Positions 1-64,000 of a stretch of DNA of 64,000 nucleotides are shown one piece after another. Under the pieces are notes generated by a model that had not been told where the DNA came from, ran no database searches, and saw only the letters and a list, made by a program, of their open reading frames with translations. The position numbers and the translations under genes were made by a program. Source of the DNA: Tubiluchus corallicola (Eukaryota > Priapulida > Priapulimorpha > Priapulimorphida > Tubiluchidae). Location of the stretch: the NCBI GenBank assembly GCA_030141605.1, contig JAQGDQ010000004.1:1585001-1649000 (forward strand), in the 5' to 3' direction. Numbering within the stretch: the stretch's first letter is position 1; each line of letters starts with the position of its first letter.

Positions 1-61
1 AGTTTCACCATTTTTAGACTCATTTGTTCTCACCAATTGGATACAATAACTGCGGAATTTA

Positions 62-596
62 TTAAAGGAAAACCGGAACCAATCTTAAACTGTAGCTCAG
101 AACACTAGTCTATAAAATATTTAAAGGGAACATGCTAGTTTTTAAGAACGGCTTACGAGAAAGAATTATTACCACAGAAACTTAATTTTGCGTTCAGGCC
201 GCCAGTTCTTAGCTGTTATATTTCGTCATTTCTTAGGCGAGCACTAGCGCCTGCATCTATGAAACGTGTTGCCTTACCTCTTAGTTTAAATGTGCTCGGT
301 TGTGACGTAGCACATACGTTCGAGAGCTCGTTAACTTAAAATTTGCTGTGTCTGTCACACTAAATGTTGTACAGTAGCGCTGTACTTCAATTTTCGCTGT
401 CGCAAACATGTGCAAGGCGCTCATGGAATGTTTGTGGTGTAGAAAATTATGTTCAGTTATGATGTCGTCACTAGTTGGGCTAATCTGCCGTTAATTAAGT
501 TTTTAAACTATCAGAAAGGCTTTGGTTGGCATTAGTATACTTTTACCGTACTTCAAAATGGGATGAAATATGAAAAATCATCCTGTTTTCCTTTAA
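62..596 (+). mobile_element. TTAA-flanked inverted-repeat element, copy 1 (MITE-like)
   Basis: It starts TTAAAGGAAAACCGGA and ends TCCTGTTTTCCTTTAA, so the ends are imperfect inverted repeats with TTAA at both sides. The interior matches copies near 3163, 22273, 27235 and 51206, and on the minus strand near 36300 and 51111. No coding frame is present. TTAA target duplication is typical of piggyBac-type transposition, but no transposase is here to prove it. Confidence 0.75.
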
Positions 597-3162
597 ATAT
601 ATATGTTACACGTAATGTGCGAGATTTAGACATTCTACAAAATTCCTAGGCATGTCATATCATACCTTTACATTTCGGTAAAAATGTGAAATAAATATTT
701 TTGCACTTTCACATTTTAGCTAGACGTTTTGCATTACAGCCAACATTTATATAGAATGCGAAAAGCTTTGGCAAAGTCTAAAGTGAACATAATTCGTGTT
801 TAAATTAAATTTTCCTTGATATTTTGCACATTATACATTGCATAAAATGCATAAAACGACTTAGTCAATGTATTAAATTAAACAACCAACTAAAGTAAGC
901 CGAATAGTTCATTGTTTTATTTATTGACAATTCGCGCGATTTCAGCATACCTGACACACCATTCGGCCATCAGGGCCAGGTAGCCAACCGGGAACCTTTG
1001 GGAAACTTGCGAAATGAATCTTTAAGAGTCTAGATATAAACACAGAAATGAAACTCGTGATCTGTCAAGCTATCGCCATTATTAACCTTGCTCTGTACCT
1101 GCCAAACTTGGCCTCTCTGGATCGTTTTGATAATTGTTAAGAAGCTGCTATTTACAAATATTTGCAATGTACAAACTACAGTACACATACCACTATTTAC
1201 GAATACAATTACTACAAATACAAAGTTAAATTATGCCAAATTTAAACTCATCTCATTAGAGAAACTTAAATTAAAATAAAAAATTTCGAACTTAACTTCA
1301 AAATCGAAGCATATTTTACAGACTTGTTTTGAAATTTGTTTACTCAAAATATCTGAGAAGGCAGGAACAAAGCATAATTACTTTCTGAACTCTTCATTAG
1401 AAGATTTAATTGGCTTATTAATTCAAAATAAACTGCAATTTCCAGAGTTTGTTATGTTTTTGCTTGCACTACTTGAGTATGCATTATTCTTAGAAATGCA
1501 AATTATGCCGTAACCATGGCATTAGGACCAACTACATGTCAATTTCGGTGACAATTTCTTTAGCGGTTTATTCAGGTGCAATCCGCAAAACCCCCAAAAA
1601 ACGGACGGAAAAGTCCAGGCAGTTTTTATTACAAACTCCTAGCAGTTCAACAGTTGTCATAAGAACGTTTTTCTGTTTTTAGGCGTCGATTGACAAGTGT
1701 CTGTTCAATTTTGTTGTTGGGCAAGTTATTAGCTCAAAAAATATCTTAATTACGTAGCTTAGGGAGTATGATTAGTATATTTTGAACTACCATTTTAAGA
1801 ACTAAATGAAAACATTAAGTTTACATACATCTTGTAGCTGAACAAGTGTTGAAACTACGCCACAATAGAAAACCCGCCGAAACAACGACGCCGGTACTTT
1901 GATATCCATGCATTTTCAGGAAAGAGCTTTCACATTCGCAAACTGTTTTTCATCGCTTGGCTGCATTGACGTTAGTTTTGAAGAACGGCAACGTGTGTCA
2001 GATAACAAAAGGACATTATGTAAACATAGGAATACAGTAATAAAATAAAATAATGTTGCACTGTGTAACAAATCACAGAATTCACAATACGTAACAATTT
2101 CTGCATCATTATGCAGCAATTATTATGATAAAGACGATGCATTATATAATTAACCAACTAGGCTTTGTCTGTGCCTGTGGTGGGTCTTGTTATTGCCTGG
2201 GTTTGCTCAAATTATTGGATGGGTTATTTATTTCTGTTTTAGACGTGGATATGGCTCCGGTCGAAGTATGATCTGTGTGGGTCTGAGTCTGGGTCTGGTC
2301 TGCTTGTGCTCGTTGGCTAAAAATCTTTTTAATAAAGGCAGGATTCTCGTAAAAATTCACGAACATCAAAACCTTCACAGTTTGATAATAGGTGGCAGCA
2401 GCGACTGAATTCTATAATCAAACTTGTAATAATTTCGCATAGCTAAGTACGTACAATCTCAGCAGCTAAAATATTCCAACCGCCATTTAAGCTTTCCTTA
2501 TTGATGGTTTAGTTTCCGAATCGGGGTCATCGAGAGGAATGAGAAGTGATTAAGTGTTGTTTTGGGCGATTTAAGAGAAATGGAACATTTCAACACTACA
2601 GATTGAACAGTGGTGGTTCGTTGTGGCTGGTTGCTAAACAAAACTTTACTGATTAAGCAATTGTACCTCTATATATGTGTCTTTAGTAATTAATTTTCAG
2701 AAATCCCCGAACTCGGCACCTTGAAATTTAATCTGGTTTTGCACTTGCCCAGAAATGCCACCTGGAATTTCAATAGGAATGAAATTATACTGTTTTTACT
2801 AAACCTACTTTTAGATCATTTTAATATATTAAAACATGTTAAAACATTCCAAGGGAAAAAAGGCAAATTAGAAACGCAAACCCCGTCTAGTGTGAAACTT
2901 CAGCGGTTAGTTAGGAACGCTGCTTATCAAACTATTCTGAATAAATTAGAATTCTATAAGTGGAGCTTTTTAAGTTGGTAATGCATTAAAGGAACCCAAG
3001 CTTTTAATCGCTTCTTGCCTTTATAACGATGTAGACGAAGGAGTTTAAACTGCTCACCTGAGTTATCTTCATGGAAAGGTTGCCAAGCCTTATTAATTTT
3101 TTTCGATATCGTAGGAAACTATCTGTTACCGTTGAAAACTTCGGTCGGCGTAGTCGGTTAAT
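597..3162. other. Noncoding, no recognised feature
   Basis: AT-rich DNA between element copies 1 and 2. The short frames here do not resemble proteins, and I see no RNA gene or repeat structure of note. Confidence 0.4.
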
Positions 3163-3605
3163 TTAAAGGAAAACTAATCCAATCTTAAACTATAGCTCAA
3201 AACAAGTTACCTTATGAAGTATTGAAAGGGGACGTACTATTTTTTAAAAATAACTTACGTAGAAGAAGTATTACCTCAGAAACGTAATTTTCGGAGTCGC
3301 GCAGCTAGTTCTTCGCTGTTACATGCATTTCGCCATCTGCTCGTTAGATGGGCACTAGTTACAGGCATGTCCCCATTTGCTAGTTAAATGAGCTCTAAGT
3401 TCAAAAGTACTCAGTTGTGACGTTTGAGAGCTCATGCATGAGCACGGCGGTAAAGTTGAAATTTGAATTGTAAATTTGAAATTTACCGAGTTTTTGTATA
3501 TCACACTGATTGCTGCACAGTAACACTGTATTTCAATTTTTACTTTTGTAAACACGTGCAACACGCTCATGGAATGCTTGTGTTATTAAAAATGATGATG
3601 GCAGT
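3163..3605 (+). mobile_element. TTAA-flanked element, copy 2, 3' truncated
   Basis: It begins TTTAAAGGAAAAC and follows copy 1 through the shared blocks (TTACATGCATTTCGCCAT, CACGTGCAACACGCTCATGG). Similarity stops near 3605, before the terminal repeat is reached. Overlapping short frames are shadows. Confidence 0.65.
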
Positions 3606-6419
3606 CAGTTCAGCCAAGCAGTATTTGGCCAAGGGATACTTGGTCCCTCAACATTTCACATCAAAAAAATTTGGCCGCCGATCAATTCGACCCCATGCAG
3701 ATTCGGTTCTAGGAATGGCCTCAGGAAAATTCGGTATCTGAATTTTCCCCTCCAAACTATTTTGCGTAGGTCAATTTTCCCGCAAAATATGCGACCTGCT
3801 GACTGTTAATATGCGACCTGCTGACTGACCCTTAATTACCTTCTTTATTTAAAGTTGCGTTTAGTGTAACGTTTATAACTGTATCTATCATAGTGGCGTC
3901 TATTAAGAGTCTTAAGACCTTTAAGCGATAACTACCCAGTCTGTAATGTATATTCATTACGTAAATAAAAATGCCCAATAATAATGTACCCATTATGTAA
4001 TAAAAAAATTGCCCATTATATAGCACCTTTTCTAAAAGATAGGATGAGTTGCTTAGCATGTTGGGTTTATTTTACTGTTATCATCTAAATTTATAAAAAA
4101 TGGCAAATTTTTATAAGTCATTTACTTACACACAAATCAGATACTAGTATGTACAAGTGCTGCCCTCTATTTGTATGACAAAGAAATTTATAAAAGACTG
4201 CTTAAAATATAATGCTAATTTATACTATAAGTGTGTAGAAATTTTCAGGCGCGATGGTAACCGCCATTCACTTGAAAATTATGACGTTGCTTATGAACTT
4301 CGTGACTTCCTGAAGGCATCGTGGCTTTCAGTAAGCGCGCGCTGCTCAAACGATTAAACTTCTGCAGCTTACCTAATGCTCATGCAGTAATATAAAGAAT
4401 CTAATTTTCTATTTCTGTAAAAACTTCTTATACTTTGACAAAAATTGACGATGCGCTGCTTTTTTTCAGTCTGTGAACGGCGTCATTAGTGGAAGGACTG
4501 GCTTTCAAAATGAGAGCGCCCAGCGTGAAATGATCTCGACTTTAAAATGGTTTTACTAAGTACGCGAGGCGCTAATTTTCTTTCCTTTAAGCCGTGGAAT
4601 GCAAGGATAGTCTCGTCAGTGAATTTTCTTGATTAATGATGTCACTGTTATCAGTACTATAACAACATAATAATTTTTTGCTTTGAAAAGGCAAAATATT
4701 TTTTTAACATCGTTAGAAGTTTGATCTAGAATCTAGATGACTTTGCAGGCAAGCTTTGAAATCTATTAACCCATTGAGCAGACACCTGAAGGTCTCTCCA
4801 CATACATTTTGATGGAGACTTTTGCATTTAGTGGAACTGCATTCTAATGGGGGTGGTGGTGCAACATTCTGCTTGGTAGATGGAGTATTAAATAATCCTT
4901 GTTAGCTTTTGTTCTTTGGCTCTCATAATTCAAGCGATGAAGCTATGAAATGCTCCTAAGTTAGAATTGTTTGGCAAGCGCGTTTTAGCTTAATTAGTGT
5001 GTTGTTTGTTTGCGCACGACAGTACCTCATTCCCGCTGTGCAGTGTACACTGACTCTCATCATGTTTTATTTATAACGATGCTAAAAACATAGTGGTAAC
5101 TGGGTCAAATTCTGTCATGCATACTGTCATCTTCTGCCGCGGTATGGCAAAATTCCGTAATACATGCTAATGAGCTATAAAAACAATGTTGATACGTAGA
5201 ATTAATGGCGACAACAACAACAACAACACTTCCAAACAAAGGATACGTTGAAGACACAAATGATCGCTGAAAAGGTTATTATAAAATGGGCAAATATTAT
5301 ATTACGTAATTGGCACATCAGGTTGTTACATGGTGGAACAATTTTTGTTACATTTTAGGCATGTTAACTTATTGTGTAATGAGTCGATTTTGTAACATAA
5401 AGGGCACGTGTTACACAATGGGTCGATTAGTACATAATGGATTGTTACAGGCGTGCATCGGATACATGGATATTTCGACAGGTTACTTTAAGCACAAGTA
5501 TGTTTAAATGCTGGATGTTAAAACATGGGAAAGTTTAGACACAGCTAAGTTTGGGCAGAATACAACAGGATATTTAGATATATACAAACAAGTTTGCCTA
5601 CAAGTAATTTTGGACACAGAGAAGCTTGGACAGAGAACATGGGCGGGATCTGGACAGCGGGATGACCGAGTATCACAATAATCATCGTCACCTACATCAC
5701 TATGTTCATCAAGTGAATAGTCAGAATAAGCCAACCTAGCCATCTAGGCTGGAATCATGTAGGCCTTTTAGTGCATCCTAAATGGTCAGGCGGTCTCCGT
5801 CTTAAACGTGATATTTCCATTTTGCGGAAAAGCTAATCTAGGCAACTTTTTTGAAGTGGAAAATCTATGGACAAAATTACCTAAGCAAAAGTTTCCTTTA
5901 GTCGAATTGCTCGGTGTGTGTGTGTGTGGGGGGGGGGGGGTTGCCAAAGGACTAATAATGGAACACACCATGGTCTATGGCAAGGAATGTCTCTGAAGGC
6001 AGTAATGATGAGGAACAGCAATGGCAGAAGTCAAGACAATTGTTTCAACGCAAACCAGCTGAAATTCCATGAAGATTGTTTCCAGCTTCAAGAAGACCAC
6101 CTCAAGGCGGATGGTCTTAGGCTGTCTTGAAGGTTTTACCTAAAGAAAAGAAACCCCTAGAAGAAGATGGATTAGAACTGGAAGTAGCAAGGCAAAGGAA
6201 AACGGAACACCGCCGTCGGCAATGAAGACATTTTGGCTTACACGAAATCTGTTGAAGCATTGGGGAGCTAACAAGCCACTAAAGCTGCACTGCGGGCGTA
6301 TAATTAATGTACCCTAGTGCACCCTAGGCCTAAGCGGGATATCCTTTAAGATAAGATAGAGTAAATACCGGCAGAGGAGTCTTAGCTATACTATTCACTA
6401 TGGCTATATTCACTGTTTT
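3606..6419. other. Noncoding, no recognised gene
   Basis: AT-rich DNA with a CAA run near 5212-5228 and a GT run followed by a G run near 5916-5940. The stretch 5990-6300 is richer in AAG/GAA-type codons and may be a decayed coding fragment, but I cannot assign it. Confidence 0.35.
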
Positions 6420-7106
6420 TTCTTGAAGATACTAGTTACATATGCATTGAAGAGTCACAACTTTGTTTTGAGAGATAGTTTCTTGCTGGTTAGAATTGAT
6501 TTATTTTGGAAATCACCGTACATTGCCCGTTGATTCTCATTTTTGATATCATCTTCTGTGTCAAGTAGTGATCCCATATATTTGCAACGTTTCCAGGATT
6601 GGCCTCTATCCCGTGATCTGTAAAATTCTTCAGTTTTCGTGTTGTTAACTTTGAGATTTCTTTTTTCTAGTAATTTTGGAATACTTTAATAACAGTATTT
6701 GTTGCAAAATTTTGAAATGCTAATCCATCCAATGTAGTCAGCATATTGTTGGTCTATTAGGAATGGCTTGTAGGAAGCTGGTGCAGGATAAGTGTGATCA
6801 ACCATGTGGAAAGGGAGATTTTCTAGAGAAGCATCGTAACATCTTCGTTTTGGAGTGCATTGATAATTGGCTAGGCACCACGTAAAAAGCACTGGGCTGA
6901 GGCAGTTACCTTAAGGAACACCGATATTAGTTTTGAAAGTTCTTTTTATATTGTTGCATAGGTTTACGTGAAGCCCTGACATCTTTAAGTAGGATTATTA
7001 CCATCTGTAATTCCTCTGGTTCTGAAACTGATGTTAAATCGTCAGATAGTATTTCTCTATCAACAGTATCAAAAGCCTTGCTCATATCAAGCAGTAATAG
7101 AATAAT
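6420..7106 (-). pseudogene. Dead reverse-transcriptase fragment of a non-LTR retrotransposon
   Basis: Read on the minus strand from 7100 downward, it shows RT blocks in order: LLLLDMSKAFDTVDREIL (about 7040-7100), TNIGVP, a stop, then GNCLSPVLF (about 6890-6930), FLIDQQYADYIGWIS (about 6725-6770), and WKRCKYMGSLLDTEDDIK followed by LTSKKLSLKTKL (about 6460-6600). The catalytic box should read YADD, but here the second Asp is Tyr. In addition there is a stop in the GVPQG-type motif, a frameshift near 6975 and further breaks near 6685. The 5' part of the ORF and any endonuclease are missing. It is a non-functional relic, not a host gene. Confidence 0.85.
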
Positions 7107-7220
7107 TGAATATGAACTTGAAGTTATAGCTTTTTCGGCTAAGATTTTTGCAGAAATGATTAACTGTGTAGCGTTCCTTCCTTACAAGTTAGCAGTTGAC
7201 GTCAAACATATTGGTCTATC

Positions 7221-7420
7221 GCTCCGCTACACTACACTACACTACGCTAAACTGAACTGAACTGAGCTGAGCTGAGCTGAGCTGAGCTGAGCTGAGCTGA
7301 GCTGAGCTGAGGTGAGCTGAGCTGAGGTGAGCTGAGGTGAGCTGAACTGAACTGAACTGAACTGAACTGAACTGAACTGAACTGAACTGAACTGAACTGA
7401 ACTGAACTGAACTAAACTTC
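7221..7420. repeat. Pentanucleotide array (CTACA, CTGAA and CTGAG units)
   Basis: About 40 five-base units in one register: first CTACA-type, then CTGAA, a block of CTGAG/GTGAG, then a long block of CTGAA. A 64-codon minus-strand frame of SSVQF/SSAQL repeats is a by-product of the array. Confidence 0.95.
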
Positions 7421-9715
7421 ACGACAGTCACAACTAATGTCTAATCAGCAGATAAACTGATTGCACTTTTTCATAAACACAAATTGCAGAGCAGCAGCTA
7501 TTTTACACGAAATTAACACTTCAAGTAGCCAAAAAATGACTTTTCAATTTAAGCAGAATGTAGAGATGAAATTTCAAAGCACTACAAAATACAGAGACAT
7601 AAGTATAATAAAGAAACTAAGCCATTTTGCCTTGCTTTACAATAAATGACCAACACAAATATTAAGTCTCTCTTGCCTTTAAACATACGAACATCATGTC
7701 TGCGATCTATTTTTCTATATTAACTGACCATGAGCTCGTCTGCAATATTTATTTAGTTTTTGTATTTTTCCGTTTGTCAGGCTGCGGAAATGGAATAAAT
7801 TTGATAGTTCCATTCCACAGACGACCCTTATATTGAATCCTCGGGTCACATAAGTACCAAAGGTATTTTTACCGTGATTATAACCGAAAAATAGTGTAAA
7901 ATTAACTAATATTACATTGATGTATAATATAAGTTTTGACCACATTTGAATTAATTTTGACTGTGAAGATCTCATTAAGGTTTATAAAAACTGGCCAGAG
8001 AAGAAAGCATTATGTTTTTCCCTTATTTAAAGTTTACCAAATAGTTGTTTTGTCTAACTTGCAAAACCATAAACTAAACTGAACTGCGTAATTGTTTAAC
8101 CAGCAACTCGTAGACCTAAGCGTTGTGCATTTCTTCCTTTAAACGAAACTAGACTATATATTTCCACTAATACACTTGCAATTTCAATTGACAATAATAA
8201 AATCTAGAGCCAGGCCAATATTTCTCCCGCTAACTAATGAAAAGTTGAGCATTTTTCATAGCAATATTAGACGCAGCTGTAGCTAAATGTCCCGAATGTA
8301 CCTGCGTTAATTAAGCTCAGCAGGGGTGCGAAATAGAGTCAGCCATTATAGTCACACAAATAATGCTTCTGACTATAATGCAAGCAACAATTTATATAGA
8401 TATTTTGCCAGGTCAATTTTATTTTGAAATTAATGTAACTATGTATACCATGTTATCACAATGTATTTTGCTATATTGTACTGTTGTTTGGTGTTTTCGT
8501 AATAAAATAAAAAAATAGCTTGCACGTTGATTGAGCAATCAACGAAAATGATTGACATTATGATTGACATTGACGTCAATTCCTATGCTTACTAACCTAG
8601 GCCCATAACGAGGTCACCACGAGGTCAAACAAACATGGGTAACCAAAGACGTTTGCTGTGCGTCATACATCATTCTCGCTCACTCGCACCAAAGACGCTA
8701 TGGCAATGCACTTGTTCAAAATTCGCCATAAGAAGGCAAGTTTTTTTAATTGATAAGTCTCTTTTGTTTAACAATAAGTCAATAACTATGAATTCTTTGT
8801 GTAATCATAATAATGCGTTAAAAAAACATCAATATCTGTTGAATTTACATAGACCCTTTACTGACAGTTCGCTGAAGAGAAAAACTGTATTTCAAATTAT
8901 GCCAACGGCTATATCCCATTAGAAGAATTTCGTGCGATGCAACCTATTGTCAACTTCGGGCAGATCTTATTTAACATACGGTTATCGACAGAACAGTCCA
9001 AAACAATAGTACATTTTGAGCTCACTGTACCATTGAAACAAACATTAGTAATAATCACCAATATAAAACAGATAAATAATAAAGCTGCATTAATTAGTGA
9101 CCTCCAAGAAATTGGTTTTTCTGTTACAGTACATCTCGTAGCGTCTGAAGTTGGTTGCAGATCACTTCTCATAATCGAAAACGTCTCTGTGACTGTGAGT
9201 ATTTTCAAAGTACACAACTATCGACCAAATCCATGTATAAAAACACACAGATTGTATGCTCTGGAGAGTATGTAAATTCGTTGTTTTAACGATTTACGAA
9301 ACATTTAATCATTTAGAAAACAACATCAATAAATAATAGAGAATTGTGTAAGAGAATCGGAGTCCTGTGACCAATAAGTTAAACAGAGACAATGCTGTTT
9401 AGCAAATAAGTTTGAAACTCAGTTTAAATTTAAACTGAGCATGTTAAAGAGAAGTATGTTTGTTGTATTTTCTTTTTGCATTACAAGTAGGCCAAAGTAT
9501 ATACTTGAGCGAGTTTATATTGTACATAAAACATTTCATTTTTTACTATTGACCCACACTGTTGGATACATGATGCTTTGCCACAAAATATTTGGATTCA
9601 GGTAGTCTTGGCTACATAGGCATACTGGGCATTGTTTGTTTCAGACACACAGGTCATTTGGAAATGGCACGGGAAAAAAGGACACAAATGGAGAAATAGG
9701 AAAAAACCGCACTCT
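7421..9715. other. Noncoding, no recognised gene
   Basis: AT-rich DNA. Frames of up to 112 codons at 8635-9275 exist on both strands but have no recognisable motif. An A-rich stretch with AATAAAATAAAA near 8500 could be an old retroelement tail. Confidence 0.35.
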
Positions 9716-10620
9716 TGTAAAATAGGAGTTAGGATCAGGGTTACTGTAGGGGATCATTATTTTAGCTATATTTGCCTCTGCCAAAGAAGTGATGCTTCAA
9801 CACTACTGGCTTGTTTTTTGTCCGTCATGGCAGTAAGCCTGTTACGAAACTTGTGGAGAAGGTGGGTAAGGGGCAAGAAAAATGCATTTTGACGCAGATT
9901 CCTGGACAGGGAGAGAGAGTGAAATAAGCGTTTTCCCCAGTCTGTTTTCACAAATTTTACCGAAAATCACGTACAAAAACATTCCTGATTCCTGAAGCAC
10001 TTCGTGGAGGTCTCAGAGGCAATGTTATAGTTCCTTAGAAATAGGAGGACTTGGTACAAGACAGGGTACTTAATTTTTATTATCTCAACCATGGCAAACA
10101 ACAGCGAGTGTGTTTCGGGTTCTATTTTGAGAAATTTTCGCTTAGAAAATTATCTAACGCTTTCTATAACCTTTGCTTGTTCGTGTATTCAGCCTTATAG
10201 ACTGATTCAGTATGTAAACACGTGTATTTGTCAGGCTATTACCATCGTAAAATGGTTAAAAATGTAGATAACACTACGTGGATGTTCGTGCTTTATTTAA
10301 TGAATAAAATTTGTTGTGAGTACTTTGCCTAGTCTATATAATACCAATGCCGGTATATTTTTGTGTTTTTGCTTGTTTATCTATTTTATGTTTTTTTTCA
10401 ACCAAAAGAACCAGATTGGGCATATTTAAGATTTTTCGACATTGGCAGAGATCTGCTGCCTACTGAGAGTGTTCTAGTTTTATTATAGAAATTATTTGCA
10501 TCAGAACTAACATATGTAGGCCTTCCCATGTTTCCATTTGTACCATTTTTTCTGTGCCATTTTTACCGTAGGCTACCATTTTCCTGTGACTATTTTTGCC
10601 TGTGCTATTTTTACCTACAT
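9716..10620 (+). repeat. Dispersed repeat family B, copy 1
   Basis: It matches 42220-42790 in order: AGGATTAGGGTTAC-like start, an AAATGGTTAAAAA(T/G)GTAGATAA block, TAATACCAATGCC/ACT, GGCAGAGATCTG/GGCAGATATCTG, and a closing run of GTGCCATTTTTACC units. About 300 bp (roughly 9780-10090) is extra in this copy. No coding frame; the class is unknown. Confidence 0.65.
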
Positions 10621-10999
10621 TCGTGCAGCTTATTTCTCATCATCCAACGTTTTTAGAGTCTTTATCAGAGGTAGCCTCAAAGACGAACAGAAACTCTAAA
10701 TGCCTTTTGCTTAACCCAGGCGAAGAAGCAAAACAAATAAATCATTCCCATTCATCACGAATGACGACAAACGCTGTTGATATGTGTATACAAAAACTAA
10801 AGAACTATAATATTTTTTAAGTTTGATGGCAATTTGACCCTTGCATAAGTATGATATTTCATTTTTAACATTTAACCATATAAATACAATTTTGAGCTAA
10901 AATATCCCGTATGAATAAATTTTAGGAATCAGCAGACAACAGTAGAGCACAACTTAATATTATTGCTGTGTATCACCCATACATTTTGGCCATTCATTT
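10621..10999. other. Noncoding upstream of the promoter
   Basis: No feature recognised. Base composition changes from AT-rich to GC-richer near 11010. Confidence 0.4.
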
Positions 11000-11312
11000 G
11001 GTGACAACCTTAGGCCCGTGTTGTAATCAGCCCCTACCAACCTCCGCTTTCCCTCGCATATTAAAGCCGCCCCGCTAAAACACGTACTCCCGGTTTTTCC
11101 CTGTTCGCTGCGCTTGTATCAGACAACGGCGCCCGTTCTCAAGGTCGTTTGTTTCCTTACAGAGCCTGCGCGTTTACTAGCCGCCGAGTCGTCGTGAGTC
11201 AAGGACACGCTGTACTATAATCAACGTACACAACACGACTGTTTAATATAGTGAGATGAACAGTTTTTGATGCGTTTCATCAAATATTAGAAGAACTGTG
11301 GACTACGACATA
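11000..11312 (+). promoter_or_regulatory. Probable promoter and 5' UTR of the large gene, with two micro-uORFs
   Basis: This stretch is clearly richer in G+C and CpG (for example around 11050-11190) than its AT-rich surroundings, and it lies directly upstream of the ATG at 11313. No clear TATA box at a defined distance is seen, which suits a CpG-type promoter. Two very short upstream ORFs are present: 11256-11270 (five codons including stop) and 11270-11290 (seven including stop), sharing one base in TGATG. The transcription start cannot be fixed from sequence. Confidence 0.5.
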
Positions 11313-11318
11313 ATGCAG
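11313..11318 (+). CDS. Coding exon 1: start codon plus one codon (Met-Gln)
   Basis: The sequence is ATG CAG followed directly by GTAGGT, a good splice donor, so only two codons are coded here. The ATG has A at -3. It lies at the end of a CpG-richer stretch with two short upstream ORFs. Joining to exon 2 at 19043 keeps phase 0 and gives Met-Gln-Asp-Gln-Gln-Glu-Asp. The link is inferred from splice consensus and phase only. With a six-base coding part the join could be wrong, and an RNA read spanning 11318/19043 would settle it. Confidence 0.5.
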
Positions 11319-12660
11319 GTAGGTTTCTTCAGGTGCTTCTGCCTTTTGTTGTTGTTACACGTGTCTGCCTTTTCAAGGCCGGCTATTAATGGCGGGCAGT
11401 CACTTATAGCGCCGTGTTAGCTAGCTAACCGTGCACGTCGTAATATTGTTTATTAATTTTAGAGCGACATGTGATAACAATAATGAAATGTAGTAAATTT
11501 CACGTGTAATTTAGAAAATGTTTTATATACTAAAATACCATTTGTGGCATTATAATTTAAACGATAGGGTACCTGGTATCGTTTATTGTGTGGTATTTTG
11601 CAAAATCATAAAGTATGTCGTTCTTTCATTCTTGAAGTAAGGTAAAATAAATTGTCTAATATCCACACAAACTTAGAGATCTAGATCAGGTCAGCCGCCA
11701 TGTTATCTTTAGATTTGTTTTTCGCTTTTCGAAAGAGTAAGCTGTTAAGGTGGTAAGCGATTAACATGGTAAGGACATAAAATAAACAGCAAGATGTTAT
11801 TATCCTAACATGGTAGCAACATAAAATGTGGACCTGTGGCATACCACTGTTACAAGCCTGGGCCTGTGGCCTGTGGGTCTAAGTACCATGAACTTCTATC
11901 CGCAATAATTTTCAGTTGACAGATCAAACTTATGATAATTATTTATTATTCTATTGCTATTATAACAAATGTGAAATCGATAGTTAAGATAGTTGGATAT
12001 TGGTCAAAAGATATAACCTTATGTAGGTGAAACGCCCTACATGTTGACAGCTGAGGTTGGCCCCTACAACTTTGCATTTACCCTTGCTTGTAAAGGGTTA
12101 ACCGTGAATAAAAATAATTCGTAATATTATTCCTATGGAGAATTGTTACGAGTTTAACTGCAAATGTAATCAATTCCAGTCGGCCAAGAATTCAGTATTT
12201 ATAGGTTAACAACGCGGGAGACGTTTTCTGCGCATGACAATGTCATTCCAAGGTTATACAAATATGCTATTACTATCCCTTGCATGTGGTGCATTATATA
12301 GGGGTATGTTGGCCCTGCATAATTATAACTTAACAGGATAGTCGAGTAGTTTCACACTTCCGATTTAGCACTTCATTGCTACCTCGTTTGTTTATTCAGA
12401 ATTAATGTAAATTTGTAAGCTACAAACAGTTCTTTATAGACCTAATTTACAACTTTCTTTGGGTAAGTAAACTGTCCATGCACTCAGAGGTTGCGCTGTT
12501 ACTGACAAGTTTTGCAAAGAACTAAAAGTTTTTTTGTGTTCAGTGTTCTTATTAGCCATGTCCGGGCTATTATTTAACGTTGTTTCTAATCGGCTTGTTT
12601 TAATATATCACCGTACCATATAACTGTAATTGGCCTACTCACGGTTTCAGCCGTTCGTTG

Positions 12661-12925
12661 GTTCATTCACAGTGTTCGCTTTTGTTTTATTTATCACCAT
12701 TAATCCAGTTTATCACCATAAACAATCAGTAATTTGTGATAAAATTATGATACGTATTAAACTATAGGGCAAAGCATGGTGTCAATTCATATATTTTTTG
12801 TTCATTCACAATGTCGACTTCTATTTTATTCATCACCATTAAACAATCAGTAATTTCCGGTAATGCTATGATCATTATTAACTATTAAACAAAGCATAGT
12901 GCCAATCCATGTATATTTTGAATTC
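12661..12925. repeat. Diverged tandem duplication, about 139-bp unit
   Basis: GTTCATTCACA at 12661 recurs at 12800. Both units carry TTATCACCATTAA, AAACAATCAGTAATTT and CAAAGCAT(G/A)GTG(T/C)CAAT in the same order. The second unit is slightly shorter. Confidence 0.75.
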
Positions 12926-15900
12926 TTCACAATACGTTAGTATGTGATGATTAACAGAAAGCCCTGGCCTGGACAGGCATACATGTCTTTGGCCTAGATT
13001 TTTCTCTGGTGATCATAATTTCCCAGGCAGTGAAGACATTAAACCCATTAATCATTGTGTCTTTGATTGATTTACGCTCAGTTGGAGCCTCTATGCCCTT
13101 GTTGTAATGTGTAACGTAAATTTAAATGTCGTTTATTTGATGATACTAAATTATCAACTTTGAGCAGCTAACAGAGGACTCCAGTATAGAGATGTCTTGT
13201 TGGGTGACGGTGGCTTCTTCGTCGATGTTTTCTGTTATTATATCTGTTATAATATCTTCTTACTCTGTTATAATATCGGTAATTATTACCTTTGTCAAGT
13301 ATCGCGACCGGATTGTCAGGCATTTTTTCGTTGTTTTTTTTTTGTTTTTTAGTCACGAGAGCTCCTTTTTTCGTAAATGTCAGCCTGTCAGCCCCTGCAT
13401 TCATCGACTCTCTCTCTCTCTCATCGAAGCGTAAACGACAGAAAAACGAGAATCATTCCTGCACCACTCCTTCCTGCAACCTTGCGGCTGTTGAACTATG
13501 CATTGTATATTATGGTTCGACTTTTGATATTATATTATTTGCCTTTGCAAGTATGATGATTACCAGAGCATATTCGTAAATATCCTAATTGCAGTATCAG
13601 CACATTGTTGAAACCAAACAAGAGTTATATGAGTTAAAATAATATAACAAGTGTAGTAATATTGTTATTTGGATTAAGTTTTTTGCGGTTTCGGTGGCAG
13701 TATAGGTTAACCAACACAGTGCACTAAACAGACGTTAGCGAACAAAATGTTTTCTACTTTTATGCAAAATAAAGTAATAAACTCTGTCAATGGAACTAGA
13801 AAAACCAGAATATTATTATTTTGGTACATATATTAGCGATTTAAGTACATTATAAGCTCAGCCGTTTGGAGGTAATTATCGTGGCTGTACATTCGACATT
13901 TTCCCTATTACATTAATATAGAGTCAAGGCCACATGCGCCTGCGACGGAGCGCCAGCTTTCGCCAGAAGTTAGTGCAGAGCTCTCTAACATCGATTTTCT
14001 ATGAATTGCTGCAGCCGCAGGTTAGAGCGTGTGCACTGCGTGTGTGGGGTCAGCAGTGCTGTCAGTGTCAAGGACGCCAGTAGATTGCGCAATCGTCGCT
14101 GCATGAGTCCATCCCACCGATCCATCCCGAAAACTAAAAGTGACGTAAGTCTATGAGCTTGCACCATTATCTGGATGAGTTAAAAATAAAAACTTTGAGC
14201 GAGGAAAGTACTGTAGCTCAATCACCACAGAGCGTGTTTCGAAGTTAAGTACACTTCTACTGTAGCAAATATACTCAGTAAATGATTACTAACCTGTAAC
14301 CACCCTACATTGTTTCTTGGTGGTTTCGCCTGCCGTATCACCTACGGTATTTATATCGTTGAAGGAGGATGTATATGCTCATCAAACACGTTAAGACACT
14401 ATTTCATTCATCAAATGAGGGTTAAAATCTGAGTGCTTCTTAGTTCTAGTGTAAATGTCGGTAAAGATCTCGTTTCACATGTTAGTTGTGGGAACTTTGT
14501 TATCAGCCGATATAATAAAGATTTTTTTAAAAGCCACAGTGTTGAAGTCAAAATTCCTGTAATTTTCAAGATTGCGTATGCGTGGGATTAGCCGCAAGTT
14601 TTCTCGTTTGTAACAGTAGCATTCTACATGAATAAAAAGGAGCAAAATTATTAATCATTTTAAAAAACGTACACAAACTATGAAATTTCAATACGTATTT
14701 TAATAAAGTAACACCACAACCTTTGACCACAATTCCGACGGTGATTTTAAGGGCGTTTACGTAGCATCCAGATGCGTATGCGTTTTGGGAGTGTGGCATA
14801 GATAAAATCGGTTTATATTGTTTTCAATGCACCCGTTTATGCAGCCTGCATATGTGATATTCTTTTTCTGCAGCTATTTCCTATTGATTTTTATCGCAGC
14901 TATTCCGCAGGTGGAAGCGGATGCTACGTAGACGCCACTTAAGCGTGGCATCTCAACAAATTCTAGCAGCACTTAACTGTACATTTTCTAACAATTGCAA
15001 ATTGTAGTCTTGGCATTCAACCTAAATTATAATTTATATTTATATTCCTGTATTCAAATGATGGTAGGATGGTGCTATACAAGGCTTTTCACAAGTCCCT
15101 CCTCCTAAAAACTGGCTTCGTATCGCAAGTTATTCAATCTCCGGTTTGTTTTTTTTCAATAATTTTACCAATATAAGGGTTGGCATGTTTCAGTTGCTGC
15201 TGTATAATATAAGTTGCTGCTGTATAATTAATTCATGGTTTCACGTAACTTCGCTGCGCTGATGTCATGACTAGTTTGTATCAGCTGATCCGTGCGGCGA
15301 CCACTTTTTGTGCAACCTTATTGCCCCATCTGACTTAATGTATACGATTGGAAGTCTGCGAGAAAGAAAAACTAAGACGTCCGAGGCAATAACTCTTTAA
15401 CTATGCGCACGCCATTTTTGAATGAGTGAATATATATATATATATTTCATTTACGGATTAAATTAAATATGTGGTCTATTTCTCATTTTTGCTTCCTGTT
15501 TCGCACCCTTCCCTTGTTCTCCCGCACGAATTCCCATCTGCGGCAGCGCCATTACTTATCAAAAAAGTTTCTTGAAGATATTTCAAGGACAGATCTAGTC
15601 TTCGGTGTTTAAACAAGTACCTTTGTGTTTCACGCCAGCGAGTTGCTGCTGAATGCATAGAACAATTGCTATAGATCAAAAGAAATAAACAGTTGACCCA
15701 GAAAAGTTTGGAACAAAATAATAAAATCAAGCTAACCGAAAAAGTTTAGTCGTTTTGTTTTGAAAAAAAGTATTTTAATTCATGGGTTGACAGGGTTTTT
15801 GTCACCCTTGCCATTGGTAATGGTGATGATGATGAAGATGTTCAACAGCATTGTGACTTGAGACAATGCCTTTATTGGCGCCCTTTGTTGGCGTCTTTGC

Positions 15901-16784
15901 TATTGTTGTTCTTTTCATCATTATGCTGATTTTGCTACTGTTAATATTGTTGTTGTCGTCGTCGTCCTCGTCTTACATGTGCCAAGCACTCTACTCCATT
16001 TTAGAACGATAACAAATTAGAAATGCTGTACTCGGCCAACTCTTTAAACCGCACAGAAGCTGTAAGAGTTGCCCTTTGTCGTGCGAGAATCAAGAAACTT
16101 CTGCGACCTTCACCCTAAAAATGCAGACAGGCATCTTTTTAAAACAAACAACAAAGTACTCGACGTGTCTTATGGTTGAACCGGAAAATTTCTTCTTCAT
16201 ATAATGAGCTTACATTGCCAAGGATCTGTAATAACTTTAGTTTTAAACAGAAAGATCTAAGTTTTTCCCGTTTTTATTGTTGTAGCTATCGTATGCAACG
16301 GTGTACAGTCATTACATTGAAGTTGAGTGTCAACGTTAAATTAATGATTTAAGATACATATTACGTCAATATACTCTTTCACACTGGCCTTGACTCTTTA
16401 ATAGGTATTTTCATATCTCCTAGTCCGCCCTATGTAAAGATAACAGATTAAAATAAACATGAGACAGAGAAGGCAGCGTCGATTCGCTGAGCTTGCTTGA
16501 ATAGGTTTGTTTTATTACACTTTAGTATGTTGAGCGTATTTTACAAATTATGAGATTATCACTTAAGGCCCAATTAATGACCGATGTAAAAATCAGGATG
16601 CTCTCTATAAATTTTTGTTTTTATATAGCGCAAAATATTGCAAATCATTTGTTCTTTCACTTGTCTGCCCAGGGTCTGTAGGGATTATCCAATCCCGGGA
16701 TTAATTTTAGCAATCGCCAAGGTTAATCATGGATCTTGCGTTCGTTAATCATGGATTCAAGAAGCAGGATCGTGGAAGTTTTTT

Positions 16785-16916
16785 CCAGAACTCTCTTTAT
16801 CTCTTTCTCTCCCTTTTCTCTCTCTACTTATCCCTTTCTTCACTCATCTTTGTCTCACTCCTCTTGTTCTGTCTCTCCCTTCCCCTCTCTCCTTCCCGTT
16901 GCCCCTGTCTCTGCCG

Positions 16917-16988
<72 letters not shown>

Positions 16989-17155
16989 CCTTTTCTCTCT
17001 TTCTCTCTCTCATCTTCTTTCTCTCCCTCTCATTCTCTGCTCTCGCTCTCCTTCTCATTCCTTCTACTTTCCCTCTCTCCCTCCCTCTTCCCTCGCTTTC
17101 CCTTCTCGTTCTCTCTCTCTCGCCTCCTCTTTCTTTTTCTCTCATTCTCTGTCTG
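16785..17155. repeat. Long CT-rich tract with pure (CT)n core
   Basis: Almost entirely C and T on the + strand, with a pure CT core at about 16919-16975. Several overlapping Ser/Leu or Arg/Glu frames of 96-149 codons come from this tract and are not genes. Confidence 0.95.
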
Positions 17156-17972
17156 TTTTTTAATTATTTATCATTCTTTGAGTAATAACTGTCAGAAATC
17201 AGAATCATTTTAAAAGACGCAATATTTAAAGGGTAAACTTTGTTTTTTAATTTTGTTTTAGAAAAATATTTTATTTTGAAACTTTCTTTGTTACAATTTT
17301 GAATTGTTTTTTAAGATGAAGCTGCTTTCTCAAAGTAATTCGCATTGCATCATTTGCTGCGTGTAATCACTTCGAATACGATAATTTTTCACAGGATTTG
17401 AAATGAGGTTTAATAAATAATATAGAAAATGAAAATACCAAGGCTTTACAAACTAGAGAAATTTGTAAATAACTTTTTTGGAAAGTATTTTTTCTGGCAA
17501 AAAAGTTTTGTGTGAATTTTTTTCTCTGGTAAAAATTTTTCTAAGAAATAGGTGGGAAACGAGTCTGTCATTCCTAAAGTCCCGTGCACAAATGTCACCT
17601 ACCCTACATAGGCCTATGTTTTCGAGGCGATGGAAAATACGGACAATTTATAAAAGTGCTGAAACATAAAATGAACCCTGTGTTCTGGATTCGCTTTTTA
17701 TAAACGATGGCATTAATTTGCCAAACAAAGGCCAGTCCGTACAGCGATTGTCATCAAAAATGGCTTCATGTACTTTTTTATATCCTACAGGTGCTTAACC
17801 ATGGCAAGAAAAAGACAGCTTTGCAGTTTGATATAATCGCACCAATAAATTAAATTACAAGTCACAATTGTCATATACAAATTGAAAGTACATATAATAA
17901 TGTTAGTCAGTGTAATGTTTGGCCTGTTGATTTTACCATTTCAAAATTTGATAATATAGGTTTATAAAATCC

Positions 17973-18060
17973 TGTGTGTGTGTGTGTGTGTGCGTGCGTG
18001 CGTGCGTGTGTGCGTGTATGTGTGTGTGTGTGTGTGCGTGTGCGTGTGTGTGTGTGTGTT
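17973..18060. repeat. GT microsatellite
   Basis: About 44 TG units with CG interruptions (GTGCGTGCGTG). Confidence 0.95.
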
Positions 18061-18689
18061 TTCTTTTTCGCTAATATAGCCATTGCTCTTGCATTAATAA
18101 AACAAAGAATCGTCTGTATACTAAAAGAAAGATTATAATTTTAAACTTATAAAGTTAATTTTAAAGCTGAATAATGTTGAATATTGTTCGTTAAATTAAA
18201 AAGAAGGGAGAAATCCTTACGAAAATGGAAACATGCTGCAGTATTTCTATCATGTGGCAAATTTCCTCGTGAGGAGGACGTATAGCTTCTACCTGGCAGC
18301 AGAATTCTTCATGAGAAATTCCACCAGGAAAATTTCTCGTGACTCACGAAGCGTCTGTGTAAAATGTGCTGCTCGTCCTCACTACGAAATGGGCTGAAAA
18401 TACACATTTTTCTGTAAATATAACGTTTACGTGCTCGTAAATCAAATTAGATTGAATATGTACAATTTTGCGCTTTATTTCGTATAATTTTCGAGACTTC
18501 TCAGTTGTTACCCATTTTTAATTTTTCTATATGAATTTTTGTAACATACTGACCAAACCCGCGAATAACTCATTTTCGATTAGATAATCTTACGCGTGCC
18601 AGACAAGATTACAGTTTTATCAGTTTATCCAGATAATTATTAGGGAATTGCTTGACCTTGTTCCATTTTTCACTTTCTTGTCTGTAAAA

Positions 18690-18807
18690 CTTTGGGATAT
18701 ACTACTTTCAGGGAAAAATGTAAAGAAGCAACATAACAATAACGGTATAAAAATGCAGATATTTAGATAAAACGAATATATTGCATTATGCTTTAATACC
18801 AGACGTA
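18690..18807 (+). repeat. Dispersed repeat family E, copy 1
   Basis: It shares with 21898-22017 the blocks GATATACTAC, ATGTAAAGAAGCA, GCAGATATTTAGATAAAACG and CTTTAATA(C/T)CAGACG in the same order and spacing. No coding content. Confidence 0.8.
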
Positions 18808-19042
18808 TAATTTACCTAAGTAATCTAATCTAAGGTTATCTAAGTAAATTTTCTTGAACTGTAGTTATATCAAGTTGATATTAATCCCTTAGTACGCCTG
18901 TTTCGATTCATTAATCGCAATTTCACTTTTGTGGTATATTTTAAATACCTCAGCAAGTTGGCTTCAGAAGCTTGCACGGCCTCTAAAGCTTAAAAATTTC
19001 TTAAAAGAGCAAAAACGGTGAAAGTTTTTTTTTAATTTGCAG

Positions 19043-19128
19043 GATCAGCAGGAGGATTCGTCAAGGCCCTTGCAATTAACATCTGGAGGAAGTAATCCGA
19101 AAAAAGATAAATCCAAATCAAGACAAAA
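19043..19128 (+). CDS. Coding exon 2: acidic/basic N-terminal segment of the large gene
   Basis: The exon is preceded by a T-rich tract ending in TTTGCAG and followed by GTAAGT, both strong splice signals. Its 86 bases code for 28 codons plus two bases, in a frame open from exon 1. The segment begins DQQEDSSRPLQLTSG and ends in a Lys-rich stretch (KKDKSKSRQ). The two left-over bases (AA) are completed by the first base of exon 3 to a Lys codon. The nearest downstream exon found is 37.7 kb away. The basic end could act as nuclear localisation signal, but that is inference. Confidence 0.65.
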
Positions 19129-19335
19129 GTAAGTCCTATAATCGAACGAACTTTCGTCACTTAAACTGAATTTTACTTAACGTTCACTTGAAGATACTAG
19201 TAAACTGAATGCACCAATTCGTCGGGAAATATCACATTACTGGTAGCATTTTCAGGTATGCCTTTAAAAGTGAAACTGAAATAGGGAAGCAGGATTTGTG
19301 TGCTAAAAAGCAGTGATAGAACGCGGGGGTGTCAG

Positions 19336-19547
19336 CACTAGCAGCTGCATTATCTCTACAACTGCAGTGTTGGGAGTAGGAAGGTGAAACTCTTTGCACA
19401 TACACATTTGTATTACAATTACGATGAATATTGTGGAACAACTCTAGCAGCTGCATTACTCTACAGCAGCAGTATTGGCAGGAGGAAGGTGAAACTTTTT
19501 GCACATACACATTTGTCTTACAATTATGATGAAAATTGTGGAGCAAT
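19336..19547. repeat. Two-unit tandem duplication, 106-bp period
   Basis: The unit begins near TAGCAGCTGCATTA and includes TTTGCACATACACATTTGT followed by TTACAATTA(C/T)GATGAA. The two units differ at few positions. It lies 200 bp downstream of exon 2. Confidence 0.85.
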
Positions 19548-21897
19548 ACGTTCTTCTTCGTTTTCATTAAAAGTCTAATAAATAGTTTCTGAAAAACCTA
19601 TAAATCATAGGGAAACAGAACTTAGATCTATCCTATATCACGATGCATGAACATCATCTGAATTTTATGTATTATTTTAAATTGAAAGAGAATTTGGCAC
19701 TACGGGGCTTTATGAACATTGATCGGGCAAATGAACATATACCCTTCTCTAGCATTTTGTACACTGGGTTATAAAGATTAATTTTAGGGGAAGTTTACCA
19801 CCAAGGAACCTTATTGTTTTTCGCTCAGTTTGTTCAGTAACAGTACATCGTCCTTCTATTGGAACAAAAAATTATTAGAAATTTTATTTTTTCATCTTCA
19901 GCTGTGATATAGCTTTTGTAACGCTTGCGAAATTTAATCAAACATCAGCCAGCGATTCATTGCATAAAAAGTTGAGAAGCAGAACCATTGAGTTGATGTG
20001 TCTTTTTCATATTTCTTTTATTGGTTTAGATGAAAAAAGTCACTGTATGAGAGAACTGTGTTTCAATTTACTTGAAATACTGTTGAAATGTCGCTTTTCT
20101 TCCCAACCAAGTGTCTTAAGGAAACACCATTTTCGTGCGTTTCCTCAACATTAACCAGCTAAAGTTTTGTTGCAGATTACCTCTTATTTTGCAATAGTGC
20201 ATTATATAAGTCTTAATATCCACATCAGGCGGCGCCACCGTAACAGCCTTGAATTTCTATAGACCTGTAATACCAAGCGCTCTTTTGAGTGTGAACGGGC
20301 AGGCAGCGGAAATCATTGACGGTATCGATAAAATTACACATTCTAGCTTTGGCTGACAAGGAGTACGGAATATGGATGAGTGATAGGGTGAAATTATAGC
20401 TGGTCGGTCAGTCAGTCGATAGGTCGGGTTTGGAATATTATGAGAATGAGTCTGGAGTTAAACTTAGAAAGCACAAATGACACGTTTTTCCCTAACACCA
20501 GACAGAAATCCAAGACATAGATCTATTACAGTGATTTTGTGGTCTCAGAAGGACCACACATATTCGGGCAGGACTAGTCCCCTTTGTGTAGTATAGAGGG
20601 CAGATTTGCCAATGATTTTACGAACGCTTTTGTTTGTAAGAGGATCGCTGAATACGCGGTATTTGTCAAGCTTCATAATTTTCCTAAAATTTCGTAAAGC
20701 TGCGTAAGAACACTCGATAAACACCACTTAAAAAATTTCTTCGTAAGTTTTGATACAAATGTAGCACAGATCTTATGCCATTTCTCAGTGGTATGCACTT
20801 TGCAGGTCATGTAGCTGTACTTTGGAAGTAATTCCGTTTCACTTACTCTATTGCAAGACTTTTCAAACCGCTGTTTCATTTAAAAAGATTTTGCAGAACT
20901 GTTGGAAGCTGTTCTGAATGTTAAAATTTATTGACTATTATAGATTTGATTTTTATTGGCAAGTATATCTTTTATGTGGTTCAGCACCCGAGCTACCGAG
21001 AACGTATGTATCTTTTCCTGTAATTCCTCTTAACAGCGCCTAGATGTGTACAATTTTAATTATTAAACTTTGTTGTTCGATCTGTTGTCCGTTAGTTTCC
21101 AAAAACTAATTTCTTACATAGCACGCTTATCCCATTCGTTCTTTCGCTAACTACCTTGGCAAACTTTAGGCGTCTAATTTTAATCACGGGATTTTTCAGC
21201 GCGTTGAACTACCTAAACAACTTCAAGCTTAGTAACATTATGTAACGTAAAACATCAGGTAATCTCTTACACTCTTCTCAAGTTAGCTGTTCGTCAACAT
21301 TCGAGACTGATCAATTATTTCGCTGAAATCGGGTGTGGCGGTCTGTGGCGGTGCGATATTTACGTTTCAGCGAGACTGCTGCTTTTGATCGATAGCCAGT
21401 TAAAGTGCGCATGCGTGACTTAATGGTGCTTAGGAAGGGACGGTCTCTGCGAAGTCTTTAAATTTTATTTCTGCGTCGGGTTTAATTGATGTGTCACCTA
21501 AATTTCATTTCCTTACATTCGCAGGTGCTTTATTTTGAAACAGTTTTAAAACTGCTCTGGTTACCCTATCTACCCTGACCGGATGTGAGAGAAACGAACC
21601 GACAGGTCGGCAGGTTGACGGTCTGTAAATAGAGAAAAACAGAGATAGCTTGGCAAAGAGAGAAGGAGGAATATGAGGAGAGAGAAAGAACGATAAACAA
21701 AAACGAGAGTCCGAAACTTTTAACTAAACACAATAGTTAAGCGTAAAAAGATGGCAGTATTTTATGAAGAGGCATGCAAACGAAAGATTAGAAATACAAA
21801 TTAATGAACATAAATCATTTTTACTGTCTTTGTTTTATACTGGAGACCGATTACAAATTCAGAAACTGTGGAGACCAAAATGTGAAATCTTGAAAGT

Positions 21898-22017
21898 GAA
21901 CGTTGAGATATACTACGTTCAGACAAAAATGTAAAGAAGCATCAAAAGAATAGCAGTATAAAAATGCAGATATTTAGATAAAACGAATATGTTGCGTGAT
22001 ACTTTAATATCAGACGC
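21898..22017 (+). repeat. Dispersed repeat family E, copy 2
   Basis: Matches 18690-18807 (see that entry) in the same orientation, about 3.2 kb apart. Confidence 0.8.
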
Positions 22018-22272
22018 GACCGTGCAGATGCGACCACGTTCTATAGAATTAAGACGTTTCTGCTGTGCACTGCTGATTTTTTCCTACTGCTTCGGCCTTT
22101 TACGATACGGGCTTCAAATTATATTCCTGGTCGATCATTCAAGTTTCCGTATTTGAAATATATGAACTGTAAATTGTATAAAATTAGCAGGACAAAATGA
22201 TTTAACCATTTCGTACGAGTTGATATCACATCATATGAACAACATTCGTATTTGGATTTCGAGTTTTCTCAA

Positions 22273-22887
22273 GCAAAACCGGACCCAATGTTACACTGTA
22301 GGTCAAAAACAATCTACTCATTAAAACATCGAAAGGGAACATACTATTTTTTTTCAAAAATGACTTACCTGAAAGAATTATTACCATATAAATACAATTT
22401 TCGTGCCACTAGTTCTTAACTGTTACATGCATTTCGCCATTTGCTAGTTAGACGGGCACTAGTGCCTGCATCTCGGAAACGCATTACACAAAAACAGGTG
22501 CTGTACTTCTCAATTCAGATGTACTAGTTTTTGACGAACTACACACGTTTGACAGCTCATGCGTGAGGACAACGATAAATTATTTGAATTTTTATCTTAA
22601 ATCTTGCCTTAGTTTTAGCACAACACACTGAATATCTTACAGTGGCACTGTACTTTAGTTTTCGCTTTCGCAAACAAGTGCAATACGCTCGTAGAATATT
22701 TTTGCTGTTGAAAATTATGCTAGTTTGTGATGTCATCAATAGTTGGGCTCGCCCGCAGTTAATTAAGATTTTAGTCAATTATTATTTATCAGAAACGCGT
22801 TTGCAGTATTAATTGTGTTAAACTGTATACTTTTTATCGGACTTGAAAATGGGATAGTATATGAAAAATCCTCCTGTCTTCCGTTAA
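22273..22887 (+). mobile_element. TTAA-flanked element, copy 3
   Basis: It begins GCAAAACCGGACCCAATG (its outer end is decayed) and ends CTGTCTTCCGTTAA. The interior matches the other copies, including the ACTTTTTATCGGACTTGAAAA block. It is the longest copy, about 615 bp. Confidence 0.7.
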
Positions 22888-24333
22888 GTTAACCGCATGG
22901 CGTTTCCATTCATTCACTTTTAAGCAATTTTTGTTCTTAAGGTAGTGTATGTCAGTACATTGCAGCTGCTACACGACTGACCTTAAATTTTGCATCGATT
23001 ATGTTGTAAAATATGCGTGTGAAAACTTACATATAATGATAAAAGTTGATAAAAGTTGTTTCTCTCAGGGTAGGTAATTTGGATTCATCCGATAATAACC
23101 AAAGAATTTACGCGGATCAGCCAGTAAGTCGTCATAGTAGAGCTTACAAAATTACTCTTTCACTAATCCCTGGCTAATTATTGGATAAGCCCAACTTTAC
23201 CGGTGTCTATTTGTTTTTTTATGAATTAATAATGCAAACGTATATACGCGCGGCCTCTTCAGTCTCTATAGCGGCAGTTGCGCACCTTAAAATTGCATGT
23301 CTGCCCGCCCGATTTTGGTAGTTCAGTAAAATTATTGCAACTTTTAATTGCGTAACTGAAAATTTCATGTCTGCGCGGGGCTTTAATCCGTTTTAAGAAG
23401 TAATTTCTTTTTGTATGGGAATTGTAAACTTTAGGAAAAAATTCTTACCTATGCATTAATACCTAGATTAGTGCTATATTTGGCATAAAAATCTACACAA
23501 GTTGCATGTCCTTTGAGCGAACTATCGTGCAAATTAGTGTTGCCAGTCGCTAAAAGCCTCATATTTCAACATGATAATATATTGATTAATTAATATTCTG
23601 ACATAAATGCTAAAGGTTTCTAGTAAGTGTATTAACCAGGCTGTCTTCCTCCCACAATTTTTACCAACGCAGATTTAATGAAAATTTGATTAACTTTGAT
23701 AATCGAAATATTTAGCTTAAAACGTATCATAGCTGCGGGTCAAGTCAAAGAGGCAGGGGTAACAATCAACACTGACTAGTCAGCACTGTGAATGCAGGGA
23801 TACGTGTAGACCGTAGTTCAGGCTTCCGGTTTCCCAAAATGTTTTCGGAAGAAAACTTCGAAAATGTCTATTTTAGAAAAAAACACAATAGTTAATTCAG
23901 GAGATGACGTCGGTTTTGAAAATTTGAGGAATTGTGCTGCCTCTTAGGCAGAACGTATGTATTTACTGTATTATGTCATATTTGCTGTCTTGTTAACTTA
24001 AGATGAGGAGTGCACGACTGTGTCAATGTACCGTACTTAGATTAGGGTCTCTTTTAGTGTCTGTATGGACTTCGCTTTAGTACTATACATATCCGCAGCA
24101 CGGGCTAAGCTACGCCTAGCCTAGGGGGCCATTCTCATAAACCCTTGCTCACTGACAGCGGCCACAACGTAAAATCTTTAGACAAACCGGAGCCGGAATG
24201 CGTGCAGGTGGCAATTTTTCAATTATTCCAGAAAATACTTACCAGCGTAGAAGAAATTGCCAAGCAAATGATTATAAAAACGGCTCAATTATTTCACTCA
24301 AGGACAGTCTAAAAGATTGTTGTAATAAATACT

Positions 24334-25216
24334 ATGGCCTTTAAACAACATTATAAGTTACCCAAATAAACTTTGTGGATAATAATTAAGTCTGCCTGGA
24401 ATTTACCAAATAGGCTGGACATTCAACCTTAATGCTATTTTGTGTTGTAGAGTATTATTGCCAATCGCTTTTTGTACATGGACTTCATAAAAAGTGTAGT
24501 ACATAAAAGGGTAGCAGTCTGCATGCCAGTCTCACATATACCCAACAATAGACTTAAAACAGCATAAAAACTTAAATTCAAAAATGGAAACTAATTAGTA
24601 GGGACAGGGTCTTTGTTAATTTGAAAGGTTCAGCTCATGTTGTCTCTCAAGCTGACCACCGCTGGATGATTTGCGTTTGCCGATTTATGTATTTTTGCCC
24701 AATATATTCAATTTAAGTTAATTTTCAATTCACATATTTTATTTCAATCATTAAACCATGACGGTAACTATACATATACGCGCATATGAAAAAGAAAAAA
24801 ATATTTAAATATCATAAGAAATATTATAAAAATCATGGACACGGCACAATCTAATATAATAAAGGTAAAACTGTTAATTTACGTGATCAAACACGAGATC
24901 AGGCATCCATAGTTGACAAATGGCACATACATACAAAATATTTAATGATGAAGGCTTACATTAAAATACAAACCCACTATACAGATAGACCATATATAGC
25001 ACATGCAAGTGTAGAATCTAGATCTACTGGCTTAAAACTCAACAGCACAAAATAACATTAATGTTTATTAAGGTTGACTGCCCAATATTTGGTTCCATGC
25101 AAACTTCTTAATTGTTATTCACAAAATTTATTTGGGTAACTTATAATATTGTTTAAAGCTACATCATTGCTTGTATAATTCGGGTAACTTATAATGTTGT
25201 TTAAAGTTATATGGCT
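24334..25216. repeat. Long inverted repeat, about 880 bp overall
   Basis: Arm 24334-24452 is the imperfect reverse complement of 25038-25216. Shared pieces include TTTAAACAACATTATAAGTTACCC, split here as TTTAAACAACAT and TATAAGTTACCC, and CTATTTTGTG(T/C)TGT. The right arm carries its end piece twice (about 25131-25178 and 25179-25216). The AT-rich spacer has no gene. It could be an inverted-repeat transposon relic. Confidence 0.7.
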
Positions 25217-26026
25217 TGCATACGACCAATAGCGAAAAATTATTTTATTCTTGTCATTTCTTTTCCATTCATGTCTCCTCATACGAAAATATTCTAATTT
25301 CTTTAATTAAATTTTTCAGTCATTTTGGGCAACATCCAACTGTGGAGTCGAGATTTTTTTACATTAAAGGTTTGTCACCTTCAGTGTAAAAAAAGTTAGA
25401 CAAAAAGCGGCGCAGCTCTATGCCTTCAACTCGCATTCATCAATGGCCAATGTAATTGAATGCTATTCTTAACCATGCTGGGCTCTCAGAAGCTGTGCTC
25501 CCCGACCCCAAGTCTATCAGTAACTCGCAAATTTTCCCCTTATGTTCCTTGTATTTTGACCAATAAATCCGGCATTTGTCACCCCTCCCTCAACGCTAAC
25601 CTCGTGCAATTCGTAACTTTTAACTAATATAGCAAGGCTATTTATGCATAACATTGTTCACTTAATAATTATCTGTGCCGAAGCTGCTTTTAAGTACTGT
25701 TACATACTTAACATGTGTGGGTTTAAGTCACCCAAATCAATAAGCTTGCTACACATGAAAACTGCACAATTTTTTATATAATTTCTCATTTTTTGAACCG
25801 AAGTTTCAAACGCTAGCGTGTGAACAATGCAACTGCAGTGAGTTCCCCTGCTAATCGATGAGTTGCTTTGAACTCGCTGCAGATAAATGTATTCATCTTA
25901 TAAAATTGATTGGCATCTTTCTAATAAATAGACATATTTATAATACATGTGTGTATCGTAAAGTCTAAATAAAATTTGTATCAAAGGTCAAATCAGCAAG
26001 TTACACTTCGGCGACGTATATACGAC

Positions 26027-26410
26027 CATTTCACACAGAAGACGTGCAAGCAAAATTTCTTGAGGAAAAATGCTTTGTTGCAAGATGAAAAACACGGGGC
26101 GTTTAATACAGACACCTGACGACGCGCATTCCTCTATGAATTCTGCTGACTGCTACACAAGCTATGCGTCTTTTGCATGGGATTTGTGCCGCTTCGCAAA
26201 ATCCAATATTCAATTCAGCATGCGAAATTCTTTACGTTCAAATTTAACTGCTTAATACTTCTTTCTTATTTAGCAAACAACAATTAATGCATTTCACTAC
26301 AAAATTAAGTTTTTATTCAATCTTAGTCGTGTACACAGATTTTTTTATTTTTCATGACTACGGCCTGATTAGGCCCATATCACACAGAGAATGTAGTCGC
26401 TTACTGACGC
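26027..26410 (+). repeat. Weak dispersed repeat with CATTTCACACAGA boxes
   Basis: ACGACCATTTCACACAGAAG at 26030 and CCCATATCACACAGAGAA at 26379 resemble each other. They also match the minus strand of 48104-48228, where GACCATTTCACGCAAAAGGC and ATTTCACACAGACG occur. The element's limits are unclear. Confidence 0.35.
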
Positions 26411-27234
26411 CGCATGAAGTTAAAGAAAGAATAACGACAATATTTATTTAGCGTCGCTCGTTTAACAGACAACATTAGCAATAACGGTTACTTACACTTT
26501 GGGTATATGCCCTGGCCTCTGCAGCGGCTAGACACGCTCAAGAAAAGACTGCGTGGTTGCAGTCGAAATCTAGAACATTCGGCCACCCAACCCAGGACAA
26601 CCCACGAAATCGGTATCTGTGGTAATTGTACATAGAGCCACATAGGAGTATATGAAATAAGTTTTGCCACAGCGGTATAAGCTTGCCAGTGTTTATGGTG
26701 CTTAATAATCTTGCTGTCAACCACAAAAGTTGCCAAACTTGAACATACTAATTATTTCTTCTTAGCGCACAAAAAGTTTTATGTGTGTTTTATAAACTGT
26801 TCAGCTCGCGTCACTAGCAATGCTATTATTTATACCGTATAACGCCGTAAACGTTGTAGAATTTCTTATCATGTTTCGAAAAGTGTGGTTCTCTCAGTAG
26901 TGTTCAGACGATGTTTTTGTAAACAAACATGTTTAAAATTTGAGCTGTCGATATCGACGCAGTTGGCGGGTTCTGGCGGTTATGGAATTTGCTGGGTTTA
27001 CGTGAGACTACTAGACTGTACACGAGATTTGACCGAGCAAAATAACTGCAAAATAGCAAATTCGGAATGCCACGCACAGTAAACTTGGCACACTTAACGT
27101 AATGGATGCCCAACTGATCTCAAATACGTTTATAGACTGTGCAACTTAAAGGATTTCGGGCTCTGATTTGCTTGATTTAATTTACGATTTTTATATGGTC
27201 CTACAGACTAGCCGGGTTGATGGTGCTTAATGCT

Positions 27235-27618
27235 TTAAAGCAAAGTCGGGCCCAGTCTTAAACTGTAGGTCAAAATAACCTACTCTTTAAAATATTGAAA
27301 GAAAACATTATTTGAAATTTAAATTTTTATCTTAGGACTTGCCTAGTTTTACAACACACTGAATATCTTACAGTAGCACTGAACTTCAATTTTCGCTTTC
27401 GAAACACGTGCAACACGCTCGTGGAATATTTTTGCTGTTAAAAATTATGTTCGTTAGTGATGTCATCAATAGTTCGGCTCGCCCGCCCTTAATTAAGATT
27501 TTAATTTATTATTTAATTATCAGAAACATTTTTGCAGTACTAGTTGTGTTAAAATATATACTTTTTATCGGACTTGAAAATGGGGTAGTATTTGAAAAGT
27601 CATCCTGTCTTCCTTTAA
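27235..27618 (+). mobile_element. TTAA-flanked element, copy 4, internally deleted
   Basis: Both outer ends with TTAA are kept (27235-27238 and 27615-27618), but about 200 bp of the interior, corresponding to the region around 22330-22590 of copy 3, is absent. The 3' half matches copy 3 closely. Confidence 0.7.
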
Positions 27619-28639
27619 ATACAAACAAATGCACAATTGTAAGAACATAGCAAAATTATCTCGCCGGCCGCCAGTCGCTTAGTTAGGTATCTAACGCATT
27701 TGGGTGCATCTTTAAGCAGCTTTTTTATAATTAAAAGTTTATTTTTGTTAAACAGTTTATATTTTGATCATGAAGTGTAACAAATCGTGTGTGTAACAAG
27801 TCACGCAGTCACGGAGGGTTTCGGGAGGTTAGCCCATTGGAAGTTCCAGTCAAAGAGCTTAAGGGCCGCAAAATATCCTATTTGTTTAGCCGTTTAGGTT
27901 TTAATTATCATCCTAAAAGTTGCAAGCTCGAATCTCAAAGTAGTCTATTCTGATCCTGATGTTGTCTTTGAACAACTTACTAAACGCTTGGTTTCCCTAA
28001 ACTTGAGCAGCTTTATTGGGGAAATCGTACCTGGGATATAAACTGAAAATCTTAATCATGATAAATTTGCAGTGAGCTGTATAACTGCAACTACTTTTTT
28101 TAACAGTTGATACTGGTCAATTTGGCTGTTGATACTCATAGATCAGTTTGGGTGTTGATACTCAGGGAAGAGCACAATTTGAAGGTTTTATTTTTTGAAC
28201 GATTAGATACGTGTTTGAAAACAACATCTTTATATTTCTGTCTATATATTTTTTATTAAGTTAATTTTGCATCCTAACGCCTATGCCTAATTATCCCAGA
28301 ATCAACCACAACTGGCTCTCTAAACTAATTGTAACGGTAGAATGATTTTACTGTGACTGACAAATCATCCCGCTTGGCTGTGTGACTGAGTGGCTATATG
28401 ACTGATTGACCAACTAACTGACTACTTAGTTTAGTTTAAACGTGGTTTACTTGATTTAGATTAGACAGTTTTTAAAACTGATACACGAATCATCACCGTG
28501 TAAGTGTATGAAGTACAGATAAATTAAAGTAATGTATAAATACAAACAAACACAAAGACATACTTACAAAGTTAGCGACACGGTGTATAAGATAAATAAT
28601 TGAAAAACTGTCACTATGTGTCCTAAAATTTACCGTAAA

Positions 28640-29195
28640 TAGAGAAAAGGAATCCTAAAGTCTGATCACGTTAAAACGTTTATTTCTCCTAATGTAATTT
28701 TGAATGCAGTAAAGCATCACTGTAAGCATCACCAGTAAGATCATCGCTTCCACAAAGATACAATGACAGCAATTCGATATTATTATATTGTAAAATGTTG
28801 ATATTTAATGGCAAAAATATTTAATTGATTGAACATAGCAGCTCTGGCTTGTTAATAATGAGGGCATTCCAGGAAGAAACGTTCTGAGTTTTCAAGTAAT
28901 AACCACAAATAGAGTTTGGAAATACAAGTAGACCATTAGGGCCTTTCAAAAACAAATCACCCTTTAACTGACTAAAGCCAAATCGCATGCGTGCGTGACG
29001 GACAGAGTCGGTCTCCTGCACTATAAATAATACTTACGATTAAAGTTAAACTTCAGAATTGTTTTTAATTCCCGTTTGAATACCCTTGAATATGATACTT
29101 CACGTAACCATTGCGGAAGAGAATTCCAACAATTTATAGATGAAACAAAAAAAAGATCTTTCAAGTGCTACAGAACGAAGTTTCTATAGTTTGTT
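28640..29195 (-). pseudogene. 3' end of a decayed LINE ORF2
   Basis: On the minus strand, in shifting frames, there are pieces typical of LINE C-termini: INCWNSLPQWLREVS with VFKRELKT (about 29060-29130), RHARMRFGFSQLKGDLF (about 28950-29010), CGYYLKT then ERFFLECPHY (about 28850-28910), and LYLCGSDDLTGDAY (about 28715-28760). Known family members have a Cys-Cys-His-Cys cluster here; this copy has Arg in place of the His of the HFFLEC-type motif. Frameshifts and stops make it a relic. Confidence 0.7.
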
Positions 29196-29460
29196 GTTGC
29201 CAACATTATATTTCTATTGTTGCGAACAGGCTAAAGTGTTAATCGCCCGCGGTGGTGGTAGTGAATGTAAGTAAGATAGCGATAATTGATTTGTAATTTT
29301 GAATAATAAGCATAAATAACGGCACTGGAAACGAACTGACAGAGGGTTAAAACCACCCCCTTCCAAAACTTTAACAGTATCACATCTTTGAACTGCACCA
29401 GAACAAATCGGTGCTGCTGACAAGTTAACATGTAGTAAACATAGTGCGTTATCGTAATAA

Positions 29461-29499
29461 TGAGAGAGAAAGAAAGAAGGAAAGAGAGAGAGAGAGAGA

Positions 29500-29591
<92 letters not shown>
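29461..29591. repeat. GA microsatellite
   Basis: GA-rich from 29461 with a pure (GA)n core at about 29506-29591. Long Arg/Glu and Ser/Leu frames across it are not genes. Confidence 0.95.
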
Positions 29592-29592
<1 letters not shown>

Positions 29593-30041
29593 GAGTGAGA
29601 AGTGTTGTCGCTCTGAAAAATCGACTGACTACTTGAATCCATATTTTACTAATACTATAAGTTTGTTTTGAGATGCATCTTATTGTAGTACGTATGTTCG
29701 TTGTTTCGCTGCATGCTGTGGTTGATGTAATTGCCACGGAATGTTGCCGTTATGCCGACAGCCCAACGGCTTCATGAGGCCCTGCAGTATTGAGCCATTG
29801 CATTGACTTCGACAAACAATCACACTCTACAATCCAACCATTTGATTTTGTAACAAAACTTTTGTAGTTTGTGTGGTAAGTGCGTTTAGCAGGTATAAAT
29901 AACAGTAGTTTCAGCGTGTCGCAGGGAGTAATTAAATAGTTACTTGGATGATGAATGATGTCGTGTTTGTGGAGCAACTGCTTTATATTCCTATATCGAT
30001 TTTTCATAGAGCGGTAATGCCTGTCATTTGTCTTTTTATGT

Positions 30042-30186
<145 letters not shown>

Positions 30187-30304
30187 TTTTTCATATCACT
30201 CACCCTGCCTATATCTGTTACAGTAGTTTCATCATGATATGTTTGTCAGCGCAATTTGTCGCAGTATTAGCATTAGTATAGGAGTAAAATGTAAAACGAT
30301 TACG

Positions 30305-30983
30305 CCTGAACCTAGCGACTCTACTGCAAAACTGTTATAAAAGTAACTCGCATATTTACACGTCAGTTTCAACCACGATATCAGTCTGCATTTGTCTGCC
30401 TCTCTGTATACCTGGCTGCCTGCCTGCCTGCTTATCTACCTGCTCGTCTGCTTATCTATCTGTGTGTCTATCTGTCTATCTATTCGCCTACCTCTGTCCG
30501 TCCATCCGTCCGTATTTCTCTTTCTTCCTCTCTCTCTTTTCCCTGCCTTATCCGTCTATCTACATGACTTTCTATCTGTTTATCTATTTGCCGTCTGTCT
30601 GTCTAGTATCTATGTTCTATTTAAGCCAGCTAAATATCTAAGTTATCTTTGCTCTCATTCACTTCGTCTCGATAAAATATTATGGCAGAATAATGTGGTC
30701 GATATTTTGCTAGTGTGCAATAATTACCTAGGCTGCTATATTATGTGACCTCGCTCGTAAAGATATAGAACGCACGTTGCGTATGAGTCGGCATTCCTCT
30801 CATCTCCTCGACTACACTGCCCAGAGCGAATTAGCTCAACTAGAATGTTCGCTCTTATGTCTACAGCATGGCGTTATCGAGGTGAATTAAATCTATAATT
30901 CAATGAGTTATCGTAGTTGAAACTAATGTGCGAATATGCGAGTTACTCTTATAACAGTTTTGCAGTAGAATCGTTGAGTTCGG
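30305..30983. mobile_element. Inverted-repeat element with about 77-bp arms
   Basis: Arm 30305-30380 and arm 30908-30983 are reverse complements with few mismatches (shared CTACTGCAAAACTGTTATAA and AGTAACTCGCATATT). The interior holds the tetranucleotide tract 30390-30606 and no recognisable coding sequence. A non-autonomous DNA transposon is likely; no certain target duplication was found. Confidence 0.6.
30390..30606. repeat. Degenerate tetranucleotide tract (CTGC, CTGT and CTAT units)
   Basis: Runs of CTGCCTGC, TATCTATC and TCCGTCCG type in a roughly four-base register, with a CT-rich insertion. The 118-codon frame across it is low complexity. Confidence 0.8.
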
Positions 30984-33182
30984 ATGTCATCGTTCATATT
31001 TTGCATTACTAGTAGTTTTTTTGAAATAAGGCTATAATTTTGTAAAACGTGCGTGTTGCTTTGGTTTTTAAACTTGTTTTTTTGCATTAGCATTTTTGGA
31101 TAACGGCTTGTTTGCTTGACCTGACATCATTCATTAATTGACCTAAACCACTAAGGCCCTAATGAGCAAAAAAATGAGTGCGTAAGACAACGAAATATTG
31201 AAACATTTAGGTTGCTTAAGTAGGATCAAATTTATTAACAGAACATTTAGCTTGTTTACATGATACCAGGACGTTCTGATAATTTTTTAGTTGGATGGCT
31301 GATGTGTAACGAAATGGAGATTTGTAACCAGATTACTATAATTCTCAAATACGTAAAAACTATCATCCTTAAATGTTCTTTAAAGACCAAATGTAAAAAT
31401 GCTTGCTACACGTGACAAAATAATGCTTTGCGTTAAACAAATTATTAGATTATGATAAAGTGCCTGCTTATACATAAGAATTTTTTGTTTTTGTTACAAA
31501 CGTTATCAGTGTGACTGTTAAGGATCACACGCACTGCCTCGCAGATTTTTCATTGAACACACAAAAAACGTTGGACATTGGCCCAACCTTGCATAATATT
31601 ACCTCCGCCAGCCTAGTGGAAGTACACATTCGATCAGTACACATTTTGAAAGATTACCTAAAACGTGTGTCGTGCTGTTTAGAAATAAAATTAGCGGAGG
31701 AAAACGAAGAAAGTAACGAACTGCATCTGTTTCATTCTAGTCAATTTTTGTGTGGTTCATGTCGACTTTGTTAGTTCAGTTTGTTCTGTGTTTTTAACAA
31801 TCTTCGGCTTTGTCAAGGAAAGGATTCCCATGGGAAGTGTGCAAGAATATGAGATAGGTATTTTCGCCTCATATGCGCCATAAAAAAGCAATAATTATGG
31901 CAGCTCATAGGTTCACCGGTATTTCTTTCTGATGCATCGGCGTTCTAATTAATGGAACTCGCTCTTTTCTCGAGAACTAGTTTGCGGTGTAGCTTTACCC
32001 TAGATATATGCAGTACAGTACGTGGTACGCGTATTTCACTGCCTCGCTTGTATTTCCGTTTCAGCCGTCGGCTGTGCACTTGTGTAGGTTCAGGGAAGTC
32101 AACGGACAGGTTTATGTATGCACAGTAAGCATATGGCGCGTACGAGAGGATAAATACACGGGCGCCAGGGGTCGCTAGCTGAAACCTCGTGCTCGTAGCG
32201 CTGCCTACTAAACATCGTCGATTCTTTGTACAAGGCGGAAATACGATCTTCTGGTGTCGAACGTTGTTTACGTGTGTTGCGTGTGCAATTGTGACTTCAA
32301 AATATGTAGGTGAAATGTGCATATCTTTCATTTACTTTGCATGCCGCACCGACATTGAAAAACCGACGTAACCTTGCCACTAACAGTACGTAATATTTGC
32401 TATCATTATAGGCCAAATATGTTACGAAATAGATTTTTTTTTATATTATTTAACTCTTATATATGGCATGAAAGAATCGATGTTGATTTTGTCTTGAAAG
32501 GTGCTAGGCAGATTTTTGTCTATAATTATACTAATCTAAAACGGAGTTGCAGGTATATTTTCGTGCCTTATTATATGTTAGTTCAATTGAAGTAGAGTGA
32601 GTTGTCATTGTAGTTTACGAAATAATGGATTTAATATACGCTTACAGTTCAGCTAACGTTTTGCAAGTGGTAATGAAAAAATCGATACATATTCTAGCTA
32701 TGCTAACCATTTGTTACAAATTATTAGCTGGTAATTTCGCTTATATAGATAAAGAAAAACTGTTAATTTTTATGCGCGCCGACGGCTAATTAAATGAACA
32801 ATGAACAGTATCACCTCCAGGATCGTAAAGCTTACTCTTCTTCCACCATAAGTAAACTTAAGTCCACATAGATTTCTTTTAAACTTTGTAGCGAGTTTAA
32901 CGATAAACTGATCTTCGTAAAGCAGTTTGCAAAACTGAGTTAGGTTTGCATATCTGGGATACACTGCTTTTGCGAATCGCTTGTAACTGGTCTACTTCGC
33001 AACTCGGCTCAGATGCTACTGTCTTTACACCTCATCAACTTGTTTACCGATTTTGCATTGTAATGCAACGATGTTCTGTTTTATAAATAATTAGGTACAT
33101 ATTTTGATTCCCTGTGTATTTATTGTTATGAAAGACTTTCACTGTCATGCTTTAAGGTGAAGAACTTTAGGAGTAGAGTGAA

Positions 33183-33272
33183 AGAACGAGGGAGGGAGGG
33201 AGAGAGAGAGGGGGAGAAAGGAAGAGAGGGGGAGAGTGAATGAGTGAGTGAGAGATAGAGATAGAGAAAGAG
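33183..33272. repeat. GA/GGGA-rich tract
   Basis: Purine-rich run with GAGGGAGG, GAGAGAGA and GAATGAGT units. Confidence 0.85.
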
Positions 33273-34673
33273 AGCTTGTACCGTACAGTGAAGTCTCTCC
33301 AAAGATTGGTGATTCAATGTCGCAGTGGCCTCGAGAATCGAAGTCGAACTAAGAAGACGTTTCCAGACTACACGCTGTCAGCTGCCTCCCGACAGCATTC
33401 AAAAAGTGTGTGACCCAGAATGTGTCAATGTAAAACCATAAGCAAGCTCAGTCTTAGTATCGATTGCGCTAATTGCCGACAATGGTAACAGTGTTTAAGT
33501 GAATTTTAATGTGAACAGTAGTCTAGTATGTCTAAACTGTAAAGCAAGGTGCGTTGGAAATGCTCCTAAGAGTTTATATTGATAAGCTGCCCAGATACTT
33601 GTTTGCGTCCGCCCCAGGTTATCACGCGAGCGAGCTAGCGAGATAGACTCTCCGAGCTGCCGACATTTTGTTGAATACCGAGTGGTGCAAATACGAATAC
33701 GCGTAGTCTGTGTGTGCGTCGATGCAGGTTGCTCCGGATAGTGTTCCGAAATCAGGCTTGAAATGAGCAGCTAATGTCAAACACACAGTGAATTATTGAA
33801 ACTGGGTTGGGTAGTGTTAATTTCGAAAAATCATTTGTTTATGTGTGTTTGTTCATTGACTGGATAGCACTTTGTAAACTGACTTCATGACGTGGGCAGT
33901 TCAGGTGAAAAAAATTTACATTGATTTTGATTACAATTAGATTCTTCTAACAATATTTTACTTCGGCAGATTAGGCTTATTTGTTAATAGGCAAAACAGA
34001 ATGAATATTGCAAACACATTTATCGCAAGTGATTAAGAGAGTTTGAATAATAATTTGAGAAGAAACAAATATTAAAGAATGTAACTGACTGTTAGGTTTG
34101 TTTTTTCATATTCTGGTATTATGATCGCTCCATAAAGTAACAATAACTGAATGATTATCTAATATTTTCTGTTCATATATTTCTTGTTAAGATGACAGTC
34201 GTTCGTTTGCAAAGACAACGTTAATGAGATTTGTAGTTTATCATACGTTCATGAGAACGACATTTTTAGTTCATATATTTCCGGTTGTTCATCGTATATT
34301 CATTAAATTCAAGTAACTCTCTACACTCTCTACAATAACTCTCTAACTTTCTATTATAGTAACATTGTTATTATTTTCTTTAAAATTTTTATATGTGACG
34401 AACGAATTCTTTATTGACGAAACAGGTTGATTGACTAACCAGTTGCCGAGAATTATTATACGTGCATATACGATTTTCGTTTGAGAATAGTAATCGCGTA
34501 GACATGTAGGAAGTTTATCAATGTTGAGCAAGTGATATTTTAATCTCTGGGAACGGGAATCTATTGGAGAAACGGGTAGGCTGTAACTTGCCTTTTATTT
34601 ACTGGCTTGTAGACCTTAAGGATTAATTTAATTACTCCTGAATTAGCTTAAGCATGCCAAGGCTAAGGCGATA

Positions 34674-35135
34674 TACAGGACCAGGCCCTATTTCAAGGGG
34701 GGGGGGGGAAGTGGGGATACTTCCACGGGGCCTCACCCTCCAAGGGGGCCTCGCGCCTATGTAACTTTTTTTTTGCTTTATGCGAACATACTGCCTCGTC
34801 TCTCCCGCTCTCTCTCTTGCCGTGAGTTAATTGATAACTTTGCGAAACAAAAAGTCAAAAGATGGCTTGTACGGAAGTGAGAGTGCGGTATTACATATTG
34901 CAAAGATGTTGTTTTTGATTTGAATATTTGGCAAGTATTAAGGACTGGTCTTGAGAATAAAGCAGTTTTTCTTTCAATTGTTCTTTCCTTTAACAACTGT
35001 ATAACTCCATATTTTCTCTTCGAAAATGCTTCTCCGGCGTTCTAGCAGTTCAAAAATTTTCTGGGCACCAACCATGGCCTCACACCCGCCACTTCCCCGG
35101 GCCTCGCTTAGGCTGAAATAGGCCCTGTACAGGAC
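34674..35135. mobile_element. hAT-like non-autonomous element with perfect 8-bp target duplication
   Basis: TACAGGAC occurs at 34674-34681 and at 35128-35135. Between them, 34682-35127 begins CAGGCCCTATTTCAAG and ends with the reverse complement CAGGGCCTATTTCAGC. The CAG-starting ends and 8-bp duplication are the known signature of hAT elements. The 446-bp body has no transposase frame. Left arm inner sequence is G-rich with a G run at 34698-34709. Confidence 0.85.
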
Positions 35136-36299
35136 TCATGCGTAGGGTCATTTAAACGTCTTGCTATTTAAAATCTTCCAGCTTGAAAATCTGGTGTGCT
35201 GATCAATCAGCTGAGGAAATACTTCTAACTTACTCATAATGCAGACAAGATGATGAAAATCGTGTTACTGATAATGTGGCAGAGTGATTTTAGTACTCAC
35301 AATATATGACCAAAAATGAACACGTAGTTATAATATTTGAAGTGCTTAAGATGGATGATGACTCAGACGAGCTAGATGAACGTAACTCGCTGGGTGAGGA
35401 ATGAGGAGCATTGCATTTTGCATTTTAATTATTTTATTGGTTGCATTAGAGCCACACTGTTCCCACACGCGAATTACAATGGTGAAATGATGTAGTATAT
35501 GCAATAGCTGTGCGGATAATAGTAGCCTATAAAGGGTTAACTTTTTCTTAGCTTTTCACGGCTAATGCGAAAGCAGTCATTTATCACACTTTTTCAGCGC
35601 AAACAGTCAGACAAGGACAAGTGAGGCCTGGCCCTGCATGGCGTTTTTATAAAATCTGATTTTACCTGATGATTTTACAGTAAGGCCTAAAGCACTGTTT
35701 TGTTGCTGTAATAATACCTATAACCAACTATATAATTATAGCAAGTTTTTTGTAAAACAATAAATGGGAGAGAAGTGCAGGAGGTTTTCTAATAGAGTTT
35801 TACTTAACTATTTTTTTCGTGCTCATCATTGCCGGCTTACTGTGCGGCCAAATCAATTCATTTTCCGTTAGGTGCTTCAATGAATAGGAACTGACTGCAT
35901 GACTACTTGAGCATACTTTTGCAAATTTGTAAGAAAAATTCATAATAATTAAAATAATTGCCATTTAGACAAGTACAGAGATTTCTATTAGAAGGTTGTT
36001 TAAGGCTAAGCACATAAATATTATTCATCGATGCAAATAACTAATGGTACAAATATAGTCTAGCATAGGTAGTATAAAAGTCACTGGGTGGGGAACAGAA
36101 GCATGTTAAGATAATTTCGCTTAGGGGACTGTCCTGACAGTTTGCCAAAAAATTATTCAGCTTTATCTTGTATACCCGATTTTACTATACTATGGTAAAA
36201 ATTGCCACAATATCCAAAAAAGTACTGATACGAAACAACTAAATCCTGGTAGGCCTACAACAATCACTAATCATTTTAAATGCGGTTAGCATATTTTAG

Positions 36300-36505
36300 T
36301 TAAAGGAAGCCAGGATGATTTTTCATATCCTACACCATTTTCAAGTACGGTAAAAAGTATGCATTTAACATGAATAATACTGCAAACGCGTTTCTGATAA
36401 TTAAATAATAGATTAAAATCTTAATTAACAGCGCGCGAGCCCACCAGTGAAGACATCACTAGCTATCATAATTTTCAACATAGAAACATTCCATGAGGGT
36501 GTTAT
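36300..36505 (-). mobile_element. TTAA-flanked element, copy 5, fragment
   Basis: It begins TTAAAGGAAGCCAGGATG, which is the reverse complement of the 3' end of the other copies. Similarity runs about 200 bp and ends just before the AT microsatellite at 36512. Confidence 0.7.
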
Positions 36506-36510
36506 TCCAA

Positions 36511-36511
<1 letters not shown>

Positions 36512-36554
<43 letters not shown>
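36512..36554. repeat. AT microsatellite
   Basis: About 21 AT units directly after the element fragment ending near 36505. Confidence 0.95.
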
Positions 36555-36557
<3 letters not shown>

Positions 36558-39500
36558 AATTACGACCGCAAACAGGCACGTTAATTAAAGCGTACCACAA
36601 GCTTGTTCCTTGTCATAAACTGAATGTATCACTTCGTTGTATTACACATTAATTTATGGCGCAATTAGGCCTAATTTCAATTCAGTTGCAGACAGTTATG
36701 TATGCTGTTCACTAATAATTTAAGTAACTTTTTCCTTATTAACAGGTGAATTATTGGAAAGACAGGAATATTGACGAGTTACATCCAGTTATAACATAGC
36801 CTATTAAATAGTTATTCTGCTAACCTGGTGATTCTACGACTCTCTTCAGCGTTACGAGTAATTTGCAAAATGTTTACATTTTCATTTTCAATGAAATATT
36901 TTTACCTCTATAAGTTTAAATATTTTAAGACTTAGTCTATACTGTGGAATAATTTCTACAAGTTATATATAACTCGTAGTCATCAACGGCAGATCAAGGA
37001 TATATTTTTTCAATAAAATGGTTGTTCGAGTGTTCACACTGCTAAAAGCCAACGAATGACAGTTGCTGCGTATTATAATTTTGGAAGGCCACGTCGTTGG
37101 TGTATTTTTTTTTGTGCAAACTCGGAACTCCTGATTTTGCAGTAATCGAAGTAATAAGTGATTGTCGTTTATGTATAGTATATGCCCTACTCTGCTAAGC
37201 TTCGTTATTACTTTTGTATTAAAAGTTTTAGCCTTAATTTGTAACTTTAACATTAGAAGTTTTTGTAGAAATGACAGCAAGTTGTTCAAATACCTGACTT
37301 AAGTATTTAAGACTGCAAAATTCTCATTAATTATTTGGCCGCTTTTCATTTATTCATACTACTTAAGCCAGCAAGTAAACCCTGAAAATAAATTTAGCTG
37401 ATCCATGTGTTTTTTGTGCATCTAAATATTTTTTCACAACATTCAAACTGCCCCAATGCGCTCATAAGTGACTGGTCTGTTAGAGCTATTAGAGAAAAAC
37501 AGATGCTAAGGACAACTCATTTACAGAGAAAAAGTATAATTAATAACTTGATCTGGTACTTATAAGTAATTTAGTTTGCTGTAAAATCCACTCTAACCCT
37601 ACCAAACATAAATGCATATAATTAATGTTATCCCTATTTGTATATAATTCTTTATAGCACAGAGTTTCTTTAAGCTTGAGTAAAGTTAGATTATACTTTG
37701 CTCAGGAACCCTCTCCGCAAAAATTAGGTACTTGGTTCTTTAAAAATTGTCCTTTAACAGTTACAGCCGATAAAGAGATTTGAAATCGATCCATCGAAGT
37801 TCGGCACAATTTTTAAATTTGCCACGTAAAATTTTTACAAGGTCAAGTAAAGGGCGTCGAGGCAAACTTCTACAAGAAATCTGTACTTTGCTGGGAATGG
37901 ATTTTGGCAAAAAGATAAAAATAAAAACTCCCAGAAGTTTAAGTTTATGATATTTGAAAAACGACGTTTATTTCATGTTTTTGAGTTGTTGAGAAAAGTG
38001 GGAAGCTTAACCCAAGCTATTCATAGCTTAAATTTTGTGATAAAATATTTTTGTTGAGATTTTATTAACTATATATGGCTGCATCGCATGAAAGCAAAAG
38101 TCAAATCTCTTGGAAAGTTAAACTTATATATTAATATTTGAGAAACGCGTTAAAAAGTTTCAGCAACAAAATTGTGATAACTACCTTGGATAATTAGTAA
38201 AATCAGTTTAAAGTCGCAATCACTTCAAATTTTGCTCGTTTTGACCAAAAAATGGCGTATGGCGTCACCAATACTTATCTGTAATTATATTTTGTAGTAC
38301 AATATACTTACTCATCTTGAGGTGTAATTCTGTGGATTAACGTTTTGTGAGCTCTTTAAAGTTATTGTAAATTGATCCGATGACTAATTCTTACATAAAC
38401 TCAGTTAAACACAAAGTTTTAGTCAGCAGCGGAATCTCTGAGTGAACGGCAGAGCCTTGTTATGCTACCTTCGTGCTGTCCACCGGCTTACGTCATTTTT
38501 TCAGTTTTTTTCACCGCAGCGAGGTTCGTTTGGTAGGACATATGAATGATTTAAATTTCCTTTGCATTTTTAAGCAAGGCGTTTTATGCGTGTATGTTAT
38601 GTTGTAATTTCAATATATTTCAGTGCGTATTAAAATGCAATAAATGTTGATTGTTGATCAAGGGTTAATTTGCCTTGAAAGTAAACGCTTGAGACTCTTT
38701 TTGCGACTGGTACAGAGAAAGTGCATTCAATCTTATGTGAATGCGACTTATTTATTCTAATGGGCCACACGTGGACTTACACCATCTATGGGTGTAATTT
38801 TCCTATATAAAAGATGAGGCCGTCTAACAGAAATTTATTACATGATTTTTTCTCTTTGCTACTAGTATTTTTCCAAAGATACTGCTAGTCCAAAGATATT
38901 CTCTCTAAGTTAGACATTAATAACTCACCCAGTCAACCTGTTGCTGAATCTGGTATTCCGAGAATCTGGTATTCTGGTATGGTTTTAGCCTGTACAGCAA
39001 CTGCTACTGCTTCCTTTGCCACAATAGCCAAAATTGGTGTCCAGCCTATATACAATGACTGGGTGAAAACTACCATAATTCACGTGCATATCGTTTTTTC
39101 CATACGAGACAGCTTGTAAAATCTTCTGGATGGTATAGCGTACAGTGACAGCATCTTCTATAGCTGCTAGCAAATTGACATGTATATGTTTTGCGGAGTT
39201 CAGTAAATGGTGGTAACCCAGTCTTCCAAAACAGAGGAGTGCAAACAAATAGAATTTCAGAAATAATCTTCAGAAAGAAGCGTTACAGACATTCTTCTCG
39301 CTGGAACGCTCATCACCAACATACAAAACAAACTTCCTGTAACAGTTATTGCATCTCAGAACTTTATAATACGAAAGACATGTGCTTCAAACCAATTTTT
39401 ACTCTCAACGGCGAGGCCATTCAACTCTCTTCGAATAAAAACAATTCATGTTATAACACCAGCATAGTTTTCGATTTGTCAAATTTTCAAAGACGTTATT

Positions 39501-40088
39501 CATTAAAATGATTTTAATGATTGAATCCATCAAACCCCAAACATTGCGCATAATGCACAAACTTCAAAAATCATTTTTTCGATCTCAAAATATTTAGATC
39601 AATATAGAATAAATAATATAGAATTGCATTGAAACACGCAAGACCCACCTAGGTCTTAGCCATCTGAAAGGAGGATGAAAGCTTTGAAATTTTAAAAAAG
39701 CCTAAGGCTTCTTGAATTGCATTGGATCGCATGAAACTTCAGATTTTTTGATTTGCCATTATGAATTCAAGATGTCGGCGTTTGTAGAAAAACCTAAAAA
39801 TCTGCTCGTAAACTTAAATCTTCGAAAGATATCTAGAATAAATTTTATATCTGTAGGTGGGGTCAGATTTTTGATCCACTACCTCGAGTTCAGAGAGTCC
39901 CTCGACCAATAGTTCGAGTTCAACTTGTTAGTATTAAGCATTAATGACCTTTTATATTTTCGTGTAGGCTCACAGCCTAAATGTTAGACATTCCTTGCTA
40001 GTGCACTCTGACCTTCAATCATTGTCGTTTTCTATCTCTGCCTGCCCCAACCCCTGTCTCTCTATTTTGTAGGTTTACCCTGCAAATA

Positions 40089-40467
<379 letters not shown>

Positions 40468-40639
40468 AGTCAGTTCACTGCAAGGCTCACTTAGAATGGC
40501 CTGTCACCTACTGACAATCCCAGATAGACAAATGTTTGAATTTCGTTCAGCAAGTTTTGTATAACTGACGTTGTTGGCAACATTGGGTAATTTTTACCTT
40601 TGTTCCAGGGTCAATGAATGCATGACCAAAAAATTCCCA

Positions 40640-41360
40640 CTTATCATCTAGGACCTACACCTGATATTTTTGCGGACAAAGCCTGCCTTTATAATAGTAT
40701 ACTGTTGCAATTGTTCGAATCCTGGATTCTCCCTCCTTGAGGGTCGGGGAGGCGATAAAATATTTTTGTCATAGCTGGGTTCTCACTAGGTGACACATCA
40801 CTCTTAAGCTAACACAGTTTAAACTCAATATCCTAGAACCTTTGGAAGAGGGAGTGTCACTGGTGCAGGCCATCGCCCAAAAGTGTCACTCATCATCTAA
40901 AGTCTACATTGATATTCTGCAGGGCAAAACCACTGTTTATAATGTTACAGCTGCAATTGTTGGAAACCTAGATGTGCCCTCCCTCCCCCAGGGAAAGGCT
41001 AAAATATTTTCATCAATTTTGGATGTCTGTACCCTCTATCATGGATCCTCCGTTCCCCCTCCACTTCCGGGATTGCCAACCATCCCCTGAAAACTGTCAC
41101 TCATTGCCTAATACATGTGTATCTACAGTTGACATTTTGAGGAAGAAAATCTGCCTTTACAACACTATAATTGCACTTGAGCTATAATTGTCCAAAATCC
41201 TGGATCCACTCTACCAACTGGGAGTGGGTTAAAAGACTTTCGTCAATGTATACTTGAGATTTTGAAGGACAAAACTTGCCTTTAGAACTATATAGTTGCA
41301 ATTATTTGAATCTTAGATCTGCCGTCAACCCTGGGGGGATGGAATGATTTTGTGAATGTC
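40640..41360. repeat. Diverged satellite-like tandem repeat, about 110-250-bp units
   Basis: At least four units share CACT(T/C)AT..CCTA, TTG.GG.(C/A)AAA.CCTGCCTTTA, TTGCAATTGTT.GAA and a closing AAAATATTTT.GTCA(A/T) type block, starting near 40640, 40887, 41098 and 41248. Frames at 40842-41187 lie within the units and are not treated as genes. Confidence 0.65.
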
Positions 41361-42219
41361 GAATTATCAATGCGTGAGAGGTCGCTCTAATTCCTTAACA
41401 CTGTAATGATGTATTCTCCCACTATATCCGTCTTCCTGGACCCTACCTACCCCCCTCCCTGGAATTAGTATTATTTGCTCATGTCTTTATTGCCTATGGG
41501 AATTTGTGAATCTAATTTGTTGTGAAACTAAAAAATGATCTTATTTCAAACGTTAAGATCCTGAATGTGTGAAGCATAAGGGTCGGGAAACCTACAGCAT
41601 CAACGACTCTAAATTCAGTTAAACAATAAATATGTAGCTTTAAAAACATATTTACACGATGGGTTACGTTTCAACTGTCAGACTCGTTAATCATTTCGAT
41701 TGCTGGGAAGGCTATTGTTGCCGTTACCACCGCACTGCAACTTCTATATGTGCGCGATACCTTACTGATGTTATTGGAATCTAATAGTTGAAGCTAAGCT
41801 AGTGATATACATTGCCGCATTAAACTGTCCCAAAACATGGGTTTACTTATATTACTTCCTGCTTCTACGAAATTAATCATAGTTAGCGCACCTGGCTCGA
41901 TTGCGTGCCATTTTCCCCGTATACGACACACCTGATGTGGCAAATTAGAAGTAAAGTAAACGCAAAGCACAGCTATATCATAAGCATGTATTTTATTTCA
42001 GAGGTGATTGCTTTATTCGGCTACATCCCGTGTTACATAATTACAATAGTTATTTACGTCATATTCTATAGTAATACAGAAATTTATCAACACCCATGAA
42101 ACTCGTATCGTATGCGGCGTCTGCAGGCACTGTGAGATATATTACATAACTAGTACAATAATAAGGCAATTTACACTATACTAATTGTAGGTTTCTTTAC
42201 CTTGTGAATTATATATATA

Positions 42220-42790
42220 TAGGTAAAATGGCACACTTTGTAATATATGTGCTTAGGATTAGGGTTACAGTAGAGCATAATTATCTTAACTATTTTTACG
42301 AGTTAGCTCCAGGTTCCATTTCGAGAAAATCTTGGTTGGAAAAATTGTGTAACGCTGTCTGTAATACAGACATGCTTTTTAATGCATATAGCTTTACAAG
42401 GTGACTTGGTGCATATATATATATATATTTGTCAGTCTTTTACCACCGCCAAAATAAATGGTTAAAAAGGTAGATAAACACTATGTGGAACAATCTTGCA
42501 TTACTGATTATAAATCCATTTAATGGACAAATATTTTGCGAGTCTTTTGCAAGTCTAATTAATACCAATACTTGTACATTTTTGTAAGTTTGTTTGTTTA
42601 TATCTGTGTTAAATTTTTTGAATCAAAAGAATTAGACGAATAAGATTAGGATTGTTCAGCTTTGGCAGATATCTGATTCCTACTGAGCGCATTCTAGGTT
42701 TATTACAGAAATCATTTTTACCTACTTTTCTATTTGTGCCGTTTTTCCTGTGCCATTTTTACCTCTACCTGTGTCATTTTTTCCTCTACA
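42220..42790 (+). repeat. Dispersed repeat family B, copy 2
   Basis: Matches 9716-10620 without that copy's extra 300 bp. It starts near TTAGGATTAGGGTTACAG and passes into the GTGCCATTTTT minisatellite. Confidence 0.65.
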
Positions 42791-42890
42791 ATTTTTTCTT
42801 GTGCCATATTTTCTGTGTGCCATTTTTTCCGGTGGCATTTTTATCGTGCCATTTTTTCCTGTGCCATTTTTACTGTCCGTCCTTTATGCA
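42735..42890. repeat. Minisatellite of GTGCCATTTTTTCCT units
   Basis: About nine imperfect units of 15-18 bases. The 125-codon and 88-codon frames crossing it (Phe/Cys/Leu/Pro-rich) follow from the repeat. A shorter version ends family B copy 1 near 10540-10620. Confidence 0.8.
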
Positions 42891-42892
42891 TG

Positions 42893-43500
42893 CCCACATG
42901 CTGAAGAGGTATGGTGTAAAGAGCCACCACTGCCCCAGGAAAGTTTTAGGCTACGTCTATTTAGGTCACCCCACAAATATGGCATCCAAAATGGCGTCCA
43001 ATACAGCTCTTTTTAGGGCATTTTGCTAAATATTAACGTTCGTGGTGTACCATAACAATCAGCGAGGTCCCAGAAAGCTTTTGGGCTGATGTCAATACGG
43101 CGACCATCCTCCCAATATGACCACCAAAATGTCGCATCCTTTACGCATGTCTGCGTGCTGTAGCACACCCCTAAATTTCAGGTTCCGTAACGACCAATAT
43201 GGTTTCGGAAAAATTTTAGATTAATGTGAGTTTAAGACATTCTGCTATATGTACTCGTTAAAGATGTACCATAATAATCAACATGACGCCTGCAAGATTT
43301 TAGACTAATGTCAGGTTAGGTGACCACTCTGGCACTCTCGCCCTGATATGAGGGCTAAAATGGTGCATACTATATGTACGTCTTCATGTTGCAGCATACC
43401 CCCAAATGTGGTCTACTATAACAACGAGAATGACCCCGGGAGAGTTTAAGACTAACGTCAGTTTAAGTCACTACCACTCCCCCAAATGGCGCACTAGGTT
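42893..43500. repeat. Diverged tandem array, about 85-150-bp spacing
   Basis: A block of the form (G)AAAGTTTTAGGCTA.GTC.GTTTAGGTCACC recurs near 42938, 43072, 43207, 43292 and 43441. It is accompanied by CATGCTG.AG or GCATACCCCCAAAT and by ACCATAA.AATCAACA blocks. Strongly diverged. Confidence 0.55.
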
Positions 43501-46500
43501 TAATGAACAAAATGCCACGCAGAGATCGCCACAGTAACAGTACCATTTACCTGATATTCTAGATAATATTAAATATAACTAAAGTAATTATTTGAGTAAT
43601 CTATTAATGTACGCACAAAAAGCACATTTCGAGCTTTACAGACCAAACATTCCTACTTGTGTAGTATTAAATAAGCACTTGAATTACTATGTCGTCAAAA
43701 CGTTTTTTGAATAAAAAAGCATTTTTAAAGTATCACAACCATGCACAAACGTCACAAATTTTGACCAACCACCCGCTATGCGGGGCCCAGTTACAGAATT
43801 GTTGGTGGAGCCCCTTACCCTACGAAAGTTAAGTTAAAGATTGATGTTTTATGCTTCATGTGGTAGCCCGTCTCAGCCAAAAAGCGTTCAGGGCTTGAGA
43901 CTTCACCATTAGCCACAATGATATACTAAAAATAAAAGCCTATATGGAAATTTTAACGTTTTATTATAAGTCATGATAATTACTGATATAGTAATTTGTG
44001 CATAGGCCTTCTAAAAACAGACTTTTTTCTGTTTTTATCCGAGAAATCTTTAAAAATAATTTCAATGTCATGGGTGTTTGTCGTGTCATTTTTATTTATT
44101 TAGCCTCTCTTGTGAGCCTCTTGATGATAGGTATGTTTTAATCTGCGTTGAGAGTTTGTAATTGTAAAATCAGTAAAATTAACAATCTACCAACTACATA
44201 TAAGGCTTGCCAATTAGCGTTCTCAAAAAGTTACAAAAATTACAAAACTAAAATTACAAAACAAACAAACGATCAGCACAAAAACACGGAAACATACGAG
44301 GACAGAGTGAATAGTTTCACTGCCTTCACACTATCAAGAAACTTCATACACGTGGACACTCATTAATTCATCATGCCATCCGCACGAGCGTATGCGCGGG
44401 GCCCAATTTGAATAAATCTGTCTAATTGGCTTAAAACCGCCCCTGAAATATCTACTAATTGTGTCCCAAAAGAGATACTAAACTGTATAACAACGCGAAA
44501 CAACATAATAACATTTCCTGTGTCTGTTTAAAGCGATTTCATCAAAAATTTTCAAGCGATACGCTTCATGAACTCCTATTCTCCTAAAGACAAATTTTTA
44601 TATTCAAAAATTCCCGCTTTAACAGCTTGAAGATATAAAGTAATACTAATTTTTAAACAATGGACCTGTAAATCTTTGATTTTCTCACATTTTTCACGTA
44701 CTTTTCCCGTCGTAGCTGTTAAAACTTGGCCTCTAGCTAACGACATTCTGGCAATTTTTTATCTCTGTACACAAATTGCTCTTGCACAAAATGTCAGCCG
44801 TATTTAGCAGCGTTTATTAGGTGAAATTCATAAAGCCAGTTATGCAAGAATTACATTACTCTCGGCATACCAGTTCCCAGGTTCATGCATAACAGAAAAT
44901 AGTATTGGCCGGCTGCCCAATATTCATTTATTCTCAAGAAAATAAAATGTGATCATTGAATTTTAAAATCAGTCATAAACGTGTGACTCGAAATTTTAAA
45001 AAATGGCGAATAATAGTCTTTTTTAACTCGAGCTTACTGGCATAAAATAACTGAAAATTGTTAAACGTACAATGATGATTCTTCTGGCTTTATGCTGTTG
45101 CTCTTAACTCATTTTGTTGCTTTTCAGTGGCGTTGTGAAAGGGTTTACACGGAGGGGGCAAAGGGTGTAAAAGTACTGTACAAAGTACTTGTACTGTAGA
45201 ATCGACATTACAGAAGTTTAATGTAAAAACAGTACAAATAGCTAAAAATTTGCATTTTCTGGACATTTTTGCTTTCTTAATTTTTGTCCCGTCTTCATTT
45301 CTTCCTATTGCAAGTGGGGCCATGACTCCTCTGCCTCCCATCACAACGCTGCTTTTGCTTTTACGTGAGCTCTAAATTTCTAAGCAAAAGTAGCAGGCTG
45401 GTGCTAAATGATAAATCATTTAATTAAGCGAAAATTCATCCAAACTGTTTGTAATTGCTGGTAAAAATACTGTTACATTTTTTCGCACCGATATCCAAAT
45501 TTTTTCTCGATTTTATGATCTCGAGTTCACTTGTTCAGATATGTGTACTTGCTAGAAATTGGAAGCTGACTGACTGCCAACAGATATCTGTGACCTATTT
45601 ATTGGACAGTTTATATAGATCTGACTACGTGGTTGACTGCATCGCTTACTCACGTCTATGATAATAAGCAGATGATTACATTCATTAGCGAATAACTTTT
45701 GCATTTCACAGACTAGCAAAGAAAATTCCAACAACAGCAAAAGTAATGCACGCTTGTTCTACACAAACTACAGAAACAGAGTACATTAACTGCACCTTGC
45801 ATTTAAGACTACTACACGATTATTTCAGGCCATCAGTTGACACATAGTTAACCATAGAATCGAACTTGTAAATATTTCAAGGCTGAGACAATATTGTAAA
45901 TTACAAAACAACGAAAACATAATTTAGCCTTATAAGTCATACAAAAAATGGAAAGAATTTGTTCAAATTGTGTACGAACGACTCAAAACGTGCAGTTCTG
46001 ATCAGCTCTTTACGTACTCTCGCACAGCATGCGCCGATGTCAGGACGAGATTACCCTTTGCGCAAACATGGCCGCTTGGTTAGCTGTTTATTTTTCGGTA
46101 AAAAAACTATATATTATATATTATAACTTCCGTGCCATTATTACAGTTAAACATCCCTGAAACTGTTGAATGCGCTCACTTTTTGTGTCTTGACTAATTC
46201 CTGTGAATCCTGTGCGCAAGCTACTAAAACAAGAGTGGTAAAAAGAAAGCCAACTAAGTTTCTGGAGGGACGCTCCACCAAACTTTTAAAAATCTTCTGT
46301 TTTTTAACTTTTTCTGGCAATTAACCGTGTTCTTCCACATTCAGAATTCACAAATCAGTTTAGATAAACCTGCTTATGGAGTATATTTCGTGTTACTCTT
46401 TAAAGGAAAGGCCAAACATTCTGGGAAGTTGGATTAATTTCAGTATTTTCGAATAACGTTTGGTGAATTAATGTACAGTAATAACAGTGCAAAAAACGCT

Positions 46501-49500
46501 TCGTGTAACTAGTAAAATCACTTTAAAGTCGCGATCATTCTTCCACCAATTACCTTTAGCCAGTTCCCTCGGCTATAGAAAAGCTGAGCACTGTCAATTT
46601 CTGTCAAACATATACATGTAGTAATTTTGTACAAAAAATTAGATTTTCTGACATTTTGAACATTGGGTTAGCTGCAGAAGTTTGAATTAGTTTAAGCAGC
46701 GCCAAGGATGCTACGATGCGCTTACGAATAGTCACGAAGTCCAGCAGTTACCTCATAATTTTCAAATGAATAGCGGCTACCACTGCCCCTGAAAGTATCT
46801 GTACAGCGGTAGTGTAGCTTAACTTTATGCTTTATGGATTTTTTTCAAATTTCTTTATTATATTTCTCTACGTTTAAGTGCTAACAGTAAAATATACTAA
46901 GTGACTTGACCTTTCCTTTATTCAGTGGCTTCACTAAGCTGTCAGCTGAAGGCATAGGACGTTGTGCGAGCTACGCGCTTCCTGCTGAATGATCGTTGAA
47001 GTCAAGCATTTACTACATCGTATGTGCCAACCAAATTACCATCATTAAGTTTATCTGATCGAAATTTCTGATCAAAACTGTGACAAAACACCTTCTAGCC
47101 AACGAACATCATGCTTGAGAGAACTACAGGGATAATACGCGCAAGTAATGACAGAGACAGTGAGGCGAGTTCTAAAAACCACACGTATGCTTCTTTTTAA
47201 TGAAATGTCCCAATCTTATATTGACCTAATCATAACAACATTTTCTTAAATATGATATAGCAATGTGCACAACAAAACAATAAACCTTTTGCTGTTTTCT
47301 CTGGGACCATTTTAAAACTTGTATGGCATTTTTAGTCATTCGATAAATGCGGTATTTCCGGGTTGTTTGAAATCTCGATTAATTATGATGATAATATACA
47401 ATAATGTAAGACGTTATGTAATGCCTATTTTATTTGTAAATTACAACACTAAATAATACAATTTAAGCAGTATTTCACATAGCACATAGCGCTGATGCGG
47501 TTCTTTCGTCCAAGGTCCAAAGTTAATTTCTAGTTTTGATTTTTAATGGTGCGGTTAATTGGAAATGTGCCTAGCGGGCAGAACCCTTGATATTAAGAGC
47601 ACCAATACGCTTGCAGTTGTACTGTTGCACATTTATTAAAATTTTCGCGTTCGTGTTTTGCTTTTCATTAATATTTGGTATGTGTTTGTGCAATGTCAGC
47701 AAAAGCCTTGAATTCTCTCATTCGAGCGAATCTTTCGACATTCACTTTCGTTACTCGGGTGGCGCTCCTAGTGCGCATGTGCCGTAGACGATTATATCGA
47801 TCGGGTTTCGTAGATCAGCAAATAAGAACGATTGTTACCGCCAGTTATTACCGAAGTACTTTCTGGGCCGTACTAGCAAATCTTGTTTTGGTAACTTATT
47901 GGCTTAGCCGAAAAAATATAAGCCAAAGTGTAAAATCGGCGACTGTTCCAAGTGTGCGGCAGATTGTGATAACAGCGAAGAGCATCTTGTTTTACGATGA
48001 GCACCTTTCGAAATCAGAATTTACTCTCGTCAGCATTCAATGCCTTTACTGATTGCAGTTTACAATTATATTTAATCGTTTTAATAAATAGACTTATCTA
48101 AACCATGAGACGTCTGTGTGAAATTGAAATGCCATGTGTAGAAAGTAGTATTCCATTTTCGTAAACAGTATCGCAAAGAACATTTCTTGGAGGAGTAATG
48201 CCGCACGCCTTTTGCGTGAAATGGTCCTAAATCAGATTTTGTTTCTTGTCATAGTTTAATATCAATATTTGAGGAATTTGTCGTTTGTTTGATAATGAAT
48301 GAAATTCTATCTATAATTTTGGGTTTATAGCTTTTTATTGTGACACCACTACCTTTAATTTCCGAGAAAAATTTGGTAATAGACTAACTGTTGGTTATTT
48401 AGTATAAAAATTGATGATCTTATATTTCGAATATACATGCGTATACAGATTCTACTTTTAATTGTAGCGTGAAAGTGTGCAGTCTGAAAGTGTGAAAACT
48501 GCAATAAGTTCCTGCATGATCCGCATTGTTCTAGTACGCCAACTAATTTACTAGATACTACTCGATGTTTTAAACAAGTAGTTCTTGTGGCGCCTCCATT
48601 TTTTACTGCTGTTCCCATTCCTACGATGTTGAGTGAAATATAGGTCTCCGGACGCTTCTCCCCAAGAACATCGCATCACATCTCGTGCTACATTCTGGTG
48701 CTTAGGCTGGGTCTCGTTTCTTAGTGTTAATCAATATCGACGGGGAGTTTTACTCTGCCGCGTAGCCGTTTTCCTTTTCTACTGGGAAATTCCGAGACTT
48801 GATATCTGCACATCTAATGAATACATGTTGTTGCAGTTACGGTGTCATTACCTTTAGTGCTGTTTACGTAACTCGATCCGTTGCCGTCATAATCTTCAAC
48901 ATTTCAAAGAATATAATGAGGTTTGCAGGTTTGCACTATTAAGCTCTCCTAAATTAAAACTACTTTTGAACAACTAAATTTAAATTAGAATGTATTCGTG
49001 GCGGTAATAAGAAAAATTATGCCGCAGTTCAAATTTGAAAAACACGGACTTGCAAACCACTTTTATACAGGATAATTAATAGAAAGAGCCACGTATTGTT
49101 CTTGGTGAGGCAGTTAACTGAGCGTCTGCTTCTGATTGTAACTGAATTTTTGTGACTTCATTTTCTCGCCATTTCTTTAAATATTTTATTTTCAATATGG
49201 AAAGAAGGTCTTGCGCACTTATGCCGTTCGGCGCTTTGAAATCCGAAATCCAACCACTTAATGTGAATGGTTGTTTCGGGACCGAAACTGATGTCAATGA
49301 TATGAGATGGTTTGGGTAGATGATACGCTAAACCGCTAGAAGTTACTTGTACCGTGATAAGCAGAGACGAAGTCCATAATTTTATGAAAATTTCTTTTGG
49401 ATACTCTACTTGCAAATAATTCAGTTTGTCTTCATTTTAGAAATTTCATTTAATTCAGCCACGAGACGTCTTACTAAATTCATTTATCCATCAACCTCCA

Positions 49501-50099
49501 CGAACACCTGCGTGCTTGCAGTCTTAATCGTACCATGCAATTGGTCTGTAAAGCCAGTAAATGCCTGAATGGATGAAGAAAATCGGACGTTATCGCCTCA
49601 CTTTACTTTGCAATCGGCTTTAAGCGTTCTAAATTTATTAAGATTTGTTCATTCAAATCTCATTTTTTGATTTGACTGACCCAGAAGATGCTTAATTTAA
49701 TCAAACTCGTGTACAACGCACAGGATTTACTCATTCAACAAAAACCATCACCTCTGCATGGATAAATATCGCAAAAGTAAAACAAAACAAATAACTCCTC
49801 CTAATAATAATAAACGTCGGTATTCGTCTTGTTTTAATCTTTCAGCAACTATTGAAACTTGTTAAAGCTGCATTCGTATTAACCTACGACGCTAATGTGC
49901 AATGATGACGCTTAATCATTTATTTTAAAATAAAATACTTATTTGTATTTATATGTCTGTAGTTGCAGGCAAAGTTTTAACTTAAGTATGAGTCCTCAGT
50001 GATATCTATAGCTAATACGATGTTACTAAGATTCTCAAAAATTATACCCAGAAAAGTACGTTAATGCTATTAAAATTATTGCGCAATATGCAAAATCGC

Positions 50100-50540
50100 T
50101 AATTAACTTTGAATTCATAACGATTATAGAGAACATTTTCATCCGTGCGAGCACGGCTATGACTAGCTTGTATATGAGGTATATCATTGAAAATGTCAGT
50201 AATAAGATGAACTAAATTTTGCAATTCTATTAAACATTTAAATACTACAACATAATGACAAAAATAAAATTTTCTTTTATGGTTTACAAAGGCGTCAAAT
50301 AAGATTTCTTTCTTAGTATATAGATGTCGGTAAGTAATGCCGTCTGCTAATTCTTTTCGGGACTTTAGTCTCTTTTCTTGTCTTACGAAGTCACAGAGCA
50401 GTAATAAATGTTTAACTGTTTGCTGCTCCATCATCATGCCACAGACACAAAGTCCATTATCTGTATATCCGAATCTGAATAAAAAGTTACGAAAATTGTC
50501 TGCCTTGTTAAAAAACTGACAGCTAATGTTTCAATTAGCC
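50100..50540 (-). pseudogene. C-terminal fragment of a LINE reverse-transcriptase ORF
   Basis: On the minus strand one open frame reads FFNKADNFRNFLFRFG, then CVCGMMMEQQTVKHLLLLC, then further Lys-rich sequence to a stop near 50099. The CxCG...H....C spacing is the Cys/His cluster found at the end of many LINE ORF2 proteins. Only about 140 codons remain, with no RT core nearby. The frame is intact over this length, so the insertion may be fairly recent, but the copy is truncated at its 5' side. Confidence 0.65.
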
Positions 50541-51110
50541 TCTCAGATGCGCAAAAGTTCAGATCAACCGATGCACATTATAACTCATGGTTCAACGAAT
50601 CATTTGTTGCTGCGACTACCAGTTTTATTTGATTTCGTAAGCGATTGCACCACCTATTGGAAATGTAGGAGTTGTTGTTTGTTTTCGAGTATGTTAGAAT
50701 ACAATTGTCGATATTATACGGCACTGTGCAGAGAGCACTTGTGACACGTTAGTCATAAAAAGGTATTAAATAACTAGTTATTATAGTTATCAATGCCTTA
50801 GCGAAGTGGGCAACATAGAACTGTCGTAGTCTGTCTGTCAGTCTGTCCGTAACCCCCTTCTGTCTTTCGCGGCTCTTTCTCGGAAGTTGAGCAATTTAGA
50901 TACTTGGCATACGGATAGGATGTGCGTCAAAGTTGAAACCTATTAATTTTTGGATTAAGCGGCGCAGATTTGAATTTTGACAATATTTTGAAAATGCGTA
51001 TAAAAAGTTATATTATATAGCTAGGGAACCCTTGGTCGAGGACATCGCTGCCGCAATGAGATCGACATACCTCGAAACTAGTTACCCCAAAGATTATTTT
51101 CTGCGTATAT

Positions 51111-51935
51111 GAAAGATAGGATGATTTTTCATATACTACCCACTGTCAAGTACGGTAAAAGTATACATTTTAACACCAATAATACTGAGAAAGCGTTTCT
51201 GATAATTAATGCAAAACCGGACTCAATCTTGAACTGTAGTTCAAAACAATCTACCCTTTAAAATATTGAAAGGAAATATATTATTTTTTCAAAAATAACT
51301 TACGTGAAAGAATTATTACGACACATACTCAATTTCACGTTCGTGCCACTAGTTCTTCGCTGTAACATGCATTTCGCCATTCGCTAGTTAGACGGGCACT
51401 AGCGCCTGCATTTCGGAAACGCATTGCACCAAAAACAGGTGCTGTACCTCTCAGTTCAGATGTGTTAGTGTCTGACGAACTACACATGTTCGAAAGCTCA
51501 CACGTGAGCACAGCAGCAAATTTGAAATATCAATTTTTTATCTTAAAACTTGCCTAGTTTTAGTACAACACACTGAATGTCTTACAGTAGCGCTGTACTT
51601 GAATTTTCGCTTTCGCAAATCCGTTTTTTTCGCGCTCATGGATAATCTATTATTTAATTATCAGAAACGCTTTTACAGTGTTAATTGTATTAAAATGTAT
51701 ACTTTTTATCGGACTTGAAAATGCGGTAGTATATGAAAAATCATCCTGTCTTCTTTTAAATATTAGGTTAAAATCTTAGTTAACGTCGGGTGAGCCCAAC
51801 TACGTCATAATTTTCAACAGCAAAGGCAGTCCATGAGCGTGTTGCACGTGTTTGTAAAGCGAAAATTGTACAGTACTACGAAATTCAGTGCGTTGTACTA
51901 AAATTCTGCAGGTTTTTAGATAAAATTTCAAATTT
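51111..51935 (-). mobile_element. TTAA-flanked element, copy 6, split by a nested copy
   Basis: The segments 51111-51205 and 51760-51935 are parts of one minus-strand copy. Removing the plus-strand copy at 51206-51759 restores the same junction sequence seen in copy 5 (GATAATTAAATA). The end at 51111 is decayed, and the element stops near the ATTTCAAATTT block. Confidence 0.7.
51206..51759 (+). mobile_element. TTAA-flanked element, copy 7, inserted into copy 6
   Basis: TTAA lies at both borders (51206-51209 and 51756-51759). The interior runs from GCAAAACCGGACTC to CATCCTGTCTTC and matches copy 3 over its length. Its host is another copy in the opposite orientation. Confidence 0.75.
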
Positions 51936-54214
51936 ACCCAGATCTTTAGAAATTGTAAAATACTCAAATCTGTGCCGTTTGATGTAAAAATTGGAAGGCT
52001 TCGAGCTTGAACGATGCCCTACTTCTGTGGGAGGTATCAATTTCCTACATTACTCCAGGGGCAAGAAAAATTGGCGACAAATGGAGTTAGATAGACAGAC
52101 AACCGATAATTCTACATTTTCCTATTTCATTCGGGGCACATACAATAATATATATGCCCGTTCAAGTGTAAGCGATTGATACCAGTAACTGCTAAATGAA
52201 ATATGATTCATTAGCAGGTAGGCCTATCAGGTAACAACAATGTTATTAATAATATATGTTAAACCAGACGTTATGACGGTGGCTCTGTTTCTTCACGGAC
52301 ATTTAGTATAATGTTATTTTAAGAAAGACATTCCATGTCAATGCTAAAAAAGTTTCGAGTATATCTTTGGATCTGACTTCAAATATATATGTATGGTACT
52401 CTCTATTAAGATGATGGTTTGAAACAAGTTTAGGTAATATTGAGAGGTTTGAAAAAATAATTATTCATAGCACACACTTGGCTGACTAAGCAAAAGTATA
52501 AATTACTTCCTCTTGTAGCGGTGCACGCTAGGAAGGTGAGTTAGTGATATTTTGCCAATTGGTGCGAACATTTTAAATTACTAAATTTTCCTTTATATTT
52601 GCATTAGTCTTTCTAACAGGTAAGCGTAATGGTAAGTAAAACAATTCGTATGGAAAAGTTTTTGGGACATATTTTAAAGTTGCTCTTCCTTCCCTTTTAA
52701 CCGTGTCAATGCGGAAAATACGTTTTTGCAGTAGTCTCCACGTACATCGAATTGTCGGAGCTCTGGTTTTGTTTTAACATACGTTTTCAGCATCCGGAAT
52801 TTCCGGTTTGTGGAAGACATTAATAGCTGATGTCGAGTGTAGTTGATATTGCCAAAAATGTTTTAGCAGAGAGAACATACGAGATGCATCATACACGTCA
52901 CTGTACTGTTTTGTTCAGGTTAGAAATTTTCAGGCATAAAGTGACGACCTTACTTTTTTAAACCTGAATGACTGGCTTCCGGTGTCTGTGAAAACCGTAT
53001 CTAACAATTCTAAATTTCGACTGTTTAAATGTTTGCGTCTCTTCAGATAATATAATTTAATATTATGTGGAGTAAAATAATGTGAATTACTTTTGTGCCT
53101 TGTTGCTATGTTCTATTCTTCACTAATGGCAATGGTCCTGCCCTGAAAACCCAACACGCGCCGCGGTGCTAAGCAAAACCACCGAAGTTTAGAATGTAAA
53201 GAATTTAATATCAGCATGGCTTATTGACAAAATGGCATTAAACGACGCAGCTATGGTAGCCGCGGCGAGCTACCACAGCTGCAGTTTCTTCCTTCTTTCA
53301 CATTCAGCAGGAAGCTGCTGTTTTACAAAACGTAAAACGATAGCTGCGTAGATTAGCTAATGTGCTTCAAGGCAAACTTCTGCTTTACTAGTTGCGATCG
53401 ACTGGCTGTTACGCAACGCAAACTCAAAGGAAACTCGTGCAAGGTGTACTTCTTCTTCGTCGGGGAAAGGCACTACGTGCTCTTAGAAGATAAATTTTCG
53501 CAAAGTGTTTACGGCAACTGTGTCACCGTTTGTTGTAATACTGTACTACTAGAAGTTATTGTTCTTTTAACTGTCAGCATTTTCAACCAATATTTATATG
53601 CATTGTCGCATTTTTGTTCGTGTCCTATCCCGCTGGTTGTTATTGCATTTCCACGTGTAATTTGAATACACTCATATAATGTCATTAATAATGTCCGTGT
53701 TGTTGAAGCAGTTCTCTTCCAGGTGGCATGAACTCCTAATTTCATCGATGACACGCTTTCAACATGCTTCTACTATCGTCAGCATGTAGATAGGGCCGGC
53801 TATGGGGAGTGTAATAAAGTAAACAATTTCTAGATACCAATCTACTGTAAACCGCAATTTGTCAGAACTGATTAACCAAGGTTGCCCAAATTGTGTGTAT
53901 ATTTACAAAAAAATGCAAAATGCAAAAAACTGATTTGGCCCTCAGTGATATTTTGTCAAATTGTTAATCACATGTGGGTGGTGCACACGTTAAAAATAAT
54001 TTACAAGGTAGTGTTCAATATCAAAAACGAGGTTTGCCTAATCAGGTTAAGCGTTAGATGCAGAAAATGCCAGCTTGATCTGCCTATAAACCCCCTAAAA
54101 CTGAATTGCAATGTTGTTGAAGTTACTTTCAATTCGTCTTTTCCTGTGAGTTGAGTGACCTCCGCAATATGCAGGCATTATTTTGTAGCTAGTAGTTTGT
54201 TAATCCTAATTGAC

Positions 54215-54236
54215 TATATATATATATATATATATA
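54215..54236. repeat. TA microsatellite
   Basis: About 11 TA units directly before the palindrome at 54237. Confidence 0.9.
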
Positions 54237-54405
54237 TTTGAATTTTTCGAATATGTTTCTGTATAATACTACAGGATCAGTAGTCTTTTTTCTATATACT
54301 ATATATAGTTTATATATAAACTAATTAACTTTATATGTGACATCAGCAAGAAAAAAGACTACTCATCCTGTAGTATTATACAGAAACATATTCGAAAAAT
54401 TCAAA
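54237..54405. repeat. Near-perfect palindrome: 57-bp arms, 55-bp AT-rich loop
   Basis: 54237-54293 and 54349-54405 are reverse complements with a single mismatch (GGATCAGTAG against GGATGAGTAG). The loop is AT-rich and contains a smaller hairpin (TATAGTTTATATATAAACTA). A foldback element or MITE inserted beside the TA repeat is likely. Confidence 0.85.
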
Positions 54406-54519
54406 ACTGGTCACCCATCTTGCTTTATTATCCACAGTTTATTACCGCAGTTTATTAAATCAACCTTTCGCTTCACCACAGAATAGAATTTAATGTTAAA
54501 TGATTAATCAGCCACCTTA

Positions 54520-54775
54520 CTTTGTAATTGTATTATTATTATTACTGTTGTTGTATAAATATTGTGTTTATATAGATCTTGTATGTAAGTTTAATTACCA
54601 TCTGCTGATTGTAATTGAATCAAATATTTTATTGGCTCGAGTGTGATAATTGTCAATTGTGATGCCCATTATTATTTTATTAGAACTTTGCATTCAGTAC
54701 TTGCACCGTGGAGATACCTGTATCAGACTCTGTCTGTTTTGTAAATCTACTATAAATAAATAAAGTTTAAACAAA
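54520..54775 (+). other. Possible retroelement 3' tail
   Basis: It ends TTTGTAAATCTACTATAAAT followed by AAATAAAGTTT and an A-rich stretch, like the 3' ends of some LINEs or SINEs. No coding part is attached. Confidence 0.3.
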
Positions 54776-55448
54776 ACTAAGAAAAAAGAAGAGAAACAGG
54801 ATAGCAAATAACTTTATAATTTACAGAGTTATCCCATATTTACCGTACAATGTATATTTTTTCTCCATTAAAACATGATGTTTTGTTCTGTACCAATTAT
54901 ACTGCTGGTTTGACAGTTATGTGAGCAGCACTATCTCGCGTCAGCTACACAACTTACCCCGGCGCTACCTACAAAATGTATTCATAGATTGTTGTTTTTT
55001 CTGTTATTATTGTGCTTTTGTTATTAACGTTTCTACTGCTGTTGAGCCGTTCCATCCTATATATAGAATGAATGTTATTTATGTTGTACACACTGTGTCT
55101 TAAATATATGCTCAATAAACTAAACTATTACATAAAGAAGAAAATTCTAATGAAGTAACTTTTTGGACAGAGTAATATGTTGCGTAAATATTTGTAACAT
55201 ATTATGTCTCCTTAATATTTGCTGTCATTCTTGTAGTCATTTGAGAAGTATGGCACTAGATAATGTTAAAAGTAACTGCAGTAGTAGTGGTAGTTATAGA
55301 TGTGGTGTAACAGTAATATCATGTGCTATATTTGCAGAAATTCTGTATGAGATAATGGCAAGCAAAAAATAACCACGGAGGAAGTTCGTATCAGTGGCTT
55401 GCGTGGCTGAGATAGTAAAGTTATTGACTGTTTCGACTCTGATTAGCA

Positions 55449-55737
55449 AGGGCTACAGAGAATTTCCAGAGGTGGCTTTATCACAAGTTCATCTGATGAC
55501 AACTGCAAAGATGAAATCTTTTCCAAACCAAAACATAAACGAAAATCTTTTAGCATTGTGAATGCCTCTGCTGACCATTCTGCTTTTCACTATCCCGATA
55601 AATCACTTAACAATAGTTGAAAACACAAACCATGTTGCTTGCAGGAATATCCCAGCTGATACCAGTATAAATGAAGACGAAGAACAACAAATCATAGACA
55701 CTGCAAACGACGTTATGAGTCTTGTATATAATGGCTA
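55449..55737 (+). pseudogene. Possible decayed coding segment, unidentified
   Basis: One frame reads QGLQRISRGGFITSSSDDNC then KDEIFSKPKHKRKSFSIVNA to a stop near 55620. A second frame, shifted by one and overlapping, carries NIPADTSINEDEEQQIIDTA to a stop at about 55737. The charged, Lys-rich then acidic composition looks protein-like. It does not fit the phase of the flanking exons without a stop. It may be a processed or transposon-derived fragment. Confidence 0.25.
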
Positions 55738-56816
55738 GTGTAAAATTACAGAAGTTTTCTGCTAAATGCAACAACTGAAAACAAACAACCTATTACAGTT
55801 GATAGACGTTTCATCACAAGTGCTTGAAAGTGTTAGCAATGCCCAAGCAGTGACTAGTATTCCTATTTATGATTTAGTCTTCAATGTGATTTTGTCAAAT
55901 TGTTATTCACAATTGTTACTTATTTAGTAATTAATTAATTATTGTTAATGCACTACACGTGAATACCTGAAAATTGCTTCTATTGTTGTTTATGTGTTCT
56001 TTTAAATTCTTTTACATCAAATCCCATCAAAGATCTATACCAAACACATTTTATACATTCCAATCAAAAAATATTTGGTCACAACTTAAAATGGCTCTTA
56101 AAATATCCAATAATGGAAGCCTTTATTAATTCTCATTAATTTTAGTGTCGTGACAGCATCCATCTGGTGTGAAAATCAGTGAAACAATTGTTTTTTTATT
56201 CACACAATTGCAGATACAAAACAAAAATTGTATAAATTACAACAAAACCATGTTGTAACGTACAGTGTGTGTATTTGTAACGTACAGTTTGTATTTGATT
56301 TTTTCAAAAAATCTAATTCCAGAAAATTCATACGCAATTTTCCTTGTAATTTCTGGAACCTATGCTATAAATAGCAATAGTAAGAAGTTTTTGATGTTTT
56401 TGAAAAAATCATGCATTTAATGATTAAATAACAAATATGAAAAGTTATGTTTTAGATTTGTGGTTTGATTTTACATTCATTTAGTGGTTTGATTTTACAT
56501 TCATTAGTGGTTTTAGCATTGAAACTTTCACTTGTGTCTACAGATTATTGCTGAGAAATGAGTAAATTGAGTTTGGACAAGAATTGTTGAATTTAGTTTA
56601 TCGTTGAATTTAGCTTCATAACAAGGAGATAATCCTAAATGACAAAGTTTATTGACAAATTAGTTTATGTAAATGATATAACAGTGCAGTTTTATATTGT
56701 TGTACTGAGATACATTACATGTAATTGTCAATGAGTGGACAAAACCTTTGCTTTAAAAAGGAAATTCCTGTGTTTGATCATCTGTAACAGTATTGATTTC
56801 TATTTATTTATTGCAG
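55738..56816. other. End of intron 2, no recognised feature
   Basis: AT-rich DNA with no gene or strong repeat. A short local duplication (TGGTTTGATTTTACATTCAT) occurs near 56461-56505. The acceptor tract of exon 3 closes it. Confidence 0.45.
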
Positions 56817-56982
56817 ATCAGTATTTGAAGAAAGTCCCACTCTTTATCAAGCACTTACTGGACAACTAGACTTTAGAAAAGCTGGTTACCTCTTAGAAGG
56901 AAAGCAGTCACCCGGAAGACCTGGATACTTTTTACAAAACCATACTGGAGCATCCACTTTACGCTGTCCACCAACAAACAAT
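56817..56982 (+). CDS. Coding exon 3: N-terminal segment with Tyr/Gly/Pro-rich sequence
   Basis: The acceptor is TTTATTTATTGCAG and the donor follows AAC AAT as GTATGC, weaker than the others but acceptable. The 166 bases give the last base of a Lys codon and 55 full codons, ending in phase 0. The segment starts SVFEESPTLYQALTGQLDF and contains GRPGYFLQN. It looks more ordered than the rest of the protein (LYQALTGQLDFRKAGYLL, mixed hydrophobic and polar) and may be a conserved N-terminal motif. I do not recognise the family. A 490-bp intron separates it from exon 4. Confidence 0.8.
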
Positions 56983-57472
56983 GTATGCTTTAAAATTAAA
57001 ATGTGGATTATTGGGTCTTTTTAATTAAATGTGAAGGCAATATATTCTTAATCCGTATAACAAAAAAGAAAATCCTGTATAGTAAACCTAATGTGCCATA
57101 TACCACTAGTTTTCAAAATATTTCTGATTTACGGCTCCTTTTTGCCGGAATGTGACAACAGTTATGTGACATTTATATTACTTGACACACATCTTACTCT
57201 GCATTGCCAATTTACATGTCTGTCATTCAACCAGAACATCCATGAGTAAACTGATGACTTGCTATGCAGCCATAATTTACAGCTTCAGTGATTTAAACTG
57301 TTACATATATTTTTGCAGATTTTGAAATGCCGATGTATAGGTGAAATATATTCTTTTATAAGTGGGTCACACTACTTCTGATGAGGGCTGAAAAACTACA
57401 GCTGTGAAAAAATAAAATAGAGTAATGTGTTTTACCGACTTCTGATTCTAGTTATGGTGTTTTGTTTTTTAG
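56983..57472 (+). other. Intron 3 (490 bp)
   Basis: It begins GTATGC and ends TTTTGTTTTTTAG. It is AT-rich with a good polypyrimidine run before the acceptor. No other feature is seen. Joining its flanks keeps phase 0. Confidence 0.8.
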
Positions 57473-60400
57473 CGGATACCAGTATGTACTCAGCAGAAAA
57501 ATCTGAATAGTCAGTCAAAGTTGAGAATGTCTCGTCTTGATGGAAGCTCCCTGTCCAGTTCATATGCATCACTGAGTGGGACTAGAGAGTCTGACAAGCT
57601 GCCACATCTTAGAGATACTTACAATAAAGAAGTTAGAACACGACTACCACATGGCTATGATTTCGCTGAACATCAGCGCCTCACTTTAGAGTATCAACAA
57701 CAATTATTAGATCTGCAGCAACAATATGTTCCATACATTCAACAAGCTGAATTTTTATTAGGGTCTACGGCAAACTCTTCAAGACATTCAGATAGTATTA
57801 CAGCTAAAAACAATGTGACATACGCACAAAGTTCTGTGCATTTTGATGGTGCCAGTCAGGCAGTGCCTTCTTTTCAGAATTCTTATTCTTCGTCTGGAAA
57901 CATAAATAAGGGTTATTTAAATGATTTGAAGACTGGCCACACCAAAGCCCATGCTCAAAGCAGTGAAATCACAGATGCTCCTTTAGATTTGTCTACAAAA
58001 AGCATGAGACGTACTCCTGATAGTACTGAAGATGATGATGTAATTGTCATTGAAGATAAAAGCAGTGATTCTGCCAAATTTTTGAAACGTGCTTTGGTAG
58101 GAAACAGCTACCTTGCCAAACATGAAACAAGTAAGAAAAGTTCAACCTATACCACTGTACCAGAAGATATCCAGAGGCTGCATCAACATTCACTTGAAGT
58201 CAGTGCAAAACTACAGAGTAATGAATTAGAAGACAGATACACTGAGCATTTATATGATAGTGCAATAGATTCTAAACGAGCTCGTTATACAGACTCTGCC
58301 AGTTCTAAATACGTGAACTATAGAAATCCAATAAGTAATGAAAAAGCAATTGAATATTCACAGTATGAACAGAAATCATGTAGACAGAATGCCAAACAAT
58401 TTTCACATCAAAAATATTCTGGAGATATTTCTTCCCATGTGCCAGCTGTTACGGAAAGCTTGTTAGAAAGTTTTCGGTATATTCAGCAATATGCTACAGC
58501 CGACAGAGGTCCAGTAATACATCGTTCTCCAGCACTTAGTAATGCATCCTCTCTTCCACTCAGAGGCGATCCTAATCACACTTTACCAAAAGGAAGCACT
58601 GTACTACCAAGTTTTCGGTATCCTCTATTACAATATGAATCTGTTGTGCCTGATGCGAGTAAAAAACAACATTTAGTACCTGACAGGTGTGTGCATGATT
58701 TCCAAGGTGGTTACAGTTACCCATTTGATTATTATAGTCTTTATGCCTCTTTGTATCCGGGCCAAATTTCCTTAGTTCCTGCTGCAGGCCATGGCACTTA
58801 TTCAAGAGTATCAGGAAATATTCCATACATACCTCTGCCAGCCAAAACACAAATGTTACCTAGCTCATCCCGTGGTACACATCCCTCACATGTGCAAGAT
58901 GATCGACAATCACAACAAGATATGTTGTTAAATAAGCTTGAAGCTCCCGGTAAAAATCTTATGGCTGCACCTCATTCAAATTTACCAACATTTGACATTC
59001 AGGCAAAGATTATACGTGATCAAGAAAAGTCATTGAAAGATTACGAACGCTCATTAATGAAATTGAAGAATGAACATGAAGCAAAGAATTCAGAGCAACT
59101 CTGTTCCTCATCAATGCTACCATTAACAAATCCCATCACTGAAAGCATGCCCATCCATGCTGACATTCCAGAAATAGTTTCAAGTAATAGCAATAGTAAT
59201 CTTCAAAATTTGAAATCCTTGCACCAGACACGAATACCTGTTAATGAATCTCATGTGCTGAATACTGGCCTATACAAATATAAACGACACCAAATTGCAA
59301 GATCAAAGTCACCTCGAAACAGCAAGCATTTGGGTTTTGAGACTCCTAAGTTACAAGATGACCATACAGGAGGAGGAGGTCCATTTAGTTTAAACAACAC
59401 TAAGCAAATGCATTCTAGTCGACCAGAGATTCTAGTAGCAAAAGAGCCTGAAGTAATGTCAGATGCAATATCAGCTGAATCAACAGACTTTGTTTATGTA
59501 TCAGCTAATGTTCCCAAAGACAATTTACCAGCAGTTGGTGAAAGGCGTCTCTTTCTACAACCTGATCTGCGAATAATTGAACGTGAACTTAGGAAACCTT
59601 ATCCTGAAAGCAAAGATGACTGTCCTTCAAAAAGTACCAATTGTGATACACTAGAAACTGTGAGTTCCAAAATAAAATTAACTCTGCCACAGAAAAATTC
59701 GCTTCCAGTTAAAAGGGAAAGAAGTCAACTTCTGCAATGTAATATTTCTAGAGCCAAAGACAGTTCTATCAATAAGGAAGTAATAGATATAGCAGAGTCG
59801 CCATCTGACCATCACACTGCTGATTTTCCCAAAAGAAGTGATAAAGAAAGAACTGAAACTGCAGTTAATTTTGCAGAGCAATGCCGACAAATTGCAAGAA
59901 AACTTGGATTGGCAAACAAGCTTGTGAAGACTTTTAATATAGGGAAGACATCTGACACTAATGTTAAAACAGAGCCTGTGCGACCCTTTCAGTCTTTCTC
60001 AGCTGAATCTGTGAGTAGAAAAATTCACAAACTTTTGTCTCAAGATGAGTGCTATAATCAGGAATCTGTAAAATCACAGTATGCCAGTATCAATAGAGAT
60101 TCTGTTAGTGATAAAGTGATAAAGCAAGAAAATGAAGATGAACTTAGTTTAGAGCAAACAGTCTGTGATATTAAAAGGAAATTGGCAAACAAAGAATCCA
60201 AGGAGAAACGGCATACACATGATAAGTCAGAAAGGCTTGGCCAGCAGCCTTTACATCCACATACAAAAATAACACTGAATCAATCTTTAACAAATAATTC
60301 AGTTTTACCATGGATAAAAAATGAAGATACAGTGCCTCCTGTTGATGTGTCTTGTAATAACAAGCTTGGCAAACTCGAGCAAAATGACAACTTTGAAAAT

Positions 60401-61216
60401 TTGTGCCAATCTGTACCAGTTGCTGTTTCAGAAAGGGGTGTCTCATCAGTATTGTCCTCTGCATCAAAGATGCAGCCACTGTCATCCGTTGAATCACCTT
60501 TCAAAATGCCAAAGTATGAAACCTATACGATTCCTTTATTACCCGCTAAAAAGGCGTGGACAAAATATAAATATGCAGAAGTAAACTTTACTAAACATAA
60601 TTCTGATTCTAGTCATTGTGCCAGAATGTCTCCATCTGTTGAAGAACAGAAAACGAACAGAAAATATGCGTTTGAGAATAGTAATGAGGTAAAACGTGCT
60701 GACAGCAAACTTTCTTTGGATTCATATTCATCATCTGAAATAAAGGATGATTCACATTCAAAAGGTAATGAATTTACTAAGAAAATGGAGATTAACTCGT
60801 GTAATGATGCGAGTCAACCACCATCTTCTACAAGTGACCTGCCAGTAACTTCACAGTCCAACCAAACTTCAAGTTTCGTTGCTTCAAAGAATATGCGACA
60901 TAATTTTATAAAATCTGGTCAATACCAGATACCTTCAAAATGTCATCTGCCTTCTTCAAGTGCACTTAATAGAAAAACTGAGAGTGTTGCAAGATGTGCT
61001 AAAAAACCTGAAGAATTAAAAATACAGAGAATAAAAAACTGCTTTTATGAAAAGCCTCTTTCCAGTAATGGACAAAATCGAAGAACGAATACGCATAAGG
61101 AAACGAAACAAGCTGCCTTCATTTCAAATTCCTCATCTAAAAAAAGTGGAAAAGTAAAAAACAGTGGAATTACATTACGCAAACTGCACTTTAGAACAAC
61201 TAGTACGGAAAAAGTA
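57473..61216 (+). CDS. Coding exon 4: giant exon with CtBP-docking, SUMO and coiled-coil-like motifs
   Basis: The acceptor is GTTTTGTTTTTTAG, and 1,248 codons are open in one frame, far beyond chance. In joined-protein numbering they are residues 87-1334. Visible are a Gln-rich helical stretch (about 153-183), TDAPLDLSTK (PxDLS type, 256-260), the acidic motif DDDVIVIEDKSSDS (276-281), a Lys/Glu helix (about 593-628), VKRE (832), VIDIAESPSD (856), VKTE (917), IKQE (969) and IKNE (1034). Ser/Asn-rich linkers fill the rest, indicating intrinsic disorder. No enzyme or zinc-finger pattern is present. The exon ends AAAGTA before GTAAGT, and the next exon continues in phase. Without splicing the frame stops at 61235-61237. 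The first ATG inside the exon is not taken as the start, because the frame is open to the acceptor and exon 3 joins it. Confidence 0.95.
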
Positions 61217-63216
61217 GTAAGTAAAAATTATTACTAAGCAGTAAATATTAGTGTAAAATGAAATTTTATAAACAAATATTTAAGTTGGTAATTGTAAACT
61301 GTGTACAAGGATAAAGCATATTTTTTCATTATTATTTTAAACCGATAATAATTCAATGGAATTTTATTGTCTGTTGTTCCAAATTTTTGTTTGAAACATT
61401 TCTGTCATTAATCATGATTTATGCACCGTTGTTTGACTCTTTTAAAACTAGTATACCTGTATTCCCTTCCAACAAATCAAACAGACCCAACAAATCATTT
61501 ATTAACTTCTTTTACAGACTGGAAGAAATGAGATTCTGAAACAATGCCATCAGAGAAAAGTATTTAATCAAAACACAGCAAAGCAACATGCTGTTTTGCG
61601 CAAAAACAGTTTTGCTTACAAAAAGGTATAAATAATTAGTATTACAATGTGATGGTGAAAATGAAATTCAATGGGTTTTTTAAAATTCTATTTGATAATC
61701 AAGGAATTTCTGCATCACCTAATCAGGATTGTAGTACTTAATCAGGAATCAAATAGAAACTGCAGCTATAGTCAATAGTGAGCATGTTACTATTGATTAT
61801 ACTCAGTGTCTAATATTTTGAGCCAGCTAGATCACTTATAAGCCAACACACAGTGAGCAGCTTTGCCACAGAGAATAATTGATGACATAAAAAAGCAATA
61901 GTGTGCACTTTCTATTCTTGGTCTAAACGTGTCGAAACCGAGCTTAAATATACATCATCAGCAGTTAAATTCTGAAGGAGGAAAAACTGAGAACCAGGAT
62001 TCCAATTCAGATCTTGTGGTGTCAGACCATTTGAACTTACTAGAAAGCTATCAGTCCAAATGGCCAAGACAGGTCTGAATTCTCAAACTAGTCTGTATAC
62101 ACTCAGTCAGAACCGCCTATCTGTAGTAGCCAGAAATAGTTCTGCTAAACTTTATTAAAAGGACTATCCAACCGTCAACGGGGACTTTTCACTTCTAGTT
62201 CCTTCTACTTATCTTAATATGCAATCTAAAGCATCAAGACAGTTTGAGACACATTATTTGATGTAGGAGCTGTTAGGAATGGCTAAACACTTGAGCCCTA
62301 GCTAGTGAAATGATATGTATATATAAACCATATAGCACCACAATCAATATAGGAGTACTAGATCCCGAAATTAAAGTTAATGTAAGATTCCATGTGTGCG
62401 TAATGTGCATTGACTGTTTCCATTTGTCCTTGAATGCTATTTGTATTAACAAAGCTGACAGTGCTTTCCAACATTTTTAATTGCTGTTCGTGAAAATTAG
62501 CAGAAATAATTTTTGAAAGCCATGTTTCGAAATTTCAGTGCAACAGTGATCAAGAAATAATTACATTGATGGTATTAGCTTATCGTTGTACTATGAGATG
62601 GAAGAATTCAAAAGAAAGCAAATGTTTTGAGTGCATTGCATGGGAGAAGCAATACTGCATGTATGACTGCTTAGTGGAGGAACTGCAACTAGATGCAGAA
62701 TAACAATTATGAGCTTCTTCCACTTCTCAAAAACTCTAATGGAAGAAATATTACTGCATATTGGTGGTCCTGAAGTGACCAAAACTCAGCTGATCAGGAA
62801 TCAAATCAGCGAAAATGGTCACCAGAAACTGGAAAAGTCCCTAAATCACTTGAGCAATAGCAGTTTCTCGTGTGTGTGTTGCTGCGTAATGTGTATTCGG
62901 ACAGTAGCAATCACATTGACAATAGCAATACGGATCACACTTAATGCACTGCACATTACGTACACATGGAAACACTTCCACGTGTTTAAATGCAAATTAT
63001 TGTATACATACTAGGCTTCACACATCACGCTTTACATGTTCATAGATTCCTACCTTTAAACTGTGATAATGTATTTTTTGCATCTATTTGCAGCAAGGTG
63101 TAAGTGATAACAAAGTTATATAAACTGACTGCAGTTTAAATAAAGCTAAAGTGAGTCATTTTTAACAGTTTGGAAATACTTGTAAAAGCCCCACTCTTCT
63201 CTTTGCACGTTTTCAG
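61217..63216 (+). other. Intron 4 (2.0 kb)
   Basis: It begins GTAAGT and ends GTTTTCAG. If retained, the exon-4 frame adds six residues (VSKNYY) and stops at 61235-61237, so a truncated protein lacking exons 5-6 is possible. One AATAAA lies near 63136. Short frames inside (for example 62709-63014) show no recognisable protein. No repeat stands out. Confidence 0.75.
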
Positions 63217-63334
63217 ACTGAAGCATTAAAAAGACGAGCAGCAGGACTAGGGCTTAGGCATCAAACAAACAACCAGGCACGGTTTGTGGATTTTCAACCA
63301 GAAATATTAGAATCTCGTACTCGAGCCCAGGCTG
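63217..63334 (+). CDS. Coding exon 5: basic segment
   Basis: The acceptor is CACGTTTTCAG and the donor GCTG followed by GTGAGA. It codes 39 codons plus one base, residues 1335-1373 and part of 1374, starting TEALKRRAAGLGLRHQTNN and continuing into a stretch with FVDFQPEILESRTRAQA. The regular charge pattern, without long Ser/Asn runs, looks more conserved than exon 4. Its in-phase fit with exon 4 is the main evidence that the GTAAGT at 61217 is a real donor. Family not recognised. Confidence 0.85.
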
Positions 63335-63616
63335 GTGAGATTATCTTTTCTGTCATTCTTAGTACATGATGCTTTATAAGCTCAGAGCTTACTGTTAACT
63401 GTACCTAATTAGATTATTTCTTAAATACATTTAGCAATATTTCCTTTTCCTTCTATTTTGGCTAGAAAAAATCCACTTAGACAAATTCTACTGAGTGGAT
63501 TTTACATTTTCATCCGTGTTTTTTGCTCTGTCAAAGAATTAGCATTGCTAATTTGATGAGTTTTTGCTCTTGACATTTTTGCTACAAGTTTAAATCTATG
63601 TTTGTGTCTTTTCCAG
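63335..63616 (+). other. Intron 5 (282 bp)
   Basis: It begins GTGAGA and ends TCTTTTCCAG, in phase 1. No internal feature is seen. Confidence 0.8.
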
Positions 63617-64000
63617 CTAGGAAAAAAAATGTTAGTCGACGATCATCATATAACAGGAATGCTGCTTATGAAAAAGCTCTTCAAAAGGATGAACAGCGTT
63701 TAAGTAGCCGTCGGGTGTCCCAACGAATCCAAATTCCAGAAAGCAAGCCAGCAGTTTGTGATGGTGAAGAGACGGATGTCTACGAGTATACTAGTGATGG
63801 TAGCGACAGTGCACCCCCGCCATATTCACCAAATCGCCATCGATTGTTGATGCGCATAAAGTTAAACTCTGCAAAAAAAGAACAAGAAAAGAGGCCAATC
63901 CGTCGCAAATGGGCGCCGCGCAAGTATCGTCGTTTACGTAAAGCAGATGATTCTTCGGATGGTGAAGAACCATTTATGATGCCAACTTTAGTTAGAACTG
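63617..64000 (+). CDS. Coding exon 6 (partial, runs off the window): highly basic region with PPPY motif
   Basis: The acceptor is TGTGTCTTTTCCAG. The first two bases complete an Ala codon with the last base of exon 5, and the frame stays open for 127 codons to the window edge. In order it shows an Arg/Lys/Ser-rich part (ARKKNVSRRSSYNRN), a helical charged part, an acidic Tyr/Asp part, SAPPPYSPN with a PPxY motif (about 1440-1443; PPxY binds WW domains), a strongly basic cluster (RRKWAPRKYRRLRK) and an acidic DDSSDGEE patch typical of casein-kinase-2 targets. The basic cluster suits nuclear import or nucleic-acid contact. No stop or donor is seen before the end. Confidence 0.85.

Follow-up and report, generated by a model that had tools for sequence, protein, structure and literature searches.

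The window, a stretch of 64,000 nucleotides from Tubiluchus corallicola, carries in its last 6.5 kb, on the plus strand, part of a gene whose large N-terminal exon, hereafter exon A, spans positions 57473..61216. This exon is delimited by an open frame and by splice signals: the frame runs over 57473-61237 in the ORF scan, an acceptor AG lies at 57471-57472 and a GTAAGT donor at 61217, enclosing 1248 codons with phase 0 at both ends, and ATG 57527 could be the start codon. A search for upstream coding exons, relying on a codon score and a few sequence patterns, identified none. The same score served in the hunt for further exons; as it was trained on exon A itself, the top rank it gives to this exon (292.7, the next being 22.5) was accorded zero weight. 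The stretch encoded by exon A is probably disordered, judging from composition only (14.0% serine, 0.2% tryptophan). Exon A has no match in Pfam or the PDB, and a search for relatives in viral and bacterial sequence collections confirmed none. Elsewhere in the window, a CT array at 40091-40466 (189.5 copies, 98% matches) yields false SLSLSL and ERERER open frames, and a weak reverse-transcriptase fragment, DMSKAFDTVDREIL, lies at 6942-7139 on the minus strand (RVT_1, E 0.0014; its 18.9 bits fall short of the cut-off, 29.6), perhaps as the remnant of a non-LTR element.

The protein encoded by exon A harbors several short motifs, all given here with their plus-strand positions. A PxDLS sequence, of the CtBP-docking type, is present as PLDLSTK at 57980..58000 (exon A residue 170) and makes a candidate docking motif. 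There are two SUMO-interaction-like motifs, VIVIED within EDDDVIVIEDKSSD at 58040..58057 and VIDIAE followed by SPSD at 59780..59797, as well as four matches to the SUMO acceptor consensus: VKRE at 59708..59719, which overlaps a basic KRER, VKTE at 59963..59974, IKQE at 60119..60130, followed by the acidic tail NEDE, and IKNE at 60314..60325. The first-pass annotation had described an exon combining a PxDLS motif, two hydrophobic-acidic motifs and four [VI]KxE sites at 57473-61216; this range agrees with exon A to the base, and every one of the motifs lies where it had been placed.

The chance expectation of these motifs was estimated from 5000 shuffles of the 1248 residues of exon A. The [VI]KxE sites, four observed against 0.58 expected, gave P 0.0034, and PxDLS, one observed against 0.046 expected, gave P 0.045. 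Hydrophobic quartets, two observed against 1.8 expected, gave P 0.52; with an acidic residue required close behind, 0.69 were expected (P 0.15), and a stricter definition of the patch with acidic or serine flanks gave P 0.037-0.068. Shuffling in blocks of 60 or 150 residues left this picture unchanged. At none of the three block sizes did any of the 5000 shuffles reach all three counts jointly, a figure that overstates the case, as the choice of motif classes and of the strict definition was made post hoc on the same sequence. Against shuffles, then, [VI]KxE alone is clearly enriched, while PxDLS and the hydrophobic patches are singly weak. These figures bear on whether the motifs matter at all. 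That the gene belongs to the BCOR family, as argued below, and yet carries PLDLS and [VI]KxE sites devoid of function seems to us less likely than not. In favor of such a reading are the weak counts of PxDLS (P about 0.04) and of the hydrophobic patches (P from 0.04 to 0.5), and the fact that KxE is common in exon A, with 13 sites; it has to contend with the four [VI]KxE sites, whose P stays at 0.003-0.005 across tests, and with the known relatives. Among the proteins listed as containing PLDLS is human BCOR, in a sequence context unlike that of EVI1/MECOM (PMC11095456, the available portion of which gives no motif position), and in BCORL1 the PXDLS motif is functional, CtBP being bound via residues 621-627, ahead of the ankyrin repeats (1455) and the PUFD (1594), according to the available part of PMC8005212 and, for PXDLS binding, also that of PMC3671672.

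The next 50 kb past the window were scanned on the plus strand of the same assembly (343.5 Mb, 2344 contigs); coordinates beyond 64000 are given on the window scale, that is, as the position in the first downstream piece (L001) plus 64000. The resulting gene model has eight exons in a single frame and encodes 1761 residues; its seven introns are all GT-AG, and there is one stop, at 68647. Exon A is followed by exon A2 (63217..63334, 118 bases, entered in phase 0 and left in phase 1), by exon B (63617..64065, within which the window ends at 64000), by exons C, D and E (64517-64684, 64929-65095 and 65499-65644), which encode ankyrin repeats, and by exons F and G (67190-67439 and 68404-68647), which encode a PUFD-like end closed by a TAG stop, all on the plus strand. 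The frame of exon A is thus extendable via A2 and B into BCOR-type ankyrin repeats and a divergent PUFD-like C terminus. Exon B has no match in Pfam and nothing useful in the PDB, where two rows at E 0.42 were taken as chance. Farther downstream on the same strand, there is a LIM-domain exon at L005:2959-3351 (106959-107351 on the window scale; Pfam LIM, E 5.3e-9), and two further open stretches, L003:1702-1971 and L005:2245-2523, have no Pfam match but by reading resemble an LMO4-type LIM-only gene.

Exon A2, between exons A and B, is the least certain part of the model. Without it, the A-B junction is out of frame, and donor 61221, considered for a direct A-B junction, was dropped in favor of donor 61217 followed by A2, which links the two in frame. 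Exon A2 is a putative exon, the sole candidate above thresholds in one splice-and-frame scan of 61240-63600. The A-to-B intron may have other solutions, because the acceptor threshold of that scan (2) is too strict for two of the seven listed acceptors, those of exons C and E. One could suppose that two genes are present, exon A closing an unrelated nuclear protein, with A2 or B as the first exon of the BCOR gene. Exon A would suit this view in having no Pfam or PDB match and in that reading through its donor leads within 21 bases to a stop, at 61235-61237, which would allow it to be a last exon; moreover, the connection to B requires A2, which comes from a scan that would miss two of the listed acceptors. 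We nevertheless consider two genes very improbable. A usable donor sits ahead of that stop, its score of 6.2 falling among those of the other listed donors, from B to F (4.0-8.1). Past the frame end at 61237, the first AATAAA appears only at 63139, 1.9 kb on, although the commoner variant ATTAAA does occur at 62154 and 62370; past the gene stop at 68647, ATTAAA at 68909 and AATAAA at 69126 both lie within 0.5 kb. Exons A and A2 are on the same strand, 2.0 kb apart, and A2 restores the frame exactly. Finally, BCORL1 has its parts in the same order, from PxDLS through ankyrin repeats to PUFD (here a PUFD-like end), and human BCOR likewise has PLDLS, as far as the portions of the sources cited above go. 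We thus retain a single gene running from exon A to exon G.

The ankyrin region was assigned to a family as follows. Exons C-E match Ank_2 in Pfam at E 2.1e-34 (118.3 bits, cut-off 27.3). Ankyrin repeats are common, and therefore family specificity was tested by identity comparisons. Fox BCOR-family peptides are printed in Appendix A of PMC6627929, the available part of which gives the BCORY2 peptide as predicted; this predicted peptide is identical to the ankyrin region at 89 of 130 residues (68.5%), including an unbroken run of 20. A generic designed ankyrin, in approximate sequence, reaches 49 of 107 (45.8%). Within the Tubiluchus genome itself, the ankyrin query found at least 128 matches with 150 of 436 candidates scored, two of which are the present locus (100% and 98%); the remaining ones among those scored are 29-50% identical, the best at 57.1 bits, and the one at 50% spans 48 residues. 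Fox BCORY2 is thus closer to the query than any other scored ankyrin of the animal's own genome, a pattern that would be expected of an orthologue. A phmmer search of the ankyrin exons against the PDB returned designed and other long ankyrin proteins among the best 60 matches and did not discriminate the family. By the measure of their sequence, the ankyrin repeats in the C-terminal part are of the BCOR type. That they might instead belong to an ankyrin protein of another family, lying by chance near a disordered exon, is hardly credible: however abundant such repeats are, with the at least 128 matches in this genome, and however weak the PUFD match, their identity to a mammalian BCOR-family peptide exceeds that of any other scored ankyrin of the genome, and a PUFD-like end follows in the correct place. 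Of the other ankyrin matches, many fall within open frames 500-1800 residues long, which suggests that the Tubiluchus genome has a large family of intron-poor ankyrin genes.

The C terminus was harder to place. The Pfam PUFD model did not match exons F and G; over the whole genome it gave 0 matches at E 0.001 and, with the limit relaxed to E 10, six weak ones, all of them away from the BCOR-family locus, and in 14 control genomes it gave none at either threshold. A phmmer search of F+G against the PDB found no matches, and the search with exon G by itself brought up a yeast protein in two weak rows, at E 0.063 and E 0.14, which we attribute to chance. The pairwise score of F+G against the human BCOR PUFD (4hpl_A) was equaled by 12 of 2000 shuffles and that against BCORL1 by 14 of 2000, and hhalign of F+G with PUFD returned a probability of 16.8%. 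We also built a PUFD model out of three sequences, those of human BCOR, BCORL1 and fox BCORY2. Among 3001 sequences, 3000 of them shuffles and 2714 reported, F+G ranked first at 9.5 bits (E 0.16), the runner-up having 7.4, and aligned in order to residues 32-119 of the model, while exon B, taken as a control, did not match it. AlphaFold, run on the single sequence of exon G, gave a model with a mean pLDDT of 45.8, which was unusable and was dropped. We read F+G as a divergent PUFD, whose match to the BCOR PUFD is weak.

Based on this model, we conclude with high confidence that exon A is the long N-terminal half of an animal BCOR/BCORL1-family corepressor gene. The link of exon A to BCOR runs through the gene model. 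We infer an invertebrate animal from the single such locus found and from the strong divergence of the PUFD. The suggestion that the motif-rich exon belongs to a corepressor scaffold is supported by the BCOR/BCORL1-type ankyrin repeats downstream; the idea of a little-described corepressor of unrecognised family is not supported, the family being BCOR/BCORL1. It had also been proposed that ankyrin or PUFD-type domains beyond 64000 would favor BCOR; the outcome favors BCOR, with ankyrin exons lying 517-1644 bases past the end, followed by a divergent PUFD-like end that Pfam PUFD misses. The gene adds a member to the known BCOR/BCORL1 family of Polycomb partner proteins and does not represent a novel type of corepressor.

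Several features can be compared with known members. In mammalian BCOR and BCORL1, the long N-terminal region lies largely in one big exon, and in the Tubiluchus model it is likewise mostly one big exon (1248 of 1761 residues). Pfam scans of exon A, of the part of B inside the window, of B-G and of A2-C did not name the BCOR non-ankyrin family, presumably PF15808; to our knowledge, a match to PF15808 is not a defining feature of invertebrate BCOR members. Drosophila has a BCOR too, which we take to be CG14073. With BCORL1, as described in the available text of PMC8005212, the Tubiluchus protein shares the order of parts, N-terminal PXDLS, ankyrin repeats and a C-terminal end that is PUFD in BCORL1 and PUFD-like in Tubiluchus; that PUFD-like end is too divergent for Pfam, and the N-terminal halves are compared by order. 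BCOR and BCORY resemble it in the ankyrin region, in a PUFD-like end placed in order and, for human BCOR in the cited portion, in PLDLS, and differ from it in that PUFD is weak in the Tubiluchus gene. The Drosophila protein is alike in being an invertebrate BCOR, reported in a RING1-Kdm2 complex and with RYBP, SkpA, Kdm2 and Siesta in the available part of PMC12965321. In that of PMC11209466, BCORL1 is merely cited.

From the known family, a mechanism can be proposed. The C terminus would join PCGF-RING1 and KDM2 in PRC1.1, a variant Polycomb complex. Sequence-specific repressors and other corepressors would dock on the N-terminal half, a probably disordered arm. RAWUL domains occur at three places in the same genome, one of them above the cut-off (L014, 64.3 bits), and L016 scores like L015; by reading, we take L014 to be RING1-like and L015 to be PCGF-like. 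Within the family, the BCORL1 PUFD binds PCGF1 and PCGF3 (PMC8005212) and the interface of PCGF1 with BCOR controls the binding of KDM2B (PMC8594731), as stated in the parts of these papers available. Within the arm, PLDLSTK may dock CtBP, like the PXDLS of human BCORL1, the lysines of the [VI]KxE consensus matches may serve as SUMO acceptors, and the VIVIED and VIDIAE patches may bind SUMO on partners, favoring assembly of a repressive complex. The CtBP and SUMO functions of exon A are thus predicted by analogy.

A gene that sequence reading had left unnamed is now named; it looked like an orphan because its recognisable domains fall past the end of the window. We tentatively propose, as a possibility somewhat short of an even chance, that CtBP docking via PLDLS is ancestral to the BCOR/BCORL1 family, predating the vertebrate pair, and that, where an animal has a single such gene, SUMO acceptors and SUMO-interaction motifs are added on the same disordered arm, such that one protein would tie together CtBP, SUMO-dependent assembly and Kdm2-RING1 Polycomb. 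Our literature search, which covered few subscription papers, listed no publication whose title treats the conservation of PLDLS or of SUMO sites across invertebrate BCORs. If PLDLS is conserved in these proteins, the link of the family to CtBP would be older than the split between vertebrate BCOR and BCORL1.
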